The notes under the pieces are model-generated. The model ran no database searches. It saw only the letters and a program-made list of their open reading frames with translations, and was not told the DNA's origin. From positions 1,364,001 to 1,428,000 of the forward strand of contig JACZZP010000013.1 of the NCBI GenBank assembly GCA_015183035.1: 64,000 bases of DNA, in the 5' to 3' direction. How positions within the stretch are numbered: position 1 is the first letter of the stretch; every line of letters begins with the position of its first letter. A program made the translations under genes and the position numbers. The DNA is from Meloidogyne chitwoodi (Eukaryota; Nematoda; Chromadorea; Rhabditida; Meloidogynidae). This document shows positions 1-64,000 of the stretch, piece by piece.

Positions 1-3000
1 AACCTTTAAAATTATAAAATATTTACAATTTATCCTTTATTTTTAGATTCTGAAGGCGCTAGAAAATTATGTAATGGAATAAAACGTTGTGCTGCTAGAG
101 CATTTGAGGATGGAGCGGTAATTGTTATAATATATATTTTCTTTTTTAGAATCTTTATCCTTTTTTTATTCAAAATCTCTCACTTATCTCATTCTCTAAT
201 ATTTTAATATTTATTTTAATTTTTTTAAAATTAGTTTGGACATTTAAATTTAACTGAAGAAGATTATAAAAGTAATACACATTTTACAAAATCTTTTATT
301 GAACTTTGTGCAAATACTGTTAAATCAAATAATAATTCATTAATTATTACTAGACGTTTTGAAAGTATTTTTTAAAATTAAATATTAAAATATTTAATTA
401 ATTAAAGATATTTCAACAAATTTAAATGAACGATTAATTGATCCTGCTGAATCAGAAGAAGCTAAAAGATTAAATTTTTATAAAGTAAATTTATTAAAAA
501 TATCAAAATTTGTAAAATTATAAATAAAATAATTTTTTTCTAACCAAAAAAATTAAGCTTTTTTTTCTCTTCACTTTTTATGTGCTCATTAATTTATTAA
601 TAATTAAACCTGTAAAAATTAGAAAATTCTTAAAAAATTAAAAAATAATTAAATTGAGATTTTTACATTTTTTAATAACAAAAATAAATTAAATATAAAT
701 ATATTTTTATTTTTAAAGAATAAATTAAGCATCAATAATAATAATAAATCAACAACAGAACAACAACAAAAATATTTATCATTTTTATTAGATTTAAAAG
801 GTTTAGATTTAAATTCATGGAGTCGTTCACGTGAAGGAATAACTTATTTTAAAGATTTAGCAATTAAATTAATTGAAAAAATTAAAATAATTATTTTAAA
901 ATTATATCCAGAATATAATAATAATAATGAACAACAACGTTTATTACCTTTATTACCTTCTATTAATTTATTAGAACAACAATTAAATATTGCTAAAGTA
1001 ATTAATTAATTTTTAAATAATTTTAAATAATTTTTAAAAAAGGCAGAAGAATTAATTCATAATTCTCATTATTTATCACGTTTACCAAAAAATTGGATAT
1101 TAAGAAAACGTTTAGATAATCAAATTGATTTAATTTTAATTAAAATAACACAAAGTTTAAAAGAAGAAAAATTAACTTCTAATTTTTATATTCAATTTTA
1201 TGGATTGCCAGGAAGTGGGAAAACAGCAACACTTTGTAGATTAAGACAATTATTAGAAAATAAATTTATTAATAATTCTGAAGAAAATTCTTTTATTTTT
1301 ATTACACGGTTTATTTTAATAAAATATATTTAATTATTTATTTATTTTTTTAAATTTTAAGTTTTATTCATTTAACTGATGGAGCTGTTTTTGCAAATGA
1401 ATTACTTCGAAATATTTTTCTTTCTGTAATTTTATTTAAAAAAATATTTTAAAAAAATCTCTCATAATTTAGGTTTGTGATAAAATAAAAAGACCAGATT
1501 TAGCATCATCTTTTATTAAATCCTTTCATCTCAAAACAATTTTAGCTACAGCTAAATTAGCTTTTGATAGTCAACAATCTTCAATTATTTTTATTTTCTT
1601 AGATGATGTTAATTTAATTAAATTTGGAAGAACTTTGGGAAGAATTAAACATATTTTAAAGAAATTATTACCAAATATTTGTTTTATTTGTACTTCTTCA
1701 TCTACACTTTCTATACCTATTTTTGCTCCTCATACTATGGAATTATTAGAATTGGCAACACCAACATTGGATGAGGTAATTTAATTTTTAAATTAATATA
1801 TAATTATATTAAAACACATCTCAATTAAAATTATATGTTCCCTCCAGCCTACCTTTGTTCCTTCCAGCCTACATTTGTTCCCTCCAGCCTTGCTTTTTTA
1901 GCCATTACTTAAAAATTTATTTTTAAATTAAAGGCTATTTCAATTCTTTGTGGAATTACAAATGAAGAAGAAAAGAATTCAACATTTCGTTTTACATCTG
2001 ATCAAATAAGCATTCTTCGAAAAATGTTACAAAAAACTTCAAATATAAATTTAGCATTAGGTTTTATTCAAAGAGATGAAATACTTGGTGGTTATGCTGA
2101 TGATATTTCTGCAACAATTGAACAATCTATTGGTTTATTTGTTTTTATTAAATAATTTATATTAATTTATTTTTAAAGAAAAAGCAGAATTTCAATGTGG
2201 AACAGATAATGTTCGTATTTTTTGTGAATTTCTTTGTTGTGCCCCTTGTGGGTTAACTTCTTTAGAATTGTTAGATGCTTTTAGAATGAGAAATTATGCT
2301 ACTGGTTTTATGTTTGAAGTAAAAAATAAATTAATTAATTTTATTTATTTATTTATTTTTATAGCCACAAGATGTATTAAGTGCTACTCCTTTACTTGTT
2401 CTTAGACAATTAGGATCTCTTTTAGATTTTATTATAATGGATAGAAGAAAAATGTTTGTTTCTTTTTATTTATTTATTTATTTATTATTATTTTTTAATT
2501 TTCTCAGTTATTTCTTTCGTTCTTTACAATTTGCTCAAGCAGTTCAACAAAGATATTTACAAACATCTGGTGATATAAAATTAGCAAATGAAACACTTGC
2601 AAATATTTTTTTAAATCAAAGTGAAAGTTCTTTACAAAATGGTAATGAACAAGAAGCTTCTGCAATGGCTATGGTTTTCCCTAGACCTTTATGTAAAGAT
2701 GGGGGAATGGGCATTGATATTAGAAAAGCAAGGTTATTAATTAAAATATATTGTTTACTCCCTCTCTTCTAATTAATTTAGTCTTTCCTTTAGCTTTACT
2801 GTTCAAATAAAATATTTAAATATTTTTATTATTTTTAGATTTCATTGGTATTATTTACTAAGAGCAGGTTATTTTTTATTTTTATTTTATTATATTTTAT
2901 TTTTTTTAAAAAAAGGTGGAGTAGAATCTTTAAAACGTGAAACACTTTGTTCATTTCCTTATTTGGAAGCAACATTTAGAGCTTTGGGTTTAGCTAGATT

Positions 3001-6000
3001 TCTTTCTATTTTTGAAGAGTAACTAATTTTAAAATTATATTTTAAAATATTTATTTTTAAAAAAGATGTTTACTTCAAATATTAGATAATGATTTACTTT
3101 GTTTGTTAATTTATTTTATTTTAATTTTAAATATTTATTTTTTAAGATATTCTTGAAGGAATATTACTTCCTGCAATTGAAACACTTGTTAGAGAACCTT
3201 TACAATTTGTTTCTGAATGTTTTTTAAATTATTTAAATATTTTAATTGTTTTTTTAAAGTTTTAAATCGTCTTCGATATACAAGAGCAAAGAATAGTGAA
3301 CATTTAAATAGAATGGTAGAACAAGCAATGCAATGGACTGGTAAATGTTTTTTTAAAATTAATTTATTTTCTTTTTTAGATTCTTTTGATTCTTTTCCAT
3401 TATTAGTACCTTTAACTTGTTGGATACCTCCTCCTAAAATACAACAAGTTTAATTTTAAAAATAAAGAAATTATTATTTTTTAATTTTTTAAATAAAAAG
3501 GTTCTTTCCTTCACTTTGCCTCAAGTAAAATATTTATTTTTAAATATTTATTTATTTTTTTGTTTTTAGTGGAAAGCTTCAAAAACAACAATATTACAAC
3601 CAACTTATAATCATCAACATTTATTAGGTTTTAAATAAATAAATATATTTAAAAACTTTATTAAAGTTGCTGGAAATGAATTAGCACAGGGATGCATTTA
3701 TATGTTTCATATTGCTTCACAATTATTAATTAGAACATTTAATACACCTAAACATTCACAAGTTTATTTTTAAATATTTTTAATTTAAATTAATATAAAA
3801 GATAACTTCATTATGTGCTTCTAGATGTAAAGAAGTAAATAATATAAATATTTCAATACAACAACAACATTTTTTTACAAGTGCAACATCTGAGGGAACA
3901 ATTCAAATTTGGAGTTTTACACAAGTAAATACTTTAAATAAATATAAGTATATTTTTAATTTAATTAAAAAAAAGTCTGATCCTTTAAAATCTTTGGATG
4001 TTAGTTCTACACGAATTTTTACAACAGCTTTAAGTAGTGATGATAAATGGATTGTAAGAATTATTATTTAAAATAATTATTAAAAAATAGTCTTTAATAA
4101 TTAGAGGAATGAAAGAAGAAGAATATTTAATAAAAATTAATTTTTTAAAAAAAGGTTGCCGGTTCAGCAGATTCTTGTGCAAGAATTGTAACTTTAGATA
4201 GTGGAAAAGTCACAAAAGTATTTAGAGAACATACAGGTAATTAATTTATTAATTATTTAATTTAATTAATTAATTAATTAAATTAAAGGTCCAGTTGTTG
4301 GTTTACAAATATCTTCTGATGATGCTTTATTAGTTACTGGTTCTGGTGATTTTGCTGTTATGGTTTGGGATATTGAAAAAGAAATTATTATTGTATTTTT
4401 AATTTATATTTAATTTAAATTTTTTTTTATTTTTTAGACTCGTCTTCAAGGGTTTGTTTTTTAATTAAATATTTTATATTAAAATTGATAGTCTTATGGC
4501 CCCAGTCACTTGTTTGACTTTAACTAGGTATTATTTAATTAAATTAAAAGTTATTTTTATTTAAAAAAAGAAATGATGCATTTTTGGCTGTTGCATGTGA
4601 AGATGAAACTTTAAGAGTATTTTCTCTTGTATCAGCACAAGAATTACATGAATTAGTAGGACATGAATCACGTATTAATGCTTTACAAGCATCTAGTGAT
4701 GATTGCAAGTATATTAATTATTTATTTATTTATTTTTTTAATTAATTTAAATTAAAAAAAAAAAGATTATTTGCTGGAACTAAAGGAAAGATTCTTGTTT
4801 ATGGTATTTTTGTATTTATTTATTTAAAAATATATAAATTAAAATAAAAGATATTCACAATGGACAACTTTTAGAAATTTTATTAGTTCCTCAAGAAAGA
4901 CAACCGGTTAGTAAAAAATAAATAAATAATATTAAATATTTTAATTAAAATAATAATATTATTTTATTTATTTAATTTATAGATATCTTCAATTAAAATA
5001 AGTGATGATGATAGCTTTGTTATAGCAGTTGCTGGTTTATTTATTTTAATTTTATTTTTAATTTTATATAAAAAAAGGTGATAAAATAAGTATTTGGGCT
5101 ACAAATTCAATAGATAGAGATATTGCTTCAATTTATCAAAAAGAACAACAAAAAATATTAAAAGAAATTAATTTAGATTATAGAAGTAGAATAAAAACAA
5201 ATGAATCAATTGAAAGTCAAATATCTTCTTTTAATAAAGAAGAAGAAAATAATGAAGAATTATTTAATAATAATAATTGTGTTTCATTTATTCAAATTTC
5301 TCCAGATGAGAAGGTTTTCAAAAGAAAAAGTCATTGGGGGAAATATTTAATTTTATAGGGGAATATCTTAATTATTTTATAATTAATTAAGAGAAATATT
5401 TAAATAAAAACAAAATTTAATTTTTTTTAAATAAATAAAATTAATTATTATCCATTTTAATTATTTTTAGGGAGCAGGTTGTGGGACTGTAGATGGAATA
5501 GTTGCTTTTTGGGATCTTGATGTTTGTCAATGCATGTAATAATTAAAAATAAATTATTTATTTAATTAAATAATAAAGGTGGACAAGTTGTCAACAAAAA
5601 ACAGGAAAAGTAACAGCTTTAGGATTTACAATAGATTCTTTTTTATTATTAAGTGGAACACAACAAGGTAATTAGTTAATTAATATTTAAATAAATTAAT
5701 TTAATTAAAATAAAAGGAAGTATTTATTTTTGGGCAACAGGAACAGGCCAATTACTTAAACAATTACAACTTCATTCAGACTCTATTTTATCATTAAATG
5801 TTTTTTTAGAAAGTGGAAGAAATAATGAATTAGGAGGAAAGTAATTTAATTAATTAAAATAAATAAATAAATATTTATTTAATTAAAGTCAAGTAATTCC
5901 AATATATCAACAACAACAATATCAACCTTTAAGAGTTGTTTCCTGTGATTCTTCTGGTTAATTATTTTAATTTTAATAAAATAATAATTAATTAAAAAAA

Positions 6001-7953
6001 AAAGATAATGCTCATATTTGGACTTTACCTTCTATTGAAGAAAATAATCGTAAAATAGAGGTTTAATTTTTTAAAATAATATTTTTAAATTAAAATTAGT
6101 TTATTGCCTCAATTGCTAATATTTCTCCTCCTCTTTATGTTCGTCTTTCTGGTTATTTAATTTAATTAATTTAAATATTTTTTAATTTATTTATTTTTAG
6201 ATACTGTAATTATTGCAAAACATTCTGCTAATCCAAAAGAGTAAATTTATTTAATTAATTAAAAATTATTTTCTAAAATAATAAAAGAATTTCATTCCAA
6301 AAAAATATTATTTTTTATTTAAATATAAAAAAAAAGATTTTTAAAATAATTTTAAATTTTAAAAAGAATGAATATTTGGACATCTTCTGGTGATCGACTA
6401 TTTACTCGTTCTAAAGTTCATCATAGTGAAGTATTTATTTTATTTATTTTTTTTTAATTTTATTTAAAAAAAGCCAATAATTTGTTATTCTGTTAATCGT
6501 TCTGGAACAATGTTAATTACTGGTTCTATGGATTTTTCTTTAAAAATATGGCAAATGGATACTGGTGGATTACTTATACAAGTTTATTTTTATTTATTTA
6601 AAATAAAATAACCATTTATTATTTAAAAATAATTAATTAATTAAAAGGAGAGGAATGTTGGGAAATAATTAATAAAATAAATAATTTAAAAAATTATTAT
6701 TATTTAATTAATTTAAAAAAAAAGATTTTGGTTGGACATGATGATATTCCTACATGTTGTTGTGTTAGTGAAAATGGACAATTAGCAGTTAGTGGTGCCA
6801 AAGATTTGTTAATTTTAATTTATTTAAATAAAATAATTTATTTAATTAATTTTTAAAGTAAATTAATTGTTTGGGATATACAAACTGGTTCTTCTCTTCA
6901 TATTTTAAAAGTTTATTTTTTAATTAATTATATTTTAATTATTTTAAGAGAACTGCAATTCCTCAATTTATGGAAATTAGTTTGGATGGAAATGTTTTTT
7001 GTACAAGTATTTTTTTAATTTTATTTAACCTCTAATTTAATCTTTAATTATTAAAAAAAGAAATTGTGAAATAATTTAAAATATTATTATTTTAAAAGGT
7101 TTACAAGATGGTTGGATAGAAGCTTGGAATACTCCAACTGGTAGATTATTAAGTTCATTTAATACACATAGAAAGGTAAGAAAAGAGTCTTTTTTTAATT
7201 TAAATTAAATAAGATTGAACAATTAATTATTGGTGCTGATGGTGACAGAATTCTTGTAAAATTAGCAAAAACAGCCCAGTTTTGTTTTTTATTTTTTAAA
7301 TAATTAATTTAATTTATTTAAAAAAAGACTTCCAATTATTTGTCTTCATAATACTCCAGCAAGTTTATCTTCAACTTCTGCTAGTCGTTATGAACGTGTA
7401 ATTATTAATGGAGAAGAAAGAATTGAAGAAGAAGAAAATAAAAATAATTTATTATTAGAAGAAGAAGAAGAAAATATTTTAGAAAAAAGTAAAATATTTT
7501 AAAAATAAATTAATTTATTTAAATTAATTTAAATTTTAAAAGATGATTTATCAATAAAATCAAATAATGATCATTTAAATAATTTTCAAGAAAATCAAAA
7601 AATAGATCAAATACCTTCAACTAGTAATAATCAACAAATAATTAATAATAATAAAAAAGTAATAATAATTAATTTAAAAATAATTAATTTTAATTTAATT
7701 AAAAAAGAATTCAACAAATTCAAAAGAAGCAATTTATTATGCTAATAATGAAAATAATAATAATTTATTAAATAATAATAAAAGAAATAATTCAATATCA
7801 ACAACAACAAAACAACAAAAACATTCTTTAATATTAAATAAACAACAAAGTTGTTCTAATCCAGAATCTACTGGTTATGGTGGTCAAATATCTACATTAA
7901 ATAATAATAATAAAAATAATAATAAAAGATCTAAATTTTGTATTATTATTTAA
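1..7953 (+). CDS. NACHT and WD40-repeat protein (NWD1-like), 5' end outside window
   Basis: Partial gene: the first base range is intron and an acceptor near 46 opens the first visible exon, so the start lies upstream. More than 25 short exons join in frame. A nucleotide-binding domain has the P-loop [15 protein letters not shown] (about 1199-1243), then a strand resembling the NWD/TEP1 pattern ([16 protein letters not shown], about 1370-1415) and a Walker-B-like FIFLDDVNL (about 1591-1617). A helical linker follows, then about ten or more WD40 repeats from about 3660 to 7300, with blades such as [15 protein letters not shown] and [14 protein letters not shown]. The C-terminus is an Asn/Gln-rich low-complexity tail ending KRSKFCIII, a CaaX-like box after basic residues. 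NACHT-WD proteins are STAND-type ATPases thought to act as scaffolds; the partner is unknown. An APAF-1-like NB-ARC assignment is the alternative, but the nucleotide-binding region looks closer to NWD1/2. Confidence 0.75.
1836..1893 (+). repeat. Triplicated ~20-bp repeat inside a NACHT-WD intron
   Basis: Three imperfect head-to-tail copies of a TGTTCCCTCCAGCCTAC-type unit lie inside an intron. They are far richer in C than the surrounding intron sequence. No protein or RNA function is apparent. Confidence 0.7.
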
Positions 7954-8522
7954 ATATATATTTTGTATTTTATATTTATTTAATTAATTAAAATAAAATA
8001 ATTGTCCTCTTTTAATTTAATTAATTAAATAAAATATAAATTTAAATAATTTTTATTTTAAATTTTTAATTATCTCAAAATAAATAAATAAATAAAATTT
8101 ATTTATTTTTATGATTCATTAATTTTTATAAAAATATTATTTTGAAAGAAAAAAAGTTTTTTTATCCTTAAAATATATTTATTTATTTTTAACAGCTGTC
8201 TTCTTATTTAGTTAAAAAAAGATATATTATTATTATCCAATATTTATTTTTTTTTAGTAAAAATAAATAAATAAATATTTTATTCCTATTTTATTGCAAA
8301 CTCTTCTTCTATTCTTTTGACTTTTAGAAAAAAAATAAAAAATTATATCTTCTGTTACATTTTTTAAAAAATATTTTTGTGTTTTATTAGTAATTAGGAT
8401 ATTTTTGTTTCATTTTAAATATATAGAATTTTAATTAAATTATTAAAAAAATTATTAAAGAAAATAAGAAACCTTTAAAAATATAAAATATTTTTAATTT
8501 ATTTAATTTTAAAGATAAAAAT
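7954..8522. other. Intergenic, AT-rich
   Basis: About 570 bp between the NACHT-WD stop and the SPARC start. Only A/T homopolymer and TTTA/AATT-rich sequence is seen; it must hold the first gene's 3' UTR and the SPARC promoter, but no specific element stands out. Confidence 0.6.
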
Positions 8523-10110
8523 ATGTTATTAAATATTTATTTAATATTTTTAATAATTTTGGTTGGATCTTTAAATGCTTCTAAAAAAGTAAATAAATTA
8601 AATAAATTAATAAAAATAAATTAATTTATTTTAGAATTATCATCAAAAAGAATTAAATGAATTAGAAGATTTATTAGATGAATTAAATCAGGGAAAGTCA
8701 GGTAGAGAAGTTAGAGAACAACAAAGAAATATTGGTAAAATTATATTTAATTTAATTTTTATTTTAAATTTCAGATCCTTGTGACCAACATATTTGTGGT
8801 TGGGGAAAAGAATGTATTGTTGATAAAAAAGGACGTCCTATTTGTGAATGTAAATAAATTAAATTTAAAATTAAATTAAAAATATATTTAGGTATTTCAA
8901 AATGTCCAGAACTTGAAGATGATCCATTAGACAAGGTTAAGACAATTAATTTTTAATTTCTTTAAAAAATGAAATTATTGTTAATAAAAGTATTATAATA
9001 TTTATTTAATTATTTTTCTTTTTAAAAAAGGTTTGTGCTAGCAATAATCAAACATTTACTTCACTTTGCCATCTTTATCGGTAAAAATAAAATAATTTAT
9101 TTTAAATTAATTCCTTTTAAATATATTAAAATATATTTAATTTATTTAATATACCTATCTCACCACTAAAAGTGAAAATAAAGAGAACTTTAAATTAAAA
9201 AAATATATTTATTTTTTAAATAATTTTAAAAATATATTTATTTATTTTTTTTAAAGTCAACGATGTATTTGTAAAAAAAGAAGTGGATTGGAAAATGAGT
9301 AAATTTTGTTTAAAAATACTTATATATTTATATTTATTTATAATTATTAATATTTTTTTGATGTGAAAACCCAAGTAATCAAAAAATTCATTTGGAATAT
9401 TTGGGTGAATGTAAACAACTTGATGATTGTACAAATGATTTAATGCTACAATTTCCAGTAATTTTGTTTAAATAAAATAAATAAATAATTATAAAAAAGG
9501 AACGTATGGCTGATTGGCTCTTTCAAGTAAAAATATATACCTTTTCTTAAATAAAAAAATATTTTAAATTGTTTCAAATTAATTCTAATAATTTTAATAA
9601 TAAATAAAAGGTAATGAAAGAATTAAAAAAACGACGTGAACTTCAAGGTCTTGAATGGGAGGAACTTATAAATGAAGCAGAACAAAATGATGATAAAAAA
9701 CATGCCTACCCAGTTATTTGGAAATTTTGTGATTTGGTAAAAAATAATTTAATATTTAATTAATATTTCTTTTTTTTAGGACATCAAGGTTGAAAAAAAA
9801 ATAAATATTTAAAAAATAAAATATATATTTTTGAAAATATAGCCACATGACAAACATGTCTCTCATCATGAATTAATTCCACTTACTGCACCTGTTATTC
9901 CAATGGAAAGTTGTATTAAACCTTTTTTGGAAGAATGGTAAATATTAAATTTTATTTTAAAGTTTTTTTCCTTTTAAGTGATACAAATAAAGATGGCTCA
10001 ATAACTATAAAAGAATGGGGTATTTGTCTTGGATTAAAAGAAGGTAAAAAAATTAATAATTAAAAAATATTTAAAACTAATTTTCAGGAGAAATTCAAGA
10101 ACGATGCTAA
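8523..10110 (+). CDS. ost-1: SPARC / osteonectin (OST-1), secreted matricellular calcium-binding protein
   Basis: Begins with a hydrophobic signal peptide (MLLNIYLIFLIILVGSLNA). A short acidic N-terminal segment follows (ELEDLLDELNQ). Next come the Cys-rich follistatin/Kazal-like module (DPCDQHICGWGKECIVD, then VCASNNQTFTSLCHLYRQRC) and the extracellular calcium-binding (EC) domain. The EC domain has the family blocks LDDC...FPERMADWLFQVM, YPVIWKFCDLD, LIPLTAPVIPMESC and an EF-hand CDTNKDGSITIKEWGICLG, ending in Cys at the stop. SPARC binds collagen IV in basement membranes and is needed for development in C. elegans. About nine introns join in phase. The start was chosen because it opens the signal peptide. 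The acidic N-terminal domain is shorter than in vertebrates. Identification rests on the whole order of conserved blocks and is firm. Confidence 0.95.
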
Positions 10111-10740
10111 CATGTTTACTAAATTTGAAATTTAACTATTTTATTTTTTTAATATTTTCCAAAATTTGCCAGTGACTAAATTCGACTGTAACCCCCTTCT
10201 TATTAATAGAAAAATACATGCTGTTTAAATTTTTGTAATTGATTTTTTATGCAAAAATTTATATATTACATCCGAAAGCTTTTTTAAAAAGCTACATATC
10301 GAACATATATAAATACTAGCAAAGTGTCCAACCTTCGGATGTCCTTCTTAAAATAACATAAACAATAAAATCATACATAATTATAAACATTTCAAAAAAA
10401 AACAAAAGAAATTAACAAAATATTATATCCAAACATCTCTAAAACAAAACACCTAAATTACTATAACAAAAATAATTGTCTACATAATTACCAATTTCTT
10501 CTGAATTATCTTCACGATCGAGTTGATAAATTAAAATTTTGTATAAATGTTAATTTAATAAATTTTATCTTTATCATTTTTTGTTATTTTTTAATTTTTT
10601 TGTATATTTTCTTGCTTTTGACCATTTTATAACTTTTCTCACTGGCTTTTTTTTTTATTTTCTTTTATGAAGTCAGGCGCACGAGAGATTACGTGAATAG
10701 AGAAAAATAAATTCAAAATTTGGCATAATGTAAAAAGAAA
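10111..10740. other. Intergenic 3' of SPARC
   Basis: About 630 bp of AT-rich sequence following the SPARC stop. No gene or clear repeat seen. Confidence 0.5.
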
Positions 10741-11030
10741 AGATTTAGTGGGTCACCTAAGTTGAGTCAGCACGATTGAGTTAGACACGGTTGATTCAGC
10801 ACGGTTGAGTCACCGTTTCTCCTAACTTCGTTTGAAGCCCACTAAATTCGTTCATTTTGGTCTCATTCGACTCAGCTCGAAGAGCTCTTTCAAATGAGCT
10901 ATCATTTGTATTTTTATATAATTCGTATCAAGGAAAAAACTTGGATGAAATATTTTGACGGTGACTCAACCGTGTCTGACTCAATCGTGCTAACTCAACT
11001 GAACTGCTCACGATTTAGCTAGTTTTCGCG
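10741..11030. mobile_element. Inverted-repeat (MITE-like) element
   Basis: Left arm 10761-10794 reads GTTGAGTCAGCACGATTGAG followed by TTAGACACGGTTGA. The right arm (10965-11000) is its near-complement, with TCAACCGTGTCTGACTCAAT followed by CGTGCTAACTCAACT. The left arm also holds internal repeats of a GTTGAGTCAGCAC-type unit. The loop has a smaller palindrome around 10862-10899 (CTCATTCGACTCAGCTCGAA...AATGAG) that resembles sequence in the arms of the MPP10 transposon. Composition is much less AT-rich than the flanks. No coding capacity; no target duplication was found. Confidence 0.6.
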
Positions 11031-11049
11031 TGTGCGTCAACTGGCTGAA

Positions 11050-11160
11050 AGTGCTGTGTCAAAAAAAGAGATTTTTGCTTGGTGCACAACAAGTTTTCTT
11101 TCGCTAATAGTGTTTTTTACTTTTTGCGTTTTTACACGTTCTAAAATAACTTTTGTGCAC
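11050..11160. repeat. Dispersed repeat copy A
   Basis: Contains GGTGCACAACAAGTTTTCTT, a ...GCGTTTTTACACGTTCTAAA stretch and TTTTGTGCACACTTGG. The region 59960-60080 carries the same blocks in reverse orientation with diverged spacing, so this is a dispersed family. No open frame. Confidence 0.6.
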
Positions 11161-11528
11161 ACTTGGCACGAATCATGAGGTGGCACGACTTTTCGTCAAC
11201 GGAATTTACGTCAATGGACCATTCGTCAATACTTTATGTCAACGGACTTTTCGTCAATAAACAAATTATTTAAAATAGAAAAAAAGTAAAAAAAAATAAT
11301 CTAAACAATAAAGTCATACATAAATATAAACATTACCAACAAAATAAACAAACAAGATAACGAAATAATCATCCAGATACCCAAATTTACAATCGTCTAA
11401 CACAACAGAAACTACAAAGAATAGACTAACATAATTAAAACATTTACAAACAAAACAATACATAGAGAAATTAAAACATGATCAAGCATGAGTCAAGTTT
11501 TAAGCAGTGGTTGGAAATTTTCATTTTG

Positions 11529-11660
11529 CTCGTACTTAGTACCAGCCATATTTTTTCCCTCGTACTCGTACATCGTATTACCTTTATTTTTTGCTCGTAC
11601 TCGTACTTCGTACCAGTCTTATTTTTTCCATCGTACTCGTACCTCGTACTTTCCTTATAT
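11529..11660. repeat. Short tandem repeat, ~30-36 bp unit (CTCGTACTCGTAC core)
   Basis: At least four copies begin near 11529, 11559, 11594 and 11630, each with CTCGTACTCGTAC or a variant followed by T-rich spacer (TTATTTTTTCC). It lies immediately before the larger minisatellite inside the same inverted-repeat element. Short forward open frames across it are by-products of the repeat. Confidence 0.7.
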
Positions 11661-11670
11661 TTTTTTCTTG

Positions 11671-12760
11671 ACTCCTAGAATCTTGGCTCATAGAACTAAC
11701 GCCTTAGCGTGGCTCCTAAGACACCAGTTTATTGAACAAACGCCTTAGCTTAGCTCCTAAGACACCAGTTTATTGAACAAACGCCTTAGCTTAGCTCCTA
11801 AGACCTAAGTCTAGAACCAACGCCGTTAGCGTAGCTCGCCAAACCTTAGTCTCTAGAACCAACGCCGTTAGCGTAGCTCGCCAAACCTTAGTCTCAAGCA
11901 CCACCACGTTAGCGTAGCTCATAGACCGTTGACGTTGCTCGTAGACGTTGGCGTATCTTGTAGTCGTTAGCATACTCCTAGAACCTTGGCTCATAGAACT
12001 AACGCCTTAGCGTGGCTCCTAAGACACCAGTTTATTGAACAAACGCCTTAGCGTGGCTCCTAAGACACCAGTTTATTGAACAAACGCCTTAGCTTAGCTC
12101 CTAAGACACCAGTTTATTGAACAAACGCCTTAGCTTAGCTCCTAAGACCTAAGTCTAGAACCAACGCCGTTAGCGTAGCTCGCCAAACCTTAGTCTCTAG
12201 AACCAACGCCGTTAGCGTAGCTCGCCAAACCTTAGTCTCAAGCACCACCACGTTAGCGTAGCTCATAGACCATTGACGTTGCTCGTAGACGTTGGCGTAT
12301 CTTGTAGTCGTTAGCATACTCCTAGAACCTTGGCTCATAGAACTAACGCCTTAGCGTGGCTCCTAAGACACCAGTTTATTGAACAAACGCCTTAGCTTAG
12401 CTCCTAAGACACCAGTTTATTGAACTAACGCCTTAGCTTAGCTCCTAAGACACCAGTTTATTGAACAAACGCCTTAGCTTAGCTCCTAAGACCTAAGTCT
12501 CTAGAACCAACGCCGTTAGCGTAGCTCGCCAAACCTTAGTCTCTAGAACCAACGCCGTTAGCGTAGCTCGCCAAACCTTAGTCTCTAGAACCAACGCCGT
12601 TAGCGTAGCTCGCCAAACCTTAGTCTCAAGCATCACCGCCGTTAGCGTAGCTCGCAAAACCTTGGCCCATAGAGCTTCCTCCGTTAGTGTAGCTGACCGT
12701 TGACGTTCCTCGTAGACGTTTGAGTCACAGACAGTTGGCGCTGCTCGTAGAACAGGAGAA
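11671..12760. repeat. Minisatellite: ~42-bp monomers in a ~302/344-bp higher-order repeat
   Basis: Two monomer types dominate. One is CTAGAACCAACGCCGTTAGC + GTAGCTCGCCAAACCTTAGT. The other is CCTAAGACACCAGTTTATTG + AACAAACGCCTTAGCTTAGCT. Both share an ACGCC(G)TTAGCGTAGCTC-like core. The block starting ACTCCTAGAA(C/T)CTTGGCTCAT recurs near 11671, 11973 and 12317, giving a higher-order period of about 302 then 344 bp; the difference is one monomer. G+C is about half, against about a quarter around it. Because 42 is divisible by three, repeated open frames appear on the minus strand; they look fortuitous. Confidence 0.9.
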
Positions 12761-13013
12761 TGGTAAAATACGCTGTTTATATAGTATCGAACTTTTAAAC
12801 ACTTATATAAAAGCTCCCATTTCTACTTCCCCAATCAGTTTACTATAAAATCTCGGACAAACATATAGACAAACTCCTCATTTAATATATGCATATTTAG
12901 TCATTGACAAAAAGTCCGTTGACTTAAAATCCATTAACAAATATTGACGGATGGTCCGTTGACGTAAAGTCCATTGACAAAAAGTCATGGAGCCAATCAT
13001 GATCGTTCCAAGG

Positions 13014-13340
13014 ATTAAATTGAATTTCGTTATTCATTTTATCAACAGTTTATTCCAAATTTAAATTTATCAGCAATGCAATTAAAACAATTAATTTAGA
13101 GGCAATCCTTAACAGTTTCTGGTGTGTAATACATACCTATTTTACGACAACAATTGTGTTGTGACAAATCAGCCCGCGAAAAAACCACCCCCAAATTTTT
13201 CGCCAATTTTAATTGAATTATTCTAAAATTTTTTGTTAGTGAAATACTGGGCCAGGACTACCAGAAAACAGTTAAAAATATTATTTTACTTATGTAAGTG
13301 GGTATTTTTACGTTAATTTAAAAGAATATTTTATAAAAGA
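13014..13340. other. Intergenic upstream of lin-45
   Basis: About 330 bp with a perfect short hairpin ACAACA-ATTG-TGTTGT at 13147-13162. It presumably contains the Raf gene promoter; nothing else is recognised. Confidence 0.5.
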
Positions 13341-16300
13341 ATGCCGAAAAATTCGCTTGTTAAAAAGCTTGAACGAAATTCATCAGCTAGAAAAAAGACT
13401 ACTGAATCTTCTTTTGGAGGGATTAAAAATACTGTTAAAAATTGTATGCTAGAAGCAAACAATAAACCATTACGACCGTGTGGTACATTGCAGCATAAAT
13501 TAATTCATTTACATCTTCCATTTCAACAACATTCTAAACTTCATGTTCGATCGGGTATCTCAGCAAGAGAAGCAATCTCAGCAATACTGAAAGTTTCTTT
13601 TTATTATTTATTTATTTTTTATCATGTTCTAGAAAAGAAATATTATTCCCGCGGTGTGCACTGTTCATAGTGATTCTGATCCAAAAAGCGAACAAATTGA
13701 TTTACAATTAGATTTGGATGAATTGGCCCGTCGACTTACTATAAATGAATTATGGGTTCATAGCGAGTGCATGCAGTTATTTAAAAGTATTAATTATTTG
13801 AAATATATAAAAATTTATAATTTAAAAGGTATTGATCATGTTTTTGTGCCAAAGACATTCCTTTCTTTGGTAAATGATTGTTTTTATTAATGTTTTTTAA
13901 ATTTTAATTCTAGACTTATTGTGGTGTTTGTCGGAAAATAATACTTTTTCAAGGATATCGCTGTGAGAAATGCCAGGTTTTTCAATTAATATTTTTAAAT
14001 TTATTTTAAATTTTAGTTTAATTTTCATAAACGTTGCTGGGGTCAAGTTCCCGCTTTATGTGAACCTGAGAATATTTCTTGCGATTTAGAAAGCCAGTTG
14101 AGAATTGTTTGTGAAAAATACAGCGGTCCACATGCTCAAATTGCAACTGAAATTCTCGACAGTTTATTACCTAGTTCTGGTTCTAATCATGCGTCTACTT
14201 CTTCACAAGGTTTATGTTGTCATTTTGATATTTTAATTAAAAACTAATTTATATAAGATATCTAAAGAAAATTTTAGGTCGCCTTGATGACTTTGTATAT
14301 CGTGGTTTGGGTGTTTGTCGAAAAGAATCGTCTTTGGCCATTGTACGTAATCTACATAAAACACGTGATAGATCATCATCAGCCCCAAATATTAATATTG
14401 TTCGTGATGAACTCAGTTTTGAACAAAAGGTTTTCTTTAAGTAACTAATTTGAGAAAAACTCTTAATTTACAGCGAACACTTCAGGCCAGTTCGATGCAT
14501 TCCGGATTGTATAATTTTATTAGTATGTTTACTTATTTAAATCTCTAGGCAACATTTTTTCTAGATTCGTCCAAAAGAGATTCAGATTCCCAACCACGTT
14601 CCCACACTCCTTCGTTGTCTCGGGATAGAATTCACACGGAAGGAAGCAATTGTGTTATTCAGCAAATTAGTACAGAGGCATGTTGCAGTGGTAGTAGCAT
14701 TACAACAACAACAAGTGGAATTGGTGAAAGTATGCTTTGTAGCAGTGCATGCGGCGCAATATCTGCTGCTGTTTGTGGTTGTTCTTCATCGTCGTCTTCT
14801 TCACTCTTTCCTCCTCTTCTAACTACTCCAACTGGTTTAGTACCACCCAGTGGAAGTGGGCAGTCTTCCCGTCAACATTTACTTCCTCATCCACTTCAGC
14901 AACGTTTTCATCAGGTTTTTTAAATTCTTTTCAAAAAATACATTGCAATTTGTTTAGGTATCTTCCTCAGCTTCTGCTTCCCCAACTTCAACATGCTCAA
15001 GTCCACTAGTCTCAAACTGTCAAAATTCACAGCAACATTTAATGCTCATTGACGGACAACAACCAAATGTCTCCGCCGGCGGCAACTTCCTACCTGCTCC
15101 AGTAACATTGACTCCTCCTCAATCAGCGCCTCCTCAAAAGACATCTCATTCTTTTTTTATGGATCAACTGAGACTTCGAAGCAAAAGTATATCATTTTAA
15201 AATATTTTAAAACAAATTTGGGTTTTGATTAAGTTTACAATTAGATTAGGTAGCCAATTTTCAATAATTCCAAGGATTTTTCTAATTGTTCTAAATTTAA
15301 TTTTTTAGGTCCAAGTGACCGGACTACTCTAAGTGCTGCTGTTTCTCCTTCTACTGCTGGAAGTTCTTGTTCCTTGGCTGGGAAAGAGTTGATTTGTACT
15401 ACTGGAACCGGTCAATTGGGTATAGTTGGCATTCCACGTAGAGGATGTGAACGTTATAACAAGAAAAGAGGCGGAACCATTGAAGACTGGGCAATTCGAA
15501 GTGAAAATGTTATTATGAAGGAAAAAATAGGAAATGGTTCATTTGGAACCGTTTATAAAGCTGACTACTTTGGTTTAAAAAATTTTATTTTTATTTTTTG
15601 TTCGTTTTCAGGTACTGTTGCAGTGAAGAAATTAAACATAACTACTCCTGGGCCAGAATTGTCTTTAGCATTTAAAAATGAAGTAAAAATAGTTTTATTA
15701 GAATTTAAATAATTTAGAACATTTTGAATTAATATCTTTTTTAAATGAATATTTATATTAAAAATTGTTAAGGTAACCGTTTTGAGGAAGGCACGTCATG
15801 GAAATGTTCTAAATTTTTTGGGTGTCATCAAAGAACCAGAATTAGTTTGTTTTTTATTTAGCCTCTTTAAGATTTTATTTAGGCAATTGTTACTCAATGG
15901 TGCTCTGGTTCTTCTCTATATCGACATTTACATATTTTGGAACCAAAAGTTGACTTTGAATTACAGACAATTTTGGATATTTGCAAACAAATAAGTCAAG
16001 GAATGAATTATTTACATAGTAGAGGAGTCATTCACCGGTTATTTAAATTTAAATAGATATATGTATTTTACTTATTCTAGTGATTTAAAAACTAACAACA
16101 TTTTCCTTGCCGAGGGTACTTCTGTCAAAATTGGTGATTTTGGTTTGGCTACAGTTAAAACACGAACAAATGCATTACCTAATGGTGCTCCTAATCCTAA
16201 TCCTACTGGCTCCATTCTTTGGATGGTTATTATTTTTTAGAAATATATATCGTAATTTTTTTAATTTTAGGCACCCGAAGTTATTCGCATGCAATGCGAA

Positions 16301-16869
16301 AACCCGTACAGCACCCAATCTGATGTTTACGCTTTTGGCATCTGTTTATATGAGCTTTTGACTTCAAAGTTGCCTTATGACGATATTAAAGACCGTGATC
16401 AAGTTTGTGTTATTTTTTTCTTTTATATTATTTTTAACTTTATTTTTCATTAGATATTGTTCATGGTGGGTAGTGGACTGCTTCGACCTAATATAAAAAA
16501 TTTGCGTAATGATACGCCAAGACAACTTAAAAATGTTTTTGAGCAGTGTATTAGATTTAAACATTCTGAACGACCTGAATTCAAAGTCGTAAGTTAACGA
16601 AAATATTTTTCTTAAATAAAATACATATGAAACAAAAATTTTAAAATAGTTAAATTTTAAATGAATTTTGAATTAAGAACTTTTTAATTTACATATACAA
16701 TTACTTTGATATTTAGTAATTTTTTTAGATTTACTCTATTCTTGACGAACTTCGTCTTCCAAAACTGAAGAAATCTACCAGCGAACCAAATTTAAATTTA
16801 AGACATCAAAGTGCTCCATCATCACATAAATCAAGTCCGCATCATCCTCAACAGCACCAACGGTTATAA
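13341..16869 (+). CDS. lin-45: Raf serine/threonine kinase (LIN-45 orthologue)
   Basis: Domains in order: a Ras-binding domain ([18 protein letters not shown]...[14 protein letters not shown]...LWVHSE); a C1 zinc finger ([20 protein letters not shown]...[15 protein letters not shown]); a long Ser/Thr-rich linker with a conserved 14-3-3 site ([13 protein letters not shown]); and a kinase domain. The kinase domain has the glycine loop [27 protein letters not shown] lysine, [11 protein letters not shown] catalytic loop, DFGLATVKT, and GSILWMAPEVIRM. A C-terminal 14-3-3-like site KSTSEPNL follows. The protein transmits Ras signals to MEK/ERK in the cytoplasm and at the membrane. It matches C. elegans LIN-45 over its whole length. 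The start is the first Met of the opening exon; the N-terminal extension is shorter than in C. elegans, so an extra 5' exon is possible. Confidence 0.95.
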
Positions 16870-17466
16870 TAATAGTTTAATTTTATTTTTAATTTTGTTC
16901 TTTTTTCTTCAAATTACATAATTTATGTACTATATTTTCTATAAAATTTTTTGTTATACTAAATCTTGAGCTTATTTATTTTTTAAAAATGCTAAATTTA
17001 TTCATTTAAATTTATAATATAAATTGAAACTCTTTGTCTTTTATATAATAAAAGCTCAAGCATTCCATTTGACTCATGAAAATTCCTTAACTTGCGCAAT
17101 TCCTTTTTATTTTATTTTTTGTTTTAATTATGTCTACATATATCATTTTTTAATAGTAATCAGGCATGAAAAAAATCATATGTGCGAAACAATTTTCTGT
17201 TCGTGATAAAATAAATAAACAATTTTTAAAAACAATTTTTAAAGCAAGAAACGTGGATTTAGAAAATTCTCCATCGTTTCTTGTTTTTTTTTTAATAAAT
17301 TATTGTCTAATCAATTGGTATTGATTCCACTGTGTATATTTATTTACAAGTAAAACACTTACTACATCTTTAAAATTATATACACGTATGTTTAAACAAT
17401 TTTTTTACGTAGTCGTAGAATTTCTAAATACAAGTGAAGTAATGTTTGTATACATTTTTTAGGAAG
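16870..17466. other. Intergenic
   Basis: About 600 bp AT-rich gap between lin-45 and the PA-domain gene. It contains short spurious open frames only. Confidence 0.5.
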
Positions 17467-18646
17467 ATGATTTTGATTATTCCAAATAAATTAAAATTTT
17501 GGTTTGGCGCTTTTTCGTGCTTTGTTCTCTGCACTTTATCTTTAGATGGTTAGTTTATTTTTTTATTAATTTTGAATAACTTATTTAGTACCCGGAATTA
17601 AATTATTGCTTGACATTAAAATTAGATTAACCATTCAAATAGAGAAAATTTTAAATAATAAAAGTTATAAGGTTACAGAAATTAATTTTTCTAACATTTC
17701 AACGTTAATTAGTATTTTTCAGAAGGACTTTTCTTCCAGATCTCAGACCCTCCAGATCTTGCTTTTCTTTATCAGGTATATAAATATTTAAATTTTTTGG
17801 ATAATTTTAAAATTTTCAGATAAATCCTTCATATCATATTGGAAAAAGGTTAATATCTTAAGATTGACTTACTAAAAAATTAATTTAGATTCCCGGAATA
17901 TCCTTTGAGGGTGCGTTTTGTCTTTTACTACTTACATTAGTATTATTTCCATTTATTAAAATATAAAGGATGCGAGTCTAACCTATTCGGATCCACCAGA
18001 AGGTTGTGAAGAACTTGCCTCTACATATGGAAAAGTTATTCTTTTGGAAAGAGGGTATTTTTTAAATTTTAAAATTTTTTAATAATAATTAAGTGGATGC
18101 CCTTTTATTGATAAAGTTCTTAATGCTCAAAAGGCTGGCGCCGAAATTGCAAGTGAATTTTTATTTTAAAAATTTTTTATTTAAAAAGCTTATTTGTTAA
18201 AAAATTTTTTTAGTAATTACTGACTCTTCGTCTGGTAGTGATGATTTTATTGATATGGTTAGTTAATTTTTTATGAAAAATAAAACCTGTGAAAATATTT
18301 AATTATTCAAAAACTATTATAAATGAGTGAAATATGTAAATTTTGAAAATGTACAATTAAATATTTAAAAATTTTTAGGTGAGCGATGACACAGGCAGGA
18401 AAGCGAATATTTCTTGTGCGTGGTTACCAGGAAATTCTGGGTTTATTTTTTAATTTTTAATGTTTATTTTTTATCAATTTTTAGAAGACGGATTAGACAA
18501 TATTTAATTTATACAAATCCAAGTATAAATATTGACATTCCACTAAATTACACAAACAAATCATTGAGAGATACATATTCGCAAAAACCTCATTGGTATT
18601 TATTTACTTTTAATGTTTAAAAATAATTTTAAGGGAATTATGGTGA
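17467..18646 (+). CDS. Protease-associated-domain secreted protein (PRADC1/PAP21-like)
   Basis: A signal peptide opens the protein (LKFWFGAFSCFVLCTLSLD). It is joined by a 173-bp intron to GLFFQISDPPDLAF. The PA-domain blocks follow: SDPPEGCEEL, KVILLERGGCPFIDKVLNAQ, AGAEIAIITDSS, DDFIDMVSDDTGRKANISC and IPLNYTN. The protein ends in an aromatic motif (KPHWELW) comparable to the PPWTFW ending of human PRADC1. PRADC1 is a small secreted glycoprotein containing essentially only the PA fold, with no protease. A glycosylation site is visible in NYTNKS. Eight or so small introns keep phase. Function in nematodes is not known. Confidence 0.85.
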
Positions 18647-20616
18647 TTTTTGAAGAAAAAAATCTTAAAAATTGGAGATGTTAAGAAAAGTTCAACAAAT
18701 TTATTTTTTGTCTTTTTTAATTCCTTAATTGTGCCTTTAAGTTAAAAAATTGTTTAGATTTGTTACTACGGGGTTAAATAAATACATGTATATTTTTCAC
18801 GAAGGATACACATTTCAAGGGTTTTTTTAATTTTATGTTTTTTAGTGTGAAGACCTTGTTGTTGCATTGTTGATTTAAAAAAATTTTAAGTTAAGGAATC
18901 TCTCCTAAAGACTAAGTTTTAGCTCGTGGATTGTAGAATACAATAAAAAATGTTTAAAATAAATACATTATGGACTAGATAAAAATTGAAAATGTGGCGT
19001 TAAAAATTAAAATTTATGTTTCGTCGTCTTATAGGTTTACACTATTATACACACATATATTTTTTTATCTTTATTATTCTTTTCCCTCTTCTGTCAAACA
19101 GTTTGGACCTGTTTTACAATGACGTTTGACGAATTAGTAATTCGTTAGAAAATTTTTTTTTTTTTTAATTTCCTCTTAGTTTTTTTCGAATGTGACAATC
19201 CGCCCGCGTCCCATTTTGGAGAGAGAGTTATTCCTTGCTTACGGACAAGGACCTTCTCTTTTGAAAGAAAATATATTTTTGAGAGAGATAATAATAAAGT
19301 CTTTCTATTTTCGTTTCTCTTCCCACTATTAGAAAATTCTACAATACGCACGCATCAACTAGGTTTTAGTCGAAGATTTCTTCCCATCACAAAGCATTTG
19401 CTAGCTCCATTCACATTTTTGTCTTCGTGTCGACCAACTATGATCATCGATTCACTCCTTTTCCCCTCTATATTCCCTCATTTTTCCTTTTTTTTTTATG
19501 AGAAGAGGTTGTCAGCCCCAGTTACTACCATTTGGCCTCTGTCGTTGACAACCAAACCAAAGACAAACTCTTCTATTCCTCTAAAAATGTTGGGTCTCCA
19601 ATTTTTTCTTATTATATTATATATATTTTGAAATGCATAGCAAAAGCTGGCGAAGCGAGTTCTCGGCAGCCAACCAAAATATTGGCTACCTTTAAAGATG
19701 AACTGCGTTATATTAAAGAAAAGGAGGAAACAAATTCTTTTTCTAAATAGTTTTATATACATATTTTGTATTGTTGAAGTGATGGCGAAAAAATAATCTA
19801 TCCCCCCATCATCCCTATCTTTTCTAACGCCCTCCCGGTATCCAAAATAATTTTATGTGCTATTTTCCAGACGCTTCACTTATTTATTTCACCCAAACCA
19901 ACCTTTTCTTGTCTTATTTATTTATTTATTTTTACTCTTCGATTGAGGAAAAATAAAATAAGAAGTAAAAAAAGAATATTAGTCAATTTATAGAATTTTG
20001 CAATAAAATGGTTTTTTATGTAGTACGTCATTCTTTTCGCATAGGGCTTTTCTCGTTTTTTTTAAAGTAATCAATTTATGTACTAGATAAATATGTACAC
20101 GAAAAATTATCTAAAAAGGGGTTCTGGATTTGAAAAGAAATATTATTTTTAGTAAAATTAAAAAAAATTGGATCGAGAGAAAATAAGTAAAAATTAAAAA
20201 TGGAAATTTTAATAATAAATTTTTTAAAAACTTTAATAATTTTTAGGATGACAATATGTAATTAGGACAATTTTGTAAATATTTTAGACGAAACTTTAAA
20301 TTTGAACTGTAATTCATCGGCTTTTGTTATTCTATTTTTAAATCTTAGCAATGTAATAAATTTTTAAAATATTATTTTTACAATTGTTAATCAAAAATTA
20401 AATATTAACTGATAAAAAAATATTTTTTGGTGATACCGCCAAGATTTATCTCACTTACATTTTATTCCCCCTCGTTTTGCTTTGATTCAGATTATTTTAT
20501 TTATTCTTATACATACTCTAATGCTCCTTATCTTCAAATTATTTAAAATAAACAAGGAATTTAAATTTCCGCTTAATTTAGGTTTAATTAACTGACTAAC
20601 TAAAAAATTAAATAAA
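18647..20616. other. Long intergenic stretch; possible unrecognised small gene at 19400-19750
   Basis: Nearly 2 kb without a recognised gene. Segment 19390-19800 is less AT-rich and open in several frames on both strands. One plus-strand reading pairs a frame from about 19502 (SPSYYHLASVVDNQTKDKLF) with one after 19625 (ILATFKDELRYIKEKEE), ending at 19750. It has no in-frame ATG and matches no family I recognise. A run of T at about 19150-19165 and G+C-richer sequence at 19200-19260 are also present. I do not call a gene here. Confidence 0.35.
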
Positions 20617-22575
20617 ATGCCTTGCCATTTGCCAATTGAAGGAATTGATGATATTTCGGACGACGTTTTGTGAGAAATAAACTTAAATTTTTATTTATTG
20701 TTCTCTTTTAAAGTTCGTATATGTGTAATTTGGCTATGGAAAAATGTTCAGAGAAAGGAGAAAAAAAGAAAGCTTCATGTGGAGGTGCGGCTATGAGAAA
20801 AAGGTTTATAATTTGTTATATTAATTACTTCAATTTTTTATTTGTTAAAGATTGCTTATAAAAAATTTTGTTTCTCAAATGTTAACACAAGAAAAACAGA
20901 CAAGAAATTTACAACAACAATTTTCAGATGGGATTGAACTTCAACAGAATGTATGAATATTTTATATTGGAGAGAATAAAATTTTGGATTTAGATTTTGA
21001 ATTTAGGAGTCAAAGTTCTATATTTAATCCTAAATTTCCTTTCATATAATACCTTATTAATAAAAATCTTTATTTTATTTTAAATTAAATTTTAGTCTTC
21101 TGATAGTTCTTCTGTAACTTGGACATCTTCACATTTAGTAGATGATAGACATATGGAGAGAGAAGAGGAAGACGAGGAAGAGGAACTTCAAACAAATGTT
21201 GAATTTAAACGAGTAGAAGAGGAGGAAAAAGAAGAGGATTCGGATGAAGTTGAAGAAGATGACGACGATGAAGAGGAAGAAGAAACAGCTGTAGCTGCAC
21301 TTTTAGCTTCAAATAAGGAGAAAAAAGGAGAAGATTCTTTTAGACCAAGGTATTTTTAGTTTCTTTTTTTTTTGCAAATAATTGATAATTTTAGCTTTAA
21401 AAACAATTCTGAAGAAGAAAATAATTTTTTATTGGAAGTAGATGAAAATAATAGAAAAGAAACAATTATTAATCATTCATCTTTACAAACATTTTCTCTT
21501 TCTAATTTTTCTGCTTCTAGCAATTACGAAAATTGGCTAAATCAGCGAAATGAAGATGAGAGTGAGGAGGATGAATTTCAAAAAGTGCCTATACATCAAA
21601 ATCAATTGTATGATTTAATAGATTATTTTGTATATTACCAAAATTTACGTAAATCAGGCCCGGGTCAAAATATCTATTAGGGGTAATTTTCGTTTAAAAT
21701 GGAAAACACGATATAAATTATATGAGAAAAAATGTTAGAACTTATTGTTAGTCTTATCAAATTATATGTTAAAATTGTATATATGAAAAAAAAGAATCAC
21801 TTTATGGATAATTATTACAAAAATATTTAATTATACTTAAAGTTACTCCGTCGAAAGTTCACTTTCATCTGGAAATAAAGATATTTTTAATGGAACTTGG
21901 CATTTTTATGGAGGAATTGACACATCATTTGATCATTTAAATGGAGGATTATTGACAGAAAATTTAATGATAAATGATCAACAAAATGAAATAGGCAAAT
22001 TATTAGAAGAAGATGGAAATACAAAATTATTTTTGATGGAACGTGCAGTTGACTCAACGCCTTTTGATGAAATTGAACATTCTCAACAACATTTGGTTGG
22101 ATTAACAAGCATGGTTTGTTTAAATTAAAGCTATTATTTTTTAATAATTAAAATATTTTTAGGTGCCATATATAATGAAATTCTCCAATGAGGATCATCT
22201 TTTATATCAATCTCATCATGAAGAAGAGAACAAATTAGGAAGGAGAGAACAAAATTGTTTAACAAATTTGGACAATACTAGGTTTATAGAAGATGGAAAT
22301 CATCAAATTGATATTTTTGAATCAAGGAAACGGCCTTGGTTTTCTCAATCAGAATGGTCTAACTTTGAAGAAAACAACAATGGAGGTATTTAAATAAATA
22401 TATAAATTCTCTTTTTAATTTTTAGAATGTGATAATAATCATTTTGAACAACATCAACAATTTTCACCTCTTTGTTGTGGCTTTCTTCAATTACAACCAT
22501 TTGGGAATAGTACAACTTCGCAGTTTTGTTATGATTCAACAACAGAGCCTTTAATTAAACGGGTTAAATTATAAT
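20617..22575 (+). CDS. Acidic protein with SERTA-like motif (SERTAD/CDCA4/Taranis-like)
   Basis: Seven exons join in phase. The N-terminus has SYMCNLAMEKC...AAMRKRLLIKNFVSQML, which resembles the SERTA motif (Lys/Leu helix, then RR-x-VLI-x-N). A very acidic low-complexity stretch follows (21153-21310, long runs of Glu/Asp). Downstream, KDIFNGTWHF and GGIDTSFDHL resemble the conserved C-terminal D-IDTSMYD element of SERTAD proteins. The protein ends LIKRVKL. SERTA proteins are nuclear transcriptional co-regulators linked to E2F and cell-cycle genes. The assignment rests on two short motifs in the right order, so it is tentative. The intron at 21607-21840 was placed because phase 2 on both sides restores the reading frame (HQNQ-F-YSVESSL). 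Confidence 0.5.
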
Positions 22576-23329
22576 AAGAAAAGTTTGTAAAAATAACAGA
22601 AGAACAGTATTTAAGTAAATATAATTAAAAAGATCCTCAATAATTTTACTTATCAAAACTTTTTATTTAATATTTGTTTTTATAATTATTTTTCATAAAC
22701 CTCATTTTATGACAGCTTTTTAGTCGATATTTCCCAGCAAAAAAATCTCTTCTAATTGTGAATTAAAATAATTGGGATATTTTAAAATATTCTTTTTTTT
22801 TGATTTCTTTACTTAAATATAGTTTGAATGGCTTGGATGTTAATTAAAAATTTGGAAAACTAAAAAATTTCTTGGCTCTCGCCGAGTTTTTATCCCAATG
22901 CGATCTCTATCTTTGAACATTTTTTTGTCCAAAATATCACACACTTCCTCAAATTATTCTGTTTTTCATAAACATTTACTTATTTTTCTACACAAAAAAG
23001 AGCTAAACTTCTTATATTATTACTCACTTTATTCAATCTTTCTTTGATTATATTTATTTTCTTCTGCCGAACAGTTTCTAATAATATATCGCCTCAATTA
23101 CTTTAAGAAAAAACCAAAAATATATTTAATTGCCATTTTATCTTACTGACTTTTTTCTGTTAAAAGAACAATCCTCCAACAACTTATAGATAAAATTTTT
23201 GCTTATAATTTGTATATAATAATTTTAAAATGTTTAAAAGTTTTCCTCAAAAATGGAAATTTAAATTTTTTTAAGGAAATTTAAGAGTTCAACATTTATT
23301 AGTTTAATAATTTAAAAATAATATATACT
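22576..23329. other. Intergenic between convergent genes
   Basis: About 750 bp AT-rich sequence between the convergent SERTA-like and neuroguidin genes, so it should hold both 3' UTRs. No other signal seen. Confidence 0.5.
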
Positions 23330-24563
23330 TTATCGTTTTGTTCGTTTTTTCATTCGTACATTTTTGCAACCTTTTCGTTTTATTTTTCTTGGAATTCTTT
23401 CATTTTTACAAAAAGATGATACTTTTGCTGCTCCGAATTTGTTGCTTTTGCGATTTATTGAAGATTTTTCTTAAAATTTTATAAAATTATTTTTGAAAAT
23501 CGTTTAAATTTGAAAATTACAAAATATTTTAGAAATCACCAGTAAAGTTATAATTTTAAATTTCAAAAATTAAAAAACCTCTTTTATCCTCATTCTCATC
23601 TTCAGTAGAGACCTTGTATCGACCAAACTTTAATAATTCTCCCAATTCATCAACCACGGATGTATTATGTCTTCGCCTTTTTGCTGCCTTACGTTCTTCT
23701 CTTGACATTCCAAGACGCACAAAATTTGTTTCTTCGTAATGTTGTCTTGCTTGTGCCTGATGGGAGTCCAGGCCACCTGCAAATAAAATTTTTCAATTTC
23801 ATTTCGAGAGGGACAAAGTCCAAAACAATGAAATTACCTTTCAGAATAAAACTTTAAATAAAACTAGAACTAGAGGCGGTGTGGGATCCACAGAATATGC
23901 CTCAACGAGATGAATATGAGAAAAAAATAAACATGTTTTGGAAATTCTAAGTTTAAGATTTTACTCGTTTTGAAATTTCTAAATTAATACCTAATGCAGG
24001 ATATTCTTCACGTATTTCCTCTGGCCGATCCTCTAATTCATCACGGAGTTCACGAACTAATTGGCTGTTCTGTGCCCGACGCTTTTCTTTGTTCAAACGG
24101 CGTTCTGAACGCTCTTTCGTAGCCTGTTCACTTTCAAGTGTTCGAGGTAAATTCTTGCTGCTAGCAGCGATTGCTGCCAATGCATTTCTACGTTGCTTAC
24201 CTGCATCACCAATGTCTTCTAAAATTTACAATTAAAAAAATAGTATTTGATTCTTAATGAGATAATAAATATCCAGACAGAAATGATAAAATTCTAAATT
24301 TATCTCGTATCATTTTATAAATTATTTTAACCTTCATCGTCAGTAGAATCCGAATGTTGTTCAATTTTGTCTTCTCCATTTTCCATCAATTCATTATTGA
24401 GTTCTTTTTCATCTACTTTTGGATAATTTGCAGTAAAACTTTGATAAGCTTGCAAAGCAATTCCTTTCAACTCATTAAGCAATTCTTGCCCATTTTTGAA
24501 ATGAATGAAAATCTTTTCGTGACATCTTTGAACATTTTTTAATTTATTCTCATCTTTCTTCAT
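23330..24563 (-). CDS. NGDN: Neuroguidin (NGDN/LCP5-type ribosome-biogenesis factor), short N-terminus
   Basis: The conserved C-terminal half of neuroguidin is clear: SERRLNKEKRRAQNSQLVRE, LRDELEDRPEEIREEYP, then RQHYEETNFVRLGMSREER with KAAKRRRHN. A very basic end (RKIKRKGCKNVRMKKRTKR) is reached through an intron at about 23470-23582. Family members act in the U3 small-subunit processome for 18S rRNA maturation and also bind eIF4E/CPEB. The first Met is at 24563, just after a TTTCAG acceptor at about 24601. The stop of MPP10 lies only 170 bp upstream of this Met on the same strand, so co-transcription with trans-splicing is likely. The usual N-terminal Sas10/Utp3 domain is missing or highly diverged, as there is no room for it upstream. 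Confidence 0.8.
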
Positions 24564-24732
24564 TTCGTTGAACCGGTCAATTTTTGTAGTTGATAGAAGC
24601 TGAAATGTGGAAAAGAAAATGTTTGTAAAGAAGAACCCGCGAAACAGTAGTGGTATGCGAAAAAAGTGACATCTTGTAAATTAAAGAAAGGTGATTTATT
24701 TCATTTATATGAGATAGAAATAAGCAATTAAA

Positions 24733-26283
24733 TTAATTTCTTTGTCGTTTCTTTTTCTTTCGACGCTCACGCTTCTTGTCAGTTATTGTTCGTTCCGTAT
24801 TTGATTTTGGTGATGCTTTGGTTCTTCGTACTATTTCTTCTGGTGCTAACAAATTAACGTCAGGTTCTGTAATCACAGTTGGACCAACTTCCTTAAATTA
24901 AAGAATTTATAATTTGTAATATGCCCATGATTGATCAAAACAAATAAAACATAAAAATTCCAAATTTTATGTTTATTTTTAGAATTTTAATATTAGAAAA
25001 TCAAACCTCTAAACAAAGGCTTGGCATATTATTAACAATTTTTGTATCATCTGTTTGAATTTTTTGTGGTCGAAATTGAAAATGGCTTAAAGCGTCCAAT
25101 TTAAGAAATAGAGCATTCATATCCCTTTGTATTGCATCAGTTTGCGGATCTAATTGAGAAATAATCTAAAAAATTATTTTATGTTCAAAAATATTAAAAA
25201 CCTTTTCTTGTTGATCATTTTGAGAATTAACAAATTTATCAGCATAAACCTCAGCAAGAGATCTTCGAATATTTTGTTCAATTTCTGTTTGATTTCGAAA
25301 AATTGTAGGTATCAAAGCTGCCTCATTTTCACGAAATTTTCGGAATCTGGTTAAGTATAGGTGGTTTTTTTGTAGCGGTTCAATTTACACAAGTGAGGTG
25401 TTATTCGAAAGAGCTCGGCGAGCTGAGTCGAACTAGCCCTGAACGAAGTCGAACCAACTACTCTGAGCCGAGATACAGACCCCCGAAAATCGAAAAACCA
25501 TAGGGGGGAGTAAGCTCAGTTTTGGGGTGGAAAAGTCGAATATGAGTATGATAGCTCATTCGATAGGTCTCTTTGAGACCTATCGAATGAGACCAAAATT
25601 GTCGAGATTGAACGATTTTGAACAAAGTTATGAAAGATCGAAGTTTGCTGGAAACACGCCAAACTTGAACCTACAGAGAGTGTTTTATCACTTCTTCGTG
25701 TGAGAGCCCATCCCTGGTTGGCTTTTTGGTACATGCGTTATTCTACGGCGCAAATTACAACAAAATAATTCAGTGAAAATAATTTAGTAGCAGCCGCGGT
25801 AATCACTAATAAGAGCTTACTCCCCCCTATGGTTTTTCAATTTTCGGGGGTCTGTATCTCGGCTCAGAGTAGTTGGTTCGACTTCGTTCAGGGCTAGTTC
25901 GACTCAGCTCGCCGAGCTCTTTCGAATAACACCTCACTTGTGTAAATTGAACCGCTACAAAAAAACCACCTATACTTCACCAGATCCAATTTTCGAATAA
26001 CATCATCAAAAAACTTAAAAAATGTAATAAAAATTTCAAATACAAATTAATTTTAAAATCATATTTAAAATTTAACCTTTTCTCTGCAACGTTTTTTAAT
26101 TATTAGTTCCAGATGTTGAGTAATTTCTTCATTAATGGTTGGGGGAGCATTAAATTGATAATCAGCACAAATGGAATGTTCCAATATTTCATCGGTTTTA
26201 CGTTCAACAGCCGAAACTTCACCTTGTAAGACCCAATTACGTGGTTTAAGATTTTCTTTCTCGTATAATTTAATTTTATCCAT
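24733..26283 (-). CDS. MPHOSPH10: MPP10 (U3 snoRNP protein), interrupted by a DNA transposon
   Basis: Conserved MPP10 blocks in order: NWVLQGEVSAVERK, NAPPTINEEITQHLELIIKK, DDVIRK, RRSLAEVYADKF, MNALFLKLDALSHFQFRP, IVNNMPSLCLE, LLAPEEIVRRTK and the basic end TDKKRERRKKKKRQRN. MPP10 bridges Imp3/Imp4 to the U3 snoRNP in the nucleolus. The visible protein starts where the human protein is already several hundred residues in: the acidic N-terminal half is not found before the divergent gene at 26712, and the human C-terminal extension is also absent. Between DDVIRK and FRENEA a 645-bp inverted-repeat element sits in the exon (25343-25987). Removing it with one 8-bp duplicate restores an uninterrupted frame. 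With the element present, expression depends on splicing it out, or the gene is broken. Confidence 0.8.
25335..25995. mobile_element. MITE-like DNA transposon with 175-bp TIRs and 8-bp target duplication, inside the MPP10 exon
   Basis: The element spans 25343-25987 (645 bp). It is flanked by a perfect 8-bp direct repeat AATTTTCG (25335-25342 and 25988-25995). Left TIR 25343-25517 and right TIR 25813-25987 are reverse complements with three mismatches that I count, so the copy is probably young. Ends read G(A/G)ATCTGGT(T/G)AAGTATAGG. An 8-bp duplication is typical of the hAT or Merlin-type superfamilies; the TIR sequence alone does not decide between them. There is no transposase frame. On the gene (minus) strand the upstream end contains TATAG|GTGG and the downstream end AACCAG|A, which could serve as splice sites. 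Confidence 0.9.
25555..25591. repeat. Perfect 17-bp hairpin with 3-nt loop inside the MPP10 transposon
   Basis: CTCATTCGATAGGTCTC, loop TTT, then the exact complement GAGACCTATCGAATGAG. It lies in the interior of the element, separate from the TIRs. Confidence 0.9.
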
Positions 26284-26711
26284 CTTAAATTTAGAAATTT
26301 AATGCATAGGTAAATTTATTTTAAAAATTTTTTTGATTACCTGTTTTGGAGTTTTTTATAAAGGGAACACGAAAAATGGAAACAGACGTTTCAGTCCTAC
26401 ACAGTGCGGAGCTATTTGATCTCGGCCGTTTCACTTCTGCAAATAGGGTTTCCTTCTAACTGAGATTTCGACAATTTAGTAAATTCGATGTGAACTATCT
26501 CGTTTCAAATTACTTATAGCCAAGTATAAAGGACAGTACCTCAGTTTTTTGTTTCAACATACCGGTTATCATTCCGTATATCATTTTTATCAAGCTTAAG
26601 TCCGAACATTGTCAAAAACGATATTTTTAAGTCTCTAGAGTTTATTTTATTGTCGAATTTGCTTAAATGTCGAATTTACAGACCACCCTGTTTTCCATAG
26701 ATTCAAATAAA
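26284..26711. promoter_or_regulatory. Divergent promoter region, MPP10 / cyclophilin-RRM
   Basis: 428 bp between divergently transcribed starts. The part around 26380-26460 is less AT-rich than usual. On the minus strand an acceptor-like TAAATTTAAG directly precedes the MPP10 ATG. An ACAG|GTAATC donor-like site lies further upstream (about 26342), so a 5' exon or SL addition is possible. No specific factor site is claimed. Confidence 0.5.
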
Positions 26712-28515
26712 ATGGCTGTGCTAATAGAAACGACACTTGGCGAATTTGTTATTGATTTATTTATCAAAGAAAGGCCTAATGCTAGTAAAAATTTCCTCAA
26801 GCTTTGTAAAACAAAATACTACAATCTTTGTCAATTCTTTACTATCGAGCCAAATTATATTGCGCAAACTGGTGATCCAACAAATACTGGGAAAGGTGGA
26901 GAATCAATTTTTGGGTTTGCTTTTTTTAGATCTTTTAATTTTTGTTTATAACATTTTTCGTTCCATGACAAATCTTTAACTACATAAATTATAAAATTAT
27001 AAGCAATTTTACTTACCTATTTTAGTATATTTTAGTACTTTGTTTGGTGAACAGGCAACTTATTTTGAAATGGAATTAGTGCCAAAACTGCGACATACAC
27101 GTAAAGGAATTGTTTCAATGGTTAATAATGGAGAAGGACTTATTGGATCTCAATTTTTTATTACACTTGCTGATGAATTGGATTTTTTGGATGGAAAACA
27201 TTGCATTTTTGGGCAAGTTGCTGAAGGCCTGGAAACGTTAACAAAACTTAACGAAGAACTTGTTAATGAAACAAATAGGCCTTATCGAGATATTCGGTGA
27301 GTAAATTGCTTTAAAATTTTTTATTAATTAAAAATAATCAAATTAATTTATTTTAATTTTAATTTGTGATTTAACAGAATTGCACACACTATTATTTTGG
27401 ATGACCCATTTGAAGATCCACCTCGTTTAAAAATACCAAGACGCTCGCCTTCGCCTACAATCGATCTTATAAAGGTTTTTTAAACTTATAAAATTAATAC
27501 TAATAAAATAAGTTGTGAGGTTTGGTTTTTTTTTAATTTTTCCTTTGAAGTTGGACAATCAAATTGCCCTTGATGAACGTGTCGATGAAGATGAAGGTAA
27601 AACAGCAGAAGACTTGAAATTGGAACTTGAACAAAAAGAAATGAAAGGACATGCTCAAATTCTTGAAATGGTTGGCGATTTACATTATGCAGAAGAACGT
27701 CCTCCAGACAATGTTCTTTTTATATGTAAATTAAATCCAGCAACAAGTGATGAGGTTTTTTTTAATTTTTTTAATAAAAAGAAATATATTAATTTAAGGA
27801 TTTAGAAATTATTTTCTCCCGTTTTGGCAATATTCTTAGTTGTGAGGTTATTCGTGATAGACGAACTAAAGCTTCTCTTCAATATGCATTTATTGAATTT
27901 GAAACACCAGAACAATGCGAAAAGGCTTTTATGAAAATGGATAATGTTTTAATCGATGATAGAAGAATTCATGTTGATTTTAGTCAGTCAGTTGCTAAAA
28001 ACTACCAATGGGATAGAAAAGGTATTAATAATTATTTTCTTTAAATTTAATGAGAATAATCTTTCATATATAAACCTTTTAAAAAAGTGTTTATTCTAGT
28101 CAGGAAAGAGAGATTATATTAAAATTATTTTTTTATTTGACTAATTCTCTCTATTCCTTAAATAGGTAGTAAATCTAATGAACAAAAAGATTCTCATAAT
28201 TCTTCAAAAGATATATCATCACGTTACTCAGATCACCAACAACATTCTAAAGATCGGCATCAAAATGAGAAAAAAGATAAAAAGAGAAGAGAGAAAGAAA
28301 AGGAAGAGGAAAGAAGTGAAAGACGAAAAATAAGTAAAAGAAACAATAATAATGAAAGAGAAGTAATTTCTAAACATTCAAAAAGTGATTATCGTCATCG
28401 ACATTATTATAATGAAGAAGTACGTCAATCATCAAGATATGCTAGAAGCAGAAGTCATGAACGAAAAAGATATAGAGAAATGGATAATGATAAAAGAGAA
28501 CATCGTAGACGTTAA
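26712..28515 (+). CDS. sig-7: Cyclophilin with RRM (PPIL4; SIG-7/CYN-14 orthologue)
   Basis: Starts [17 protein letters not shown] exactly as PPIL4 proteins do, so the ATG at 26712 is preferred over the upstream one at 26667. The cyclophilin domain covers [15 protein letters not shown] and GIVSMVNNG...GSQFFIT...[11 protein letters not shown]. It is followed by the linker [14 protein letters not shown] and [11 protein letters not shown], then an RRM ([56 protein letters not shown]). A long Lys/Arg/Ser-rich tail ends in HRRR. Nuclear cyclophilins of this type act with RNA polymerase II and in pre-mRNA processing; SIG-7 supports transcription elongation in C. elegans. Catalytic residues look partly diverged, as in PPIL4 generally. 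Confidence 0.95.
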
Positions 28516-28914
28516 AATTTATTTTTTAATAATATTTTTGAATTTATTCCATAAATATTTTGTTTTAATTTGTAAAGAACTTTTTAATATTAAGAACTCT
28601 TTTTTTTTTTAAATTTTATTTTTATTTAAAATAATAATAAATATTTTAAAAATTTATTTATTTTATTAAAAAATGAAAAGACAATAAATACTTTAAAAAT
28701 AAAAACAAATAAATGTTTTGTGTGTTAATAAGTTTTAAAAATAAAAATATTATATAGGATTAATTAGATTATATTATTAAAAAATGAGAGAGATCATTTA
28801 AAATAATATATATTTATATAGAAAATTGAAAGAAGAAAAAATAAAAAAAAACAAATATATTATTTTTAGAATTACTTAAAATAATTAATTAAATGGATAT
28901 TTAAATAATATTAT
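28516..28914. other. Intergenic between convergent genes
   Basis: About 400 bp AT-rich sequence, probably both 3' UTRs. Nothing else seen. Confidence 0.5.
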
Positions 28915-29484
28915 TTAATTATTTTTAATATTTCTTCGATTTTTGCGATGATGATGGTGATGATGATGATGTTTATTATTTTCTTTTTTTATTTGATTAT
29001 TATTTTCAATTATTTGATATTCTTCTTCTTCTTCTATTATTTTATTTTTTAATACACATGTTTGACGATAAACACGCATTCTCATATCTGTTCTTTCATA
29101 AACACATTCATGTTTATTTGAACAACGACACCTTTATTTAAATTTAAATTATTAAAATATTTTATTAATTATTTTTACCAAGATTTTATCCATTTTAAAG
29201 GTGCTTTCCCATCTAAAGAAAAACTATAAAATCCACAAGGTTCTCTTTCTGCTAAACAAATTGGTGCTTCTTCATCAAAATATTGTGGCTAAAATAAATA
29301 AATAATTATTTAAATAATTATTTAATCTAACCGGAAGCATTTCTTTATCAATACTTAAAGGTAAATCTCTTTGTTGTCGATGAGCATTTATTATTTTAAT
29401 TTCAAATAAAATAATTAAAATTAAAAATAATTTAAATAAATTATTAAATAATTGTTGTTTTAAATTATTTATTATTATTAACAT
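28915..29484 (-). CDS. Small secreted Cys-rich protein with His-rich tail, unknown function
   Basis: Three exons (29484-29332, 29288-29179, 29131-28915) join in phase to about 157 residues. A signal peptide (LFKLFLILIILFEIKIINA) is followed by RQQRDLPLSIDKEMLP. A compact cysteine module comes next: PICLAEREPCGFYSFS, WIKSWCRCSNKHECVYER, MRMRVYRQTCV. Six cysteines suggest three disulphides. An acidic patch then precedes a run of eight histidines and a basic end (RKNRRNIKNN). I do not recognise the family. The layout suggests an extracellular protein, possibly metal-binding through the His run. It stands alone, with an AT-rich desert upstream. Confidence 0.75.
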
Positions 29485-32400
29485 TTTTTCTATAAATTAT
29501 TTTAATTTTTAAAAAATAATAAAATATATGTAATTCAAAATAATATATTTTAACAAAATTTCAATTTTAAAATATTTAAGAAAATTTAAATAATTTTGGA
29601 ACAAAATAAAAAATAAATACCTATATTTATTATTTTTTAAATTAAATAATTTTGTATTTTTATTAAAATAAATATTTAAAAATAAATAAATATAATGTCC
29701 TAATAAATTCAAAAAATTATTAAAAGTACACAATTTTCTTAATTAAATTAAAACAAAAAATAATCTAAAAATAAATATATTTAATTTAATTTATTTTTGT
29801 TTTATTTTTTTACTCTTAATTAAAAATAGATTGAGAGACTTATGACAAAAACAAAAAAATTGCCATAATTAAAAAAAATAATTAATTGTTTACATTAATT
29901 TTAAAAATATATTATTATTTTTCAAAAACAAAAAATAATAATATATTTTTTTTTGTTATTAAAAATATTTTCTTTGTAAAGTAAAAAATAGAAGAAATAA
30001 ATTTATTAAAATTTTAAACAAATAAATATATTTTATATGCCTTTTTTAATTTTTAAAAAAGAGAGAAAAAATATAAAAATTTAAAAATTAAATTTAATAA
30101 TATTTTTAAAAGTAAAAATCTTTTTTTATTAAATTCTAACAGGTTTTGGTATTTTTATAAAAAAGAGGGGATATTTTTAAAAATAAATAAAATGTATAAT
30201 AAATTTGTAAATATTACAATTAATTTTTTATTTTATTTTTTGTAAAAGAAAAGTGCAAATAAATAAATATATTTTATTTTAAAAAATGAAATAAAATTAT
30301 TTTGTTAAAATATTTGACACAAGTTTTGGGATTAAATAAAAATAAATAAAAATAATTAATTATTTATTTTTATTTATTTTTAATATCAAAAAGGAACAGA
30401 AAATGCGTAATTTTACAAGGAAAAGAAGACAAAGAAGAAACATATTTTATAAGAAAAAGACCTTCAAAATAATTAATTAATTAATTAATTAAATGTCTAT
30501 AAATAAATAAATAATTAAAAATTAAGTTCAGGGTCAAAATAAATATAAAAAGTTTTTTAAATAATAATTTTTGGAAATTATTTTATTTTCTTAAAATTGA
30601 ATTTTTAATTTTAAAAAAATATTTAATTATTATTTTTAAAAAACTTTCTATTTATGTAAATAAATATATTATTTTATTTAATATTAAATATTTATTAGAA
30701 GACCACACACAAACTTTTCAAGGCTAGAAAATTAATAAATTAATATAATTTATTTTTAATAATTAAATAAAGGTATTTCCTTTTATTTTTACAAAAAAGA
30801 TTATTTATTAAGTATTTATTATTTAACAAAATTAACCACAAAGATATAATATAACACTGTCTTTTTTTTCACTTTAATAAAAAAAAAAGAAAAGAATTTT
30901 TAATTAAAAAATTATATTAAATATTTAAAAAATTAAATAATAAAATTATTAAAAACTTTTTTCTGAATTTATATAAGGAAATATTAGAGAAAAAATTATA
31001 ATAAATATTTTTAATAAAATAAAAATATATTTATGTGCATTGTGTGGTATATTATATTAAATATTTATTTATTTCTTTTGTAATTATTTAAAAAAAAAAG
31101 TAAAAAATAAGAGAAAAGAATTAATTAATTTAATTAAAAAAGGCAGGTTTGGTCTATCATTTTTGAATCATTTTTATGACCTCTAAAACTGTTCCAGTAT
31201 TAACCCTTAGGCGGAAATATTTTAATAAAAGTACTTTGTGTTATTAAAGTAAAGAAGAAGAGAGAAAATATACAAAAAAGATTATTATTATTTTTTTAAT
31301 TTAATTATTAATAAAATATATTTTAAATATATATATAATTTTATTTCACATTTTAAAATTTTTAATTAGAAAAATTAACTTTTTATGAAAAAAATGTTAA
31401 TTTTTTTGACAAAAAATTTAAATAATAATTATTTTATTAGGTTACCTTCTAATTTTTCACTCTCGAAAAAATAAACTTTTTTTATTCTTTTTTTTTATTG
31501 GACAATAAATATTTATTTTGATGATAAATTAGGTGGTAAAAAAGAAGAATTTCTTTTCCTTTATTTTTGTACTAATATTTATTTTGAAATATTTATTATA
31601 TTTCAAAAGAAGCAACTTTTTTTAATTAATTTAAAATAAAAATACCAAAAAATAATAATTATTTATTTATTTTTACTTTTAAAAATATTATTAAATTTAA
31701 CTTTTAAAATTAAAAGAGTAATAACTAAATTAAATTATTTCTCTCTTTTTAAATTAAATAAAAAAACAATTAAATAAAAACCTGGACAATTAATTGGACG
31801 ATAATATTTTAAAAAGTCTAGACAGGTTCTGCTAATTAAAAGTAAAAAGGTAAAATAATTGTATTAAAATATTAGCAAAATAAATAAAATTAATTAATTA
31901 AATTAATATTTTTTTAAAATAATCAATAAAATTATTTTTAAATATTTTATTTATTTAATAAATTAATTTATATTTTTTTTTTTTTATAAAAAGAAAAATA
32001 TTTATATTATAAAAGATTTTTGTTTTTTTTTAAATTCTATTTTTGGATTATTTTTTAATAAATAAATATCCCTTTTTTACTTTCTTGACATTATTATTTT
32101 AATTAAAATAAATAATAATAATATTTATTAATATATTATTATAATAATTAAAATAAAAAAATATTTAGTTATTTTGTAAAAACATTTCTTTAAAGAAGAT
32201 TAAAAAAAATATATTTTTTAATAAATTTTGAAAATATTAGAAAATAGAAAAAGGATCTCCGTATTTACAAATATATATTTTTTAATATTTAAAAAGTTAA
32301 AAATTAAAATAATTAGTATAAATAAATTATTCTTTTAAAAAGAGAAATTAATAATAATATTTTATATAAAATAATTAATTATTAATATATGTATACCTAA

Positions 32401-32818
32401 TTTAGGAATTGTCTAAGAAAAATATAAAATTAATATTTTGATTGCGTCAATGATTTTTTTAATTGTTTAGTACAAAATAATAATAATATTTTTATATATT
32501 TTAATTAAAAAATAATTAATTATTTAATAATTAAGAAGAGAGGAAATATCCTTTTGTATTATTTTAAAAAATATTTTTAAATAAAAATTAAAAAAAAAAA
32601 GAAAATTAATTTAAAAATATTTTTAAATAAAAATTAAAAAAAATAAATTAATTAATCTAATTTATTTATAAAAATACCATTTTTCCTTATTTTTTTTACA
32701 AAATAAAATATTTATATATCAAAAATATCATTCATTTGAGTAATTTTTTAATGAGAAAAAAATATATAAAAATAACTACAAAAATTATAAAAAAAATTAT
32801 TTTAAAGGCATTTTATTT
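29485..32818. other. 3.3 kb AT-rich desert
   Basis: Almost pure A/T with TTAATTAA- and AAATAAATA-type simple sequence. The only compositional island is about 31141-31213 (GGCAGGTTTGGTCTATCA..., CCTTAGGCGGAAA). No open frame beyond chance, no tRNA. It includes the 5' flank of the His-rich gene and the 3' flank of ATG14. Confidence 0.6.
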
Positions 32819-34688
32819 TTACAAATCTTTTAATTCGTTCTTCTTTTTTTTACATTTTACACATTTATAAATTTTGATGAAATTCAAATTATTTTCACAT
32901 AGAGCAGTACACTCTGACCCAATCATTTTCAACCTAAAATTAATTAATTAATAAATAATTTAATTTAAAGAAAAAAATTAATTAATTTACATTATCAAGA
33001 ATAAATTCACTGTTAATTCGTCCATCAGGTTTTACATTAGCAAATTGTTGCATTATTTGTCTTAATAATCTTTGATCCAAATGAGGAGCACAATTTATCA
33101 CTTTCTTTAAAAAAATAAATATAAATTAATTAAATTAAAATAACCTTCATTCCAACAATTTTAATTAAAAATGTATATAAATTTGCAAATGGTTCAGTAA
33201 ATTCACATTCATCTGATGACAATCCTTTTCCAATACATAAATGTATTAATGAATAATCTAATCGAAAAAGCATTTGACAAAGTAATTGTTCAAAAGAAGA
33301 AATTGAAGAAATAATTCTAACTCCATTTCCAAAACCAAATAAAGCAAATTCTTTGTGTAATCCTTTATAAGGTAAATGATAATTAAGAAAACGGGCAAGA
33401 ATATAAATAAATTGAGAAAGAAATTCAAGTGAAACAAATGATTCGACAAGTAATGGATGACAACAAGAAATCTTTAAAAATAAAAAAATTGAAAATTAAC
33501 AACTCTCTTTTTAATATTATTTATTACCCAAACAAAAAAAAAAAGAAATCCTAAAATAATTTAAAAAATACGTTATTGTTTGTTGTATTTGAATTAGGTT
33601 CACAACTTTGTTGGACAGAAGAAGCTTTTGATAATAAATTTATTCGATCCAAACAATTACAATTATTTAACTATTTATTTATTAAAATTAATTTATTTTA
33701 ATATAAAATATTACTAAATAAATTGCTGCTTTATTTATTTTTGATTGTCCAGTCCATGCAGTAATAATTGGATTATTATTATTTGTATTATAAAGCTGAC
33801 GTTTTTCAAATTTAAATATTTGAAAAAGAACTTTTACAATAATTGCTAAACGTTCATTTAACTAAAAAAATTAATTTAAATTCTCTTATTTTTCTTAAAT
33901 AAAACCTTTGATTTAGTATGTTCTGAAAGTGATCTAATATCAGATATTTTTAAATAAGTTTTATTAATTCGTTCTGAATGTGTTAACATCTTTTTCTATA
34001 TTATAAAATGTATTTATTTATAATTAATAATGATAAAAAACCTCAAGAAGTAAAACATTTCTTTGATTTCTTTCACTATGACTTTCCATACCAGCAATTC
34101 TATGTCTTAAACGTCCAACTTGTTCACGTTTCAAAGCAATTTTTGTTTTTAAAGCTTCAATTGATCGACGTATTAGGTGAAATTCTGATTCGAATTTAAT
34201 CTTAAATTATAAATCAAACAATTTCTATAGAAAGGATGTAATAATTTTAAAAATAATTAAATATATAAACTATAAAATTTTTTTAAAAATGGAAGGTAAA
34301 AAACAAACTTCACTATTTAAAGTATCCATAATTAAATCACAAATAACATTTTTTGATTGTTGTAATCTTTTTAATTCTTCTTTAACTTTACCAATTTTAA
34401 GAAAATGAGTACATAAACAATTAACACAAATTAAATTATCTTGAGATAATCGACAAGATGGGCAACGAATTGATGAGTTTGATACTTTTGTTGGATTAGA
34501 AATTATTCTAAAATTTAAAGAAAATTTAAAATAAATTAAAAAAACTCTATTTGTTGAGATGTTGAACAGCTACAATTATGTATATCTTCATTTGTGGCAA
34601 GTTGGACTTCAAATCGTTGTAAAATTCCAGATGGAGAAAGTTGTTTTTGATTTGTCATAGAATTAACTGCCATAGCATTTAATAACAT
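32819..34688 (-). CDS. epg-8: ATG14/Barkor autophagy protein (EPG-8-like)
   Basis: N-terminal paired cysteine motifs RCPSCRLSQDNLICVNC match the ATG14 zinc-like module. A long coiled coil follows (FHLIRRSIEALKTKIALKRE, QVGRLRHRIAGMESHSERN), then SKVLNERLAIIVKVLFQIFK. The C-terminal ATG14/UVRAG-type domain has FLSQFIYILARFLNYHLPYK, MLFRLDYSLIHLCIG and FANLYTFLIKIVGM. ATG14 recruits the class III PI3-kinase complex (Vps34-Vps15-Beclin) to autophagosome initiation sites and also binds syntaxin 17. The very C-terminus carries a further CVKC before a Lys run. UVRAG/Vps38 is the alternative; the N-terminal CxxC pairs favour ATG14. Short introns keep frame. The start follows an AAAAG acceptor-like site. 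Confidence 0.75.
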
Positions 34689-34911
34689 TTCTTTTAAATT
34701 TTAAAATTAATTAAAATATAATTTATTATTAAAAAATTGTATTAAAAAATATAAATTGAAAGGTTGGGTAGGGTAGTCAGCCGAATTGACAATAAATCAG
34801 CGGCGCTGAAAGGGCGGTTTCAGACTGTGACGTTGCTAATTAATTGGATTATTGAGTCTCAGCTGATAATTTTATTTTTTTAATTTTATTTATCAACAGA
34901 TTATTTACGTT
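34689..34911. promoter_or_regulatory. Bidirectional promoter region, epg-8 / OSTC
   Basis: 223 bp between divergent starts. The middle (about 34760-34855) is unusually G+C-rich for this genome, with CAGCGGCGCTGAAAGGGCGG and a TGACGT core (CRE-like) near 34829. It is presumably a shared promoter; no element is proven. Confidence 0.5.
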
Positions 34912-35644
34912 ATGGAAACTATTTTTGAAAAAACAATATTCAAAGTTATTGATCCTCCAAATTTGCGAATAACAACTCCAAGATGGTTTACGGTAGTTTT
35001 ATTAAAAAATTAAAATTTTTTTAAATTTTAGTTGCCTTCACCTATGCAAGTTTTCTTTTTTGTGATGGTGACTTATTTTCTAGTTACTGGAGGTTTATTT
35101 AAAAATAAATAATTTATTTTTTAAATTAATTTAGGTGTTGTTTATGATGTTATTAATGAGCCTCCATCAATAGGTTTTTTTTGCTATTTTTCTCAAATAT
35201 TTTTAAATTAAAGGATCAACTGTCGATGAACGTGGCCACAATAGACCAGGTTATATATTTATTTTCATATTTTACTATAATCTTTTAAATATTTTAGTTG
35301 CAATAATGCCGTATCGTATCAATGGACAATATATTATGGAAGGATTAGGAGCTAGCTTTATGTTCTGTCTTGGTGGTATGTTGTAAGAGTTTAATTATAT
35401 TTTGGATATATTTTCAGTTTTTTGTTTCTTGAAAGTTTTTTCTAATAATATAATGAACATATATTAATACAGGATTAAATTTTCAGGTATAGGATTAATT
35501 ATTTTGGATAAATGCAATAGCCCTTTGACTACAAAAACAAATCGAATGATGCTCTTTTTCTTAGGCTTTGGCCTTTTCTTTGTTGGCTTCTTTACTACAA
35601 GAATGTTTATGCGAATGAAATTACCAGATTATTTGGCTTCTTAA
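34912..35644 (+). CDS. OSTC: Oligosaccharyltransferase complex subunit OSTC (DC2)
   Basis: About 150 residues: [60 protein letters not shown], then [20 protein letters not shown] and two further membrane helices, ending [10 protein letters not shown]. This is the full-length DC2 fold with three membrane segments. OSTC tethers the STT3A oligosaccharyltransferase to the Sec61 translocon for co-translational N-glycosylation in the ER. Five small introns join in phase; length and block order match the family. Confidence 0.95.
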
Positions 35645-35836
35645 AACACTTAACAATAATTTATTTAATTATTGTATTTTTATTATTTAAATTATTTCAA
35701 ATGTGTTAAAATTTTAAGATTATTTTAAATACTCAATCCTTTTAAGGAGTTGATAAAATTAAAAATTAGGCAAGTGAAATTTAATTATAATAAACAAAAT
35801 TATTCAAAATCTTCTAAATAATATAACAAAAATTAT

Positions 35837-36747
35837 TTAATCACGTTCCTCAATAGCAGTCAAATGTTCTTCAATTTCATTACTTGTCATTTGTTTCACA
35901 TTTTGATTATTCTTGTCAACATAAACAACTTCAACGTCCTCTGCCTTTAAATCAATTCCCAAAGCTTGTTGTAAAGCCTCCAATGCCAAATCAATTGTTT
36001 CATTAGTTGTGTATTCCGTCTTCTTTTTGAATTTTTTCTCCATAAAGCTATTAACTTGCTGTTGTTTTGTGCCAATTCCAAACCCTCGAATAGAACTAAA
36101 TTTTAGATAAAAATTGTTTAGAATAAAAAACAAAATTACCGATAATAGCCTGCTGGATCGATAATGAATATTTGAGGTCCACTTTCATCATCATAAGATA
36201 TGGTCATCATCACTAAAAATAAATTCAATTTTTAACCTTACTTCAAAAAAATACTTGTTCCAAGAGAACGCATTTCTGCAACTTGTGTATAGTACTGATT
36301 AATATCAGCCATTTTTCGAGATAAAATCGAAATTGGCATATCATACCCATTTTGATATTTCCATTGAGCTGCTTCAGCTCTTGCACGAGTAGCTTGAAAT
36401 TTGCAATCAGCTAAAAAACAACTTAAAATTATACAAATATAAAATACTTACGAGGAATCCCCAGAACAGTACAACTGACAGTTGGAGAAAGTTTAAAAAT
36501 ATTTTTAACAGAACTTGAAACAATTAACTTGTCCTAAATTTTTAAATAATTTAAAATTAAATATTTTTAAGTATACAGGAATTCGTCGTTGAATAGCAAT
36601 TACAGCAGCTTCATCAACACAGACACCAACAGCAGTTAAATTAACAGAATTTGCGGCTTTAAAAGCATATTCAACTTGATAAATTCGGCCCTCTGGTGAA
36701 AAAATAGTAATATGACGATCGTATCCAGCAGAGCTTCCGCGTGTCAT
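35837..36747 (-). CDS. pas-1: 20S proteasome subunit alpha-1 (PSMA6 / PAS-1)
   Basis: Starts [33 protein letters not shown], the signature of PSMA6. It continues [73 protein letters not shown] and ends HLTAIEERD. It forms part of the outer alpha ring of the 20S proteasome and has no catalytic Thr, as expected. Four introns. It is convergent with OSTC (192 bp between stops) and divergent from syntaxin 17. Confidence 0.96.
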
Positions 36748-37190
36748 TTTTTCTTATAAGATAAAATATTCGATAATTTTAAGCTACAAATTAAATTTTT
36801 TAGAAAATAATAATATGGAAAATAATAATATGAATGTAAATCAGAAATATGTACAAAGCTGATTTTAAATTTTTATCCAATGAAAGTAAATCTCATCCTT
36901 TTTGAAAATTAATCGATTTGGCAGTACATATCGCCAAAATTTTATTAAATGACATTAAATCCAAATAATGTGTCTAATTGTAAAAATAGCATTAAATTGT
37001 CAAAATTCATAAACAGTGTCTCACTAAAGCATTTTAGCTCTTTCTTTGTCCATTTTTACTAACATTTTGTTGCATTCATTTTGAATCAATTAATTGTGAC
37101 TTTATTTTATTTTTACATAAATCAATAAATCTTTTAATTTTATAGATTATTATCTTACAGAAATATATTTTCTTTTTATTCACTTAAAAA
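36748..37190. promoter_or_regulatory. Divergent intergenic region, pas-1 / syx-17
   Basis: 443 bp between divergent starts, with no recognised element. It was searched for extra 5' exons of syntaxin 17 and none was found. Confidence 0.4.
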
Positions 37191-38056
37191 ATGTTCTCAA
37201 ATTCACCAATTGGTTCAATGCCACATCTAGCTTCAATGCCATCAGGTGTACTTCGTATTCACCACCACTCATCGAGCAATCCATTTGATTATGATTTAGA
37301 AGAAAATGATAATAATTCTGGTAAATCTATTTATGAAGATCAATTTCAACAGCAACAAAGACTAATGGAACAAAACGAAGCAAAACTTGCTGAATTACAT
37401 ATGAGAAAGGAAATGGCAAAAGAAGATGCGGAAGCGACTCTAAAATTGGAAAAGGTTTTTATTTTTGTCAAAAGGGAAGATTTATAAAAATTTTAGGATA
37501 TTAATGACCTCAATGAAATAATGGCGGATATAGCAAAATTTGTTCATGTGAGTTTTATCATTATTCGATTTTAAATACTTTAAATATTCAAGAGTCATCA
37601 TGAAATTACAGACAGTATTGAGGTTAGTTGGGTTTATTTTTATATTTATCCATGCTGAATATCTGAATTCGTTGATTTTCAATTACAATAATTTTCGATT
37701 ATATTTATGTATCAAATTTTTTATAGGATCACGTGGAGCGAACGAAGCATGAAGTCGAGGCTGGAAGACGCCATTTGCGTCGAGCAGTAGATACTCAAAG
37801 CGCCAAATATCCAGCAGTTGCAGCTGCTGTTGGAGGAGTTGCACTTGGTGGACCTGTTGGTGTTGTGGCTGGGTCAGCAATTGCTGGTATTGCCGCAGCT
37901 GTTGGTGGAGCTTTTGCAGGTTTTTTTTCTTGGATATTTTTTTTTAATATTTTCCACTTTCTAGGTCTTTATGGAGGTAAATTCCTTAGAAAACATAAAC
38001 TGCAGCAGGAGCAAACTGTTAATGCTCCTGTTGGAAATAGCTCAAATATTGATTAA
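37191..38056 (+). CDS. syx-17: Syntaxin 17 (SYX-17), short form without evident Habc domain
   Basis: Contains a Qa-SNARE helix (INDLNEIMADIAKFVHSHHE, ITDSIEDHVERTKHEVEAG). The diagnostic glycine-zipper hairpin of two membrane segments follows (AVAAAVGGVALGGPVGVVAG, then IAGIAAAVGGAFAGLYGGKF) with a charged tail LRKHKLQQE. This matches human syntaxin 17, which inserts into completed autophagosomes and drives fusion with lysosomes together with SNAP29 and VAMP. The N-terminal part is only about 55 residues of low-complexity sequence before the coiled coil, so the three-helix Habc domain seems absent. Four introns keep phase. Confidence 0.9.
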
Positions 38057-40650
38057 AAGAAGGTTTATAAATGTGATGCAATTAAAGAAGAAAACATATC
38101 TATATTACAAATAAACTTTAAAAAATATATAATTAATGTACCGGTTGACCTTGTACATTTATTTTTTCTTCATAAAGATTTTTAAAATTATTTACAAATA
38201 TTTTGAAACAATTTTCTTGAAAAGTTGACCATTCTTTAAACATTTTCACCAATTTTAATAATAAAAAAATAATTTGAAAGTTAAAAATTTTAAAAAATTA
38301 TAAAATTAAAAATAGGTACATTTATCTTTTTTTTATTTCAACCTTAAATTTATTATTAAATTTATGAATATTTTTTTATCAATTAGGAAGGGAAGAAAAT
38401 TATTAAAATTATTTTTATAATAAATTTATTTTATGTTTTTTATTTATAATTAATTAATTGATCTTTAAGTTAAATTAATTAATTAATAATTTCCAAAATG
38501 TTTGGCGAAGAAAAATATGTGACAAAATAAATTAATTAACTTCCGTTAGAGAACGTCATATAAGAAAGAGAATTTTTTAAAAATATTTCAAAATTATTAT
38601 ATTTAAAAATATATATTAATTTTTTAAGTAAATAATTACTTAAAAATATTTTTATTAAAATTTCATCAAATATTTAATTATTTTAATTTTTGTATTTTAA
38701 GTATATGAATTTTAATTCTTTTTTAGTAATAATGAGACGAGTTTAAAAAAAATTTCAATTGTTTTTTTCTTATAAAAAACCAATAAAATTGAATTAAAAT
38801 AAAATATTCTGTTTTATTTTTATAATTAATTTCTTAAAAAATATTATATTTAATTTTTTTAAAGTAAATATTTATTTTAATAATAATAAAAGACTGCCAA
38901 TATATCATTATATATTTGCGAGTAATTAATAAAATATAATTCTCATTTAAAAAGGCATTTTTTTATTTTTTTCCAAATATTTTTTATTTAATAATTAATT
39001 AATTTCTTCTTTAAAAACAATTCTTTTTTTATTCATTTATGTAGTCTTTCTTTTTTATATAAATTTTTTAAAATTTATCTTTAATATTTCTTTTTCTTAA
39101 ATAAAAATATTTAAAAAAATTCCATATTTTTGATCGTATCTAACAAAAAGTACTTTCTTTCCAATCTAAGTATTTTTTAAAATAATTAATTAATTCTCTA
39201 ATTATTATTAAAAAATGATTTGAAAAGAAAATTCTATTTCATTGAAAATTATTTTTTAAATTAAAAAAAGATAGTGTATTTATTTATTTAGAGTGTCTTT
39301 TCTTTATTTATTCGCGCATATATAATTATTAAATAAATATATCTTTAAATATATTAATTATTATTAAGCACATAATAATGCCTTAGGGGATATCAAAGGT
39401 CTTTATTAATTTATTAATTTTTTATTTTTTGTTTAAATTTGTTCCAATTAAATATTCTTTTATTATTTAAATAAATAAAAATATTTTTATTTAATATTAT
39501 TAAATTTTTTTCCTTCATTTATTTTATTATTAGTTGCCAAGGTGTTTTTCTCCTTATTTTTATAATTATTATTTTTAATATTCTTAAATAAAATTAAAAG
39601 TTAAAAAAATTAAAAAAAAAAAATTTTCCACTTAAAAATAAAAAAATCACTTTATAATTATTTTAATTAATTCTAAATATATATTTTTTATTTTAAATAG
39701 CTGATGACTCTTTTCTTTTTTTTTTAATTTTATTTATTGACTTTAAAAATTAAACAGATGAACAAATATGATTTTTATAAATATTAATTTAAAATTTTTC
39801 TATTTAAATTATAATTAACAATTTTTTCAATTAATTCTAAAAATAATCAAATAATTTATTTGCTCGATAGCTATTTTTTCCATAAATTTTTGGGTGGGCG
39901 TAAAATCTAATCGATTTTATAAAAGCCAGACTTTTGCAGCTATTCTCTTTTTTTTGGAAATAAATAAATATTTATTTATATATTAATTTATTTTTTATAA
40001 AAATTTTAAATTTTAGAAAATCTCCAAATAATTTATTTATTTAGTATCTTGTATAATTTTATATAAAATATAATTTTTTTTAAATTTAGAAATTAATTAA
40101 TTATTTTAAAATAATCCCCATAATAAATATTTAAGAAAATAATATTAAATAATTAATTTTTATTAAAATTTAAAAAAATAAAATTATTAATTTGCGTAAC
40201 TTTCTTTTTTTAAAAAAATATTTTTATTCAATATTTCCTTAACATTTTTCCCTAAAAACGTCACATTTACAATATTCTCACATATATATTTTCTTATTAA
40301 TTAATTAACTTAAAAAATAATTTCTCTAAAATAAAATCATATGTTGCTACAAAAAATTAAAAAAATATTAAAAATTAAATAATTTATTTCTTTCATTTTT
40401 AATTTTAAAAATATTAAAATAAAAAATATTTTAATACTGTAAATTAAGTTAACAAAAATAATTAATTATTTAAATAATAAATTTTAATTAATTGTCTCAG
40501 AAATATTATTATCAATTTAAATTTATATTAATACATTTCCTTAATTTTTGTCATCTCTAATTTTTAAAATAATGAAACAAAAATTCTAAAAAATAGCTAA
40601 TAATTTTATTTTTTTCAGAAAGTTTAATTCTTTTTTTTTAATTTATTCCA
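38057..40650. other. 2.6 kb AT-rich desert
   Basis: A/T-dominated sequence between syntaxin 17 and the MFS gene. No open frame or structured island was recognised. It must hold the syntaxin 17 3' UTR and MFS promoter. Confidence 0.6.
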
Positions 40651-43423
40651 ATGGGCCCAAAAATGGCAGAAGAAGAAAGACTAAAATTTAAATTAAATAA
40701 TCAAAATTTAAATGAAGATTCAAATATTATAGTTAATTTTCAAGGAGGAGCAGAAGTAAGTGAATATGAAGAAGATGATGATAAAAATATTAGTAATAGT
40801 AGTATTGAAGTTCCATTAAATGTAAATTGTATATATTCTTCACCTTTAAATAATTTGGTTATTGATAATGAAGAAAATGATAATAATAATAATAATAGAA
40901 ATTATTGCCAATTTGGAAATTATACACGTTATTTGGTTAGTTTTTTTTAATTTTTAAAGAAAATATTTCCTATGGAAATTAGGAAAAATTTTTTTTTAAT
41001 CTCTTTCCAAATTAAATAAATAAATAATTTAAAAGGTTATGTTTATTACAACAATGTGTCTCTCAATGTCAATGGCAAACTCTTTGGCATTAAACTTTAC
41101 AGTAATTTGTATGCACAAAAATGAAGAAATTAATAATAATAACCTAACAAATATAAAAACAAATAATCCAACAAATAAAGGTAAAAAAATTTTTATTTCT
41201 ATGAATTTTTAGATATTTTCTAATTTTTACACAATGACATTAAGAATAAAAATAAAAGAGTTAGAGAAGAATAAATGTGAAAATACTATATGAAAGGAAT
41301 AAAAAGAAAAAATCAAAGGAAAGAGAAAAATAAGCAAAATATGTAGGAATGAGATGAATAAAAAATTTAGATAAATGGTTATTTTCCTTCATTGGTAGAG
41401 AGTATTATAACTCATCTAATAATATTAAAAATATAAATTGAATATTTAAATGAAAATTATCTTAAATGTTACCTTTTATATCGCGGGCCTTAAGTTGAAG
41501 ACCCAGCGTTTACATTTTTTGGAGTCCCACGGGAGTGGGATCGAAAATATTTACTTAAATTTGAATACAGATGATTGACATTTGAAATTTTTAAAAATAA
41601 TAATCTTATTTGTTTTTTAGTTTTACGTCCAATGTTCAGCAGTGCCGAACAGGCTCTTCTTTTTTCGTCTGTACCGGTAGGTACTTTACTTGGAACATTA
41701 CCTATTACACCTTTAACTTCTCGTTTTGGAATGAGGTTTCTTCTTAAAAAATATAATAATATATTTACATATTTTTTATAGAAAAACTTTTGTCTCGTAC
41801 GGGTTAATTTCAAGCTTTGCAACTCTTTTTACTCCACTTGCTGTTAAATTAGACTTTGGATTCTTATTAATTATGCGTGTTTTACAGGTTTTAATATTAT
41901 TTAATTTGCATTTGAGTGTATTTTTTAAAGGGTTTAGCTGTTTCTATATGTTTTCCAGCAAGTGGTAAGCATTTTAATATTTTTTTAAATAAAAAAATAT
42001 AAAAAAAGGTTCAATAATTGCCGATTGGAGCCCTCTTCGTAGTGCAGGAACATTTATTGCTTTTCTCTCATGTCATATTCAATTTGGCCCGATTTTAACA
42101 ATGCCTTTAGCTGGAAAATTGTGTGAATCTAAATGGGGATGGCCAGCTGTCTACCATTTGCAGGCAATGCGGCGTAACTTTTTTTAATTTTATTTTACTA
42201 TATTTTGTTATTCAAAAATTATTAAAAAATTTCTTTTTAAGGCTATTTTAACTGCACTTGTTTTTGGTGCTTTCTTCACGTTCTATCGTGATTCACCAAG
42301 AATTCATAGAAATGTTTCGCGAAAAGAACTTTGCAAAATTGAATGTGGAAAACCTCCGTCAGAAGCTGGTCCTGTTGCACGTAATGGTGAAATTCCTTAT
42401 GCTGCTATGGTTAGAAATTTAAAAAAAATTAAAATTATTTTCACAGTTGCGTGATCCAGCAGTTTGGGCAATTTTCTTTTGTAGTATGGGATCTACTTTT
42501 GGTTTTCATATTTTTATGCAGTATGGACCTGTTTATTTAAATCAGGTTTTTTTGAAAAATTATTTAAAAAAAATTTAGTTTAATTTTTTTAGATAATTAA
42601 ATTTAATGTCCAAAGCACAGGACTTGCAATGGCTCTTCCTTGTTTCCTATCAATATTTATAAAACTTATTGTTGGTTCAGTCAGTGACAGAGCAAAGTAA
42701 AGCCTTTTTTGTTTGTTATTTTCTTATAAAGCTTTAATATTTTTCAAAAAAATATCTTTTCATATTTTCAGTTGTTTATCAGAACGTTCACGTGTTCTTC
42801 TTTTTGCATCACTTTCACAATTTTTAGTTGCTATTTGTTTTTGTACATTAGCTTTATTACCACAAGGATCTCCACCTATTCTTGTTCAATGTTTTTTTAC
42901 TACTGTTCCTGTAGTTAGTGGACTTAATTGTGCTGGTGTTGGAAAAAGTACACAAATGGTATATAAAGAGAATATATGTATATAATCAATATTAAATCTT
43001 CTCCTTTTTAGATTTCTCGTCAATTTGCTCACGTTGTTACATCATTTAGTGTTTTTGCCTGTTCTACAATAATTATTATAATTCCAATTTTAGTAAGCTT
43101 TTTAGCTCCAGACAATCGTCCTGAACAGGTTTTCTTATTCCAAAGTTTAAGAAAAAATATTTTAATTTTTTTTAAAGTGGACTCGAATTTTTCTTATTGT
43201 TTCTGTTGTAGTAGTTGGATGTGTTATCTTTTTTGATTGTACTGCAGAAGCAGCTCCAAGACCTTGGACATTTACAAAAAAACAAAAAAAGTCAGAATAT
43301 AATGAAAATAAAATAAATAATTTTGAAAAACAAAAATTAAAAGAAAATAATAGAGAAGAAATAAAACAAGAAAAAGAAGATAATAACAAAATTGAAATTT
43401 TAGAAAATGATGTTGATACATGA
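40651..43423 (+). CDS. Major facilitator superfamily transporter (SLC17-like)
   Basis: An acidic Asn-rich cytoplasmic N-terminus is followed by about 12 membrane segments. Blocks include CLSMSMANSLALNFTVICM, SSVPVGTLLGTLPITPLTSR with FGMRK (the loop 2-3 MFS motif), LIMRVLQGLAVSICFPASG, ADWSPLRSAGTFIAFLSCHI and VGSVSDRA (the equivalent motif of the second half). The tail is Lys/Glu/Asn-rich and cytoplasmic. The pattern fits the nematode-expanded SLC17/anion-cotransporter-like group; the substrate cannot be told. The intron at about 41181-41620 is unusually long and holds a G+C-rich island. Confidence 0.85.
41470..41550. other. G+C-rich island with hairpin in an MFS intron
   Basis: ATCGCGGGCCTTAAGTTGAA and GACCCAGCGTTTAC are followed by the inverted repeat TCCCAC-GGGA-GTGGGA (41525-41540). 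It differs sharply from the surrounding intron; origin unknown. Confidence 0.5.
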
Positions 43424-43759
43424 ATAACAAAAAAATATTTTTTGTTTTTTCTTTTTTCCCAATTTTAAATTTACATTTTTATTTGTTAAATTAATTAGAA
43501 AAGATAAATTCTTACATCAAAAGTGTGATGGTCAGATTATTTAACTTTTATAATTCCTTTTTAAAATGTTGTCACTGTAATAAAAATTTGGCATTTTGTT
43601 TTTTAACTTTTTATTATTTAAAGAGCGTTAAAGTTTTCACATTCATTTATATGTCCCAAACCATTTTCATTTTAAGGGAGTTTAATCATATTTGATATTT
43701 AAAAATGTATTTTATTTGTTAAATTTTGTTTAAAGATAAATAAACGATATTATTTAAAA
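43424..43759. other. Intergenic, MFS to MOV10-like
   Basis: 336 bp AT-rich sequence. It contains the MFS 3' UTR and the upstream region of the helicase; nothing else is recognised. Confidence 0.5.
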
Positions 43760-46700
43760 ATGGCTAATAAATTCAATGAAGATATTGACTTTAGTACCTC
43801 TATTAATGGTGGACTTATAATCAAAAGAATGGCCAGGTAATTTTTAAGATCCGTGTCAAAACTAGCTACTTTGTTGAAATAAGTTATTCGATTCTGCGTT
43901 TAAATAGATAAAAATATTCCAAAAGTTTTATATAGTTTCGTAACTATTTCAACTTTATTTTAGATTGCAAATTGATGATGTTCATTATGCTCTTTTCAAA
44001 CACAAATTTGATATTAGTGAGATTCGTAAGAATGTTGATCCGTCAATTTTTGAACATGCGATGGTATTTTTCTAAAATGTTAATTCCAACTAATTTTTTA
44101 TTTCAGAGTCTGAAGGTTTTGCTTGACACTAAGCTCACTCAAGGGATGAATGAATATGCAGGGAAATTCAAAGCTTACAATCATATATCTTTAATTTTTG
44201 ACATGGTCTGTTTTTTAATTTCTTTAGAGTCAAATTTCTCGTGATCTAGCCTGTTTAGTACTTTGCAATTTTTTCTAGTGTCAAATCGCCGAAATTTTTT
44301 TAGAGTCGTCGTTGAACATTTTTTAGGTTTCACAAATGCGAAACAAGGATGGTCCTCATTCCGTCTTTCGTGTCACATTGCCAAATGGAAGTGCGTCAGT
44401 TGCACCCATATTTGAACTCCAATTGGGAGAAGAGTTTTGTGAACGCTTTAATGTGCCAAATTACGGTATAATTAAATTGGAAATGATGACAAATTCAATC
44501 CGTGCGTCAGCCAAGGAGATTCGAGTAATTTTTAATTATTTTAGCTTTTTATCTTAGTTATCGTTTACTTTAAATTATTTTTTAAATTAATTTTTTTTGT
44601 TTTAGTGCAAAATTCTAAAGTTTGATGAAGCTACGCGTACGGTCCGATTTACTCCACTTTCGATGCAAGCATTGTTTACGAAAACCAAGGTGATCTGATT
44701 AATTTTTATCTAACCTTTCCAGTAGTAGGAGTTATAAATTATAATTTATTTTTAGTATTTTGTTCGTTTCGAACCATCTCGCTTCGTTTACAATGCTAGA
44801 CACCATATTTTAAGCAATGTTAATCGACTTCAAAAGTTAACCAGTTTTTTGATTTTTCCAAAACCTTTTGACGAAGATTGGGTAAATTAAATAATATTTT
44901 ATAAAACTTCTATTTTTTAGCTGACTTTGGATCGTTACATTGAGCAACGTGATAATATGATCAGAAACATTCGTTTTTCTTCTGATCGTTTCAATCAAGA
45001 ACAGCGTAATGCAATTTTTGCAATTTTAATGGCCAGGCATGTTAAGGTTATTTAATCTTTTTTAAATATATTTCTTGTTAAGTTATTATATAATTTTACA
45101 GATAAATAATTGTGATGGCGCACTTCTTCCATATATCATTCATGGGCCACCAGGTTTACTTGTTTTAATTTTTTATTAAAGTTAAAAGTTTAGGAACTGG
45201 AAAAACGACTATTTTGGTTGAAGCTATTCGTTTGTTGGTTGAACAAAAAAATGTCAAAAATAAAGTACTTGTTTGCACTCCTTCGAATACTGCCGCTGAT
45301 TTATTTGCCACAGAATTGTTAGAAACCGCTAAAATGGATCCAAATTTTATATTTCGTCTTTACGCATTGATGGTGCCTGTAGATGATTTAAAGGAGTCAT
45401 TGAAGCCAGTGACATATATCAAATAAGTTTTCTTAATTATGTTGGAGTGAGACTAGTATTGTCAGCTCATTTTTGTAGTTATCTTTGAATCTTAAAGAAC
45501 CTTTAAAATTGACTTTTTGAATTTTAGATCACACGATATGCACTCGAATACTGATATGTTTGCTATTTATCCGGCTTCTCGATTACTTGAATTTCGTGTG
45601 ATTATCTGCACGATGATGGCTTCGACTTATTTAATGCTAGGTGGATTGGCAACAACATTCACGTAAATTAATTTTGTTTAAATTTTTTTATTAAATTTAT
45701 AGGCATATTATTATTGATGAAGCTGGACAGGCAAGTGAACTAGAAACACTTGTGCCAATTGGTTTGTGTCTTTCCTATATTTTTTTAAATATTCAGTTGG
45801 AATGATTGGGAGTGGAACTAAAATTATTTTGGCTGGGGATCACAAGCAACTTGGACCAGTCGAATCAGTTGATTATTTTCGAAGGAACAAATTTAGTAAG
45901 TGACCAAAAATTTTTATTTATTTATTTATTTAATATTTCAGATACTTCCTTGATTGAACGACTTCAAACTATTGAATTTTACAAAGATGATGAGTTAGTT
46001 TTTTTTTAACAATTTTAATATCATTTTTAATAGACGTGTTATGACTTTTCTTCGCAAAAATTATCGTTCTCATGAGGCAATCATTGCTGTTCCTTCTCGT
46101 CTTTGTTATAACAATGAATTAATTGCAGCTGAAGATGCATTACCAAGGGATAGACTTGCAAATTGGAATGGGCTGCCAGCAAAGGTCTGAAACTTTTTGT
46201 GTGAATTTAGTTTTTCCATTTTTAGGGGTTTCCTCTGTTTTGGCATCACATTGAATCTCTGGAAAAATGTGAAGAAAATGGAACGTCCTATATGAATTTT
46301 GGCGAGTTAGAATTGGTCATTACTTATGTAAAGAGAATTATTACTGAATTGCAAGTGAAGCCAATAGATATTGGAATAATTAGTCCATACACATATCAGG
46401 TTTTTGAAGAATTCTAAAATACTTTTGTAATTTAATTTTAGGCACGAAAGCTTCGTCATCTATTAATGTCAGATCTTGCTGATATTACTGTCGATACTGT
46501 TGAACGTTTCCAAGGATCACAACGCCGTGTCATAATTGGTAATTTATTATTTATATTCTTTTAATTTAATATTTTTTTAGTTACTACAGTGCGTTGCAAT
46601 CCAAATGATAAACTTGGCTTTATGCATTCTAAAAAGGTTATTTTTTAGGAAAATAAAATTATTTGAATAATTGGTCAATTTTAGCGTTTCAATACAACAA

Positions 46701-47302
46701 TTGCTCGTGCTGAAGAATTACTCATTATTGTTGGAAATGCAAAAATTATGACAAAAGTTTCATCTTGGGCTAGGTTAGAATTCTTTTTGAATAAAATATG
46801 TTTTTATCAATTATAAGTATTTTATAGTATGTATGAGCATTGTCACAAAAATAATGCCATTATTGGAGTATCAAAAGACTTGGCTAAAGAGATTTTAGCT
46901 AATGTTGAACTTATGAAGGCAAAAACTATTGACGATGATGAAGAGGAAGAGAAACAGCCGGCAAAAACAAAATACGTTCCGCCAAGGAAGTTTACGAAGG
47001 ATGAATTAAAGGAAATGGATGTAGGCGTATCTAGCTCTTCTGGTGATGAATCCGATGACTACAGTACAACAGACAGTTCTTCAAGTGAAGAGGAAGCGGA
47101 TGATGAATCTGAAGAAGAGGATGATGAATTCGCTTCTATTGAAGATGGATCTGTAGGCGGAAAGATGCGAACTAAAGCCTCAGATGACGAGGAAGAAGAT
47201 GGAGAGATGGTTGAGACAATTTATGATAAGAATTCAGAGGAGGAGACTGCAGTTCAGGATGTTTTGGATGATTGCATCACTATCGTTTTGGATCAAGTGT
47301 AA
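43760..47302 (+). CDS. MOV10-family SF1 RNA helicase
   Basis: Helicase motifs in order: FNQEQRNAIFAI (Q-like), HGPPGTGKTTILVEAI (motif I), VLVCTPSNTAADLFA (Ia), HIIIDEAGQASELETLVPI (II), ILAGDHKQLGPV (III), RKNYRSHEAI (IV), IGIISPYTYQARKLRHLL (IVa), DTVERFQGSQRRVIIVTTVR (V) and KKRFNTTIARAEELLIIVGN (VI). The N-terminal beta-domain region is present. MOV10/SDE3/Armitage helicases unwind RNA in small-RNA silencing and suppress retroelements. The C-terminus is an unusual acidic/Ser-rich tail (46940-47290) with many acidic runs and candidate CK2 sites. Which C. elegans relative it corresponds to is unclear. Confidence 0.88.
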
Positions 47303-47757
47303 ATTCTGATAATTAGAATATATAATTTTAAAGCGAGTTTATTTTTTAGGAGTTGAGATAATTTTATGATTTTTACATGTGGACCTTCCTTTCTTTTTTA
47401 AAAATTTTACATATATGGATGTTCAAGTAAAAATAATTAAAATTTATAATTTATAGTATCTTCAAGTTAAATATTTTTTTTTGCTCGTACATCCATTATA
47501 TATCCCAAGAAAATAAAATATTTGTTAGATGTTGTTTTTTCGTTGTGAAATAAAAATATTATTGTGTTAACGTTTTCTCGTACTAAAAATAGTCTTACTC
47601 GTAATTTAAAAAATACTTGTTCAATATTTTAATGCAAAAGGTGCAAGCTCAAAACTAAATACAAGTCAAAATATTGGGCTTATAAATGATTAAATAATTA
47701 TTTACATTTACCAAGTTAAAAATTTCTTGAATATTTATTTAATATTTTTATTTTGAG
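47303..47757. other. Intergenic between convergent genes
   Basis: 455 bp between the helicase stop and the AMPK stop on the opposite strand, presumably both 3' UTRs. Confidence 0.5.
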
Positions 47758-50419
<2,662 letters not shown>

Positions 50420-50558
50420 TCAAAGTAATAAAATAAAACTAATTCCCATAAACAATGGGTACGAAAATTCAAAAATTAACAGTTTATGATTTATTCAATC
50501 AATTATCATATAACATGATCTTTTAACAAATAAAACGATATTTAAACGTTTTCTTCTC

Positions 50559-50927
50559 TCACTTATGATGTTTACGCATTTCGATAAGAATTCGCTGTAT
50601 TTCATCACGCTTTCTTTTTGCCCGAACATGTTGACCAACTCGTTTCTTCAAAAACTTCAAAGCCTTCTTATCCTTACTGATACGTAGCAATTCCATAGTG
50701 CGACGCTCATATGGAGAAAAGCCAACAACCTCAAAATTTATTGTAATGAAATTAAGTAATTCAATTTAAAATACCTCACGAACAACTTCTCTTACAATAC
50801 GAGTCTTCTTCGTAATGCGTCCTTTTTTACGAGATTGACGAGGCTTGCGAGCATTTTTTGTCACAGAATGACCACGATCTAAACCGATAGCAAGGCCCTC
50901 AATAGCAGGATGTTGTAGTTTTGTCAT
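50559..50927 (-). CDS. rpl-36: Ribosomal protein eL36
   Basis: Full-length eL36: [97 protein letters not shown]. One intron near 50730-50776. Cytosolic large-subunit protein. It lies between NF-YC (157 bp upstream) and AMPK (182 bp downstream) on the same strand; an ATTTTAG acceptor-like site sits ten bases before its ATG, consistent with trans-splicing. Confidence 0.96.
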
Positions 50928-51083
50928 TTTTAACTTACTAAAATAATCAGTAAAAAGGTTATAAAATATACAAAGAAAAAATGTTGCTTAAGATAAGCGT
51001 ATCAACAAATGAATTTTTTGGTTGGCTTGTAATTATTTGTGAAAAATAAAAAAGATGTATTTTTTTAAATAAATTTTTAAGAG

Positions 51084-52106
51084 TTAAATCGTTCCTTCTT
51101 GTTCCATAACAATGTTTTGTTCCTCTTCTGGAACCTGTAAAACTTGAAAGTGTTGATCGCCACTGCCGGGTATTGTCATTATAATTGGTTGACCAGGCCC
51201 ACATGGGAGTGGAATTGGCTGACCAATTTGTGTGGCTTGTATTACTTGTCCATTCTCAAGAGTCATCAGACATTCAGATAAGCCTGGAACAGAACCATCA
51301 GTGCACTAACAAAAAGTTGTGAATAAAGTATAATATAAATTTAATACCTGTAAAACATACTGAACATTTTCTCCATCTTCAAGGTCTGTTTGTTGTTCCT
51401 TTAATTCGTCCTGTAAATTAAATTTAACTATTTGTTGAAAGTTAACTAAATTTAAAAATAGCTTTAATGTTGTAAGACCAGGGTGAATGAAATCGGAGGA
51501 CTCCAACAAAGAAATTCAAAATTAAAAACCTTATGAGTGTCAACTCTCGGCAAAATATCAATTAGGAAATCAAACATCTCACTCTTCTCGGCCCCAGATG
51601 AGACATCAGCTTTTTGAATTGTCTTACGCCTATTCTCTTGAGTATTAAGCCAAGAACGTAATGTCAGTTCCTCTATCTAAAATGTGAAAAATAAAATGGA
51701 GGTAAATGAAGCAAACCACACAAAAATTTCAGCAGCTCTGGCCAGTAGAACAGGAGCTTCCGCGCTTATCATCTTAATTTAGATAATAAATTTGATAAAA
51801 TTATATTTCAAACCTGTGTTTTAAGTCCTTCCTCAATCTTCATGATTTTCTGTGAAAATGAAAAGAAATGAATAAAAATTAAAAAATAAAATTTGATACC
51901 TTTATTCGTGCAATTGGCAACTCAGAATGTTTGTTAAGCTCGCGAAAATTGAACTAACAATAAAGGAATTAAATTTATTAAATAAAATAGAAATTTCAAA
52001 CCGTTGACATGCGATCAATTTTACTCTGTTGTTTTGGCCAGAAATCATCAATACATTTTGGAGGTGAAGATGGAAGCAAATCATCGTTAAACTCAGAAGA
52101 ATCCAT
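51084..52106 (-). CDS. nfyc-1: Nuclear transcription factor Y subunit gamma (NF-YC)
   Basis: The histone-fold core is unmistakable: ELPIARIKKIMKIEEGLKTQ, MISAEAPVLLARAAEIFIEE, LTLRSWLNTQENRRKTIQKA, FDFLIDILPRVDTHK. A Gln/Gly/Pro-rich segment follows (GQVIQATQIGQPIPL, CGPGQPIIMTIPGSG), typical of an NF-YC activation region. NF-YC pairs with NF-YB and then NF-YA to bind CCAAT boxes. Six short introns. It is divergent from eIF6 with 202 bp between starts. Confidence 0.94.
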
Positions 52107-52308
52107 GTAAAATTATGTAAGAAAATAATAAATAAAAGTAAAAGATAAAAAAATTTCCATTTTCAACAAAGACATTATATCTAATTAAAGTACAGTAATT
52201 ACGCCAAAAATAAATAATTTAAATGCTTGTTTAACATTCTTAACATTTTTGTTCCTCGCTTGTATGCATTTTTTTGTTATTTTATAGTTCTTTAAGTGAA
52301 TCCTAAAA
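52107..52308. promoter_or_regulatory. Divergent promoter region, nfyc-1 / eif-6
   Basis: About 200 bp between divergent starts; presumably a shared promoter. No factor site asserted. Confidence 0.5.
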
Positions 52309-53206
52309 ATGGCTCTTCGTATTCAATTTGAAGCAAGTAATGATGTTGGTGTATTTTGCAATCTCACAAATGCCTATTGTCTTGTTGGTATTGGATCATC
52401 TGAAAACTTTTACAGGTTTCTTTAATTCATTTTTAAAAAAGCTGTTCATTTAGTGTTATTGAGGCGGAGTTGGCAGATCATATTCCAGTTATTCATTGCA
52501 GTATTTCCGGCATCAGGATAGTTGGCAGGGTGACAGTTGGTAATCGGCATGGCTTGCTTGTTCCAAATGCAACAACTGATCAGGAATTGCAACACCTTAG
52601 AAATAGTCTTCCCGATTCTGTTAAGATTCGAAGGATCGATGAACGTCTTTCTGCACTGGGAAACGTTATTTCTTGGTAAAGAAAAATTTAACTTAGCAAA
52701 ATTTTTACAAATTAAGTAATGATCACGTTGCAATTGTACATGCTGAGATTAGCAAAGAAACAGAGCAAGCTCTAGTTGATGTTCTAAATGTGGAAGTATT
52801 TCGACTTAGCTTGGGCGAAAATGCTTTGGTAATTTAACATAATTTAATTTCGAAAAAAATAATTTAAGGTCGGCTCATATGCTTCCTTAACATCAAATGG
52901 CGCTATGGTTGCCGCCAAAACACCGCCTGAAGTTACTAGAGAATTATCTTCTCTTATTCAAGTACCAGTTGTTGCTGGAACTATTAATAGAGGGTTTGGA
53001 TATATTTTTGTTTTCGTTCTGTTTTATTTTTTAGGTCTGAGTTGATTGGTGCGGGAATGTGTGTTAATGATTGGATTGCATTTTGTGGCCTAGCAACTAC
53101 ATCAGCAGAACTTTCTGTGCTGGAATCTATCTTCAAACTCGGAGACAATGCACCAACTGCAATTTCCAACAATTTACGTGACACAATTATTGAATCTATG
53201 ATATAA
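52309..53206 (+). CDS. eif-6: Translation initiation factor eIF6
   Basis: [80 protein letters not shown], then [20 protein letters not shown] blocks and [40 protein letters not shown]. These are the repeated elements of the pentameric eIF6 propeller. eIF6 binds 60S subunits, supports their biogenesis and blocks premature joining to 40S. Four introns. LEM-3 starts 163 bp downstream on the same strand. Confidence 0.96.
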
Positions 53207-53368
53207 TGTTGAATTGTTAAATTAAATTGATTTTATATTTATTCTAATCGGATTGAATAAAAAATTTTGTTTCAGTATATTCAATATTAACTTTTTTACA
53301 CTGTTTTTCCTTACATATTACTTTTATTTCACTTTTTATAACTTAAGTTTTGCAATTATTTTGCTCTC

Positions 53369-55625
53369 ATGGTTTATGCCCGCGAGCCCTTTCTTTTGCA
53401 TCTACTTGCGGGTAGTAATAATATAACTGCACTTGATGCAGCAAAAAGTCTGCTTGATTCTGGCTATAATGACGCTAATGAACGAGAACCTACTGACAAT
53501 ATTTCCCCTTTGCATGTAGCTGCTGCTTGGAATAATTTGGCCATGTGTCAGTTGTTGATTCACTATGGAGCGGATGGTTTTTATTTTTATTAATAATTTA
53601 ATTTTTATATTAATTCTTCGAATGAATCAACTAGTTATATTTTAATGATTTTAAGTAAACGCTCGCGACATTGATAAGCGCCGTCCGGTCGATGTTGCCG
53701 ATAAGCTATGTAAGCAATTTTTTATTCGACTAAACAGGCGGAGGAAAACAGAGAAAAGTAAATTTCGAAAAGTGTTGGCTTATCTATTCCGAAGAATTTG
53801 TACAAGTTCATCAGCTGCCAATAAATCTGTACTTTCTGTGGACAATTCTAATAAGAAATTTACTCCTCCAAGGACATCTTGCATGGCTAATATTAACGTG
53901 CAAAAACGTAACGAGGTTTTACTTAATTTTTCAAATTTTATTATTTATTTTGACTTCCATTTAGCTATTATTTTACAGTTTAAATTATCTAATACTAAAA
54001 TGCCTTCAATGTCGCGACGACAATCTACTCTTTTAAACGAAGAATTTCTTACTTCAGACACTGATGATAGTAAAGATTTGGAAAATAAAAATGAAGATAA
54101 AATTGTGGATGAAGAAGAAATTGAAGAGGGGTTTGAAGTTCTTGATCCATCTGAAGAAGCTGTGCTTAAAAAACAAATGGAACGAGAGGAAGAGCTTTGT
54201 AAACAATTTTCAGCATTAAAATTGGAGGATTTGAAGGCTAGACTACGATTCAAAAATTTTAAAATTGGGCCGATGGATGCACGAAATAGGAAGATTTATG
54301 AAGCAAAGCTAGCAAAACTTGAGCTTAGACCTTCGAAAGAAATCAGAAATGGAGATTTTATAAGATGTAAGAATAAATTAATATTAAATTATGATACTAA
54401 TAGAAAAATTTTGAACATTTTTTTCATAATGCTATTGTTTTCTTTTTTATTTTGTTAAGTTTGTAACAATAATTTTTTATTTCATTATAGGTTACAGTTC
54501 TACACTTCAAAAAATGATTCTAAATATTGAAAGTGGAAATGTCACTGATACTCAAAAAATTGGACAAACAGAGGAACTCCTTTTGCGGAATCATTTTACT
54601 CAATCAACACCAAAACAAGAAGTAAAAAATATTTTTTAAATTTTCAAATTTCGGATTTATAGGTTTCTTTCTTTTGTTATTTACTTATTGATCCATCTCG
54701 ATTGATACAAACAAATAATTTATCATTTCGACGATTTCTTTCTTCAATTTTTTACATTGGAAAAGGTAAACGGTCTCGTCCATTACAACATCTTGTCCAA
54801 GCAAGTAAATGTCGAAATTTTGCTAAATCGAAACCTTCTCAAGTATTTTTTAAAATTTTATTTATCTTTTAATTCTTATTTTTAAGCTGACAGAAAAGTT
54901 AAAACGAATTCTTCAATTATGGGACAGTGGTGAAGGTGTCATTTCTATGCATTTATGTCACAATATACACTCAGCTGAGGCTTTTATTCGTGAAGGAGCA
55001 ATGATTGAAGCAATAGGTTTTTTGATTTTTTAAACTTTTTCAAAATTTTCGTTAATTTTTTTTCATTCATTTATTTTAAACATTTTCAATTCTTAATTTT
55101 TAAAAAAATAACATTAAATTATTTGTTGTATTATTATCTTCTTCATCTATTGAATTCTTGTTAATTCGTTGAACTTCTTCAAATAATTGTCTTCACTTTT
55201 ACTTACTTTATGCATTATTTATGTTTTCATCTATTGAATTCTTGTTAATTCGTTGAACTTCTTCTTCTAAAAGGCCGCTTTTCGCTATTTGAGTGATTAT
55301 TTATGTTTTCATCTATTGAATTCTTGTTAATTATTTCAATTTTTTCAAATAATTTTCATTAATTTTTACTTATTTATTCCTTTATTTTTCTTTTAATTAT
55401 TTTCAATTCTAAATTTTTCAAAAAATAATTTTCATTAATTTTTTAGGAACAAGTAATTTGACAAATATTGTCCGTGGCACATTTCCAGAAATCGCCTCAA
55501 ACTGGACAATTCTACAAATAACAGAATTCGGTTCTCTTCTTTTGTATAAAGCTTTTGTTATTTTTTTAAATGAACGATGTCGACCAATTTTTGAAGCTGA
55601 TATTAACGAAATTTTTTCACATTAA
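53369..55625 (+). CDS. lem-3: Ankyrin-LEM-GIY-YIG endonuclease (LEM-3 / ANKLE1)
   Basis: N-terminal ankyrin repeats (FLLHLLAGSNNITALDAAKS, ISPLHVAAAWNNLAMCQLLI, ARDIDKRRPVDVA). An acidic middle region follows, then a LEM-like segment (LKARLRFKNFKIGPMDARNR, KIYEAKLAKLEL). A C-terminal GIY-YIG nuclease has FFCYLLIDPSRL, SIFYIGKGKRSRPLQHLVQA and EAFIREGAMIEAIG (catalytic Glu region). In C. elegans LEM-3 processes chromatin bridges at the midbody and joint molecules in DNA repair. The start follows the eIF6 stop by 163 bp, with a TTAAG acceptor-like site before it. The large intron (55017-55446) carries repeated segments. Confidence 0.9.
55143..55335. repeat. Tandem duplication in a LEM-3 intron
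   Basis: TTCATCTATTGAATTCTTGT followed by TAATTCGTTGAACTTCTTC occurs at about 55142 and 55227, with a shorter copy at about 55308. Spacing is roughly 85 and 82 bp. The sequence is intronic and has no coding role. Confidence 0.7.
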
Positions 55626-56103
55626 GGTTATTATTAAATGAATATCTCACTTTATTATTATAATTTATTTATTCGTGTCCATAAATATTTCGAAAGGATT
55701 TCTTAATTAAGATTATGTTTTTGTTAATATTCTGAATTTAATGCCAAAAAATATCTTATATTAAAAGAATAAAAATTAAAATTGATTCCTTAAGAAAAAC
55801 ATCGAAATAAACCCAAAGTATTATTAAATTTCATTTAAATGTATTAATTAACTTGTATTTATTTTGATCATAACTTTAAATCTATTTAATTAAATGTTTA
55901 TTAATACCTTCTAAATAATTATTTTCTGCTAATCATGTCATTTTAGTGCAATTTATTTGTTTATGAAACTATTTTATATTTATTTATAATTATAATCTAT
56001 TAAATTTTGTTTAAAAAGTTTAACTTAAATAATGTATATTTGAAACATTTATATATATTTTTTTAAATTTATTTCATTTTAAGTTTATTAATTTAATATA
56101 AGA
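55626..56103. other. Intergenic
   Basis: 478 bp AT-rich gap between LEM-3 and TTC14; nothing recognised. Confidence 0.5.
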
Positions 56104-57935
56104 ATGTATGCTGATAAATTTGCTTGGGATTCTGTTAGCCAATTTCAACATAAACAAATTGAAAGCAACGCCTCTAACAAAATCTCTTCATCAAATGGTC
56201 AGAATTTAATTAAACGCCGTGGACTTACTGAAACTTTTGCTGCAATTGTTCAAGATTCAGGCATTTTGAGAGTTCAAAAGGAAGAAGAAAGTAGTGCCTC
56301 TGCTGGATCGTTAAGCGTTCGTTTTTTGTAGTTGACTGGTAAAAAGTCGACTGGTATAGAATAGAATTGTTTTAACTGCGAAATTTTTGAATGTAAAATT
56401 TTTAAAATTTTAGAGCCAAACTCTTCCTTCTACCTCAGCCCAGGTGATCGTTATAGATGATCCCTCATTGGAATCAGATCCATCAAATGCTTTGTTGCCA
56501 ACATTTGAACAACTTCATTCTAATTTATCTCCAGATTTTTCTAGACGGAAATTCTTTGATGACCTTCGGCCTTTAGATCGGCTCTTGGCACGAGTTGTAC
56601 GCACTGGAGTAACTGTTCTGCAATTGGAAATTGTTTGTACTCTGACGCGATTCAGGCGCACTCTTCTTTCTTTCATGAGAGGAAAGCTGGTTAGTTACAA
56701 TTTAAAATATTTTAATGTTTAAAATTTATTTTTACAGGTTCCAGTTGTTTACGATCGTGCCAAGCGCTTCTATCAAGTAAACGACTACGTTAGCAGTAAG
56801 TGAATAATTACTGGGTCTTGACTCTTCAACAAAAAAATAATCATTTGCGTACCCGTTTGAGCCACCATCATTGCGCTGAGCCCGAGCAACATGGAACTAG
56901 AACTCAAACTGGACGAGGATGAGGTATGTACAGGGGAGGAGAGGACTCTTCCATTTCTTAAATTGAGGCAATTTATACTGAACGAGGCATCCCAGCATAT
57001 TCTAGGTAATTTTAAATTTAACTATTACTTAATTGAGGATTTATTTTAAAGGGAATTCGAAGCTGGCGTCAACTTCGATGATTGTTCTCACATTTCTCAA
57101 CTTCGTGACAATCCCAATTTGGCTGTTCAACTAGGCGTTCACATCAATAGCAAATATTCTGCTCTCCCTCAATTACGTGCTAAACGTTTTCTTCCAATAT
57201 TTTCTGCTGAGGATTTACGTAATGAACAGACTAGACGTTTTGCAATGACTCACGTTGTTCGTGGAGCAGAACTAACTCGAGAAAATAAATGTTTTGAAGC
57301 TATTCAGGTATATATTAAGATTCTACTATATTTAAATTTATGTAATTCAGTGCTTTAACAAAGCTCTTAATGTTGATGACAAATGTGCAGATGCTTATGT
57401 CGGTCGTGGTGCTGCATCGGCAGGCCTTCGTAATTTTACTGCATCTCTGCAAGATTTGGAGAAAGCAATTGAACTTCACCCGGAACATCGAAATGCAAAG
57501 AAATATCAATTAGAAGTGATTTCTGCTTTTGCAAATGAGTTTGTTTTTTTACATATCCAAAAGTTTTTAAACCTTTCAATCTTTAACAGTTTGGAACAAT
57601 CTGGGAATATTCAAGAGGCGAGCGAAAAATTTTCTCAACTACTTGAACTACAACCCGAACATTCTCAAGCTATGGAATTTTTTCAGCGAATAAATTTATC
57701 TGGTAATTCTAGAAAAAGACCGTCTGATGTTATTGAACTTGATGATGATAAAGAAGAAGATGATAATAGAAAGGGAAAGATTAATGGCTTTAATAATTAT
57801 AAAAGTTATCAAAATGTAGAGAAAAATGGTCAAAGATCTGAGTCTTCGGTGAATGATGAGGAGGCAAAAAGAAACAGCAAAAAATTGAAAGAAATGGAAG
57901 AATTTATTAAAAAATTAAAAAGTGGAAAAAAATAA
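56104..57935 (+). CDS. TTC14: Tetratricopeptide repeat protein 14 (TTC14-like)
   Basis: Conserved opening half with LLPTFEQLHSNLSPDFSRRK, FFDDLRPLDRLLARVVRTG (the S1-like region) and VNDYVSTTIIALSPSNMELE. This is followed by GIPAYSREFEAG and TPR helices: RGAELTRENKCFEAIQCFNK, ALNVDDKCADAYVGRGAASA, LEKAIELHPEHRNAKKYQLE, EASEKFSQLLELQPEHSQAM. The tail is Lys/Glu-rich and ends FIKKLKSGKK. TTC14 is a poorly studied nuclear protein with an S1 RNA-binding fold plus TPRs. A splice acceptor CGTTTGAG at about 56871 was chosen because it restores phase. Confidence 0.85.
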
Positions 57936-58568
57936 TGAAAAATATCATTTTAAAAATGTAGTACTGATTTAGTTGATTTTTTTACACTAAAATTTAAGTA
58001 AGATTTAAGACTTGCAGAATTGTCAAGTGTTTGTTTATATTCCCAAATCTGCAAACATTTTTATGGGTGGATTTTTTTATTTTATTCTTGATGACCTAAA
58101 TTTCGTATTTGTTCAAAAATATCTTATAAGGCAAACTTTTTTGATACAATAATTATAAGAAAAAGTCATTGACAATTTTCGAATATTTAAAACAATTTTT
58201 TATTTAATATTTGAAAAAAATTCCTTATCTTTAATAAATAAAATTGATATTTTTTACGCTCATTATTTTTGACATTAACTGTTCATTGTTAATAATTTCT
58301 TTTAATTATACGCAATTATAAAATATTTTGTTATTTTTTTATTAATCATATATATTCTAAATGATTATATTATCAAGTTATATTTTGAATTTATAAAATT
58401 TAGTTTTAATTTTTATTTTAAAGCAAATGATCTACACTAATTCTATAGATATTAATGTGAATCGGTGTTTGTGCATTCATTCAATTTCACAGGTTTTTTT
58501 AAAGTTTATATTATTTTTTAATTTTGTGAGAATATCGATAACAAGGATTCTCAATAGTTTGAGAATTC
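57936..58568. other. Intergenic
   Basis: 633 bp AT-rich sequence between TTC14 and p31comet; nothing recognised. Confidence 0.5.
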
Positions 58569-59729
58569 ATGTCGGTTTTAGGGGAAAAAAGGTTAATCTT
58601 TAATTGTTCTCATTTCCCTCTGTTAAGAATTTCATTAAAATTGAAAATTCAAATGAATTAAAATATTTTATCCTTAAGTTAGTTGATGTTACACTGCAAT
58701 CACTTCTCTATCAACGTCAAATAATTCCAGAACCAGTTTCAACTCTTTCAAAAAGTGATTCACAAATATCACAACAGTTTAGGACTGTTTATGAAAAAGT
58801 AATATATAAAATTAAATAAATTTTTAAAACAATTTTTAAAGGTTGCTCAAATTTTGCAAAATACTTTTCGTTCTCCAAATGCCAAAATCATTAGTGAATT
58901 TATTATTTTATTGGGAAGTGCTCCCTATTCACCTAAAGAAATATATCGAATTAAATGTAGAAGCAGCAATGAATATGAAACAAAAGAACAGAAAAGTGAA
59001 ATGATGACAGACCAAGAAATTGATAAAGAAAAAAGTCAAAATGAAGGGGTTACATTTTGTGAGGAATTGTCAGCAAAGTTTGTTTTTTTTAATTAAATTT
59101 AAAAAAATTTTTATCTCGTCTTTTCCAATTATACATATTTTATCTTCAAAATATAATGACTTTTCAGATAAATAGATTTAAAATATTTGAAATTATTTAA
59201 AATATTTCTTTGATTAAATATTTTTATATTTAGAGAGAAAAGACTAATTTTTTCGGCTATAACATTGAGTAAAACAGCAATGGAACATTTTGAAAGTTGC
59301 CCAGCTCCTGGAAAGACTGATAAAGTTTTTATGTTTATTAAAGCAACAAATAAATTGCAGACTTGGTCTGAAGGATTAAATGAAGATTTGAGGTTAAATA
59401 TATTTTTTTATTTTTACTTTTTTCACAATAGTTTTGAATTGCCTGATAATATACAAAGGAGACGAAAAATACATCAATTACGGATAAAGGGTTTTTTTAA
59501 TTTTATTTTTTGTAAATTGATTGGAAAATTCTTTTTATTTTTTTAAATATTAAAAATTGTTCCAATTAAAATTCTTTTTAATAAAATGTAATAACAAAGA
59601 TTTTTTTAAGTAAAATCACCTTGTAATAAAGAAATACTGAAAGAAGAAATAAAAGGAGATAATAATAAAGAAATGGATGAGAATATAATTTGGTATCGAA
59701 TTGTACCTTTCTTCACTAATCTAAATTGA
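58569..59729 (+). CDS. cmt-1: p31comet / MAD2L1-binding protein (CMT-1-like)
   Basis: Family blocks: LKLVDVTLQSLLYQRQIIPE (human FTCELLKHIMYQRQ region), IISEFIILLGSAPYSPKEIY (human LILLGGNALSPKE), a central acidic/Lys-rich insert, AITLSKTAMEHFESCPAPG, and the closing strand IIWYRIVPF (human YIWFQAP). p31comet has a HORMA-like fold, binds Mad2 and hands it to the AAA+ ATPase TRIP13/PCH-2 to silence the spindle checkpoint. The start is at 58569: an ATG TCG exon spliced at 58575 to 58628 gives MSNFIKIENS in phase. The other donor at 58592 fails by a frameshift. The first exon is only two codons, so it is the weakest part. Confidence 0.75.
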
Positions 59730-60828
59730 ATATTTTATTTAACATTTTCTTGGTCTTTCATTTAAAATTTTTTGAAATTATTTTTAAAAAAAGAGTGGAA
59801 AAAATTGAATTTGTGGGTTCATATCGGTATTTGAAAATTTTAAGGTTTTTAAAATTTCATTTTTTTTACTTTTATCATTGTTATTTTTTAAATTGGATGT
59901 TGATCTTAAAATAAATAATTGAAATTGAAAAAATATATGATTTGCTCTATTACCAGCTCGCTAAGGTGTGCACAAAATCGTTCTTGGTGTGCACAAAAAT
60001 TATTTTACAACGCGTAAAAACGCCAAAAATAAAAAAGACAATTAGCTAGAGAAAACTCCGTTGTGCGCTAAACAAAAATTACCCTATCTTTTATTTCATT
60101 GCGTTGACTTTTTCTCTGCAGTCTTCCTACAATACTCTATCATTTTCTCCTTCTCTTACTTTTTTTCATTTTGAAAAATAGTCGAAAAACCAACGGGACG
60201 GAATGGTCAGGCATAAAAACTGAAAAGGTTTTGAAGCCTAAACCTTTAGGATTTCAAATTTTAGAGTCTCAAGTACAAAAGGTTTTCTAAATTTATTTAT
60301 CACTAAACTTCCTTTTTATTTTATCATAACTAAATATTTAGATGTATAAACACTTGTGCATTAAAGATTTATCATCTAAACACCAAAAAATCAGAATTAG
60401 AAATAATTAGAATTTAAATTCTTATACTCTAATTCATTTTACACTTTAAATCAAAACTTGTGAATCCTAAACCCTTGGGTTTGCGACAAAATGTCATGCA
60501 CAAAATGGTCATAATGGAATTATTGGACAAATGCTTTAATTTCTTATCAAAAAAGATGTTCTTAACGTTTTTTTTCGACTTTTGTCGGAAACATTTTAAT
60601 ATATTCGATAGTTCTTTCAAAAGGCTATCGAATAGATATACATTTACTCACAAAAAAAATAAAATTTATTAAAAATTTAAAAAACGCCCTATTTTTCTCT
60701 TATAACGGAATTTTTCATAAAGTTACAATATTGGATAATTTTTTTATTTTAAAAAAAATCTTTAATTTTTCACATAAAATAGAATATATATTTACATATA
60801 TTTATACAATTTATTAATTTAATATTTG
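59730..60828. other. Intergenic with repeat-derived sequence
   Basis: 1.1 kb between the convergent p31comet and CHE-1 genes. It holds the dispersed repeat copy at 59960-60080 and a hairpin TATTCGATAG...CTATCGAATA at 60602-60634. The stretch 60425-60660 is open in both directions but matches nothing I recognise. Confidence 0.5.
59960..60080. repeat. Dispersed repeat copy B (inverted relative to 11050-11160)
   Basis: Contains GTGTGCACAAAAATTATTTT, ACAACGCGTAAAAACGCC and AATTAGCTAGAGAAAACTCC with TTGTGCGC. These are the reverse complement of the blocks at 11050-11160, in the same order. Confidence 0.6.
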
Positions 60829-63320
<2,492 letters not shown>

Positions 63321-64000
63321 GGCTTCTAAAGACAAATCAAAATGGCTTTAATAAATAAATTTAAATAATTGAGAAACCTTTAATAACTAATATTTAAAAA
63401 AAAACTCAAAGTTATAACCCAAAAAAGATCCAATTTTATAATTAAAAAGGTTTTCTTTTGTTTTAATTATTATTTTTAAAATACTAAAATTTATTTTAAA
63501 TTAAAATATTTATTTATTTCTATTTATTTATCGTAATATAAATATAATTATAATAAAACTACGCCTCTTAGCTTTAATGGAGACATTTACCTTTTTAATA
63601 TTTTATTAGTTTAAAACATATCAGACAATCAAAAGAATTTAAAATTTCACAATCAGAACCTTATAGTTAAATCATATAAATTTTTAAAAATTAATTTTAA
63701 GTTAAACATTAAAAAAAATATTATTTTTTAATATAAAATTGTCATAATATTCTCCTCACTTTTAATTGCCATTTTCTCCACTGTTTTGTCTAAAAATCTT
63801 TAAATATTATTTATTTACAATCCCTCCTATTTTTTTAAATAAATTTTTTAAACATACTGTATCGAGAAAAAAGAAAAGGGATTAAATATAAATTATTTTT
63901 TAATTTTATTTTAAGGCCACAATTGTGAAGACTGTATTAAATATATATTTATTTATATATAATTATTTAAATGTTTTTCTTCTTGCAATCGTCAGAGGAT
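63321..64000 (-). promoter_or_regulatory. Upstream region of che-1
   Basis: 680 bp to the window edge, AT-rich, with no gene recognised. GAAGCC directly precedes the ATG on the minus strand (63321-63326), and GAAACC lies on the plus strand at about 63373-63378. Both match the CHE-1 ASE core, but six-base matches are weak evidence. Confidence 0.35.

Follow-up and report, generated by a model that had tools for sequence, protein, structure and literature searches.

Does a transposon lying in MPP10-derived coding sequence of the nematode Meloidogyne chitwoodi act as a new intron, removed from the pre-mRNA through splice sites carried in its own ends? A preliminary description of the stretch of DNA analysed here (64,000 nucleotides of contig C5, hereafter the window) had answered that it may, and had regarded the element as a member of an intron-generating family. 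As an introner, the element would exemplify the making of introns by transposons in nematodes. The nematode host, which had been proposed from the sequence, agreed with our searches, in which the closest proteins were from Meloidogyne.

A young 645-bp element with an 8-bp target duplication

The element lies on the minus strand and is richer in GC than the window as a whole (43% and 25%, respectively). By re-reading the sequence, the length of 645 bp, the 175-bp terminal inverted repeats (TIRs) with three mismatches and the perfect 8-bp duplication described earlier were found to be exact to the base, and the parts are arranged as follows.

25343..25987, minus strand: 645-bp element classed as non-autonomous Merlin-type (MITE) from its ends, TIRs, target-site duplication, family copies and ends shared with a 2.14-kb relative
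25335..25342, no strand: target-site duplicate AATTTTCG, one side (sequence)
25988..25995, no strand: target-site duplicate AATTTTCG, other side (sequence)
25343..25517, no strand: TIR of 175 bp, starting GAATCTGGTTAAG (sequence)
25813..25987, no strand: TIR of 175 bp, with the outer end GGATCTGGTGAAG on the minus strand (sequence)

The outer 175 bp of both ends match each other except at positions 2, 10 and 149. When the flanks were joined with one duplicate omitted, FFDDVIRKFRENEAALIPTIFRNQ was obtained on the minus strand, in which the frame closes as DDVIRK-FRENEA, so that the in-frame closure noted before could be reproduced. Read unspliced, the MPP10 frame runs into a stop codon within the element. 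Both the element and the insertion event can be accepted as genuine and as young.

At 25789-25803 the element contains AGCAGCCGCGGTAAT, which is present in the 2.14-kb relative too. This string would correspond to the 530 loop of small-subunit ribosomal RNA, a core that is nearly universal, and to the 3′ part of primer 515F. Rfam gave 0 matches up to E 1 across 24500-27000, and the possibility of an RNA gene inside or adjoining the element was rejected.

The family in the genome and its assignment to Merlin

The outer-end pattern, with up to three mismatches allowed, matched 35 places in the genome and, when reversed as a control, 0 places, and an 8-bp duplication flanks all 16 complete copies identified by exact ends, of which 15 are short (604–753 bp) and one is 2140 bp long. 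The family is therefore not a product of chance, and the element could be upheld as a young cut-and-paste DNA transposon with a true 8-bp target duplication. No common sequence was noticed among the target duplications of these 16 exact-end copies. An 8-bp duplication is also present at the short copy L002, whose end is slightly off the pattern; with L002 and the window copy included, there are 16 short copies, which are 96.6–100% identical to the window copy. The whole-genome family search, in which 40 of 725 candidate places were scored, gave 172 matches, a count in which degraded copies are under-represented. Older relatives (L016, L029 and L030) have 8-bp duplications as well, and no duplication was found at the ends tested of five other relatives (L005, L018, L020, L025 and L067). 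A 536-bp relative, scoring 84% to the window element, occurs at nine places (L035, L036, L037 and six others) with identical scores, as if borne within a larger repeat.

The 2140-bp copy (C7:393388-395527) has the same ends as the window element and an 8-bp duplication of its own, and encodes transposase pieces on its minus strand. One of its open reading pieces matched PF12762 DDE_Tnp_IS1595 (7.8e-13), a domain with 16 matches genome-wide (25 of 25 candidates scored). As features of Merlin, the passages of PMC8101967 on this superfamily give TIRs of 24–462 bp, a terminal GG, 8–9-bp duplications and a DDE_Tnp_IS1595 domain. In the window element we found a duplication of 8 bp, TIRs of 175 bp and, as a partner, the 2140-bp relative with its candidate transposase piece matching this domain, whereas the terminal 5′-GG occurs at one end only, the other end being GA in all 16 short copies. 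By these features, and by the ends that it shares with the relative with the DDE_Tnp_IS1595 match, the window element is a non-autonomous Merlin element. The passage of PMC11118728 on this point counts Merlin as one of the superfamilies that are widespread in the nematodes studied.

The interrupted MPP10 is a truncated second copy

A genome-wide search with the Pfam Mpp10 profile (10 of 10 candidates scored) gave two loci, one in the window and the other at C9:1370825-1371948. The C9 gene encodes 379 aa from start to stop, is colinear with the MPP10 entries of M. hapla, M. enterolobii, M. floridensis and M. incognita, and reads as uninterrupted GATGATGTTATTCGAAAATTTCGTGAAAATGAG at the insertion site, i.e. 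as the empty site. We infer its function for a protein that is shorter than the five longest orthologues (379 aa against 418–429 aa) and that lacks both an acidic region close to its N terminus and the final residues. None of the Meloidogyne MPP10 entries compared has extra residues at the insertion site. The M. incognita entry is without an internal stretch, and the M. enterolobii entry P0005 has, a few positions before the site and at an exon boundary, 12 extra residues that look like a retained intron.

In contrast to the start-to-stop gene at C9, the copy in the window is an internal fragment, with the following parts.

26077..26283, minus strand: exon equivalent to C9 exon E3 (Pfam PF04006, 1.8e-15)
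25996..26013, minus strand: 5′ part of exon E4 (FFDDVI), upstream of the element and duplicate (sequence)
25202..25342, minus strand: 3′ part of E4, downstream of the element, with one duplicate included (joined E4 compared with C9, see below)
25007..25165, minus strand: exon E5 (PF04006, 1.2e-11)
24733..24891, minus strand: exon E6, ending RQRN-stop where C9 goes on into its last exon (comparison with C9)
24742..26335, minus strand: whole homology to the C9 MPP10 locus, the element aside, stopping at both ends (blastn and tblastn)

In blastn and tblastn searches, C9 exons E3–E6 matched the window at 1e-24 or better, and the C9 exon pieces N1, N2 and E7 had no credible match there (best E 0.056); the window copy consists of four internal exons, with the first exons and the last exon missing. 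Its homology to C9 ends at 26335, on the far side of the intron before E3, and at 24742, the end of E6. Apart from the element, all four exons have open frames and plausible splice sites. Regarding the earlier claim of an insertion into an MPP10 exon, the sequence is indeed MPP10-derived and coding, but the exon is part of a second, truncated gene copy.

Protein change is faster in the window copy than in the C9 copy. Among alignment columns that do not vary between four orthologue entries (M. hapla, M. floridensis and two of M. enterolobii), 19 were changed in C5 only and 3 in C9 only, with 21 changed in both and 162 in neither. The pairwise comparison of the two copies gave dN/dS = 0.28 and dS = 0.26; this ratio, together with the open exons and plausible splice sites, argues against complete decay and indicates that the fragment experienced some constraint during part of its history. 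On the basis of these comparisons, we read the window MPP10 as a duplicate that would have lost its ends and then its constraint.

E4 (25202-25342 plus 25996-26013, compared with L073:3832-4031 on C9) differs from C9 at 3 of 159 nt, and the intron after it (within 25166-25342) at 1 of 36 aligned nt, as opposed to dS values of 0.22–0.42 in the other exons. This low divergence is suggestive of gene conversion across the site where the element later inserted. The neighbouring segment 24106-24569 is also found at C9, where it is inverted with respect to MPP10, indicating a rearrangement in one of the two places. The minus-strand frames at 23556-24680, partly duplicated at C9 with this same inversion, gave no Pfam match and may resemble neuroguidin. 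On the plus strand, frames at 26667-28044, beginning about 330 bases past the end of the MPP10 fragment, contain cyclophilin and RRM domains (PF00160 and PF00076), and we assume them to be PPIL4-like.

The search for a second gene copy altered the picture of this insertion. The premise that the window MPP10 is a working gene was rejected once the second Mpp10 locus proved to extend from a start to a stop codon and to be empty at the insertion site. The strongest argument for a new intron, the survival of an essential gene, fails with it, and the claim is therefore not supported.

Other copies near coding sequence

Junction frames were listed for all 16 short copies and, in addition to MPP10, pieces from 12 of them were compared with Pfam, by which genes outside Pfam would be missed. 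Three copies touch coding-derived sequence (MPP10, HSP70 and PAZ) and one lies just upstream of CPEB; among the other 12, nine had junction frames lacking a Pfam match at E 0.1 and three had frames of 28 aa or shorter. No copy was found within a coding exon of an intact gene, as far as Pfam-recognisable genes among the 16 are concerned. The idea of an intron-generating family, for which the fraction of copies in exons had been proposed as a measure, gained no clear support from this survey of 16 copies, in which the three that touch coding-derived sequence are all in partial-looking genes.

At L013 (C10:417540-418269), the insertion falls within an HSP70 frame, between positions 336 and 338 of the profile. 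The pieces tested from this gene gave no match to positions 1–29 or past 410 of 599, and the match of the last HSP70 piece (383–410) was below Pfam's cut-off. Between C10:418551 and C10:430204, the genome-wide search (73 of 100 candidates scored) found no further HSP70 match. In this HSP70-like gene (L013:23-2687), a start without similarity to HSP70 takes the place of profile positions 1–29 and a different sequence follows position 410, so the gene looks chimeric. At L003 (C25:530763-531407), the element directly adjoins a frame matching PAZ positions 52–102 of 123. This match is on the downstream side only, with the insertion at its edge, and the bases upstream of the insertion are at most candidate coding sequence; an F-box-like piece lies upstream, the PAZ piece is closed by a stop, and one further frame tested downstream had no domain. 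Judged from these frames, both the HSP70 and the PAZ host genes look partial. Both belong to large families in this genome, as seen from 46 exon-level matches for PAZ and 88 for HSP70 (73 of 100 candidates scored in the HSP70 search).

On contig C30, a 731-bp copy (L008:1501-2253) precedes the CPEB start codon by 13 nt and is thus outside the coding exon. Its interpretation as a coding-exon insertion was rejected on the grounds that the M. hapla orthologue starts MFCDNEVFSRK, by which the insertion falls 13 nt upstream of the matching start. The CPEB gene is apparently intact and is 99% identical in its C-terminal part to an M. hapla protein, and the copy before it is a candidate for a change in expression.

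Splice sites in the ends of the element

The proposed splice uses a GT at 25969-25968 and an AG at 25348-25347. These positions, the removal of 623 nt and the in-frame remnant of 30 nt (22 + 8) encoding LDLVKYRFRK could all be reproduced from the sequence. Sites were scored with a matrix of 18 introns collected from the C9 and C5 MPP10, CPEB and HSP70 copies, with leave-one-out scoring for the controls; three of these introns come from the window fragment itself, and exon joins were set by visual inspection so that the expected protein was recovered.

25968..25969, minus strand: candidate donor TAG/GTGGTT of the proposed splice (score 2.0; 4 of 18 collected donors lower)
25347..25348, minus strand: candidate acceptor ATACTTAACCAG/A of the proposed splice (score −1.1; lowest of 18 collected 1.4)
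25974..25975, minus strand: alternative in-frame donor GAA/GTATAG (score 4.2; leaves 24 nt)

Compared with host sites in this matrix of 18 introns only, the acceptor falls below the minimum and the donor is in range. The donor put forward earlier is thus a plausible one by score, but it is not the best open in-frame donor, which is GAA/GTATAG at 25975. The strongest donor in the element end, GTG/GTTTTT, leaves a stop. The weak acceptor is common to the MPP10 and HSP70 copies, whereas that of the PAZ copy, which has the opposite orientation, scores 2.6. Together with the start-to-stop C9 gene, its empty site, and the truncation and faster change of the interrupted copy, the weak acceptor speaks against the element acting as a new intron.

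We shuffled the outer 40 bases and looked in the MPP10 frame for a pair roughly equal or superior to the proposed one, which appeared in 304 of 2000 trials when the ends were shuffled apart and in 281 of 2000 when the inverted repeats were kept, a chance of about 15%. Some open in-frame GT-AG pair was present in 983 and 992 of 2000, respectively. The proposed splice would leave an open frame in each of the three copies that touch coding-derived sequence. By a hand count, the frame is open in three of six possible combinations of orientation and phase, so that this outcome has a chance near 1 in 8 and is not rare.

Occasional cryptic splicing near the ends, without dedicated design, would make the element a mutation that is masked in part, as distinct from a member of a family that generates introns. 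Cryptic splicing near element ends has been reported for Tc1 in C. elegans exons, and the shuffles indicate that chance often yields open GT/AG pairs close to the ends; given an acceptor as weak as the one found here, we regard such splicing as possible but unlikely. The introner-like explanation, by which the ends carry splice sites, the element is removed from the pre-mRNA as a newborn intron and the family generates introns, appears considerably more doubtful. It can draw on the end GT and AG, which leave a remnant divisible by three at any copy length as both sites lie in the ends, on the frames that would stay open in three of three coding-touching copies, on the better acceptor of the PAZ copy, and on Aureococcus, whose introners, according to passages of PMC9860276, bring both splice sites with them and keep the frame by adding 12 bp (the 8-bp duplication and 4 bp from the introner itself), showing that such a design exists elsewhere. 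It is weakened by the partial or chimeric appearance of the MPP10, HSP70 and PAZ host genes, by the position of the CPEB copy before the start codon of an apparently intact gene, by an MPP10/HSP70 acceptor lower than all 18 collected, by shuffled ends doing as well in about 15% of trials, and by the collected introns themselves, which are 36–162 nt long with 10–23% GC as against 645 bp and 43% GC for the element. Just as improbable to us is a modified form of it, in which the ends of Merlin MITEs would serve as weak splice sites and exonic insertions, leaving an in-frame remnant of 24 or 30 nt, would persist as proto-introns, first in dispensable copies under relaxed selection.

The string 'nematod' is absent from the main text of the 2022 introner survey (PMC9860276). 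Among the papers that our searches on Merlin with introners and on introners in nematodes listed, we found no report of this case; the passages of PMC9169325, one of those on introners in nematodes, do not name Meloidogyne.

A recent insertion into a spare gene copy

We consider it very probable from the sequence comparisons that the window holds a Merlin insertion in a truncated spare MPP10, which would have been tolerated through redundancy with the C9 gene and not through splicing. Against this reading stand the four exons, intact but for the element, the shortness of the C9 protein, and the open in-frame product that the proposed splice would give in all three coding-touching copies. A transposase like that of the Merlin relative, of the DDE_Tnp_IS1595 kind as judged from the shared ends, presumably moved the element in trans by cut-and-paste into exon 4 of the second MPP10, leaving the 8-bp duplication. 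Truncation of this copy would have preceded the recent insertion, and at that time the fragment probably had no needed function. Tolerance by redundancy is supported by the start-to-stop MPP10 with the empty site on C9, on which no splicing of the element would be needed; we infer that RNA processing does not excise the insertion efficiently, and its splicing is unproven. A Merlin element has thus inserted recently at a locus whose paralogue still shows the empty site, and the case carries a caution, namely that a frame closing perfectly around a transposon is not equivalent to a living gene or to a spliced element.

Compared with known systems, the window exons are like MPP10, the U3 snoRNP protein, in matching PF04006 and the Meloidogyne entries, and are unlike it in forming an internal fragment only. 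The element resembles the Merlin superfamily, the eukaryotic relatives of IS1016/IS1595, in its 8-bp duplications, TIR length, GG at one terminus and DDE_Tnp_IS1595-bearing relative, and departs from it in the GA at the other terminus and in the lack of a transposase in the window copy. A Mutator-type identity, such as Tm1 of root-knot nematodes, was ruled out as next to impossible, since Tm1, a Mutator/Foldback family which according to passages of PMC3169594 is likewise a TIR element of Meloidogyne with long inverted repeats and short non-coding, MITE-like copies, has duplications of 8–10 bp that are mostly 9 bp (8 bp in 16 of 16 exact-end copies here), terminal motifs CGGTTAA and CCTACCC that differ from the ends of the window element, and a MULE-like transposase in place of DDE_Tnp_IS1595. 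The introners of Gozashti et al. (2022), as described in passages of PMC9860276, differ from the window element, whose splicing is at most a prediction, whose acceptor is weak and whose coding-touching copies are in partial-looking genes. With these introners it shares the non-autonomous TIR structure, the 8-bp duplication and candidate GT/AG sites in the ends, and, if it were spliced, it would resemble those of Aureococcus in adding a length that is a multiple of three.
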